From: Prevotellaceae bacterium
GTDB lineage: Bacteria; Bacteroidota; Bacteroidia; Bacteroidales; UBA932
DNA length: 36,428 bases
Reading direction: 5' to 3'
Assembly: GCA_031279695.1 (NCBI GenBank)
Contig: JAITIA010000182.1
Location: 1-36,428, forward strand
The translations under genes were made by a program, and so were the position numbers. Of the stretch, positions 1 through 36,428 are shown one piece after another (positions within the stretch are counted from its first letter, which is position 1; each line of letters begins with the position of its first letter). The notes under the pieces are model-generated. The model had not been told where the DNA came from. It made no database searches and saw nothing but the letters and a program-made list of their open reading frames with translations.

Positions 1-130
1 CCGTAGGGACGGAATGTGGAATTTGTTGATTTAATGTGCAGTCCCTGCGGGACTTGGGCTACGTGGCGGGGTCGCTGCCGGAGGCTAAAGCCACCGGTTA
101 ATAAAGTGTCGTCCCTGCGGGACTTTGCAG
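1..130 (+). repeat. Palindromic intergenic repeat, left-end copy
   Basis: Two hairpins define the unit. Hairpin A is CCGGAGGCTAAAGCCACCGG (78-97), a stem with one A/A mismatch. The spacer TTAATAAAGTG follows, then hairpin B, GTCCCTGCGGGAC (111-123). A second hairpin B at 41-53, preceded by a degraded spacer, suggests a partial tandem unit. The same unit occurs inverted at the right end (about 36351-36428), and a diverged version lies near 8696-8736. No protein-coding signal is seen. The layout resembles REP-type elements, but I cannot name a family. Confidence 0.7.
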
Positions 131-159
131 ATATGCCATTTTTTCGAGTTTTCGGACAA

Positions 160-179
160 ACACTACATAGTGTCTTTTT
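160..179 (+). terminator. Possible terminator hairpin left of the first gene
   Basis: ACACTA (160-165) and TAGTGT (168-173) can pair and are followed by CTTTTT on the plus strand. The two-base loop would have to open by a base pair or two. This could end transcription entering from the left. It is short and AT-rich, so support is weak. Confidence 0.25.
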
Positions 180-242
180 CTGACAATTAAGGAGCGTAAA
201 GTTTAGTATGTTTCCCTATGAAAGTTACGGTATTTCACTCCG

Positions 243-1181
243 TTAAAACTCGATATATGGAATTATTTTTTTCAGTTGTTCTTCTGTCAGGATTTTTTCT
301 GTGAGCAATTCGTCTGAGGATGTGATTTTTATCTTGAATTTGCGATATTTGGCTATGCTTTTGGCAAGATAGTTTCGGATATATGGATGTTTGGCGAGGT
401 CGGCTTCGGCAATTTCGTTGATTTTGATACGTTTGATTTGCGAAATATCTACCGTTATCTGCTTGCTGAACAGTTCAAAACGGGCAGTATCGACGCCTTT
501 GATTTCCATCAGTTGTTCGGGAGCGTAAAATCCGCCGAGTTTGTTGCGATATTCCACAATTCGCTGAGCGTAGTACGAGCCTATTCCTTTCAATTTTTGC
601 AACATAGCGGTATCGGCAGTATTCAATTCAACCATCAGAAGCGTTTTTTCGGGAAACTGTTTTTCGACTGTGCCGGCTGGTTTTGTTTCAAATTTTTTCT
701 GTTCCGTTTCCTTTTCCTTCGGTTTGAATTTGCCGCCCGATTCAGCAAATTTGCGACGGTCTTCATTTTTGATGTCAATATATTGATACAGACGCTCGAA
801 CATTGCCTCCGAAACGGCGTAAGAGCGTCCAAAACCTTCGCGATTGTAGAATTTGCCACCGCTTTTGCGGTATTTAATGATGCTTCGCGCCTGTGCTGGC
901 GAAAATCCCAACAAAACCAACGATGCGGAATCGATTGTGTTTGGGTCAAAGACAAAAAGACTGTCGTTCTGTTGTTTATCCATTTTTTTCATTTCTGCCA
1001 AAAAAACATCTAATTCCTTTTTCAGATGTTCAGTTTCGTCAGCCATAAACTCGTTATTTTCAGGAAAAAACTGCGGTGTAACGATAACAGCAAACAAAAT
1101 GACAATCAGAGCGGTTGTCCCCAGTCGGTCGGAACTGGAAAAAGCGAATAAATCCCTGAAAAACGATTTGAATCTGGACAT
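243..1181 (-). CDS. Membrane-anchored helix-hairpin-helix (ComEA-like) protein
   Basis: This 312-residue protein has a short cytoplasmic start, one membrane segment (about 21-38) and a charged linker. Three helix-hairpin-helix modules follow, at about 78-136, 185-243 and 253-312. The second carries the classic ELNTAD...LKGIG...AQRIVEYR pattern of ComEA-type DNA-binding domains; the first (DPNTIDSASL, LGFSPAQARSII) is similar. A lysine/glutamate-rich linker (145-180) separates modules one and two. The modules suggest sequence-independent DNA binding on the periplasmic or cytoplasmic side of the inner membrane. A role in DNA uptake is possible, but ComEA itself is much shorter, so I do not assign it. 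It is the last gene of the probable kdgK-led operon, 14 bp after the kinase fusion gene. Confidence 0.85.
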   Translation of the reverse strand: MSRFKSFFRDLFAFSSSDRLGTTALIVILFAVIVTPQFFPENNEFMADETEHLKKELDVFLAEMKKMDKQQNDSLFVFDPNTIDSASLVLLGFSPAQARSIIKYRKSGGKFYNREGFGRSYAVSEAMFERLYQYIDIKNEDRRKFAESGGKFKPKEKETEQKKFETKPAGTVEKQFPEKTLLMVELNTADTAMLQKLKGIGSYYAQRIVEYRNKLGGFYAPEQLMEIKGVDTARFELFSKQITVDISQIKRIKINEIAEADLAKHPYIRNYLAKSIAKYRKFKIKITSSDELLTEKILTEEQLKKIIPYIEF

Positions 1182-1195
1182 TACGGCTTAAATGG

Positions 1196-2860
1196 TTAAT
1201 AGTTAAAACTGCTTTTTCCGATAAATTCTCTCAAAATCGAAGTTGGCGGAATTGTTTTTTCGTCAGCCGTATCAATTTGTTCAAAATAACTGATAAATTT
1301 CAGCAGTCGAAGGGCTTCCACACGTTCGGGCTTTGAAGGCGGAATTTTCCGCAAAAGAGGCTCGGCATATTTGCGCAAAATCGACAACTCGTAGAGCAAC
1401 GACGAATTGAACATGACGTCGGCATTTTCCTGATAGGGAAAAATATTGCGGTCTTCGCCGTTGCGTACACTTTGCCAGCGACTTATGGTGTCGGCGGCGG
1501 AATATCCGCGAGTGGCGGCGTCGCGCACAATACGGCGTATCAGCCGGTTGTCGGTGGTTGGTATTCTGTTGTTTTCATCAACCGAAACTGAGGTCAGCGC
1601 CGAAGCGTAAATGCGAAACAGTTTGCTGTGGGGAATCGAATGTATCAGAGCCGGATTCAAGCCGTGAATGCCTTCGATTATCAGAATATCGTTTTCGTCA
1701 ATTCGCATTGTTTTGTCTGTAAACGAGCGTTTTCCGGCAATAAAATCGAAGCGTGGCAAACGCACTTCTTTACCTTCGAGCAGGTCGGTCAATTGCGAAT
1801 TGAATAGGTCGATGTCAATTGCATACAACGATTCAAAATCGTAGTTTCCGTTTTCGTCTTTAGGGGTTTGTTCCCTGTTTACAAAGTAGTTATCGAGTTC
1901 GATTGTATGGGGACGTTTTTTTGCAACCTGCAATTGAACGGCGATACGTTTTGCCGACGTCGTTTTCCCGCTCGACGAGGGTCCGGAAATGAGAACTATT
2001 TGATTTCCACGTTCTACAATCATATCGGCAATGCTGGCATATTTTTTTTCGTGGAGCGCTTCATTGACCTGAATCAGGCTGGCAACCCGTCCGTTTTGAA
2101 TTTCTCTGTTGATGTTTCCAATCGACTTAGCGCCAAGTATTTCGTTCCACTCCTTGTGTTCTTGAAATATTTGTAACATTTTATTTTGAATTACAAATTC
2201 CTGCAATTTGTCGGCATTGTCGGGTTTGGGCAACATCAACAGAACTCCCTGATAATATGCAGTTAAACCGAATGTTTTCAAATATCCGGTCGAATAAACC
2301 AGAGGTCCGTAGAAATGGTCGGCAAAACCGTTGAGCCAATACACCGAAGTGTGAAATTTTTCCTTAGTTTCGAGCAACAGGGCTTTTTCGTCGTAACCGG
2401 CACTGCGAAACATTGTTATGGCTTCGGAGGTCGCGATTTTTGTTTTTGAAAATGGCAAATCTTTCTTAACAAGTTCATGCATACAAGTTTCGATCCTGTT
2501 TATATCGGATATTTCCAGCGGTTTACTATTTGCTATTTCGCAGTAAAGTCCTTTGGATACAGAATGTTGCACCGACAGTTTGCGCCCCGGCAGTATTTCT
2601 TTCACCGCAACCTGCAACAAAAAAGTCAGTGAACGGATATATGTTCGCATTCCGTCGGGGTGGCTTAGGTCGATAAACTCCACAATTTTAGGATTATAAA
2701 CCTGATATCCGAGTTCTTTCAGTTCGTTGTTTACAATTGCCGCCATGACCTGTGTTTTCAACGCCGGTCGAATGAGGCTATATATCTCATACAGAGTTGT
2801 TCCGGCATTACAAGCGTGAATTGTTCCCGTATTGACACAAGTGATTTCTATTTCATTCAT
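1196..2860 (-). CDS. ThrRS-like N-terminus fused to a uridine-kinase-type P-loop kinase
   Basis: The 554-residue protein has two halves. Residues 1-65 resemble a TGS domain. Residues 66-200 resemble the second additional domain of threonyl-tRNA synthetase (pattern IRSLTFLLQVAVKEILPG, then GLYCEI and a long helix). The first histidine of that domain's zinc/editing motif is not evident. The C-terminal half is a phosphoribulokinase/uridine-kinase P-loop domain with Walker A GPSSSGKT (293-300), a conserved ELDNYF (321-326) and Walker B-like ILIIEGIHGLNP (392-403). Similar fusions are annotated as nucleoside kinases in Bacteroidetes and Clostridia; the substrate is inferred as uridine/cytidine but not shown. 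It lies 7 bp after the barrel gene, consistent with one operon. Confidence 0.85.
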   Translation of the reverse strand: MNEIEITCVNTGTIHACNAGTTLYEIYSLIRPALKTQVMAAIVNNELKELGYQVYNPKIVEFIDLSHPDGMRTYIRSLTFLLQVAVKEILPGRKLSVQHSVSKGLYCEIANSKPLEISDINRIETCMHELVKKDLPFSKTKIATSEAITMFRSAGYDEKALLLETKEKFHTSVYWLNGFADHFYGPLVYSTGYLKTFGLTAYYQGVLLMLPKPDNADKLQEFVIQNKMLQIFQEHKEWNEILGAKSIGNINREIQNGRVASLIQVNEALHEKKYASIADMIVERGNQIVLISGPSSSGKTTSAKRIAVQLQVAKKRPHTIELDNYFVNREQTPKDENGNYDFESLYAIDIDLFNSQLTDLLEGKEVRLPRFDFIAGKRSFTDKTMRIDENDILIIEGIHGLNPALIHSIPHSKLFRIYASALTSVSVDENNRIPTTDNRLIRRIVRDAATRGYSAADTISRWQSVRNGEDRNIFPYQENADVMFNSSLLYELSILRKYAEPLLRKIPPSKPERVEALRLLKFISYFEQIDTADEKTIPPTSILREFIGKSSFNY

Positions 2861-2867
2861 ATATATA

Positions 2868-3788
2868 TTATTTTTTATTCTTATTCAACAGTTTAGCAAA
2901 TTTATACGACAAGGCTGCCTGTGGGCTGTAGCCCAGCGCTTCGTGCCACGAAAAGGCAACGTCCAATTGCAGATTTCCAATTGTCCATCCAACGCCAAAA
3001 CACATTTCTACCGGATTGAATGATACGCCCGTGCGTAAACACATGTTTTTGAACATTGTATATTCGCCACCAATGCGTGGAATAAATTCGCCCGTCTGCT
3101 CTTTTTCAAATTCCGATACCAGAAACAGCCTCTCGGTTTTATAACCTGCTCCAATTGTAAATATCAATGGCACAGATATTTCGTTTCTCGAATTAAGTTT
3201 CGAGAGAGTAGGATTAAAAATATGCGCACCGATAAATATATTTGTCAAAGGTTCGGCAATTAAGCCTATTTCGCCAGTAAAAGCGTATAAATCAGGATAT
3301 CCGCTGCCAAAACTCAGCAGGTGATAATTGAAATGAACGCCAAGCGAGAGTTTTTTTGCAAGTTGTTTCCCGTATCCTGCGCCAATGCGCGTTTCGCCGT
3401 AACTCTCTATTCCTGTGTGCGCAATATCGACGCCGACAGTGCCTGTCAGCGCCGGCGCAGCAAATGCTCCGGAACTGACGCCTATCTGATTTATCTGAAA
3501 ACGGTTTTCGTAATTTACGCCAACCGTCATTTCGTCGATAGCAGCCAGCGCCGCCTGATTATTGTAAACCGCCCAAACATCGACATTCAAAAGTCCGTTG
3601 CGCCCAAGTCCCTCTGCTTTTGCGCCTTTGGGAAAAAGATACAGACCTCCGTCGGCGTGCAAACGGGGCGGCACGCCGAAAAAACAGAGCATAACAAAAA
3701 TCCCCGACAGGCAAAACGCGGTTTGGCTGAATGGCGATATTCTGTTCAGCTTCTGTCTTTTGTCTGTTTCATCGTTGGCGGCGTTCAA
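2868..3788 (-). CDS. Predicted outer-membrane beta-barrel protein (PorV/UPF0164-like)
   Basis: I chose the TTG at 3788 because the frame has a stop nine codons upstream and no ATG before the signal peptide. The N-terminus (KRQKLNR, then a hydrophobic stretch, then LHA-DGG) is a signal peptide ending near residue 46. The mature part begins with GAKAEGLGRNG and VYNNQAALA, echoing the GAR..GMGG and WNPA.LA start of PorV/UPF0164-type barrels. Alternating strands (GVGVD, GAGYGK, SLGVHFNYHL) continue to the end, where SYKF sits before a basic tail. It is 13 bp after the coiled-coil membrane protein gene. An outer-membrane location is inferred; a role in type IX secretion is possible but not supported by nearby por genes. 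Confidence 0.7.
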   Translation of the reverse strand: MNAANDETDKRQKLNRISPFSQTAFCLSGIFVMLCFFGVPPRLHADGGLYLFPKGAKAEGLGRNGLLNVDVWAVYNNQAALAAIDEMTVGVNYENRFQINQIGVSSGAFAAPALTGTVGVDIAHTGIESYGETRIGAGYGKQLAKKLSLGVHFNYHLLSFGSGYPDLYAFTGEIGLIAEPLTNIFIGAHIFNPTLSKLNSRNEISVPLIFTIGAGYKTERLFLVSEFEKEQTGEFIPRIGGEYTMFKNMCLRTGVSFNPVEMCFGVGWTIGNLQLDVAFSWHEALGYSPQAALSYKFAKLLNKNKK

Positions 3789-3801
3789 TGTTCTATTGTA
3801 T

Positions 3802-4764
3802 TTATTTGAGAATCAGAGGCGCTGCGCCAACATACATGCCGTCGAGGTACACTTCAATGTTAAACGTTCCCGAAAGGAAGTCTTTGTCCTTGTAAAATAC
3901 GCAAACTTCCAAATCTTCGCCTGCATATTCCACCTCTCTTGTTGCCGAATAAATCATTTGAGGACCGCCGCCCGATGGCGTGAAAACATTGGTAACCGAC
4001 TGTGTTAGAAGGCTTCCGTCCGGCGATTTTATTCTTATATAAATCGTTCGCGAGCCTCTTTTGGCTATACTGTTTTCTATCAGCGTCAAACACACTTTGA
4101 ACTGTTCTGCCTGTCGCGCTCGGTTGGTAGTTTTTTCCCTGCTGGTCAGCGCAATAGCCGCAATATCGCGAGTTTTCAATTCTCCGCCTTTTTCGACCAT
4201 TGAGGTCAGAGCGCTTTTGTCCTTCGACAATTGTTCCTGCTGCTGTTTCAACTTGGTGATTTCCGAATCCTGTTTGGTGGTTTTGGCTTTCAATGCTTTG
4301 TTTTCCACGCTCAACGAATCGATTTGACGGACATAACCCGTCAGCAGAGATTTCAAATTGCCAATTTCCTTTTCAAATTGCCGTATTTTTGCTCTGTTCG
4401 ACGCTTCGGTTTTTTTGATTTTATCCATCAGTGCGTCAATTTTCTTACGCTCGGTAGTTAATTGAGCATTAAGGGTATCGTTACCTGTTTTCAGCACTTC
4501 ATAATCGCCTTTGAGTTGGGTTAAATCGTTAATTACCTCCTGTTTTTCCTGTGCTGCAATCGACAAGTCTTCCTTCGACTGTTGCATTATCGAGTAAATG
4601 TAAACAATGGCAGCAACTAAGGCAACTACCAGAATAACAGTAACTGCCTGAAGGGTTTTCACTGTTCCGCCTTTTTTTGACGGTGGAACTGGCGGAGGCA
4701 AAAGCCCTGAACCCTTGTGCATTGAACTTCCCGGATTTCCCGGATTTATTGGATTATTTTCCAT
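3802..4764 (-). CDS. Single-pass membrane protein with long coiled coil and C-terminal beta domain
   Basis: The 320-residue protein has a proline/glycine-rich cytoplasmic tail (1-35) and one membrane helix (about 38-60). A long coiled coil follows (about 65-195), rich in Lys, Glu, Gln and Leu heptads. The C-terminal domain of about 115 residues (from IAAIALTSREK) looks beta-sandwich-like: ...IYIRIKSPDGSLL... and ...FNIEVYLDGMYVG. The layout would span the periplasm from the inner membrane. It lies between a GldA-type ATPase gene (38 bp) and an outer-membrane barrel gene (13 bp), so a joint envelope role is a reasonable guess. I recognise the shape as a recurrent Bacteroidetes hypothetical protein but know no function. 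Confidence 0.75.
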   Translation of the reverse strand: MENNPINPGNPGSSMHKGSGLLPPPVPPSKKGGTVKTLQAVTVILVVALVAAIVYIYSIMQQSKEDLSIAAQEKQEVINDLTQLKGDYEVLKTGNDTLNAQLTTERKKIDALMDKIKKTEASNRAKIRQFEKEIGNLKSLLTGYVRQIDSLSVENKALKAKTTKQDSEITKLKQQQEQLSKDKSALTSMVEKGGELKTRDIAAIALTSREKTTNRARQAEQFKVCLTLIENSIAKRGSRTIYIRIKSPDGSLLTQSVTNVFTPSGGGPQMIYSATREVEYAGEDLEVCVFYKDKDFLSGTFNIEVYLDGMYVGAAPLILK

Positions 4765-4802
4765 GACCTGTGTTTAAAATTTATCTGTTATGTAATAATT
4801 TT

Positions 4803-5705
4803 TTATTTAGTAAGCAATCGGAATACATCTTCGAGCCGCTGTTCTTTTTGTTGCATCGATATTATTGTCAAGCCTTTAGCGACTGCCCATCTGAACAGTT
4901 CGGCTCTGACGTCTCGATTGTTGCATCCTTTGACGAGAATTTTTCCGGTTTCGGTCAAATCGGCTTTTTCAACAAAATCGGCGTTTATAAATATCTCATT
5001 ATCAACTTTTTCGAGAAATTCCAGTTCGGTAATTCTACCGGAGGCTTGCATTTTCAGTTCGGAAGTAACGCCGTCGGCAACAATTTCTCCATTGTTGATA
5101 ATGATGATTTTGTCGCAAATTGCTTCAACTTCTTGCATGATATGCGACGAAAGCATTACGGTTTTTTCCTTGCCCGTTTCTTTTATCAGATTGCGAATTT
5201 CGATAATCTGATTGGGATCCAGCCCCGTAGTTGGTTCGTCGAGTATCAGTACTTCCGGATTGTGAAGCAAATTTTTGGCAAGCCCCACCCTTTGTTTGTA
5301 GCCTTTCGACAAATTGCCGATTTTTTTCTTCTGTTCCTGCGCCAAACCTGTCATTTCTATTACTTTATGCACGGCTTTCTGCTTTTCCCGAACTTTGTAT
5401 ATCGAGGCTGTCATATCAAGAAATTCCCGCACATACATATCGGCATAAAGCGGATTATGTTCAGGCAAATAGCCCACAATTTTTTTTACTTTACCGGGAT
5501 ATGCAAGCACGTCCATACCATTGATTTCCGCACGTCCGGCAGAAGGGCTGATCAAGCCCGACAGGATTTTCATCATTGTAGATTTTCCTGCGCCGTTGGG
5601 TCCCAGAAAACCGGTAACGCCTACGCCTTCAACGTTGAAAGAGATATTTTTCAACACTTTTTGCCTGCCGTAATATTTATCCAGATTTTTGACGCTAATA
5701 GACAT
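4803..5705 (-). CDS. gldA: ABC transporter ATP-binding protein, GldA type
   Basis: The 300-residue ATPase has Walker A GPNGAGKST (35-43), signature LSKGYKQR (132-139) and Walker B VLILDEP (152-158). The segment PEHNPLYADMYVREFL (81-96) is typical of GldA-family proteins. Residues 220-300 form a C-terminal extension ending LEDVFRLL, common in ABC-2 drug/lipid exporters. GldA works with the permeases GldF and GldG in flavobacterial gliding, yet neither is in this window. In Bacteroidales the label reflects sequence family, not proven gliding. It sits 19 bp after kdgK and 38 bp before the coiled-coil gene, so it is likely transcribed from the promoter at 6844. Confidence 0.8.
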   Translation of the reverse strand: MSISVKNLDKYYGRQKVLKNISFNVEGVGVTGFLGPNGAGKSTMMKILSGLISPSAGRAEINGMDVLAYPGKVKKIVGYLPEHNPLYADMYVREFLDMTASIYKVREKQKAVHKVIEMTGLAQEQKKKIGNLSKGYKQRVGLAKNLLHNPEVLILDEPTTGLDPNQIIEIRNLIKETGKEKTVMLSSHIMQEVEAICDKIIIINNGEIVADGVTSELKMQASGRITELEFLEKVDNEIFINADFVEKADLTETGKILVKGCNNRDVRAELFRWAVAKGLTIISMQQKEQRLEDVFRLLTK

Positions 5706-5724
5706 AATTCAATCAATCAACAAA

Positions 5725-6765
5725 TTATCTCGACACTCTGCCCGATCCGTCGCCTTTGAGAAGGTTTTCAACTTCGGCAACCGTTACAAGGTTAAAATCG
5801 CCATACACAGTATGTTTCAGGCACGAGGCGGCAACGGCAAATTCCAGAGCCTTTTGGTCGTCGTCGGGGTATGTCAGTAAACCGTAAATCAAACCGCCCA
5901 TGAACGAATCGCCACCGCCAACACGATCAACTATATGTGTAATATCGTATCGTTTAGACTGATACAGTCGTCCGTCGGCATACAGACAGCCGCCCCAGGT
6001 GTTGTGATTGGCGTTAATTGAGCCGCGAAGCGTGATTATCACCTTTTTTGCCTGCGGAAAGCGGGCAATCAGTTGAGTACATACCGATTCAAAATCTGCG
6101 GCATCCACTTCGCCGCCTGTGTGCGCCACATCGAAGTTTTCGGGTTTTATGCCGAATACTTTTTCTGCGTCTTCCTCGTTGCCAAGTATAATATCGCAAT
6201 ATTCAACTAATTGCGGCATTACTTCGGATGCTGTTTTTCCGTATTTCCAAAGATTTTTACGGTAATTCAAATCGGTGGAAACCGTTATTCCCTTTTTGCG
6301 TGCAACTTTCAGAGCCTCAAGGCAAACATCGGCAGCGCCCTGCGAAATGGCAGGCGTGATGCCCGTCCAGTGAAACCAGCCGGCATTTTCAAAAACGCTG
6401 TCCCAGTCAATCATTCCGGGCGCAACCTCTGCGATGGCGGAATAAGCCCTGTCGTACACCACTTTCGAGGCACGTGCAACAGCGCCTGTTTCAAGAAAAT
6501 AGATGCCTACGCGATTGCCTCCGCGTACTATTTTATCTGTACCGACATTATATTTGCGAAGTTCGGAAATGCACCATTCCGCAATATCGTTTTTGGGGAG
6601 ACGGGTTACAAATTCGGTTGGTATTCCGTAATTTGCAAGCGATACGGCAACATTTGCCTCGCCGCCGCCAAAATTGGCGTTTAACTGTTTCGATTGGCTG
6701 AAACGGTCGTAGCCGGGAGTTGCCAGTCTTAGCATGATTTCTCCAAATGTAACTGCTTTTTTCAT
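5725..6765 (-). CDS. kdgK: 2-keto-3-deoxygluconate kinase (PfkB family)
   Basis: This 346-residue protein is a PfkB/ribokinase-family sugar kinase. The N-terminal signature NFGGGEANVAVSL (31-43) binds sugar. The C-terminal motif DRVGGGDSFMGG (280-291) holds the catalytic aspartate (D286) and anion hole. The start MKKAVTFGEIMLRLATPG and the sequence WFHWTGITPAIS match 2-dehydro-3-deoxygluconokinases, which phosphorylate KDG to KDPG in uronate breakdown. No KDPG aldolase lies next to it in this window. It is the first gene of a tightly spaced minus-strand run of six genes, and a phylum-type promoter lies about 80 bp upstream. Fructokinase is the main alternative. Confidence 0.85.
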   Translation of the reverse strand: MKKAVTFGEIMLRLATPGYDRFSQSKQLNANFGGGEANVAVSLANYGIPTEFVTRLPKNDIAEWCISELRKYNVGTDKIVRGGNRVGIYFLETGAVARASKVVYDRAYSAIAEVAPGMIDWDSVFENAGWFHWTGITPAISQGAADVCLEALKVARKKGITVSTDLNYRKNLWKYGKTASEVMPQLVEYCDIILGNEEDAEKVFGIKPENFDVAHTGGEVDAADFESVCTQLIARFPQAKKVIITLRGSINANHNTWGGCLYADGRLYQSKRYDITHIVDRVGGGDSFMGGLIYGLLTYPDDDQKALEFAVAASCLKHTVYGDFNLVTVAEVENLLKGDGSGRVSR

Positions 6766-6843
6766 TCTGATAACTAATTCTTAATCCTATAATTCTACTG
6801 TTATTAAATACTTTATATTTTATTTTCTTTATAAATTCAAAGC

Positions 6844-6852
6844 CCAAAGGTA
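6844..6852 (-). promoter_or_regulatory. Predicted promoter -7 box for the kdgK operon
   Basis: The minus strand reads TACCTTTGG, matching TAnnTTTG apart from the last base. It lies about 80 bp before the kdgK start, at the only clear -7 box in the 6766-6977 gap. Confidence 0.5.
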
Positions 6853-6977
6853 GAAACAATTTTTATTATTTTATATTTTTTTTTACAATATTATTTACAA
6901 TTCTGTATTTTGTTAAATCATTTTTCTTAAAATCAACCAAATATAACAATATTTGTTCAACTATTTTTCAAATTCCT

Positions 6978-7568
6978 TTATTTTCTGTACGCATTCAGAA
7001 TTTCGCCAATATACACTGTGTGAAAATCTCGATTGGGATATAACTTATTAACAATTGCCGTGTCGATAAATGCCGCAGAATCAATTGGTGCGGCGTAGAG
7101 TTTGCGACATTCAAAAATCATGTTTGCTTCGGCAAAAGCCACGCTGCCTTCGGGGGTTGCCATTGGCGTCAGCCCGGCTTCCTGCACCTTGTTTGTGTTG
7201 CGTCCCGATTTTGTTCCGCAGATTGTAAGCGCCTCACGGTAAGCATCATCGTAGAACGACAGCGTAAAAATGCTGTTGGCGTCAACAAATTCTTTGGTGT
7301 AGCGTTGCGGACGGATAAACACAATTGCCACATTTTTTTCCCAAAGATAACCCATTGATCCCCAACTGGCTGTCATTGTGTTAAATGCGGTCGTATCGCG
7401 TCCCGCAGTAATCAGCATCCAGTTGCTGATAAGTTTGGGTGCGCTGATGTTGATTCGTTCAATAGAAACTTTTCTAAATTCTTTCATTCCGTTGTTTGTT
7501 TTTTGCCGGTTGCCGCAAGCCATCATAAAAGCGCAGGCAATCAGGGCGATAAATATTATTTTTTTCAT
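6978..7568 (-). CDS. Flavin-reductase-domain protein with lipoprotein signal
   Basis: The 196-residue product starts with a typical lipoprotein signal, MKKIIFIALIACAFMMACGN, with Cys18 as the likely lipidated residue. The rest is a flavin reductase-like domain (flavoredoxin/DIM6-NTAB type). Typical segments are NWMLITAG, NTMTASWGSMGYLWEK and a middle IRPQRYTKEFVDANSIFTLSF. The domain binds FMN and uses reduced nicotinamide in known relatives, which are normally cytoplasmic. A periplasmic, membrane-tethered form would need another electron source. It follows the secreted unknown gene by 6 bp, so the two are likely co-transcribed. Confidence 0.82.
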   Translation of the reverse strand: MKKIIFIALIACAFMMACGNRQKTNNGMKEFRKVSIERINISAPKLISNWMLITAGRDTTAFNTMTASWGSMGYLWEKNVAIVFIRPQRYTKEFVDANSIFTLSFYDDAYREALTICGTKSGRNTNKVQEAGLTPMATPEGSVAFAEANMIFECRKLYAAPIDSAAFIDTAIVNKLYPNRDFHTVYIGEILNAYRK

Positions 7569-7574
7569 GTTTAT

Positions 7575-8540
7575 TTACTTTTTGTTTACTGCTTTTTGCA
7601 TCTCCTCCAATGCTTGTTTTTTGGGCACAACCATTAGTTGATTGGTCTCACAATTCCAGATATTCAGATATTTATCGGATACAACAATATGTTTTTTCCA
7701 TTTGGTATATTTTTGATGCAGCATTAAGGTACAAATGTCGGTTGCGGTTATAAAATCGCCCGATTCGGGCAAATGACTATGGACTGTTGTTTCAATTTCC
7801 TTTCCGTCTATCACTCCATAACGTATCGGAATAATGTTATTATGCAGTTTCTTTTTAAGTATCAGTTTATTGTATTTGTCGAACAACAGCAGGTAGTCGT
7901 TACCAAAATATACAATATTTTTTTCCTGTGTTCCGGTTAAAACATAAACTTTTTTTTCGTCTCCACTAATCAGTGGGATAAGGTTTAAGCTTGTGTTTTC
8001 ATATTTTTTGAACAGGGTATCGGAGTTGATTTCAGCCAGCGCCATTTGTCGAATTGTAAAAAGCACGGCTTCTGTGTCGGTAAAATCTCTTTCCGCAAAA
8101 TTAACTTTTGCCGTGTGAGTATTGATATTGTAAATTGTGTCAAATGAGATTTCTCCTATTACTTTCGGCTTTTCCGATTTCGAGAAAAATATACAAATCG
8201 AACGGTCTTTTTCAGAGTAGGAAAAATAGCCGCCAACATGTTCAAGATTTTTATAATCTCTTAAAAATACGTCAGTTCCATGCCATGAAGCCATTTCCGA
8301 CCTGTAGAGTAATTTTCCTTCCTCCACAATTGCCTGTGCGGGTTCGGTCAAATTATTTTGTGCAAACACACTTAAAGAGCAAATAAAAAATGTCAAAACC
8401 ATTGTCAATGTTCTATTTAAACTATTTTGTTTTGCATCCTTTGCCGCCGGCGCACAAGGCGCAAATTTTCGATGCAAAATGCGCAAATTTTCACAAATTT
8501 TCCGATACATAGTCCGTTTACATGCCTGTCTTTTGTTCAT
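7575..8540 (-). CDS. Secreted protein of unknown function
   Basis: I do not recognise a family. The clear signal-peptide core is MVLTFFICSLSVFAQ, which begins about 46 residues into the longest frame. The true start may therefore be the ATG at 8402 or the TTG at 8408 rather than the ATG at 8540; the early part (many Arg, Lys, Cys) looks poorly conserved. The mature part of about 260 residues alternates beta-like segments and charged turns, with DVFLRDYKNLEHVGGYFSYS early and IVVSDKYLNIWNCETNQLMVV near the end. It could be a beta-propeller-like or meta-stable envelope protein, but this is a guess. It shares an operon with the flavin-reductase lipoprotein. Confidence 0.65.
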   Translation of the reverse strand: MNKRQACKRTMYRKICENLRILHRKFAPCAPAAKDAKQNSLNRTLTMVLTFFICSLSVFAQNNLTEPAQAIVEEGKLLYRSEMASWHGTDVFLRDYKNLEHVGGYFSYSEKDRSICIFFSKSEKPKVIGEISFDTIYNINTHTAKVNFAERDFTDTEAVLFTIRQMALAEINSDTLFKKYENTSLNLIPLISGDEKKVYVLTGTQEKNIVYFGNDYLLLFDKYNKLILKKKLHNNIIPIRYGVIDGKEIETTVHSHLPESGDFITATDICTLMLHQKYTKWKKHIVVSDKYLNIWNCETNQLMVVPKKQALEEMQKAVNKK

Positions 8541-8695
8541 AATATTCTCATTTTTAATGTTTTTAATGCGTATAAATCACATTATTTCGGATGTAAAGAT
8601 ACAATTTTTTTTGAAAACAAGATTTTTTTGAAAAAAATTAAAAAAAGATTGAGGCGCTATAGGTGTCTTATAGACAGGAGAAAAGGATGCTTTTT

Positions 8696-8736
8696 GCCCG
8701 CAGGGACGGCACTTTATTAACGGCAGGTGAAACCTG
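8696..8736 (-). repeat. Diverged copy of the palindromic repeat with a swapped hairpin
   Basis: Read on the minus strand, this copy has hairpin CAGGTTTCACCTG (8724-8736), then CCGTTAATAAAGTG, then CCGTCCCTGCGGGC. Spacer and hairpin B match the left-end copy, but hairpin A is a different sequence that still folds as a stem-loop. Here hairpin B has lost its outer pair. Confidence 0.6.
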
Positions 8737-8836
8737 AGAATGGCTCGCTCTTTTCAGCATAAGTCTCGTAATAACAGTATTTTATTGTTGATTTTGCCGG
8801 CATTCTCCCTACCTTTCCTGCTCCGTCGCACAAAAA

Positions 8837-8866
8837 AGGGCGTCTTTTGCAAGACGCCCTAAAAAA
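8837..8866 (-). terminator. Terminator of the OadG-biotin-OadB operon
   Basis: A perfect 10-bp stem, AGGGCGTCTT (8837-8846) with AAGACGCCCT (8851-8860) and loop TTGC, lies 38 bp after the oadB stop. On the minus strand it is followed by TTTTTT and also flanked by A/T on the other side, so it may work both ways. Confidence 0.9.
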
Positions 8867-8897
8867 ATAAACTAATATATGGAGGAAATAAAAAATT

Positions 8898-10064
8898 TCA
8901 ATTCGACAGGAAGCCGAGCAGGATACCTGCGGCAACGGCGCTGCCTATTACGCCTGCCACATTCGGACCCATGGCGTGCATCAGCAGATAGTTTGTTTTG
9001 TCGTATTCCAGACCCACGTGCTGGGAGATACGCGCCGAGTCGGGTACTGCCGACACGCCGGAATTGCCTATCAGCGGGTTTATCTTGTTGCCTTCTTTGA
9101 GGAAGATGTTAAAGAATTTCACAAACAGCACTCCCGATGCGGTGGCTATGATGAACGATATTGCGCCAAGTGCAAATATCAGTATCGAGTTCCATGTAAG
9201 GAACTGCGTAGCCTGTGTCGATGCGCCTACGGTCAAGCCTAAGAGAATGGTTATGGTATCGATCAGCGGACCGCGCGCAGTTTCTGCCAGACGGCGGGTT
9301 ACTCCACTTTCTTTCAGAATGTTTCCAAGGAACAGCATTCCGAGCAGAGGCAAGCCCGACGGCACTATCAGCGTGGTTAGCAGCAGCCCGATAATGGGGA
9401 AGAGTATTTTTTCTGTTTCCGACACTGCGCGTGGCGGTTTCATCCGTATCAGGCGTTCCTTTTTGTTGGTCAGCAGACGCATCACAGGTGGCTGAAGGAC
9501 AGGCACCAGCGCCATGTACGAGTATGCGGCTATGGCTATTGCGCCCATCAGGTCGGGAGCAAGTTTCGACGAGAGAAATATTGCTGTTGGACCGTCGGCG
9601 CCGCCGATGATGCCAATTGCGCCTGCCTGATTTGGCTCAAACCCAAGTAGCAGGGCGATGATGTATGCGCCAAAGATGCCTGTTTGGGCGGCGGCGCCAA
9701 CCAGCACAAGTTTGGGGTTGGAAATGAGCGCCGAAAAGTCGGTCATTGCGCCTATTCCGAGAAATATCAGTGGGGGATACCAGCCTTGTCGCACTCCGGA
9801 ATAGAGGATATTCAGCACCGAGCCGTCTTCGTAGATACCTATCATTAAGCCTTTTGCTTCGTTAAACGGAATATTGCCGATAAGGATACCGAAGCCGATA
9901 GGGACAAGCAGCATTGGCTCAAATTTCTTGGCTATGCCCAGATAGAGAAAAATTAAGCCTGCAATTATCATCACTCCATGCCCTACTGTAAAGTGAGCGA
10001 ACGAGGTATAGCTGAAAAACTCCTTTAAATTGTCAGCCAAAAATGTAAAAAATCCTGTTTCCAT
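8898..10064 (-). CDS. oadB: Sodium-pumping decarboxylase beta subunit (OadB/MmdB)
   Basis: The 388-residue, multi-pass membrane protein decarboxylates carboxybiotin and couples this to Na+ export. Residues known to be essential in Klebsiella OadB (D203, Y229, N373, G377, S382, R389) are all present in order. D157 lies in GGADGPTAI, Y183 in YSYMALV, then N329, G333, S338 and R345 in NPLIGNSGVSAVPDSAR. The protein is therefore probably a working pump. Whether the decarboxylase is for oxaloacetate, methylmalonyl-CoA or glutaconyl-CoA cannot be told from this subunit; methylmalonyl-CoA is usual in propionate-forming Bacteroidales. It starts 1 bp after the biotin carrier gene. Confidence 0.95.
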   Translation of the reverse strand: METGFFTFLADNLKEFFSYTSFAHFTVGHGVMIIAGLIFLYLGIAKKFEPMLLVPIGFGILIGNIPFNEAKGLMIGIYEDGSVLNILYSGVRQGWYPPLIFLGIGAMTDFSALISNPKLVLVGAAAQTGIFGAYIIALLLGFEPNQAGAIGIIGGADGPTAIFLSSKLAPDLMGAIAIAAYSYMALVPVLQPPVMRLLTNKKERLIRMKPPRAVSETEKILFPIIGLLLTTLIVPSGLPLLGMLFLGNILKESGVTRRLAETARGPLIDTITILLGLTVGASTQATQFLTWNSILIFALGAISFIIATASGVLFVKFFNIFLKEGNKINPLIGNSGVSAVPDSARISQHVGLEYDKTNYLLMHAMGPNVAGVIGSAVAAGILLGFLSN

Positions 10065-10065
10065 A

Positions 10066-10524
10066 TTATCCTATTATTACCAAATCGGCGCCTTCCAGAA
10101 CGGAATCGCCCTTTTGTACTTTAATTTCAATTACTTTTCCTTCTTTGTCGGAGTTGATTGTATTTTCCATTTTCATGGCTTCGAGAATGGCAAGTTTCTG
10201 ACCTGTTGCCACGCTGTCGCCAACTTTCACCAGCACGTCGAGAATGACGCCCGGCAGTGGCGATTTGACGCTGCCGCCCACTGTCGATTTTGACGCTGTC
10301 GCCGGTTTTGGTACCGACACGGAGGGTGTGGACACGGTATTTTCGACCGACCGGCTAACCTTTACTGCGGCTATTTTTGTTACCGAACTTTGTTTTTTCA
10401 GCGGTTTTTCGAGTTCCACCGAATACATTTGTCCGTTGACTTCGATATCCAGCGTATTTTCTTCAATGTTTTTGACCGACAAACTGTATGTATTGCCGTT
10501 GATTTGTACCTTGTAATCGTTCAT
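10066..10524 (-). CDS. Biotin carboxyl-carrier subunit of the decarboxylase
   Basis: I chose the ATG at 10524, giving 152 residues (MNDYKVQING...). The longer frame would overlap the OadG gene and adds an unlike N-terminus. An N-terminal beta-rich domain (1-40) is followed by a Ser/Thr/Pro/Ala-rich flexible linker (about 45-85) and a biotinyl domain. The biotin attachment motif EAMKM lies near residues 116-120, with lysine about 118 as the modified residue. It ferries CO2 from the missing carboxyltransferase to OadB. It sits between OadG and OadB genes with 17 bp and 1 bp spacing, so it belongs to this complex rather than to acetyl-CoA carboxylase. Confidence 0.92.
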   Translation of the reverse strand: MNDYKVQINGNTYSLSVKNIEENTLDIEVNGQMYSVELEKPLKKQSSVTKIAAVKVSRSVENTVSTPSVSVPKPATASKSTVGGSVKSPLPGVILDVLVKVGDSVATGQKLAILEAMKMENTINSDKEGKVIEIKVQKGDSVLEGADLVIIG

Positions 10525-10541
10525 TTCTGCTTGATTTTGCT

Positions 10542-11450
10542 CTATTTTTTTAATTGTGGCGTTTGACGCATTCCATAGATTTTCGAGTTCCACGGCGAAT
10601 AGTTTGCCGCCTGCCTTTCGATTGTCAGTATGGCGTTTTCGATGTCGTGCGAATTGCTTTGCATCTGGTATATTACTGTTGCTATGGCGGCAACAACTTC
10701 GCCGGAAATTCCTTCGTCGCTGTTGGCGGCGGCGCTTGTTGCGGCAGTGTTTTTCGACTTTGCTTTCGATTTATTGTGGCTCAGACGCACATGAAATTTG
10801 CCTGTATATTTGAACACCAGATACAACAGGATGAGCGCCAGAAAAACCACCATTACGGCGGTAATCGACATTCCCGCGCCCCAGGGGTCGTTTGTTTTGA
10901 AACGTTCGTTGGCGGCGCCCTGATTAACAGATTCGTTATTGATGTTAGGCGTTGGTTTTTCGAGAACAGCGGATTTGCTGCCGCCGTCGCTTGTGCGTCC
11001 GTACGACACGTTGGGCTGCATCGACGCCATTTCGGGGACGGTCATTGAGTCGATTAATTTCCCGCTGGGATCGGCAAGATAGACGGTTGCTTCTCGCCCC
11101 GGCTCGAAGCGGAAATTGGTATGGAACGTTCCGTAAAAAGCGTTACCGTCAGCCCAGAAAACAAGGAACTGTCGGGGTCCGATAATAGTATTTCTATCAC
11201 CTTTGGTGATAAGATATTTTTTCAGGTTATTAGGGTCGTCGGAGAGATACCAACCTCCCAGATTTGCCGACGAGCCGCTGTTGTTGTAGATTTCTATCCA
11301 CGGAGAGTGATTTCCGTAACGATCAACATAATTGGTTTTGTTATTAACCATTATTTCGTTGATCTGCAATTTTGCCTGCGCCGATGCGCCGAATGCCGAA
11401 AAGGCAAACATGGTTACAATTAATATTCTTTTCCAAATTTTCATGAGCAA
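10542..11450 (-). CDS. OadG-type gamma subunit with N-terminal lamin-tail domain
   Basis: The 302-residue protein has a signal peptide (1-25, ending ASAQ) and a lamin-tail-like domain (about 28-165). Marks of that domain are INEIMVNN, WIEIYNNSGS, LGGWYLSDDP and RQFLVFWADG. A linker, one membrane helix (about 195-213) and a cytoplasmic tail follow. The tail is OadG-like: EVVAAIATVIYQM (251-263) and a conserved end YSPWNSKIYGMRQ (284-296). In bacterial pumps OadG assembles the alpha subunit on OadB, often through Zn2+. Here the extra domain would face the periplasm. I recall the same fusion from Bacteroides genomes, so it is recurrent but unexplained. No carboxyltransferase gene precedes it. 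Confidence 0.88.
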   Translation of the reverse strand: MLMKIWKRILIVTMFAFSAFGASAQAKLQINEIMVNNKTNYVDRYGNHSPWIEIYNNSGSSANLGGWYLSDDPNNLKKYLITKGDRNTIIGPRQFLVFWADGNAFYGTFHTNFRFEPGREATVYLADPSGKLIDSMTVPEMASMQPNVSYGRTSDGGSKSAVLEKPTPNINNESVNQGAANERFKTNDPWGAGMSITAVMVVFLALILLYLVFKYTGKFHVRLSHNKSKAKSKNTAATSAAANSDEGISGEVVAAIATVIYQMQSNSHDIENAILTIERQAANYSPWNSKIYGMRQTPQLKK

Positions 11451-11466
11451 ACTGTTTAGTTACCTA

Positions 11467-11502
11467 AATCTCGTTTTAAATTATTCTTAATCTCGTTTTA
11501 AA
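11467..11502. repeat. 14-base direct repeat in the oadG leader
   Basis: AATCTCGTTTTAAA occurs at 11467-11480 and again at 11489-11502, a 22-bp period. Both lie between the predicted promoter and the OadG start codon. This may be an operator or only a local duplication. Confidence 0.6.
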
Positions 11503-11551
11503 AAGCCTTTAATAAGCGTTTTAGGCTCATTTCAGGGCTAAAAAATTTTCT

Positions 11552-11560
11552 GCAAAGATA
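11552..11560 (-). promoter_or_regulatory. Predicted promoter -7 box for the sodium-pump operon
   Basis: The minus strand reads TATCTTTGC, a full match to TAnnTTTGY, about 100 bp before the OadG start. Confidence 0.6.
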
Positions 11561-11798
11561 GTGTGTTTTTTTCAATTCCAAGCAGTTTTTCAAAAATCTC
11601 TCAAAAATTTTGACTTGCCGACGCTGAAAAAACACGATATTACCCTGAATTTTTAGCACTTTGCCTGCCAATTTTTTCTTCCGCAAAGCACACAAAGTTT
11701 TTCTTTTCTTTTCTGACACTTTTTCTCCCACAAAATTCTTTTCATAATTCGTAATTTTCAATTCGTAATTGCAAAATATTGTAATGTATCGCGCAAGG

Positions 11799-13085
11799 TC
11801 AAATTTCCAGATAGTTCATTTTTCTTGATTGCAGGATATTTAAAATCTTTTTATCGTTACTGTTAATTTGTTTGCGGAGATTGGAAAAAAGCCATTTCCA
11901 GTTGAATTTTTCGTCCTGAACGGTAAATATTTTTCGGAGAATGCTGCCCACAGTGTGCTTTTCGACAACCGATTGCAGGCGGACAAACACAATGAACGTG
12001 TTTTCCGACATTGCGTCCATAAGTTTTTCGACCTCGTCGGCGGCAATCATCGACGAAATACAGCAGACGGCAATTTTGCGTCCCAACAGATATTCGTCGA
12101 TTTTGTCTCTGTGCCAGCTCATTTCTGCTATGCGGACGGCTATTTCGCGCTCGTTATTTGTTGTGACGGCGGCTTTTCTGTCGGAAATAAAATTGATTTC
12201 CCTATCGGCAGTTTTCAACGACAGACAGATTTCCCATATCGATGTTTTGTAATAATTCAGAAAACGGCTGGCAAGTTCTGCGTCCAGCACGTTATTATAT
12301 TTGCCATTGAATGAGGCGAATACATCGATTTGCGAGGCATACATGTTCAGCATTTCCGTTGTTCGCACAATCAGTTCGCCACTGCGGGCATACACCGACC
12401 ACACGATGCGCCGAATATCGTCCGACGATTCAAAATTCTTGAATTTCAGCATCTCGCCCTCTTTGCGGTGGAATGTGTCCGTTCTGATTTCATCCCTGTC
12501 GGTTGCCGGAAAAACGTTTGCTACCGAATGTTCTCTGTTGCCGGTTGGGAGTATCGAAATCGACGACTGCAATCTGAAAGTTCGATACAGTGAAAACATC
12601 CTGAAAAAATCATAAAAAAACAGGGTAACAGTTTCAAGTTCATAATTTTGAATATCGGGCAGCGAAAGTTTTTTCAAGCCCGTTGCTTTGCCGCCGCCTT
12701 GCCGTTTGAGCGTTACCATCGTGTCATAGTGCCGGCTGAAAATCAGTTCCGCCTTAACATTTCCTACAAGTGGGAAAATCAGCCTGTTACACTCGATTTT
12801 ACACAAAATATTGTTCTTGCTGTCGTATAAAAATTCGATTGAGGGCTGCTTGCGCGTTTTCAAATACAACAGAAAAGGAATGAGAATTGTGGCAATCGAA
12901 AACACTACTATAGAGGCAATTACAAATATCATAATTTTAACCAGCAGCGCGGCAATGTCCATCACCTTTTCCGATGCGTTCGAGTCGAAATAATCTACTG
13001 CAATAAAAACAAGTAAGACAATGAAAAACACTGTTCTGACAGGTATTTTTTTGCGGATTTCTCTTATTTTTGTCTTATATTTCAT
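11799..13085 (-). CDS. DUF58-family membrane protein
   Basis: The 428-residue protein has two N-terminal hydrophobic regions (about 18-30 and 48-76). A beta-rich region follows, then the DUF58 core. The hallmark is FKNFESSDDIRRIVWSVYAR (214-233) followed by SGELIVRTTE. Residues 250-400 look like a degenerate von Willebrand A fold. DUF58 proteins usually pair with MoxR AAA+ ATPases and vWA proteins; none is next to this gene. It is the last gene of the yajC-led run, 9 bp after ubiX. The family role is unclear; chaperone-like assembly at the membrane is the usual suggestion. Confidence 0.82.
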   Translation of the reverse strand: MKYKTKIREIRKKIPVRTVFFIVLLVFIAVDYFDSNASEKVMDIAALLVKIMIFVIASIVVFSIATILIPFLLYLKTRKQPSIEFLYDSKNNILCKIECNRLIFPLVGNVKAELIFSRHYDTMVTLKRQGGGKATGLKKLSLPDIQNYELETVTLFFYDFFRMFSLYRTFRLQSSISILPTGNREHSVANVFPATDRDEIRTDTFHRKEGEMLKFKNFESSDDIRRIVWSVYARSGELIVRTTEMLNMYASQIDVFASFNGKYNNVLDAELASRFLNYYKTSIWEICLSLKTADREINFISDRKAAVTTNNEREIAVRIAEMSWHRDKIDEYLLGRKIAVCCISSMIAADEVEKLMDAMSENTFIVFVRLQSVVEKHTVGSILRKIFTVQDEKFNWKWLFSNLRKQINSNDKKILNILQSRKMNYLEI

Positions 13086-13094
13086 CGTTTTGCT

Positions 13095-13667
13095 TTATTT
13101 AAACCGTTGTAGTGGATAATTAATTTCTGCCAGACTTAAAATACGTTCCGACACGGTGGATATGAGCGCGTTGAGGCTCACGGGATGAAAATAGAACGAG
13201 GGCGACGCCGGACAGATTATTCCGCCCGCCCGCGTTACCGCAAGCATATTTTCTATATGGATGAGATTCAGCGGAGTTTCGCGCGTTACCAGAATCAGGC
13301 GGCGACGTTCTTTCAGCATAACGTCGGCTGTGCGCGTAATTAAATTCGACGCCAAACCGGAGGCAATGCTCGCCAGCGTCCCCATCGAACAGGGCGCAAC
13401 AATCATGGTATCATAATCCGACGAGCCAGAAGCAGGCGCAACCATCATGTCCTGATTTTCGTATATAGGAAATCGGCTAAAAATATTGTGAACAGCCGAT
13501 TTTCCTGCTTCTTGTTCGGCAACGAGTTTGCCGTTTTCGCTGAAAATCACAACAATATTTTCTCTGCGGACGGAGGTCTCTTCTAATTTGGTCAGCAAAT
13601 TGCTGACGTAGCAAAATCCACTTGCGCCTGTGATGGCGACTATTATTTTTCTTTCAACATCATTCAT
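13095..13667 (-). CDS. ubiX: Flavin prenyltransferase UbiX
   Basis: The 190-residue protein matches UbiX, which prenylates FMN with dimethylallyl phosphate to make the cofactor of UbiD decarboxylases. Motifs are VAITGASG (10-17), APCSMGTLASIASG (91-104) and LVTRETPLN (126-134). Length is normal. It overlaps coaE by four bases (ATGA), which implies coupled translation. In quinone-making Bacteroidetes it would serve menaquinone or futalosine-type pathways; no ubiD is in the window. Confidence 0.93.
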   Translation of the reverse strand: MNDVERKIIVAITGASGFCYVSNLLTKLEETSVRRENIVVIFSENGKLVAEQEAGKSAVHNIFSRFPIYENQDMMVAPASGSSDYDTMIVAPCSMGTLASIASGLASNLITRTADVMLKERRRLILVTRETPLNLIHIENMLAVTRAGGIICPASPSFYFHPVSLNALISTVSERILSLAEINYPLQRFK

Positions 13668-14266
13668 AACTGTGTAATTATTTTGTTTGACAATATTTTG
13701 TGAATATTTATTATTTGTGGCAATATCAAATGTTTATCGTCGTTCACAATATTATAATCGGCACGTTCGATTTTAATTTTGTCCGGTAATTGGGCTGCAA
13801 TTCGTCGTTGAGCATCGTTGATGTCGGCGCCTCTCGACACAATGCGTTTTATGCGCAAATCTTCTGGCGCATAAACGTTTATCACCGCATTGAACAAGTG
13901 TTCTAAACCGGCTTCGTAAAGTATTGCCGATTCGTGAATAAGATACGGAACGCTTTGGTCGAAAGAGGCGGCGTAATGTTCAAAATCGTCTATCACAGCG
14001 GGATGCACCAGCGCGTTGATTTTTTCGAGATTTTTGCTGTCGGCAAAAACAATTTCCGCCAGCCTTGTGCGGTCGAGTTTGCCGCTGTTGCTGTAAATAT
14101 TTTTTCCAAAGAGAGCAACCAGTTCTTCACGCAGTCGATTATCGGAATCATAAAGTCGTTTTGCTGCCATATCCGATTGATATACAGAAACATCGAGCAT
14201 TGCAAATATTTTTCCTACAAGGCTTTTACCGCTCCCGATACCTCCTGTCAATCCTATTTTCAACAT
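13664..14266 (-). CDS. coaE: Dephospho-CoA kinase
   Basis: The ATG at 14266 gives 200 residues, the usual length, and avoids overlap with the YbbR gene. It catalyses the last step of coenzyme A synthesis, phosphorylating dephospho-CoA. The P-loop is GGIGSGKS (8-15). The segment VYQSDMAAKRLY keeps the second aspartate of the common DAD motif (D32). ALVHPAV and the C-terminal YNIVND are also typical. It lies 4 bp after the YbbR gene and overlaps ubiX. The yajC-ybbR-coaE order is one I recall as conserved in Bacteroidetes. Confidence 0.95.
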   Translation of the reverse strand: MLKIGLTGGIGSGKSLVGKIFAMLDVSVYQSDMAAKRLYDSDNRLREELVALFGKNIYSNSGKLDRTRLAEIVFADSKNLEKINALVHPAVIDDFEHYAASFDQSVPYLIHESAILYEAGLEHLFNAVINVYAPEDLRIKRIVSRGADINDAQRRIAAQLPDKIKIERADYNIVNDDKHLILPQIINIHKILSNKIITQL

Positions 14267-14270
14267 GATT

Positions 14271-15212
14271 TTATTTTTGGATAAGAAATTCGACAAATGG
14301 AGGATAGATTTCCGTATTAAACACAAAATCAGGTTTATGAACAATTTTCACTTTGATTTGCCGGCTCAGCGAATTTGTTGTTTCATTATAATCGGCTTCG
14401 ACGGAAAAATCGTCGTCGGTTACTGATTTATAGTTTGTTATCGGAATCATATATTTTATGCGAACATTTGCCGGAAGCAGAATCAGTTTGTCCTTTGCCG
14501 GCAGGTTCGACACTTTGATGGGGACGGAAACTGCGGCTTCGGTACAGCGCTCAATCTGTATGCGATAGCGTATTTTTGAATGACTGGTAAACACGTCGGA
14601 CATTGGCGTCAGGGTCAAAATATCTTCAACCGTTTTGTCGAGATTGTCATATTTTTTAAATGGCAAAACGAGGTATTGCAGATTGTTGATTTTTTCTTTT
14701 GATCCTGTAACTGTTACACTGTCGGGGAAAAACTGTGTGGGCGCAGATTGCCTGAACTCGTTGCTGAACGAGAGTTTGAAATTTCCCGTAACAGCCACTT
14801 TTTTCGACACATACTCCGACATATTAAAATAAACCGTATCGGGTTCGATTGAAATAATATGCACATCTCGGTCGAAATAATCTCTGATATTTTCCTTCAA
14901 TCCCGAAGTCGGAATTTTCAGTATCGATTGACCTGAAATATTTTCAGGAGTGAGGAGAAATACATTTTCGGGGATAAATTTTTTTTTCAGAACAAAAAAA
15001 CCCGAAGCCCTGACCTGCACGTGCAAAGTATTGTCGATTGCGTCGGAATAGTTTGCTGCCGAAGAATTTATGCGGGGCGTAACGCGCAGAACGATAACAT
15101 AATCGCCGGCGAGTTTGTTCATCAGCCAGAATACCAGAGTGAGAACGATAAACAGAAAAAACACAAGATACCTTTTCGCAAATAAACGATTGGATATCTT
15201 GTATTTATTCAT
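14271..15212 (-). CDS. YbbR-domain membrane protein
   Basis: I use the ATG at 15212 (MNKYKISNR...) because the longer frame runs into yajC. The 313-residue protein has one membrane helix (about 17-35, VFFLFIVLTLVFWLMN). The extracytoplasmic part carries YbbR-like repeats, with the pattern V.V.G.......P..V.VTGSKEKINNL. In Firmicutes the YbbR protein CdaR controls c-di-AMP cyclase; no cyclase gene is adjacent here. In this operon a link to membrane protein export through yajC is equally possible. Function is therefore open. Confidence 0.82.
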   Translation of the reverse strand: MNKYKISNRLFAKRYLVFFLFIVLTLVFWLMNKLAGDYVIVLRVTPRINSSAANYSDAIDNTLHVQVRASGFFVLKKKFIPENVFLLTPENISGQSILKIPTSGLKENIRDYFDRDVHIISIEPDTVYFNMSEYVSKKVAVTGNFKLSFSNEFRQSAPTQFFPDSVTVTGSKEKINNLQYLVLPFKKYDNLDKTVEDILTLTPMSDVFTSHSKIRYRIQIERCTEAAVSVPIKVSNLPAKDKLILLPANVRIKYMIPITNYKSVTDDDFSVEADYNETTNSLSRQIKVKIVHKPDFVFNTEIYPPFVEFLIQK

Positions 15213-15222
15213 CACTGTCGGG

Positions 15223-15546
15223 TTACTTAGTTTGCATTTCGGAAAAATCCTTAAAAACAAGGTCTTTCACAACTCTTACTTTCACATTGGCGTCGATTTC
15301 CACCAGAAAATAATCGTCCTTGACGTCCACAATTACGCCGAAAATGCCTCCCTGCGTAACTATTTTGTCGCCTTTTGCAAGGAGTTTTCTCATTTCCTTC
15401 AATTTTTTCTGCTTTTTTTGCTGTGGCATTATCAGGAAAAAATACATCACAACAAAAAGCACGAGCATCATAATTATCATGCTCATTCCTCCGCCTCCCG
15501 CAGGAGCGGCGTCGGCTTGCAAAAACATTACTGTATTAAATATCAT
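15223..15546 (-). CDS. yajC: Preprotein translocase accessory subunit YajC
   Basis: The 107-residue protein has one membrane helix (about 22-40, IIMMLVLFVVMYFFLIMPQ). The conserved signature follows: QQKKQKKLKEMRKLL, then KGDKIVTQGGIFGVIVDV. YajC joins SecDF and YidC in the inner-membrane translocase. A glycine/alanine stretch precedes the helix. An alternative start lies at the second methionine (15528). It heads the yajC-ybbR-coaE-ubiX-DUF58 run, and a strong -7 box lies about 35 bp upstream. Confidence 0.95.
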   Translation of the reverse strand: MIFNTVMFLQADAAPAGGGGMSMIIMMLVLFVVMYFFLIMPQQKKQKKLKEMRKLLAKGDKIVTQGGIFGVIVDVKDDYFLVEIDANVKVRVVKDLVFKDFSEMQTK

Positions 15547-15579
15547 AAATCTATATTTTAAAATAATAAAAAATTTTTC

Positions 15580-15588
15580 ACAAAAGTA
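15580..15588 (-). promoter_or_regulatory. Predicted promoter -7 box for the yajC operon
   Basis: The minus strand reads TACTTTTGT, a full match to TAnnTTTGY, giving a leader of about 25-30 nt before the yajC ATG. Confidence 0.65.
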
Positions 15589-15702
15589 GTCGTAATTATC
15601 GAATTAACCAAAAAAACGAATATATTTTTTTATAATTTACTTGTTTACAGGCGATAGCAATACAAAATCGGGCGTATTTTTTTGTGCATCAGCCATTCTG
15701 TT

Positions 15703-16656
15703 TCATTGTTTTTTGTGCAAATCTATCAAAATAGGACGCAGATTGTAGCCTTTTTCTTTGAGCAGGCTCACCACGCTTTTAATATCGTTATACTCAAGAA
15801 TATGCGCCATTCCCACGCCTGCAAACAGGGTTTTGCCGTCTTTTATATAATTGTCGATACGGTTTGCCATGTTTATATTTCTGTTTTTCAGAAATATCGA
15901 ATCGAAGGCAGGCGTCGAGGATATCATTTTAAATTCTTGTTCCAACTCTTTCAGAATATCAGTGTTTTGGTCGCGATATGCTTCCGAAAGTTTTCTGAAA
16001 GTTTTTTTTCCGAAATCGAACAAGGTCATATTTGCCTTTTTAGCATAGTCGTAACATTCAATAATTCCGCGAGCCTGTTCTGCCAGAGAGATTTTATCCA
16101 TTGCATCAAGTTGTTCATCAATGGTTTCGATGCCAAAAATATTTTTGTTCTGTTCAAGAGCATAAGTATTTAGCACGGCTTCGACGGGTTGTATCGACAA
16201 AGGATTTTCGACCATCAGAAATACTTGAATAAAAAACGGTTTCATAAATTTAAACCTGTCGCCCATCAGACGGACAATGGGTATTTGCTGAATTTCGTTG
16301 TAAATTTCGTCGCCAAACAGGATATTGAGCGTGCTGTCTTCGTAAGGGATTTGCGAGCGACGCATCACAGTTTGCTGGTCTATTTTGTTCATATCCACTT
16401 CCAAAGCAAAATTGTCGCACAGGTCAATTGCCTCAAAAATCTCTTTTGGAAGTCGGTATATCAAAGTATCGTAAAGATGAATAGTTCCGTAGAGAAACGA
16501 GGGTTGCGACAGCCCGTTGCCGGAAATTTCCCACAGGAGCGAAAATTTGTCGGAAGTTTTGAAATTCTGACTGTTACCGCAGCACAAACAGCCGGTTACC
16601 ACTGCCATCAGGGTTGTTGTTTTCAGTATTTTTTCTAATTTTCTCATGATAATCAA
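15703..16656 (-). CDS. TraB/GumN-family lipoprotein
   Basis: The 317-residue protein has a lipoprotein signal (VVTGC, Cys23; a start at the later methionine, 16647, is equally likely) and a TraB/GumN domain. Typical marks are SFLYGTIHLYD (53-63), FALEVDM (83-89) and, near the end, LFAGVGMAHILEY. This fold is related to Tiki-type metalloproteases; the GTIH histidine and the glutamate are the expected metal ligands. The substrate is unknown. It lies after the tRNA-Cys gene and a strong hairpin, and no -7 box is visible between, so its promoter is uncertain. Confidence 0.85.
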   Translation of the reverse strand: MIIMRKLEKILKTTTLMAVVTGCLCCGNSQNFKTSDKFSLLWEISGNGLSQPSFLYGTIHLYDTLIYRLPKEIFEAIDLCDNFALEVDMNKIDQQTVMRRSQIPYEDSTLNILFGDEIYNEIQQIPIVRLMGDRFKFMKPFFIQVFLMVENPLSIQPVEAVLNTYALEQNKNIFGIETIDEQLDAMDKISLAEQARGIIECYDYAKKANMTLFDFGKKTFRKLSEAYRDQNTDILKELEQEFKMISSTPAFDSIFLKNRNINMANRIDNYIKDGKTLFAGVGMAHILEYNDIKSVVSLLKEKGYNLRPILIDLHKKQ

Positions 16657-16684
16657 ATATTTAATATTTCTGTGATAATTAATT

Positions 16685-16714
16685 GAGGCAATTCCGGCAA
16701 GCCGGAACTGCCTC
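16685..16714 (-). terminator. Strong hairpin after the tRNA genes
   Basis: GAGGCA (16685-16690) pairs with TGCCTC (16709-16714), and TTCCGGC (92-98) pairs with GCCGGAA (701-707), with one mismatch between. It lies just past the 3' end of tRNA-Cys. No T-run follows, so it may act as a processing or attenuation structure rather than a simple terminator. Confidence 0.55.
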
Positions 16715-16720
16715 TAATTG

Positions 16721-16791
16721 AGGTACCAAGCAGATTCGAACTGCTGTACGCGGTTTTGCAGACCGCTGCCTGACCACTCGGCCATAGTACC
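16721..16791 (-). tRNA. tRNA-Cys (GCA)
   Basis: The minus strand folds as a 71-nt tRNA. The acceptor arm is GGTACTA with TGGTACC (one G-U pair) and the discriminator is T, as expected for Cys. The anticodon arm GCGGT-CTGCAAA-ACCGC has anticodon GCA. The T arm is AGCAG-TTCGAAT-CTGCT. CCA is not encoded. It lies 4 nt after tRNA-Ser and is probably made from the same transcript. Confidence 0.96.
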
Positions 16792-16795
16792 ATTG

Positions 16796-16882
16796 CGGTG
16801 AGGGGGGGATTCGAACCCCCGGTAGAGTTTCCCCTACGTCAGTTTAGCAAACTGGTGGTTTCAGCCACTCACCCACCTCACC
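16796..16882 (-). tRNA. tRNA-Ser (GCT)
   Basis: The 87-nt class II tRNA has acceptor GGTGAGG with CCTCACC and discriminator G. The anticodon loop TTGCTAA gives anticodon GCT. The long variable arm (GTAGGG-GAAA-CTCTAC) is the serine hallmark. The T arm is GGGGG-TTCGAAT-CCCCC. CCA is not encoded. Confidence 0.96.
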
Positions 16883-16911
16883 GGTGCAAAAACCGTCTTT
16901 CAAAACGGCGC

Positions 16912-16920
16912 ACAAAAGTA
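16912..16920 (-). promoter_or_regulatory. Predicted promoter -7 box for the tRNA pair
   Basis: The minus strand reads TACTTTTGT, a full match to TAnnTTTGY, about 30 bp before the tRNA-Ser 5' end. Confidence 0.6.
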
Positions 16921-16960
16921 CTGCTAATTTTTCGTTCTAACTAATTTTTTTGAAAAAAAA

Positions 16961-17434
16961 TTATTTTTCGTTCAAAACTTCAAAGATTTTGATGACTGCC
17001 GGAGAGGCTGCAAACTTCTCAAGCACAGCGCCAAAAGCCTTAAAATGATCGGTGGCAAAATGTGTATCAACTGCTGCCGGAGATTTCCACTCCTCAACGA
17101 ACACAAACTTGTTTTTTTCCTTCAAATCGGCGAACAAATTGTAAGTAATGTTGCCTTCTTCGGCTTTACTTTTGGCGAGAACGTCCTGCGCGCCTGCCAA
17201 AAAATCGGCAACTTTGTCGGATTTAATTTCGACATAAGCAGTGATAACGACTTTTTTGATTTTTACACTGCATGAATCTTTTGCGCAGCAGGGTTTTTCC
17301 TTTTTGCAGCAGGCTGCTTCTTTTGCATCTTTTGAGCAGCACGATTTTTCCTTGTCCTTGTGTCCGCAACAATCGCACGAAACAAGCGAAAACGCCATAA
17401 CTACGATGGCAATCAGAGATAAATATTTTTTCAT
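16961..17434 (-). CDS. Cys-pair lipoprotein with antibiotic-biosynthesis-monooxygenase domain
   Basis: The 157-residue product has a lipoprotein signal (FSLVSC, Cys20) and then a Lys/Glu-rich linker with cysteine pairs at 22-23, 32-33, 42-43 and 49-50 plus Cys55. The C-terminal half (60-157) is an ABM-type ferredoxin-like domain: ITAYVEIKSDKVADFL, EEGNITYNLF, FVFVEEWKSPAAVDTHF and HFKAFGAVLE. This fold covers small monooxygenases and heme-degrading enzymes. The cysteine pairs could bind metal or form disulfides in the periplasm. It follows the MORN lipoprotein by about 50 bp and may share its transcript. Confidence 0.85.
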   Translation of the reverse strand: MKKYLSLIAIVVMAFSLVSCDCCGHKDKEKSCCSKDAKEAACCKKEKPCCAKDSCSVKIKKVVITAYVEIKSDKVADFLAGAQDVLAKSKAEEGNITYNLFADLKEKNKFVFVEEWKSPAAVDTHFATDHFKAFGAVLEKFAASPAVIKIFEVLNEK

Positions 17435-17484
17435 CTTTTTTGAATTTTTATAATAACATTAATTAAATTTAAATTTCATTTCAT

Positions 17485-18168
17485 TCAGTATCTGGCATCA
17501 ACAGCGCCTTCCCGTCCTCTTTTGCTGGTGTAAACTGCCCGCACTTTTGTTCCGCTCTGAAACGATACCAAAACGCCTTCGCCTTTCGCGGTGGGGATTT
17601 TGACAAGTTTGCCGTTCTTTTCCATTGTGTAGAACTGCGTGGCTTTAAACGATTTGTCGTCAAGTTCCATTTTCAGGCTTCCGCCGCTTGTTCGGAATTT
17701 GATTTTCGGTTGCTGAATGGGTTTACCCTCAGAATCAAATTCTTCGAGTGGGGGAACAGGTACGCCGGTTTCGTACTTGACTTTTGCTGTAACGGCTCCA
17801 TCTTTTTTATAAAACTGGGATATTCCCTGCTCCTTGCCGTTTTCGTATGGCGTTTCGCTGTACTTTTCACCTGTTTCATAATACATTACAAACATTCCGT
17901 TACGTTTTGCGTCTTTGTACTCGATAGTCGAGCGCAGTTTTCCGTCGAGGTAGTATTCCTTGGCTTCTCCATTTACTTTGCCATCAACAAATAACATTTC
18001 TTGCACAACAATGCCATTCTTATAAAGATAGCGTTTAAAATTAAGTGTATCGACCTTATCGTCTTTATACTCATAAAAGTAGCCGTTTGTTGGCGGCTTA
18101 GGTTTTTTGGGCGCTTCCGCACAGGCGATAATCATCGCCAAAACTGTGATAAACAATAATTTTTTCAT
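17485..18168 (-). CDS. MORN-variant repeat lipoprotein (YwqK-like)
   Basis: The start at 18168 (MKKLLFITVLAMIIACAEAP) gives a clean lipoprotein signal with the lipobox ending IIAC; a start four codons earlier also exists. Residues about 30-140 hold MORN-2 type repeats: NGIVVQEMLFVDGKVNGEAKEY, DGKLRSTIEYKDAKRNGMF, TGEKYSETPYENGKEQG and KDGAVTAKVKYETG. The C-terminal 80 residues are unlike this repeat. Databases often label such proteins as YwqK-type antitoxins; that function is not supported here because no toxin is next to it. It lies 24 bp after the AraD-like gene. Confidence 0.8.
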   Translation of the reverse strand: MKKLLFITVLAMIIACAEAPKKPKPPTNGYFYEYKDDKVDTLNFKRYLYKNGIVVQEMLFVDGKVNGEAKEYYLDGKLRSTIEYKDAKRNGMFVMYYETGEKYSETPYENGKEQGISQFYKKDGAVTAKVKYETGVPVPPLEEFDSEGKPIQQPKIKFRTSGGSLKMELDDKSFKATQFYTMEKNGKLVKIPTAKGEGVLVSFQSGTKVRAVYTSKRGREGAVDARY

Positions 18169-18192
18169 AACAAGTTTCATTTATTTTAATTT

Positions 18193-18864
18193 TTAATTAT
18201 TATCCGATAAATATCTTTCATAATGGACGTTTACCTGCTTGGCGGTCAAAATGTTCAGTTGAGGATTGATTTGCAGGGTGATATATGCCATTCCTGCAAT
18301 TTCCTCGATAACAGAAGCATTTCGCAAAGCGGCGTCCAAATCTTTGCCCCAGACAAAGGGTCCGTGCCTGTTTACCAGAACGGCAGGGGTTTTGAAGGGG
18401 TCGAGATCTTTCAATGCTTCGACAATGACATGACCGGTGGCTTCTTCGTAGTTTTTTTCCGACTCCAAATCGGTCAATTCTCTGGTACACGGTATTTCGC
18501 CGTAGAAGCGGTCGATATGCGTAATCCCCAGAGGTGGAATGCTTTGCCCCGCCTGCGCCCAGCACGACGCATACATTGAATGTGTGTGGGCTATTGCGCC
18601 GATTTCGGGAAAACTGTTGTAGATAACTAAATGAGTTAAAGCATCGAACGAGGGTTTTTTCAGCCCGTCGAGAACTTTTCCCTGTAAATTCATAACAACC
18701 ATATCGCCCGGACGGATGTCCTGTATGTTTGTTTTATGAGGTTTGATAACCATTACCCCCGATTTTCTGTCCACCGCGCTGATATTTCCCCACGATTGCA
18801 GGGTTGTCTGGCGCTTTATCAACTCGATTGTTGCATTGTAAACCTGTTCTTTAAAAGCAAGCAT
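18193..18864 (-). CDS. araD: AraD-like class II aldolase/epimerase lacking the C-terminal tyrosine
   Basis: The 223-residue protein aligns over its whole length with L-ribulose-5-phosphate 4-epimerase. Matching points are SWGNISAVDR (24-33), KPSFDALTH with D74, the zinc ligands H93 and H95 in AHTHS, D118 in THIDRFYGE, and H167 in NRHGPFVWGK. It ends nine residues after H214, which matches E. coli H218. In E. coli the partner base Tyr229 lies eleven residues past that point, so its equivalent is absent. The enzyme may have altered activity, or another residue may serve. It leads a minus-strand unit with the MORN and Cys-pair lipoproteins. Confidence 0.85.
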   Translation of the reverse strand: MLAFKEQVYNATIELIKRQTTLQSWGNISAVDRKSGVMVIKPHKTNIQDIRPGDMVVMNLQGKVLDGLKKPSFDALTHLVIYNSFPEIGAIAHTHSMYASCWAQAGQSIPPLGITHIDRFYGEIPCTRELTDLESEKNYEEATGHVIVEALKDLDPFKTPAVLVNRHGPFVWGKDLDAALRNASVIEEIAGMAYITLQINPQLNILTAKQVNVHYERYLSDNN

Positions 18865-18892
18865 CCTGTTATTTTCTTTAAAATTTCAAACG

Positions 18893-18901
18893 ACAAAAGT
18901 A
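18893..18901 (-). promoter_or_regulatory. Predicted promoter -7 box for the AraD-like unit
   Basis: The minus strand reads TACTTTTGT. A TTTG (18925-18928) lies 23 bp upstream, fitting the phylum -33/-7 pattern. The leader would be about 20-25 nt. Confidence 0.65.
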
Positions 18902-18984
18902 ATACATTTTTTTTAATTACACATCAAAAAAATTTTTTTTGTTGAAAAAAGAGAAATTTATGTTGTGGACTGCGACGGAATTTT

Positions 18985-19048
18985 ACGGAGAGAAAAAATC
19001 GGTGCATTTAACTCCGTTGAAGGCTGCGCCGTTAAAATGGCACAGCCT
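18985..19048 (+). other. Two adjacent stem-loops, possible structured repeat
   Basis: ACGGAG (18985-18990) pairs with CTCCGT (19012-19017). AGGCTG plus GCC (19021-19030) pairs with GGC plus CAGCCT (19039-19048) across one mismatch with loop GTTAAAAT. No T-run follows, so it is not a standard terminator. Confidence 0.35.
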
Positions 19049-19375
19049 CTGTGAAGCGCTTTTCTTACATATTATATTATGTGTTTTATACATTATGGAC
19101 GGACACTATTTATCTCGCATCCCTTAGGAGAAGTTTAGCCATTGTGTTTGCCGGACGGACATTTGCGTCGCCAAACAGGGTGTGCCTTGTATCAATTATA
19201 CCTCTTCAACAAAATATTTAACCCGAAAATTCCGCTTATCAGGGTAAAACGAAAGGAAAAATACGCAAACGGCTGTTGCAAAACGATAGAAATATAAAAT
19301 CGTATAAAATAAACGTTTACATTCTGTTTTTAGCCGTTTTTGCGGGGCAGGGACTGCGAAAATCAGCCAACAAAA

Positions 19376-19406
19376 TTTGCATGTTGTATTTTTTTATTAC
19401 TTTTGC
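19376..19406 (+). promoter_or_regulatory. Predicted promoter for the Bax-inhibitor gene
   Basis: TTTG (19376-19379), an 18-bp gap, and TACTTTTGC (19398-19406) match the Bacteroidetes -33/-7 consensus well. The -7 box lies 21 bp before the chosen ATG and rules out the earlier in-frame start at 19377. Confidence 0.75.
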
Positions 19407-19427
19407 AAAAAATTTAAATGTACAATT

Positions 19428-20186
19428 ATGGCATTATTTGACAAATCTTCAAATCCAACAGTTCGCGACAGTATTTTCAAAAATGCGGTCGGAACAGGTT
19501 ATTCAACAGAAACGATGACAGTTAAAGGCACTGTGGTTAAAACCTTTATCCTGCTGTTTCTCGCTGTCTTCGCCGCCTCCTACACTTGGTCGCTTCATGT
19601 GTCCCAAATGTCGTCGTGGATGATTGGCGGCTTGATTGCCGGCTTTGTGCTTGCAATCGTCATTGTGTTTGCGCCCAAAACAGCGCCCTATCTTGCTCCG
19701 GTTTATGCACTTGCCGAAGGCTTGGCGCTTGGCGCAATTTCGTCGCTGTATAATCAGGCGTTTGCCGAACTTTTCCCCGGCATTGTTACAACCGCCGTTG
19801 CAATCACCTTACTCACAGCCCTTGTGATGCTTTTCTGCTATCAAACGGGTTTGATACGGGTAACCAACAAATTGCGCGCAACGATAGTCGTAGCGCTTGT
19901 GAGCGTGATGATTTTCTACGCGGCAATTATGTTGCTGAGCCTGTTCAAAGTACCCGGACTGGCAATGTTCTACGCCGGCTCAAGTCTCGGCAGCATAGCA
20001 ATCAGCGTTGTGATTACAATTGTTGCAGCTCTGTGTCTGCTGCTCGATTTCGACTTTATCGAACGCGGCTCGCAGTCGGGAGCGCCAAAATATTTAGAAT
20101 GGTATGGCGCGTTTTCGCTGATGGTAACCTTGGTATGGCTCTATCTCGAAATATTGAGGCTGCTCTCCAAAATTGCCAACAGGTAA
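19428..20186 (+). CDS. Bax inhibitor-1 (YccA/YetJ-like) membrane protein
   Basis: The ATG at 19428 follows the promoter and gives 252 residues. After a short N-terminus (FDKSSNPTVRDSIFKNAV) there are about seven membrane helices, ending with the aspartate-bearing C-terminal segment CLLLDFDFIERGSQSGAPKYLEWYGAF, typical of the family. Bacterial BI-1 proteins such as BsYetJ act as pH-sensitive calcium leak channels, and E. coli YccA modulates FtsH. The conserved D-x-D-x-I pattern is consistent with the calcium pH sensor. The gene stands alone, with its own promoter and terminator. Confidence 0.9.
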   Translation: MALFDKSSNPTVRDSIFKNAVGTGYSTETMTVKGTVVKTFILLFLAVFAASYTWSLHVSQMSSWMIGGLIAGFVLAIVIVFAPKTAPYLAPVYALAEGLALGAISSLYNQAFAELFPGIVTTAVAITLLTALVMLFCYQTGLIRVTNKLRATIVVALVSVMIFYAAIMLLSLFKVPGLAMFYAGSSLGSIAISVVITIVAALCLLLDFDFIERGSQSGAPKYLEWYGAFSLMVTLVWLYLEILRLLSKIANR

Positions 20187-20201
20187 ACACAAATCACATT
20201 A

Positions 20202-20247
20202 CATTTCAAGTTGCTGCTTGAATTGCAGTAACTTGAAATGTTTTTTT
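20202..20247 (+). terminator. Terminator after the Bax-inhibitor gene
   Basis: CATTTCAAGTT (20202-20212) pairs with AACTTGAAATG (20230-20240). An inner CTGC/GCAG stem and a T7 run complete a strong rho-independent terminator. Confidence 0.9.
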
Positions 20248-20282
20248 ATGATATTTATAATCAATAAAAAATATAAAAGAAT

Positions 20283-20849
20283 ATGAAACAGGATATTACT
20301 GCCGGCAGTAAAATAAAATCGATAAGAGAAATGAAATCCGTAAGCAGGGAAACACTTGCCGAACGCAGCGGACTTTCGACCGAACAAATTGCACAAATAG
20401 AAGAAGGTGATTCGCTTTCGCTGTCGCCGCTGATACAAATTGCCAGAGCGCTGGGCGTCCGTCTGGGAACTTTTCTGGACGATATCGAATCCGACCAGCC
20501 CGCCGTTTGTCATAAGGACGAACGCGATAAGGGAGTGCGCTTTATATCGTCAAAAGATACACTCAATCATCTGGACTATTACTCGCTGGCACGTAGCAAA
20601 TCGGGCAGATACATGGAGCCGTTTTTTATCGAAATCAACAATACCGGCAACGATGATTTTAAATTCTCGTCACACGAAGGCGAAGAATTTCTCTACTGCC
20701 TCGAAGGCGCTGTGGAAGTGGTTTATGGCAACAAACAGTATCGCCTCAATGCAGGCGACAGCATTTACTACGATTCCATTATCGACCACTGTATCAAATC
20801 GGTTGCCGGCTCTGCCAAAATTCTGGCAGTGGTGTATGCTCCAAATTAA
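20283..20849 (+). CDS. XRE-family regulator with C-terminal cupin
   Basis: The 188-residue protein has an N-terminal helix-turn-helix (about 8-62: IKSIREMKSVSRETLAERSG, then EQIAQIEEG). A cupin domain (about 105-187) follows, with HEGEEFLYCLEG, LNAGDSIYYDS and HCIKSV. This class senses a small ligand in the cupin. In Bacteroidetes I recall it next to an acyl-CoA synthetase gene; here the next gene is aroC, 60 bp on. The target is unknown. Confidence 0.88.
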   Translation: MKQDITAGSKIKSIREMKSVSRETLAERSGLSTEQIAQIEEGDSLSLSPLIQIARALGVRLGTFLDDIESDQPAVCHKDERDKGVRFISSKDTLNHLDYYSLARSKSGRYMEPFFIEINNTGNDDFKFSSHEGEEFLYCLEGAVEVVYGNKQYRLNAGDSIYYDSIIDHCIKSVAGSAKILAVVYAPN

Positions 20850-20909
20850 TCGACAATAGTAGAATATGCCAAAAATAATGTCCGGTTTACCGGCGCTACT
20901 CTTCAAACA

Positions 20910-21890
20910 ATGAATTCATTTGGACAGGTTTTCAGGGTTCAGATTTTCGGAGAATCGCATGGCGGCGGCGCAGGCGTCTGTATCGACGGCTGCCCCGCCG
21001 GCATTCCCCTTGTGCTCGACGATTTTAACAACGACCTGCGGCGACGGAAAAGCGGAGCCAAAGGTACTACCCCACGTTTGGAAGGCGATTTGCCGGAAAT
21101 TGTGAGCGGCGTTTATCGTAACCACACAACCGGCGCCCCGATTACCATCCTTTTTCGTAACGAAAATACACGCTCGGCTGACTATAACCGCCTGATTGCC
21201 ATGCCGCGACCGGGTCATGCCGATTTTACCGGCAACCGAAAATTCGGAGGATACAACGACCCGCGCGGCGGCGGACATTTTTCGGGGCGCATAACGCTGG
21301 GACTGGTTGCCGCCGGTGTGATTGCGAAAAAAATCATCGCTCCGGTACTCATCGACGCGCAACTGATTGAGGTTGGCGGAAGTAAAGATATTCCTACAAA
21401 AATTGCCGAAGCAATTGCCGAACACGATTCCGTTGGCGGGCTGATACATTGCCGAATAAACCACGCGCCCGTTGGCTGGGGAAGCCCTTTTTTCAACGGG
21501 CTCGAATCGACGCTGGCGCACATTCTTTTTGCCATTCCCGCCGTCAAAGGCGTGGAATTTGGCGCAGGCTTCGCCGCCGCTGCCATGAAAGGCAGCCAGC
21601 ATAACGATTGCTTTATCGACGCATCGGGCAAAACCCTGACCAACAACGCAGGAGGCATCAATGGAGGTATCTCGAACGGAAACGAAATCAACATCCGCAT
21701 CGCCGTGAAACCTACATCGAGTATCGGAAAAGAACAAACAAGTTTTAATTTTGAAACACAGACAATGGAAACCCTCTATATTGGTGGACGCCACGACGTT
21801 TGTATCGCCCTGCGCGTGCCGGTGGTTGTTGAAGCGGCGGCAGCAATTGCCCTCGCCGACTGTTGCTGTTTAAACACAAATCATGAATAA
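20910..21890 (+). CDS. aroC: Chorismate synthase
   Basis: The 326-residue enzyme makes chorismate from EPSP using reduced FMN, the last step of the shikimate pathway. Motifs are IFGESHGGG (12-20), RRKSGAKGTTPRLE, RPGHADFTGNRKFGG and RGGGHFSGRITLGLVAAG. The C-terminus has RHDVCIALRVPVVVEAAAA. The protein is somewhat shorter than the usual 350-360 residues at the C-terminus. It overlaps ddl by eight bases (ATGAATAA holds both start and stop), so their translation is probably coupled. Confidence 0.97.
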   Translation: MNSFGQVFRVQIFGESHGGGAGVCIDGCPAGIPLVLDDFNNDLRRRKSGAKGTTPRLEGDLPEIVSGVYRNHTTGAPITILFRNENTRSADYNRLIAMPRPGHADFTGNRKFGGYNDPRGGGHFSGRITLGLVAAGVIAKKIIAPVLIDAQLIEVGGSKDIPTKIAEAIAEHDSVGGLIHCRINHAPVGWGSPFFNGLESTLAHILFAIPAVKGVEFGAGFAAAAMKGSQHNDCFIDASGKTLTNNAGGINGGISNGNEINIRIAVKPTSSIGKEQTSFNFETQTMETLYIGGRHDVCIALRVPVVVEAAAAIALADCCCLNTNHE

Positions 21891-22863
21891 AAAATTGAAC
21901 ATTGCCATACTTTTTGGCGGAAATTCGTCGGAAAAAATTATCTCGGAATATAGTTCCCACACTATTGCCCGATATTTGCCAACCGACAAGTATTCAGCAT
22001 ATCGGGTCGCCGTCAGCCATAACCTCTGGACGGTGGAACTCGACGGTAATCATATCGACGTCGATAAAAACGATTTCAGTTTTACGCATTCTGGAACAAA
22101 AATAGTGTTCGATTGCGCATACATAATTATTCACGGAACGCCGGGCGAAAACGGTCTGTTACAGGCTTATTTCGAGATTTTAAATATCCCGTACACAAGC
22201 TGCAATAGTTTTGTTTCGGCTCTCACTTTCGACAAATATGCCTGCAAATGCTACCTTCGCGATTTGGGCGTGAAATTGTCGCAGGACATTCTTCTCCGTC
22301 CCAACGAGACGGCGCACGACCTGCCCTATCCGCTGTTTGTCAAGCCCAACGCCGGAGGCAGCAGTTTTGGCGTTAGCAAAGTACACTCCGCCGAAAACCT
22401 TCAGCCAGCCATCGACGCCGCCTTTGCCGAAGGCGCCGGAAATGTGCTGCTCGAAACTTTTATTGCGGGCGTCGAATTTTCGCACGGGATTTTTATTACC
22501 CACAACCGGACGCTGGAATTTCCTGTTACTCAGATAATCAGCGAAACAGATTTCTTCGACTATACCGCCAAATACGAAGGCAAATCGAAAGAAATTACTC
22601 CGGCAAATATTCCCGACCTGCTGGCAAACCGTATCAGGCAGGAAACCCGACGAATAGCCGCATATCTTGGATGCCACGGATTGGTGCGCATCGATTATAT
22701 TTATTCAAACGATGAACTGTATTTTCTTGAAATTAATACCGTTCCGGGGATGAGCGAAGCCAGCCTCGTGCCACAACAAATTGTGAAGGCGGGCTACAGT
22801 GTTGCCCAAATACTCGATTTTCTGGTCGAAGACTCAATTTCTCGAACTAAAACTCAAAAATAA
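21883..22863 (+). CDS. ddl: D-alanine--D-alanine ligase
   Basis: The 326-residue ATP-grasp enzyme joins two D-alanines for peptidoglycan. Key segments are FGGNSSEKIIS (10-20), HGTPGENGLLQAYFE, LFVKPNAGGSSFGVSK and the metal-binding LEINTVPGMSEASLVPQQ. The omega-loop DFFDYTAKYEGKS has the tyrosine/lysine pattern of true D-Ala-D-Ala ligases rather than D-lactate types. The gene overlaps aroC by eight bases and its TAA shares one base with the next ATG. Confidence 0.95.
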   Translation: MNKKLNIAILFGGNSSEKIISEYSSHTIARYLPTDKYSAYRVAVSHNLWTVELDGNHIDVDKNDFSFTHSGTKIVFDCAYIIIHGTPGENGLLQAYFEILNIPYTSCNSFVSALTFDKYACKCYLRDLGVKLSQDILLRPNETAHDLPYPLFVKPNAGGSSFGVSKVHSAENLQPAIDAAFAEGAGNVLLETFIAGVEFSHGIFITHNRTLEFPVTQIISETDFFDYTAKYEGKSKEITPANIPDLLANRIRQETRRIAAYLGCHGLVRIDYIYSNDELYFLEINTVPGMSEASLVPQQIVKAGYSVAQILDFLVEDSISRTKTQK

Positions 22864-23609
22864 TGATAGAAGTAAAGAATTTGAACAAATCGTTTGGCGA
22901 CAAGCATGTTCTGAGAAATATTTCCACCGTTTTTCACAAGGGACAAACCAATTTGATTATCGGACGCAGCGGTTCGGGTAAAACCGTACTGCTCAAATCC
23001 ATAGTTGGTTTGCACGAAATTGATTCCGGCGAAATTCATTATGGCGACGTCCGCTTCGATACCTTAAACCTGAAAAGCAAAAAACACCTGCGCCAGAAAA
23101 TCGGAATGCTCTTCCAAAGTAGCGCACTGTTCGACTTTGCCACAGTTGTTCAGAATGTTATGTTTCCCTTGCAGATGTTCACCAGCATGAGCCGCGAGGA
23201 ATGTCTCGACCGAGCCAATTTCTGTTTAAAAAGGGTCGATATTGTCAATTCCAACAATTTATCGCCATCGGAAATCAGCGGTGGCATGAAAAAACGTGTA
23301 GCAATTGCCCGCGCAATTGCTCTCAACCCCGAATATCTTTTCTGCGACGAACCCAACTCCGGTCTCGACCCGGGAACTTCTATTCTGATTGATAATCTGA
23401 TAAAAGAAATCACCGAAGAATATCAAATCACCACCATTGTGAACACCCACGACATGAATTCGGTGCTCGAAATTGGCGACAATATTATGTTTATCCACGA
23501 AGGCAACAAATGGTGGGAAGGCAATAAAAATGACGTGCTTCATTCTGATAATCCCGAACTTAACGATTTTGTCTTTATCTCGAAAATGGCTCAGATGATG
23601 AAATCCTGA
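22863..23609 (+). CDS. mlaF: MlaF-type ABC ATPase for lipid transport
   Basis: The 248-residue ATPase has Walker A GRSGSGKT (34-41), signature SGGMKKR (139-145) and Walker B YLFCDEPNSGLDP (158-170). The SGGMKKRVAIARAIA/PNSGLDP pair is typical of MlaF, which powers phospholipid transport across the envelope with MlaE and an MCE protein. Neither partner is next to it; the gene instead overlaps ddl by one base. A permease may be elsewhere on the chromosome. The terminal 40 residues (WWEGNKNDVLHSDNPEL) also match the MlaF C-terminus. Confidence 0.88.
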   Translation: MIEVKNLNKSFGDKHVLRNISTVFHKGQTNLIIGRSGSGKTVLLKSIVGLHEIDSGEIHYGDVRFDTLNLKSKKHLRQKIGMLFQSSALFDFATVVQNVMFPLQMFTSMSREECLDRANFCLKRVDIVNSNNLSPSEISGGMKKRVAIARAIALNPEYLFCDEPNSGLDPGTSILIDNLIKEITEEYQITTIVNTHDMNSVLEIGDNIMFIHEGNKWWEGNKNDVLHSDNPELNDFVFISKMAQMMKS

Positions 23610-23792
23610 CAGGTCTGAATTGTGATTTGCGGATGACCGAGGGGACAAGCCATCAACAAAATGAAATGTACTTTTTTATAAATAAGTGCTTTGACTTTAC
23701 AGACAGACTTTTAACAATTTTTTTAAATATATTTTTAAATTTGTTGATTAAAAATATATTTTCAAAAATGTGTTTAATCCAAAAATATGTAT

Positions 23793-23801
23793 TACCTTTG
23801 C
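23793..23801 (+). promoter_or_regulatory. Predicted promoter -7 box for the ABC-2 permease pair
   Basis: TACCTTTGC matches TAnnTTTGY fully; no good -33 box is seen. It lies 65 bp before the chosen ATG at 23866 and argues against the longer frame from 23770. Confidence 0.6.
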
Positions 23802-23865
23802 AGAAAATTTTGACAGGATTATTCCTTGTAATATTCTGTCAAACAATATTATAATAGAAAAAGAA

Positions 23866-24996
23866 ATGGGTATAAAAAATAATTTACAACTGAAAGAGTT
23901 CGTATCATTTGTAAGAAAAGAGTTTTATCACATAATACGCGACCGACGCACCATGCTTATATTGCTGGTAATGCCTGTTATTCAGATTATTCTGTTTGGA
24001 TTTGCAATATCCACTGAAGTGCAAAACATACGACTTGCGGTTTACGATCCGTCGAATGATATTTCGTCGCGCAAAATTATCGATAAATTTGCGGCAAATG
24101 AATACTTTGATTTGCTGTATCGCCTCGAATCTCTTGCCGAAGCCGACCCTTTATTTAAGGAAAACAAAGCCGATTTGCTGCTTGTATTTTCCGCGAAATT
24201 CAATGATAATCTGTACAATAGCGGCAAAGCGTCGCTGCAACTCATTGCCGACGGCGCAGACCCAAATACAGCAACAATAATAACGGGTTATGCGAGCAAT
24301 ATTTTGGCGGCTTATCAGCAGGAAATCATTGCAAACGGCGAAATACCGTATCAAATTGTGCCCGAAAGCAAACTGCTCTACAACCCGTCGATGAAAAGTG
24401 CATATAATTTTGTGCCCGGAGTTATGGGCTTGATTCTCATGCTTATTTGTGCCATGATGACCTCCATTTCAATTGTGAGAGAAAAAGAACAGGGCACAAT
24501 GGAACTGCTGCTGGCATCGCCGGTCAAGCCGCTGTTGATTATACTTTCCAAAGCCGTACCATATTTGACGCTTTCGGCGGTAAACCTCACAACCATACTG
24601 CTTTTATCGATATATCTGCTTGAAGTTCCCGTTGCGGGAAGTCTTTTCTGGCTTACAACCATATCGCTGGTATTCATACTTGTAGCCCTGTCGCTGGGTT
24701 TGTTGATTTCCTCGCTCGTCCGAACGCAAGTGGCAGCGATGCTCGCTTCCGGCATGGTGCTTATGATGCCCGTTGTGGTGCTTTCGGGAATGGTTTTTCC
24801 AATCGAAAACATGCCTTTGCCATTACAATGGTTTTCAACACTTTTGCCCGCCCGCTGGTATATTGCGGCTATCCGAAAAGTGATGATCGAAGGACTTGAC
24901 ATTGCTTATGCGGCAAAGGAACTCGGTATTCTCGCTATAATGGCTGTTGTGCTGATTATCATAAGTTTAAAGAAATTTAAATACAGACTCGAATGA
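23866..24996 (+). CDS. ABC-2 type permease, first of a pair
   Basis: The ATG at 23866 (MGIKNNLQLKEFVSFVRKEF) gives 376 residues. One N-terminal membrane helix (RTMLILLVMPVIQIILFGFA) is followed by a large extracytoplasmic domain (about 50-200) and five or so helices in the C-terminal half. REKEQGTMELLLASPV is the coupling helix typical of YhhJ/YbhR-type permeases. Such proteins export drugs or lipids with an ATPase and often a HlyD-type adaptor. Neither lies next to this gene. It overlaps the second permease by four bases. Confidence 0.9.
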   Translation: MGIKNNLQLKEFVSFVRKEFYHIIRDRRTMLILLVMPVIQIILFGFAISTEVQNIRLAVYDPSNDISSRKIIDKFAANEYFDLLYRLESLAEADPLFKENKADLLLVFSAKFNDNLYNSGKASLQLIADGADPNTATIITGYASNILAAYQQEIIANGEIPYQIVPESKLLYNPSMKSAYNFVPGVMGLILMLICAMMTSISIVREKEQGTMELLLASPVKPLLIILSKAVPYLTLSAVNLTTILLLSIYLLEVPVAGSLFWLTTISLVFILVALSLGLLISSLVRTQVAAMLASGMVLMMPVVVLSGMVFPIENMPLPLQWFSTLLPARWYIAAIRKVMIEGLDIAYAAKELGILAIMAVVLIIISLKKFKYRLE

Positions 24997-26117
24997 TATT
25001 GAAATATTTAATTGAAAAAGAATTTAAACAATTCAAACGCAATGCGTTTCTCCCAAAGTTAGTGGTGTTTATGCCCTGCCTGATGCTGTTGATTTTGCCT
25101 TGGGCGGCGGACTTGGAAACAAAAAACGTAAACATTTCGGTAGTCGATAACGACCACAGCGTTTTTTCGTCCCGACTTGTGAATAAAGCCCTGTCGTCGG
25201 GATATTTTAATCTGGTCGATGTTTCGTCAAGTTACAGTCAATCAATGGAAAGCATAGAGCATGGCGACGCCGATATAATTCTGGAAATCCCGCGCGGATT
25301 TGAGTACAATTTTGTGAAAGAAAAAATGTCGAAACTGATGATTTCGGTAAATACGGTAAACGGAACAAAAGGAATGATTGGCAGTTCGTATCTGTCGATG
25401 TCCGTAAAATCCTTTATGGAAGAACTTTATGCGGAAATGGGCATATCTGTTACAAATTTGCCCACCACAGAAATTCCTGTAATACAAGTGGAAACACGCA
25501 GCCGTTTTAATTCGGGCATGGCGTATAAACCGTTTATGATTCCCGCCCTGATGGTGATGCTGATTACCCTGATAGCCGGATTTTTACCGGCGCTTAACAT
25601 TGTGAGTGAAAAGGAGATAGGAACAATAGAACAAATAAATGTAACACCGGTAAAAAAACTGACCTTTATCCTGTCGAAACTTATTCCTTACTGGATTATC
25701 GGGTTTGTGGTGCTAAGCCTGTGTTTTTCGATAGCGTTTTTGGTCTATGGTCTTGTGCCTCACGGCAGTCTGTGGACGCTCTATGTTGCGTCGTTTGTAT
25801 ATGTTCTGGCAATTTCGGGTTTCGGGCTTGTTATCTCAAACTATTCGACGGCAATGCAACAGGCAATGTTTGTGATGTTTTTCTTTTTGATTATCTTTAT
25901 GTTGATGAGCGGATTGTTTACACCGGTACGAAGTATGCCCGACTGGGCGCAAAAAATCACAATATTCAACCCGTTGAAATATTTTATCGAAATAATGCGA
26001 AGCGTTTATCTCAAAGGCAGTAAACTTTCCGAACTGTCGATACAGATTGGAGCGCTTTGCTGTTTTGCTTTTATTTCAAATATTTGGGCAATTTTGAGTT
26101 ATAAAAAAAGCAGATAA
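24993..26117 (+). CDS. ABC-2 type permease, second of a pair
   Basis: The 374-residue protein has the same plan as the preceding gene. It has a first helix (about 22-40, PKLVVFMPCLMLLILPWAAD), an extracytoplasmic domain of about 140 residues and a C-terminal bundle. SEKEIGTIEQINVTPVKK is the coupling helix. It starts within the last codons of the first permease (ATGA overlap), so both are probably made in equal amounts and form a heterodimer. The cognate ATPase is not adjacent; the mlaF and gldA products in this window are possible but unsupported partners. Confidence 0.9.
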   Translation: MILKYLIEKEFKQFKRNAFLPKLVVFMPCLMLLILPWAADLETKNVNISVVDNDHSVFSSRLVNKALSSGYFNLVDVSSSYSQSMESIEHGDADIILEIPRGFEYNFVKEKMSKLMISVNTVNGTKGMIGSSYLSMSVKSFMEELYAEMGISVTNLPTTEIPVIQVETRSRFNSGMAYKPFMIPALMVMLITLIAGFLPALNIVSEKEIGTIEQINVTPVKKLTFILSKLIPYWIIGFVVLSLCFSIAFLVYGLVPHGSLWTLYVASFVYVLAISGFGLVISNYSTAMQQAMFVMFFFLIIFMLMSGLFTPVRSMPDWAQKITIFNPLKYFIEIMRSVYLKGSKLSELSIQIGALCCFAFISNIWAILSYKKSR

Positions 26118-26127
26118 ATTATAGATT

Positions 26128-26706
26128 ATGTTACAGATTGACAATAAAATAGTGAGCGCCGATATTCTGACAGAATATTTTTCGTGCGATATTTACAAAT
26201 GTTTTGGAGCGTGCTGCGTTCACGGCGACAGTGGCGCACCCCTCGAAGAAGAAGAAAAGAACTTGATTGAAAAGCATTTCGACAAACTGAAACCCTATCT
26301 TTCGCCCGAAGGTCTGGCTGTAATCGAAAAACAGGGAATGTCGGTGTTTGACTTTGATAACGAACTTGTTACGCCCTTGATTGGTGACAGTGAAGAATGT
26401 GTATATTCCTGTTTTTCGGGCATTACATGTATATGCGCAATTGAAAAAGCATACCGAAACGGCGATATTCCGTTCAACAAACCGGCGTCCTGCCACTTGT
26501 ATCCAATAAGAATCAAGATATTCGGCGAATTAGTTGCCCTGAATTACGACCGGTGGCACATTTGCAGTTCGGCAATCGAAAAAGGAAAAAAAAATAAAAC
26601 ACCGGTTTTTATGTTTCTGAAAGAGCCGCTGATACGCAAATTTGGCAAAGAATTTTACGAAACTTTGGAAGAAATCTGGCAAAGTGAATTTAATGCTGAT
26701 AAATAA
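26128..26706 (+). CDS. DUF3109 cysteine-rich protein
   Basis: The 192-residue protein matches the DUF3109 family. Cysteines cluster in a pattern suited to a metal site: C20, C25, C29 and C30 (CDIYKCFGACC), C91, C95, C101 and C103 (CVYSCFSGITCIC), C122 (ASCHLYP) and C146 (WHICSS). This resembles zinc/iron-chelating YkgJ-like domains. The family has no assigned reaction that I know. It lies 10 bp after the second permease and is likely in the same transcript. Confidence 0.88.
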   Translation: MLQIDNKIVSADILTEYFSCDIYKCFGACCVHGDSGAPLEEEEKNLIEKHFDKLKPYLSPEGLAVIEKQGMSVFDFDNELVTPLIGDSEECVYSCFSGITCICAIEKAYRNGDIPFNKPASCHLYPIRIKIFGELVALNYDRWHICSSAIEKGKKNKTPVFMFLKEPLIRKFGKEFYETLEEIWQSEFNADK

Positions 26707-26792
26707 GGTTTATGTTGTTTATAAAGATTTTAGTGATTTAAATATCAATCAATCAAAAGAATATCAATTTTATATACAAAACAGTACAAAAG

Positions 26793-27308
26793 ATGAAAGA
26801 TTTTGCAGCCATAGATTTTGAAACGGCAAATTGGTGTCGGTCAAGTATTTGCAGCATTGGGATAGTAATTGTTCGCAAAGGCAAATTTGTTGAAAAAATA
26901 TACAGCCTTGTGCGTCCCGAACCGGAATGGTACTCCTTCTGGAACACGCAGATACACGGTTTGAGCCTTGAAGATACCGCCAACGCAAAAATTTTTCCCG
27001 AAGTGTGGACAAAGATTGCGCCGCTCATCGCCGGTTTGCCGCTTGTGGCGCACAACAGCCCTTTCGACGAAGGCTGTTTGCGGGCAACATTCAGCGTTTA
27101 TGGCATGGATTATCCTGATTATCAGTTTTACTGCACCTGCAACGCCTCGCGAAAAATGTTCGGAAAAATTTTGCCGAATCATAAACTCCATACCGTTGCC
27201 GAATATTGCGGCTACGATTTGCGCAACCATCATCACGCTCTGGCAGATGCTGAGGCTTGCGCGTGGATTGCACTGCAAGTATTTGGTATAGACGATGTTA
27301 TAAACTGA
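26793..27308 (+). CDS. DnaQ-like 3'-5' exonuclease
   Basis: The 171-residue protein is a DEDDh-type exonuclease like the DNA polymerase III epsilon subunit. DFET gives D8 and E10, AHNSPFDEGCL gives D92, and HHHALADAEA gives the histidine (147) and D152. TQIHGLSLED is the usual link between Exo I and Exo II. It has no extra domain, so it may be a stand-alone proofreading, repair or RNA-processing enzyme. It converges with the GT39 gene, leaving 24 bp between their stops. Confidence 0.92.
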   Translation: MKDFAAIDFETANWCRSSICSIGIVIVRKGKFVEKIYSLVRPEPEWYSFWNTQIHGLSLEDTANAKIFPEVWTKIAPLIAGLPLVAHNSPFDEGCLRATFSVYGMDYPDYQFYCTCNASRKMFGKILPNHKLHTVAEYCGYDLRNHHHALADAEACAWIALQVFGIDDVIN

Positions 27309-27332
27309 ATATCGCCGGTAAAATTCTTACAA

Positions 27333-29114
27333 TCAGTCTCGAACAATTTCAACACTATATTTTTTACTGTTAAACCAGTTTCCAATTTTGGCGGTTTTCA
27401 ACGAAAATCCGAGTGTACAAACGCCCGATAAATCCTCAGGAACAGAAATTTGTATCTCTTTTGTGATTTTTCCGCCGGCAGGAACGGTAAAAGAAACGTT
27501 TCCAATAATAAATTCCCTGATACCCACAGTTTTACTTCCCCATACTATTGTCAGCGGAAGTTCGGTGGGCGAAATGGATATATCATATTTATAGGGGTTT
27601 ACAAAATTCAGATTCAACATACAAATTTCGCCGTCACGAAACGATGACGGCGCTGAAACCGGTTCAATTTTTACCTTACTCACGGGATAGAAATTGTCGA
27701 TTACCGTCCACGAAAATTGACGTCCATTTGCCAGATTTACAGTATTGTCGGCGTTTTCGGGAGAAGTTTCCACAATAACGCTTCGTCCAGCAAAGTGCGT
27801 GTCATAGTCAAGAAATTGCCATTGGCTTGCTCTGTTGCCTATATTTGTTTGCGAAAATGCTTCGTTGCCGGTGTAATAAATATATTTTGAGGCAATTGCA
27901 TATCCGCCTCTAAAAATCACAGGCTTGCCTTTGCTTATGTCGGCAATTTGAGTGTAACTTTTAGCGTTGTCGAATATTTCAAATTTGATTTTCAGAGGAT
28001 TCCATACCATTTCCACACGCAGAAGCGCAAACAGCGCAATGGTGATTATCGCCGTATTTCTCACATATTTATACAGTTTTAAATTTTGCCGCGAATAATT
28101 GAATAGTATTGCAATCAAACCAAATGCGGCTGGAATTATCCACTGTGGCTGCACGTGTCCTCGCAGCGCCGATAAGAGAAAAAAGGCTATAAATCCGGCA
28201 GTTATAGCATACATTGCCCGATGTGCCGCGCAGGAAGTATTCGCCGTTTTGGATTCGGAAACATTTAAATGGCAGTGAAATATGGGAGAAACAGTTTTTT
28301 TCCAGCCCCACAAGTAAAGTGGAAAAAACAAAGGATTGAAAACGGCTATGATGTTGAGAATGTATTCGCTGAAATAACTAAATTTGAACTGAGAATTGCG
28401 TTCAACAAGGTGGTAAAGAACTGAAACCCAGTCGTGTTGATATTGCCATGCAAGGTGCGGAACAGTAAGCGCCAATGCAACAGCGCCGGCGAGGTATGTT
28501 TTCAGTTTGCCAAACAGGTGGTAATTTGCTGCAAATGCGAATATTACCACAAGCGCCGCCTGATATTTGCTGTAAACAAGCGCCGCCATACATACGCCAA
28601 GCAGCAGAGTTTCCTTCCAGCCTGTTTGCAGTGTCGAATGTTTGCCGTTTTTTGCAGCAAATTGCTTGAAACACAGGAGAAACAGAGCGGTAAACATCAT
28701 CAGCGGAGCATCGGGGACGGCAATAAATCCGTAGAGCATCATCAGTGGTATTGCCATAGAAATCAGGAAGAAAAGCCAAACGTCGCGCAGGGATGCTTTT
28801 GGCGGTCGCACCAGCATCCAGAGGATATAAATGTATAGAGGCTGCAATATTGACGTGAAAAATCGCACGCCCAACGAGCCGCCAATAAAATTGCCCAAAC
28901 GTATTAATAATGCGGTCATTGGCGGATGGTCGAAGTATCCCCAGTCGAGGTTTTGCGCAAAAATCCAGTAATAGGCTTCGTCGTTGGCAAGTTCGGTAAA
29001 TGCCGTTTGTACAAGGTTTAGCAGCCACCACGCCGCAAGCAAACAACAGAGCAGAGATTCAGGGTTTGCGGCAATAGCCCTGTGTTTCATTTTATTATTA
29101 AAATATTGTATCAT
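27333..29114 (-). CDS. GT39-family (ArnT-like) membrane glycosyltransferase
   Basis: The 593-residue protein begins at 29114 or 29090. The predicted -7 box at 29135 excludes the longer frame to 29210. The N-terminal half has the GT39 signature NDEAYYWIFAQNLDWGYFDH and PPMTALLIRLGNF, and about ten membrane helices. The C-terminal 200 residues form a beta-rich periplasmic domain with no further motif I know. Such enzymes transfer sugars from polyprenyl-phosphate donors to protein or lipid A. The acceptor is unknown. No ArnT-pathway genes are nearby. Confidence 0.87.
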   Translation of the reverse strand: MIQYFNNKMKHRAIAANPESLLCCLLAAWWLLNLVQTAFTELANDEAYYWIFAQNLDWGYFDHPPMTALLIRLGNFIGGSLGVRFFTSILQPLYIYILWMLVRPPKASLRDVWLFFLISMAIPLMMLYGFIAVPDAPLMMFTALFLLCFKQFAAKNGKHSTLQTGWKETLLLGVCMAALVYSKYQAALVVIFAFAANYHLFGKLKTYLAGAVALALTVPHLAWQYQHDWVSVLYHLVERNSQFKFSYFSEYILNIIAVFNPLFFPLYLWGWKKTVSPIFHCHLNVSESKTANTSCAAHRAMYAITAGFIAFFLLSALRGHVQPQWIIPAAFGLIAILFNYSRQNLKLYKYVRNTAIITIALFALLRVEMVWNPLKIKFEIFDNAKSYTQIADISKGKPVIFRGGYAIASKYIYYTGNEAFSQTNIGNRASQWQFLDYDTHFAGRSVIVETSPENADNTVNLANGRQFSWTVIDNFYPVSKVKIEPVSAPSSFRDGEICMLNLNFVNPYKYDISISPTELPLTIVWGSKTVGIREFIIGNVSFTVPAGGKITKEIQISVPEDLSGVCTLGFSLKTAKIGNWFNSKKYSVEIVRD

Positions 29115-29134
29115 AAATTTGATATAAAACGAGG

Positions 29135-29143
29135 GCAAAATTA
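29135..29143 (-). promoter_or_regulatory. Predicted promoter -7 box for the GT39 gene
   Basis: The minus strand reads TAATTTTGC, a full match to TAnnTTTGY, 20 bp before the ATG at 29114. It decides the start of that gene. Confidence 0.6.
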
Positions 29144-29330
29144 CAGATTTTTCTGAAATTCCAAAAAATAAAACGTCAATCACCTGAAATGCAGAAGATA
29201 AAATCGTCAATTTTGCGCTATAATTTTATGCCGAATGACAATAGTCATAAAATATCGCTCAATCAATGTCGTTTTTTTGCGGCTACGTGGCAAAATTCTG
29301 TTTTATCCGAAAAAATTCACTCCGAAAAAT

Positions 29331-29780
29331 TTATAGTCTGATTTCAAATGCTTTTTTCGCGTCGCCGTCGAAACCAATTGATTCATAAAACTTATGAGCT
29401 TCCATTCTGCTGTTGCCGCTTTGCAGTACAACTTTGTAACAATTGTTTGCTTTGGCATGATTTACTGCGTTTTCTATTATTTTTTTGCCAATTCCTTTCC
29501 TTCGGTAATTTTTGTCGGTAACCACATTTTCGATATATCCTATTGATTTTCCGCCGTATGTCAGATTTGGAATAATACAGATATAGCAGGCGGCTACGAT
29601 TTTGTCCTTATCTCTTGCTACAAAGTATTTTACACTCTGTTTTTCTATTTCGTTCCAAACGTTTTTTACCGTAAATTCGTCCGGTAAAATATTGTCGGGA
29701 TTTAACTGTTTATACAAGTCCAGCAATAATAGTATCTCATTTTCAAGCATCATGCCGTATTCAATCATCTTATTTTCCAT
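29331..29780 (-). CDS. GNAT-family N-acetyltransferase
   Basis: The 149-residue protein has the GNAT acetyl-CoA loop RRKGIGKKIIENAVNHA (93-109). A preceding beta strand SIGYIENVVTD and a C-terminal HKFYESIGF are usual for the family. The substrate is not evident. The gene stands alone with its own promoter and faces away from ettA. Confidence 0.93.
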   Translation of the reverse strand: MENKMIEYGMMLENEILLLLDLYKQLNPDNILPDEFTVKNVWNEIEKQSVKYFVARDKDKIVAACYICIIPNLTYGGKSIGYIENVVTDKNYRRKGIGKKIIENAVNHAKANNCYKVVLQSGNSRMEAHKFYESIGFDGDAKKAFEIRL

Positions 29781-29802
29781 AAATATTTCGCATTTTTATT
29801 GT

Positions 29803-29811
29803 GCAAAAGTA
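29803..29811 (-). promoter_or_regulatory. Predicted promoter -7 box for the GNAT gene
   Basis: The minus strand reads TACTTTTGC, a full consensus match, 22 bp before the GNAT ATG. Confidence 0.65.
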
Positions 29812-29924
29812 GTAATAAAAATTCATATCGCCTTACGTTGGTTTAAACGGTTGATTTTTTTTGCATCATCTCTTCAAAATCTTCACACATTTTGTCGATT
29901 AATTTTCATTTTAAAAACTTTTAG

Positions 29925-29933
29925 TACTTTTGC
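29925..29933 (+). promoter_or_regulatory. Predicted promoter -7 box for ettA-yciH
   Basis: TACTTTTGC is a full consensus match, 27 bp before the ettA ATG. The matching -33 box is unclear. Confidence 0.65.
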
Positions 29934-29960
29934 GCCCTGAAATTTATATTAATTTATATT

Positions 29961-31643
29961 ATGTCTGACGAAAAGATTATTTTTTCGATGGTTGGAGTGA
30001 ACAAGATTTATCCTCCACAAAAACAAGTATTAAAAGATATTTATCTCTCGTTTTTCTATGGCGCAAAAATCGGAATTATCGGATTGAACGGCTCAGGGAA
30101 ATCGAGTTTGTTAAAAATCATTGCGGGATTCGATAAAAGCATTCAGGGTGAGGTAGTTTTCTCGCCCGGATACACTGTTGGCTATCTCGAACAGGAGCCT
30201 CAACTCGACGATTCCAAAACGGTGAAGGCAATTGTGCAGGAAGGAGTTCAGGAACTTGTTGATATGCTTGCCGAATACGAAAGCGTTAATGCCGCCTTTG
30301 CCGACCCCGAAATTCTCGAAAAAGAAGGTGAAATAGACAAACTCATCGAGCGACAGGGCGAACTGACCGAAAAAATCGAAGCTCACGGCGGATGGGAACT
30401 CGACAGCAAACTCGAACGTGCCATGGACGCCCTCCGCTGTCCGCCCGAAGACCAGTTGGTCAAGCACTTGTCGGGTGGCGAACGTCGTCGGGTGGCTTTG
30501 TGCCGTTTGCTGCTGCGCGAACCCGATGTGCTGCTGCTCGACGAGCCGACCAACCATTTGGACGCCGAATCGATTGAATGGCTCGAAACTCATCTGCAAC
30601 AGTATAAAGGAACGGTGATTGCCGTAACTCACGACCGCTATTTCCTTGATAATGTTGCCGGATGGATTCTCGAACTCGACCGCGGCGAAGGCATCCCGTG
30701 GAAAGGAAATTATTCGTCGTGGCTTGAGCAGAAGGCAAAACGTCTTGCCACAGAAGAAAAACAGGAGAGCAAACGTCGCAAAACTCTTGAACATGAACTT
30801 GAATGGGTGCGAATGTCGCCCAAAGCACGACAGGCAAAATCGAAGGCGCGCCTTTCGGCATACGAAAAAATGGCAAACGAAGACAGCCGTCAAAAGGAAG
30901 AAAAACTCGAAATATTTATCCCCAACGGTCCGCGCCTTGGCAATGTGGTGATTGAAGCAACGAATTTGAAAAAATCGTACGGCGACAAAATTCTGTTTGA
31001 AAATCTCAATTTCAAACTTCCGCCCGCCGGCATTGTGGGCATCATCGGACCCAACGGCGCGGGCAAAACCACTCTGTTTCGCCTGATTATGGGCATGGAA
31101 ACGCCCGATGAAGGTTCTTTTACCGTTGGCGAAACGGTGAAGGTCGCCTACATCGACCAGCAGCATAAATCTATCGACTCCGAAAAAACGGTTTATCAGA
31201 TTATTTCCGACAACAGCGAGTTTGTCCGCCTTGGCAATCGCGAAATGAATGCCCGCGCATACGTTTCACGCTTCAATTTCAGCGGCGCTGATCAGGAGAA
31301 AAAAGCTGGCGTGCTGTCGGGTGGTGAACGTAACCGGCTGCATCTTGCTCTCACTCTGAAAGATGAAGGCAATGTGCTGCTGCTCGACGAACCGACAAAT
31401 GATATCGATGTAAATACTCTGCGGGCTCTGGAAGAAGGTCTGGAAAACTTTGCGGGCTGCGCGGTGGTTATCTCGCACGACCGCTGGTTTCTCGACCGTA
31501 TCGCCACACATATTCTTGCTTTCGAGGGCGATTCTTACGTCCATTTCTTTGAAGGCGGATACAGCGACTATGAGGAAAACAAAAAACGGAGACTCGGCGA
31601 CACCGCTCCGCACCGTATAAAATATAAAAAACTTGTTGAATGA
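29961..31643 (+). CDS. ettA: ABC-F translation factor EttA
   Basis: The 560-residue protein has two ABC domains and no membrane part. The first has Walker A GLNGSGKS (41-48), signature LSGGERRR and LLLDEPTNHLD. The second has GPNGAGKT, LSGGERNR and LLLDEPTND. Between them is the linker helix pair (KRRKTLEHELEWVRMSPKAR) and the EttA arm region near AMDALRCPPEDQ. EttA binds the ribosomal E site and gates entry into elongation by ATP/ADP ratio. Length is typical (E. coli 555). It overlaps yciH by four bases (ATGA). Confidence 0.96.
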   Translation: MSDEKIIFSMVGVNKIYPPQKQVLKDIYLSFFYGAKIGIIGLNGSGKSSLLKIIAGFDKSIQGEVVFSPGYTVGYLEQEPQLDDSKTVKAIVQEGVQELVDMLAEYESVNAAFADPEILEKEGEIDKLIERQGELTEKIEAHGGWELDSKLERAMDALRCPPEDQLVKHLSGGERRRVALCRLLLREPDVLLLDEPTNHLDAESIEWLETHLQQYKGTVIAVTHDRYFLDNVAGWILELDRGEGIPWKGNYSSWLEQKAKRLATEEKQESKRRKTLEHELEWVRMSPKARQAKSKARLSAYEKMANEDSRQKEEKLEIFIPNGPRLGNVVIEATNLKKSYGDKILFENLNFKLPPAGIVGIIGPNGAGKTTLFRLIMGMETPDEGSFTVGETVKVAYIDQQHKSIDSEKTVYQIISDNSEFVRLGNREMNARAYVSRFNFSGADQEKKAGVLSGGERNRLHLALTLKDEGNVLLLDEPTNDIDVNTLRALEEGLENFAGCAVVISHDRWFLDRIATHILAFEGDSYVHFFEGGYSDYEENKKRRLGDTAPHRIKYKKLVE

Positions 31644-31981
31644 TAAACGATTGGAAAGATCGTCTCAATGTGGTATTTTCTACCAATCCCGATTATGAAT
31701 ACGAGTATCATTCGGAGGAAACGGAGGAAACGCTCGAGCCGGCAAAGCAGCGTCTCACTGTCCGTCTCGACAAAAAACAGCGTGGCGGAAAAAAGGTTAC
31801 GCTCGTTGGCGGCTTCGTTGGCTCGGTCGATGATTTGAAAAATCTTGGTAAGGATTTAAAAACAAAATGCGGCACAGGAGGCAATGTCAAAGATGGCGAA
31901 ATTCTGATACAGGGCGATTTTAGAAATAAAGTGCTGGAATATCTGTCGAAAGAAGGCTACAAGGTGAAAATCAGCGGATAG
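31640..31981 (+). CDS. yciH: SUI1/eIF1-family translation factor YciH
   Basis: The 113-residue protein has a SUI1 domain (about 36-112): VRLDKKQRGGKKVTLVGGF, TKCGTGGNVKDGEILIQGDF and LSKEGYKVKISG. The loop CGTGGNVK is the signature of eIF1-like proteins that monitor start-codon choice. In E. coli YciH loosens initiation on non-canonical starts. An acidic N-terminus (SEETEETLEP) precedes the domain. It starts inside the ettA stop codon, so the two are translationally coupled. Confidence 0.96.
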   Translation: MINDWKDRLNVVFSTNPDYEYEYHSEETEETLEPAKQRLTVRLDKKQRGGKKVTLVGGFVGSVDDLKNLGKDLKTKCGTGGNVKDGEILIQGDFRNKVLEYLSKEGYKVKISG

Positions 31982-32106
31982 ATTGCAAAATTGTCTGAAC
32001 TGTGATTTTAGGATGATTTATTTGATTTTTGCCTTTGCGGAATTTCCGCAAGTCCCAAATCGACCGAATTTGGGCTCAATATTTTTTTTCAATCATAAAA
32101 TATTAC

Positions 32107-32115
32107 TACTTTTGC
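32107..32115 (+). promoter_or_regulatory. Predicted promoter -7 box for the cytidylate-kinase-like gene
   Basis: TACTTTTGC is a full consensus match. It lies 23 bp before the ATG at 32139 and excludes the longer frame from 31983. Confidence 0.7.
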
Positions 32116-32138
32116 AGGAAAAAAATATAATAGAATTT

Positions 32139-32741
32139 ATGGATAATACGGTAATAACCATTGGACGACAGTTTGGAAGCGGGGGCAGCGATGTTGGAAA
32201 ATTGCTGGCAGGGGAACTAAAAATCGCTTATTACGATAAGGAATTGCTGCAGGTTGCGGCGGCCGAAAGCGGCTTGAATCAGCAAATATTTGAAAAAGCC
32301 GACGAAAAAGAACCCGCAAGGCTGGCATTTGCTTTTCACTCGACGGGATGCTGCGGGCTGCACGAAGATTTTCTTTCCAACGAAAGGCTTTTTATGATGC
32401 AGTGCGACGCTATTAGGCTTATTGCCGAACGCGAATCCTGCGTCATTATTGGTCGCTGCTCCGACTATGTCCTGCGCGATTTTCCCCGACATCTGAGCGT
32501 TTTTATTCACGATACTCCCGAAAATCGCGTTGATAGAATTACTAAAAAACTGAATATTGGCGCTCAGGCGGCACGCGATATGATGGACAGAATTGACAGG
32601 GTGCGTGCGTCGTACTATAATTATTTTACCGATAAATGCTGGGGCAAAGCCGAATCGTACAATCTCTCAATTGATGTTTCCATTCTGGGAACGGAGGCAA
32701 CGGCTGTATTTTTAAAAGATTTGATTGCTCGAACATTTTAG
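32139..32741 (+). CDS. Cytidylate-kinase-like protein (AAA/P-loop family)
   Basis: The 200-residue protein starts MDNTVITIGRQFGSGGSDVG. GRQFGSGG is a P-loop variant found in the cytidylate-kinase-like family. Further marks are YYDKELLQVAA, a central CVIIGRCSDYVLRD, and RVDRITKKLNI. It is not the housekeeping Cmk, which is encoded at 33967. The substrate is not known; a nucleotide or metabolite kinase is most likely. It is a single-gene unit. Confidence 0.88.
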   Translation: MDNTVITIGRQFGSGGSDVGKLLAGELKIAYYDKELLQVAAAESGLNQQIFEKADEKEPARLAFAFHSTGCCGLHEDFLSNERLFMMQCDAIRLIAERESCVIIGRCSDYVLRDFPRHLSVFIHDTPENRVDRITKKLNIGAQAARDMMDRIDRVRASYYNYFTDKCWGKAESYNLSIDVSILGTEATAVFLKDLIARTF

Positions 32742-32748
32742 ATTTGGG

Positions 32749-32773
32749 ATTTTAGATTTTAGATTTTAGATTT
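32749..32773 (+). repeat. Seven-base tandem repeat GATTTTA
   Basis: GATTTTA is repeated about three and a half times directly after the cytidylate-kinase-like gene. It may be a slippage tract. Confidence 0.7.
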
Positions 32774-32790
32774 ACGAAAAATATGTAAAA

Positions 32791-32859
32791 AACTCTGTGA
32801 AACTCTGTGTATCCTCTGTGAAACTCTGTGTTATGAAAATTATACGGAGAGCCACAGAG
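32791..32859 (+). repeat. CTCTGTG repeats and inverted CACAGAG before lpxD
   Basis: CTCTGTG appears four times between 32793 and 32830 (spacings 10, 11 and 10), and CACAGAG appears near 32853. The last CTCTGTG and CACAGAG could pair as a hairpin. No terminator T-run follows. Confidence 0.6.
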
Positions 32860-32920
32860 AAGCACGAGGTAAAAATTCAGGTACTTAAAAAAAAGAATAT
32901 CAATATAAAAACACAAAATT

Positions 32921-33970
32921 ATGCAACTTAATGCAGAAACAATTGCCGCTCATCTGAACGGCACAATCGAGGGCGACGCATCGACGGTAGTGTCGGCTCC
33001 TGCCCGCATCGAACAGGGAAAAACGGGAACAGTCTGTTTCCTTGCCAATCCCAAATACGAAAAATATCTCTATACCACGCAGGCGTCCATTGTGTTGCTC
33101 AACCGTGACTATAATCTGCAAAGCCCAATTACGCCCACAATTATCCGCGTCGATAATGCCTACGAAGGCATTGCCTCCGTGCTGGCGTTGTTCGAGTCGG
33201 CAAAATTGGCGGAGAAAAAGGGGCGTGAAATGCCGTCGTTCTTCTCGTGGCGGGCAAAAAAAGGTAAAAACTGTTATATTGGCGTCTTTGCCGTTGTGTC
33301 GAAAAAGGCGCGGCTGGGCAACAATGTCAAAATATATCCGCATGTGTATATTGGCGATAATGTTAAAATTGGCGACAATACAATTATCTATTCGGGCGTC
33401 AAGATATATCACGACTGCGTTGTGGGGAACAATTGCATTATCCACTCCAACAGCGTTATCGGCGCCGACGGCTTTGGTTTTGCTCCGCAGGCAAACGGCG
33501 AATACAAAAAAATTCCGCAAACAGGCAACGTTGTAATCGACGATAATGTTGAAATCGGAGCATGTACCACAATCGACCGCGCCACTATGGGCTCGACGGT
33601 GGTCGGGAGCGGCGTTAAACTCGACAATCTCATACAGATAGCCCATAATGTGGAAATCGGCAAAAACACGGTAATCGCGGCGCAGACCGGCATCGCAGGC
33701 TCGGCAAAAATTGGCGAAAGCTGCGTCTTTGCAGGGCAGGCGGGCATAATTGGGCATCTGACCGTTGGCAACAGGGTAACTATTGCCTCCAAAAGCGGGC
33801 TGTCGAACAATGTTGCCGACGATAAGGCTATGCTCGGATTTCCGGCAATGGAAGCCGGAAAATATAAACGCTCGTTTGCCGTATATCGCAATTTGCCCGA
33901 ACTCAGCAACGAGGTTTACAGGATGAAAAAAATTGTCGAACAACTCACTGCCAGCAAAGATACGGAATGA
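32921..33970 (+). CDS. lpxD: UDP-3-O-acylglucosamine N-acyltransferase
   Basis: The 349-residue enzyme adds the N-linked acyl chain in lipid A synthesis. An N-terminal uridine-binding domain (1-105) is followed by a left-handed beta helix of hexapeptide repeats (about 115-320). The catalytic histidine H242 lies in [10 protein letters not shown] and the GADGFGFAP segment (181-189) is typical. The C-terminus ([10 protein letters not shown]) is helical, as expected. It stands apart from lpxC/fabZ/lpxA genes, which usually lie together, and overlaps cmk by four bases. Confidence 0.96.
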
Positions 33971-34656
33971 AATCCAACAAAATAATTATTGCCATCGACG
34001 GGCATTCATCAACGGGAAAAAGCACCGTTGCCCGCGCCATTGCGCACAAACTGAACTATATTTATGTCGATACGGGAGCGATGTACCGCGCCGTTACTCT
34101 CTACTGTATCCAACACAGCCTGAGCGACGCCCGCCAAATTGCTGCCCTGCTGACGGAGAAAAATATCAGTATAGAATTTCGACGCAACGGCAGCACGCTC
34201 GACACGTATCTGAACGGCGTAAACGTCGAACGCGAAATACGCTCTGTGGAAGTTGCCAGCAAGGTCAGCGCAATTAGCGCAATACCCGAAGTCCGTGATT
34301 TTTTGGTGAAACAGCAGCAGTTTATTGGCAGGCAAAAAGGCGTGGTGATGGACGGACGCGATATTGGCACAGTGGTTTTTCCCAATGCCGAACTGAAAAT
34401 ATTTATGACCGCCGCCGTCGAAGTGCGGGCAATGCGACGTTTCCGCGAACTGCAAGCCAAAGGCGAAGTGGTCAGTTTCGACGAAATCAGGAAAAATATT
34501 GAGGAGAGAGATTATATGGACTCGCACCGCATAGTGAGCCCGCTGAAAAAAGCCGCCGACGCTCTTGTTTTGGACAATGGAAACATGACGCCCGACGAAC
34601 AGCTGCAATGGTTATACAGTAAAGTTAAGGAAATTGAAAAGAAATATCAAGGTTGA
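33967..34656 (+). CDS. cmk: Cytidylate kinase
   Basis: The 229-residue enzyme phosphorylates CMP and dCMP. The P-loop is GHSSTGKST (12-20), followed by DTGAMYRA (35-42). [21 protein letters not shown] and [13 protein letters not shown] are canonical. It overlaps lpxD by four bases and its last 23 bases overlap ispH. The cmk-ispH neighbourhood is widely conserved in bacteria. Confidence 0.97.
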
Positions 34657-35515
34657 AATCGACAAGTTTTCGGGCTTCTGCTACGGAGTTATCCGCGCAA
34701 TAGAAACCGCCGAAAAAGAACTCGAAAAGGACGGCGTTCTGTATTCGCTGGGCGATATTGTTCACAACAATGTTGAGGTTGAACGGTTGAAGGAAAAGGG
34801 ATTGACAACAATTTCGCACGAAGGAATTGCATCCATCGTCCCCCGAAAAATGCTGATACGCGCTCACGGCGAGCCGCCGCAAACCTATCAAACGGCGCGT
34901 CGGGCGGGCGTCGAAATTGTGGACTGTACCTGCCCCGTTGTGCTGAAATTGCAGGAACGCATCAAACGAGCCTGCGAAGAAGCCCGAAACAACAACGGCA
35001 CAATAGTGATTTTTGGAAAAAAGGGACATGCGGAAGTGAACGGTCTGGTGGGGCAAACCGATGGTAATGCCATAGTTATCGAAACGCCGGACGAAATTGA
35101 CCGTATTGATTTTTTACGCCCCGTTTTTCTCTTTTCGCAAACAACCAAAAGCACCGAAGGGTTCGACAGTCTCTGTAAAATGATAGAAGACAGAATAATG
35201 GCTGCCACCGGCGACTTGTCGGGATTTAAGGCATACAACACTATTTGCCGCCAAGTGTCGGGACGAAAACCGCTGCTCGAAGATTTTGCAAAAAAACACG
35301 ATATTGTGGTGTTTGTCAGTGGTAAACAAAGTTCCAACGGGAAAGTGCTTTACAACAGTTGCCGCAACTCAAACGCCAAATCCTATTTCGTAGAAAACGT
35401 TGCCGACCTCGACCCCGAATGGTTTAGAGATTGTAATTCGGTAGGCGTTTGCGGGGCAACATCCACCCCCAAATGGTTGATGGACAAAATTGCAAAAGCA
35501 ATTTGCGATTTTTAA
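34634..35515 (+). CDS. ispH: 4-hydroxy-3-methylbut-2-enyl diphosphate reductase
   Basis: The 293-residue iron-sulfur enzyme makes IPP and DMAPP in the MEP pathway. The cluster cysteines are C16 (GFCYGV), C100 (CTCPVV) and C205 (TICRQVSG). H44, H78, H132 and E134 (GHAEVNG) line the active site. The start is TTG at 34634, inside cmk; it gives the conserved N-terminus [10 protein letters not shown] and no ATG fits. The 23-base overlap suggests coupling to cmk. Length is normal. Confidence 0.96.
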   Translation: MKRNIKVEIDKFSGFCYGVIRAIETAEKELEKDGVLYSLGDIVHNNVEVERLKEKGLTTISHEGIASIVPRKMLIRAHGEPPQTYQTARRAGVEIVDCTCPVVLKLQERIKRACEEARNNNGTIVIFGKKGHAEVNGLVGQTDGNAIVIETPDEIDRIDFLRPVFLFSQTTKSTEGFDSLCKMIEDRIMAATGDLSGFKAYNTICRQVSGRKPLLEDFAKKHDIVVFVSGKQSSNGKVLYNSCRNSNAKSYFVENVADLDPEWFRDCNSVGVCGATSTPKWLMDKIAKAICDF

Positions 35516-35571
35516 CGGATTTTACTTTTATAAAGCACAAATAATAAGATATATAGCCACATATTTTTCAT
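35512..35571 (-). CDS. Possible 19-residue hydrophobic peptide
   Basis: The minus frame encodes MKNMWLYILLFVLYKSKIR, one hydrophobic segment with a basic tail. Its stop overlaps the ispH stop region on the other strand. A -7 box lies about 80 bp upstream. This is too short to judge coding by composition; chance is quite possible. Confidence 0.2.
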   Translation of the reverse strand: MKNMWLYILLFVLYKSKIR

Positions 35572-35651
35572 CAATCTGTTGCTACGTACTTGTGTAATAT
35601 TTTGTTTTTCAATGAAATGCATTCATGCATCTTTTTTAACAAAATATCGGC

Positions 35652-35660
35652 GCAAAGGTA
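35652..35660 (-). promoter_or_regulatory. Orphan minus-strand promoter -7 box
   Basis: The minus strand reads TACCTTTGC, a full consensus match. Downstream are only frames of 19 residues before ispH is reached antisense. It could drive an antisense or small RNA. Confidence 0.45.
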
Positions 35661-35733
35661 ACTAAAAATTTTCACATAAAATTGCAGTTTTGTTAAATAT
35701 TGATAATCATCTGTTTGTAAATTAATTCTGTTG

Positions 35734-35880
35734 CTACAAAAACGAACTTTTTTGAATTATTTTACTGATATACAGAACTATAGCAAAGTAAAATCCGTTT
35801 ACACCTGCAATTGTTGCGAATGCGAGACCTAAAATAGTGCCTGCAATCGGCTTGAAACTTAAAAATGTTCTTTTTGCCAT
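35734..35880 (-). CDS. 48-residue small membrane protein
   Basis: A 48-codon minus frame begins MAKRTFLSFKPIAGTILG and ends ISKIIQKSSFL with a TAG stop. A hydrophobic stretch (about 12-39) has small-residue patterns (GTILGLAFATIAG) and aromatics (GFYFAIVLY), with basic residues at both ends. It could cross the membrane once or as a tight hairpin. An A-rich tract precedes the ATG, and a good promoter lies about 40 bp upstream (35920-35928). I do not recognise the family. It is isolated from other genes. The promoter, start context and amphipathic layout together make it more likely real than chance. Confidence 0.6.
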   Translation of the reverse strand: MAKRTFLSFKPIAGTILGLAFATIAGVNGFYFAIVLYISKIIQKSSFL

Positions 35881-35919
35881 AATTTTTCTTTTTTATTTAT
35901 TTATATAAAAATTAACGCG

Positions 35920-35928
35920 ACAAAAGTA
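35920..35928 (-). promoter_or_regulatory. Predicted promoter for the 48-residue protein
   Basis: The minus strand reads TACTTTTGT, a full match to TAnnTTTGY. CTTG lies about 20 bp upstream as a partial -33 box. The leader would be about 34 nt. Confidence 0.65.
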
Positions 35929-36208
35929 CAGCATCCGTTTTTTCTGTGCAAGTCCCAAAATATACAATTTCTTGCATCTATGTATTTTACTTAATATCAC
36001 ATAGATAAGTACATACTATTGTTTTATAAATGCGTACTATTGTTGAATCCTCCATTTTTTTGCTACTGAAAATTACGGATTCTGACCTCATTTTTTCTCT
36101 GTTTTTGACAATTTTCCTTCATTTTTATCTGTTATTTCTCTGTTTTCTGACGGTTTTTCGGTTTTTTTTGATTATTGATTTTCAAACACCGCCGTCATAA
36201 TCAAACCG

Positions 36209-36232
36209 TTACATCTCATATCATAGATGTAA
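36209..36232 (-). other. Stem-loop at a predicted transcript 5' end
   Basis: TTACATCT (36209-36216) pairs with AGATGTAA (36225-36232), loop of eight. It begins almost exactly where transcription from the 36240-36248 box should start on the minus strand. Confidence 0.5.
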
Positions 36233-36239
36233 TGACAAT

Positions 36240-36248
36240 ACAAAGGTA
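36240..36248 (-). promoter_or_regulatory. Orphan minus-strand promoter -7 box with 5' hairpin
   Basis: The minus strand reads TACCTTTGT, a full consensus match. No protein gene follows for about 360 bp, until the 48-residue frame. Confidence 0.5.
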
Positions 36249-36350
36249 ATAATTTTTTTTGAAAAAAATTTTTTTGAATTTTTTTGGCTAAATCTTTTTT
36301 TGAGGTGCGATGAAAAAATTTTATAGAAAAAAATGCTTGCGGCGGATAGG

Positions 36351-36428
36351 CTGGGACGGAAAGTCCCGCAGGGACTGCACATTATTAACCGGTGGCTTTA
36401 GCCTCCGGCAGCGACCTTGCCACGGCTG
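36351..36428 (-). repeat. Palindromic intergenic repeat, right-end copy (inverted)
   Basis: Read on the minus strand, this copy has hairpin A (36389-36408) identical to the left-end copy. TTAATAATGTG follows, then hairpin B (36363-36375). The sequence before hairpin A (GGTCGCTG) also matches. It continues past the window edge. Confidence 0.7.

Follow-up and report, generated by a model that had tools for sequence, protein, structure and literature searches.

TnpA-REP enzymes, among them that of E. coli, bind hairpins of single-stranded DNA that are preceded by GTAG on the 5' side. Their cleavage sites are CT or CA, and altering the tetranucleotide in one such system moves the cleavage site (PMC8266576). 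In the classification of TnpA-Y1 proteins by Quentin et al. (2018), subclass 1.2 comprises proteins of about 148 aa from Bacteroidota with the motifs DH[VI]H and Y---Q--HH; it is given without REP, typical terminal secondary structures are generally absent, and the automatic REP search of that study demanded a GT[AG]G foot (PMC6006769). Subclass 1.2 TnpA stands as an enzyme group of no known function, reported without partner repeats. Here we describe palindromic repeats from the window, i.e. the whole analysed stretch of 36,428 nucleotides, which makes up contig C189 in a draft genome of 2.9 Mb (261 contigs, 92% complete). Since the same repeats flank a subclass 1.2 gene in related gut bacteria, they appear to be the partner that this group has been lacking. 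The window copies probably represent a REP-like, presumably mobile family whose cognate enzyme in relatives is a TnpA-Y1 transposase with subclass 1.2 hallmarks.

The repeat unit (46 nt) consists of hairpin A (20 nt), an 11-nt linker, two free bases and hairpin B (13 nt). In aligned copies hairpin B is often repeated at about 70 bp, giving B-spacer-A-linker-B periods. The two terminal units of the window are inverted relative to each other, their spacers being TTAATAAAGTG (left) and TTAATAATGTG (right), and their A hairpins are identical, as the original prediction had stated; a further hairpin B in the left unit and a 26-bp terminal inverted repeat (TIR) near the right end had been overlooked (Table 1). 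Each terminal A-B unit folds into two separate hairpins, which are more stable than those of shuffled sequences (z = -3.6 and -3.0). A third copy in the middle of the window had been thought to have the same spacer and hairpin B and a hairpin A of different sequence that still folds. Its linker indeed matches, but its hairpin B is degenerate, and in folding the 43-nt unit does not surpass shuffled sequences (z = -0.46). The middle copy is a decayed relative of the family and thus by itself poor evidence of conserved folding.

Table 1. Repeat features of the window.
Feature	Position	Strand	Basis
Hairpin B (GTCCCTGCGGGAC), first copy, left terminal unit	41..53	+	sequence reading
Hairpin A, CCGGAGGCTAAAGCCACCGG; on the - strand the TTAA foot precedes it	78..97	+	reading, fold, covariation
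Linker TTAATAAAGTG + TC, left terminal unit	98..110	+	reading, aligned copies
Hairpin B, second copy, left terminal unit; 70 bp (one period) after the first	111..123	+	
Degenerate hairpin B (TGCCCGCAGGGAC) of the decayed middle copy; two basal pairs gone	8695..8707	-	
Linker of the middle copy (CACTTTATTAA on +), TTAA foot	8710..8720	-	
Shortened hairpin A of the middle copy, only CAGGT/ACCTG kept	8724..8736	-	
26-bp terminal inverted repeat of the larger element (GGCTAAATCTTTTTTTGAGGTGCGAT)	36286..36311	+	
Hairpin B, right terminal unit	36363..36375	-	
Linker TTAATAATGTG + CA, right terminal unit; TTAA foot of hairpin A	36376..36388	-	
Hairpin A, right terminal unit, identical to 78-97	36389..36408	- (reverse complement)	

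A search of the window's own genome for further copies, as proposed in the original prediction, yielded 254 exact matches to the hairpin B 13-mer and none to the reversed control, which excludes chance genome-wide; linker plus hairpin B, with up to 3 mismatches, occur at 153 places. The copies are dispersed and mostly intergenic. Within a 0.70-Mb contig sample, which was partly picked for contigs with matches and in which open reading frames (ORFs) serve as a proxy for genes, 17 of 140 hairpin B sites lie within ORFs of 110 aa or more, compared to a coding fraction of 0.84, and among 51 internal sites 16 lie between convergent and 7 between divergent genes. In the same sample, 72 sites adjoin a contig end, supporting the earlier suggestion that contigs break at the repeats; the terminal copies owe their inversion to breaks of the assembly within a larger element. 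The family thus consists of high-copy, dispersed, extragenic palindromes as in REPs, and its units are also arranged as inverted pairs, a trait of BIMEs and REPINs. The two bases ahead of GTCCC vary (TC, CA, CC, TT, CT), and the CGTC tag at the palindrome end of CGTC-tagged REPs is absent.

Selection on structure had originally been proposed from the middle copy. While this copy does not bear it out, compensatory changes in hairpin A, both within and between genomes, do. Among 36 distinct copies from the own genome, chosen by linker, hairpin B and the last three bases of hairpin A, the pair 4-17 of hairpin A occurs as G-C, C-G and T-A; 16 cells are changed on both sides at this pair, a value that 1 of 500 shuffles attains (0 of 500 for the covariation score), and it is this one pair that carries the signal within the genome. 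In a set of 42 distinct units taken across genomes, which left out those with a longer A loop, changes on both sides are seen at five pairs (1 of 500 shuffles; cells: 0 of 500), three in hairpin A and two in hairpin B. As related sequences can beat shuffles without any structure, the pair count is the safer measure. At one locus (L148), GTCGCTGCGCGAC stands where hairpin B is usual.

A search for the Y1_Tnp family gave matches in relatives. In a genome of another genus of the same family (G013), a 149-aa gene sits between inverted pairs of the repeat, and a scan of public genomes found 56 loci encoding relatives of the transposase. The flanks of 20 of the closest loci were examined, and L194, a remnant with 26 matched residues, was left out. 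At 18 of the 19 remaining loci a unit directly adjoins the gene, and where the contig extends far enough, units mostly stand on either side in inverted orientation; at the sole exception (L150) the neighbouring unit is degenerate. The unit-gene-unit arrangement of the relatives is the REPtron layout, a Y1 gene flanked by repeats, which is not seen in the own genome. RAYT genes are mostly low-copy; the four copies of the closest transposase in genome PG1894_26 (L139, L141, L161, L172), two of them truncated, are unusual. In the flanks of L140, L143, L161 and L172, read by eye, the units follow an apparent AbiEii-like gene start (..HEVMQQIALAGL..). Two further loci, L144 and L152, lie on contigs labelled Campylobacterota and Planctomycetaceae and carry a Bacteroidota-type transposase gene together with its units; these labels reflect either a binning error or transfer.

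Nearly all full-length members of a set of 81 distinct proteins carry the HUH and Y---Q--HH motifs, and H54, H56, Y114, Q118, H121 and H122 are invariant in 20 aligned proteins, all of which match the IS200 model (20/20). The closest protein (149 aa) reaches 55.4 bits with the NCBIfam IS200 model (cut-off 55) and 31.6 with REP_Tyr_transpos (cut-off 80). Its predicted fold (mean pLDDT 87) best matches the ISDra2 and IS608 transposases, followed by E. coli TnpA-REP. Judged by motifs and by a length near 148 aa rather than by the HMM or tree of Quentin et al., the associated enzyme, which is nearer IS200 than TnpA-REP, fits TnpA-Y1 subclass 1.2, whose length, motifs and Bacteroidota host it shares, and not class-2 TnpA-REP. 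The original proposal of REP elements moved by a RAYT therefore stands as to the association with a Y1/HUH gene in relatives, but the enzyme is no canonical class-2 RAYT and the guide is TTAA instead of GTAG.

In contrast to the published description of subclass 1.2 as lacking an associated REP, most members examined here have hairpin-bearing inverted flanks. For the 68 genes with sufficient flank, 300 bp upstream were compared with 300 bp downstream as inverted repeats. For 56 of the 68 the score lies above the 99th percentile of 422 control placements at other positions of the same loci (median 61 versus 18); a control pairing flanks of different loci has a higher 99th percentile of 69.7, as expected if repeats are common to related loci. 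The tetranucleotide NTAR precedes 12.8% of hairpin ends in the flanks and 2.5% in distal control sequence, with a Fisher p of 4e-10 that ignores the relatedness of loci and refers to a class defined after the flanks were seen. The NTAR-hairpins are oriented, with 46 pointing at the gene and 10 away; in a count by clades at 60% protein identity, which takes relatedness into account, 13 of 21 are inward and 1 outward, compared to 4 of 105 control placements inward. The feet are GTAA (16), ATAA (16), TTAA (10), GTAG (5), TTAG (4), ATAG (4) and CTAA (1), so that GT[AG]G is not the rule 5' of the hairpin: the window family has TTAA, and GTAG accounts for 5 of 56 in the group. NTAR, the foot that typically stands 5' of hairpin A, is a less strict version of GTAG, the guide of REPs. 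At L175, L176, L178 and L182 a second flank type, with TTTCTATAAACAT between hairpins, replaces the NTAR-hairpin layout beside subclass 1.2 genes.

An intact RAYT, the gene that the original prediction had suggested looking for, or other Y1 transposase was not found in the own genome by searches with the Y1_Tnp family, the closest protein and a 20-row profile. Of subclass 1.2 this genome retains a single trace, a 59-aa frame at C140, in which the HUH and Y regions are joined across a deletion and which is nearest to another clade (37%). As the own genome has no intact gene, mobilisation there is inferred rather than shown; the cognate gene may have been lost, or may reside on a short repeat-bounded contig outside the bin, the smallest contigs observed being 2,629 and 2,907 bases. 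The cognate gene was likewise not found in genus mates with 19-36 copies. Among 150 family genomes, at least 10 copies are present in 3 of 4 with the cognate gene and in 10 of 146 without (p 0.002), leaving ten genomes with many copies in which the gene was not detected. An empty-site test at the middle copy failed as the genus mates are too diverged. At L226 (G010), the intergenic region matching that of the middle copy (~1100-1400) contains another two-hairpin family, whose foot is ATAA. By synteny between G013 and Barb4, one orthologous intergenic region was identified that lacks the repeat in Barb4; it holds an unrelated tandem repeat and is thus not a clean pre-insertion site.

Many of the own-genome copies sit in elements of 150-650 bp bounded by 26-bp TIRs, 7 of them complete, whose outer boundary is sharp at GGC. 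TIR sites number 111 in this genome and none in the reversed control. Hairpin B lies within 300 bp inward of 40 of 52 TTTGAGRYGC sites and outward of 4, and for the inner arms there are five or more sequence versions, which combine freely. Five similar elements are present in G013, one with other repeat families, and other G013 copies have no TIR. Like MITEs, the outer element is short and non-coding and has terminal inverted repeats; unlike MITEs, it carries REP units, no target-site duplication is visible by eye in the 7 own and 5 G013 elements, and a partner transposase between the TIRs was found in neither genome. As for an autonomous element, among the TIR sites listed no pair is spaced widely enough for a transposase gene. 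At the closest-transposase loci no TIR of this kind was found within 300 bp of the units, so that the unit layer and the TIR layer are separable.

Either layer, Y1 enzyme or TIR element, could have spread the own-genome copies. With so many copies inside TIR elements, mobilisation by a second machinery is a rival to be reckoned with: the units would be passengers, spread mainly as MITE-like cargo by another transposase. The abundance and sharp boundary of the TIRs, the inward position of hairpin B and the recurrence of a similar container in another genus, once with other repeat families, speak for this view, which we regard as a serious possibility but the less probable one given the TIR-free units beside the closest transposases and in G013 and the missing transposase and target duplication. 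Canonical GTAG REPs mobilised by a class-2 RAYT would share the REPtron layout in its general form and a foot 5' of the hairpins, but with a RAYT score far below and an IS200 score just above cut-off, a TTAA foot and the motif Y---Q--HH, this is improbable.

Hairpins kept chiefly for RNA roles, i.e. termination or mRNA ends, with mobility incidental, would agree with the intergenic position and the excess of convergent over divergent neighbours. However, an Rfam search of the window returned only two tRNAs, none at the hairpins, no long T run follows the stem, and the linkage to a transposase gene and the inverted pairs would be left unexplained, which makes RNA roles an unlikely main cause. 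The clustering at contig ends might also point to an assembly artefact or one duplicated region; this is refuted by copies on many contigs with differing flanks, also in other genomes. The best reading is thus a variant of REP/RAYT built on a class-1 (IS200-like) enzyme, with a two-hairpin unit and a relaxed guide. A wider proposal is that REP systems arose a second time, from class-1 enzymes, and that across Bacteroidota and some further phyla the subclass 1.2 group as a whole is devoted to two-hairpin repeats which are specific to each clade and have NTAR as a relaxed guide; for this we see the chances as evenly balanced.

With REP/RAYT this variant shares high-copy intergenic palindromes, inverted pairs, clade-specific repeats, a Y1/HUH gene flanked by units and a short 5' foot at the hairpin; it differs in its enzyme, IS200-like by score and with subclass 1.2 motifs, in the NTAR guide (TTAA in the window family), in the two different hairpins per unit and in being often nested in TIR elements. 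IS200/IS605 elements (IS608, ISDra2) have the same fold, catalytic motifs and a hairpin with a 5' guide tetranucleotide, whereas the flanks here are inverted high-copy repeats in place of the subterminal hairpins that an IS has. A non-GTAG foot is also known from TnpA-Y1 of class 3 and subclass 2.6, whose structures are atypical, and a high copy number is reported for class 3, but they are different protein classes, and the class 3 foot is CnGA (PMC6006769).

By analogy with TnpA-REP enzymes, the enzyme would bind hairpin A as single-stranded DNA, with the four bases on its 5' side (TTAA in the window family, NTAR generally) as putative guide, would cut at a nearby dinucleotide and would transfer units to new intergenic sites; the own-genome copies would then have been made by an enzyme that is now lost or unassembled. 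A guide ending in A-A predicts cleavage at TT; the unit copies nearest the gene end at CACTT. In the literature searched, with subscription journals and preprints mostly outside its scope, we found neither reports on cleavage or binding by subclass 1.2 nor a link between this subclass and REPs. If the two-hairpin units are its partners, subclass 1.2 becomes a testable REP system with one enzyme and substrate per clade, the varying foot (TTAA, ATAA, GTAA, GTAG) would allow the guide model of how cleavage sites are chosen to be tested directly, and a large class of palindromic repeats fragmenting Bacteroidales drafts would be explained.

Apart from the repeat family, the window contains two neighbouring tRNA genes (16721-16882, - strand), and unrelated short tandem arrays (GACCCCGCAACTGTACGATTGCC; GGCGGATGTCCGCGCAATTTC) are found in intergenic positions at L257 and L229.
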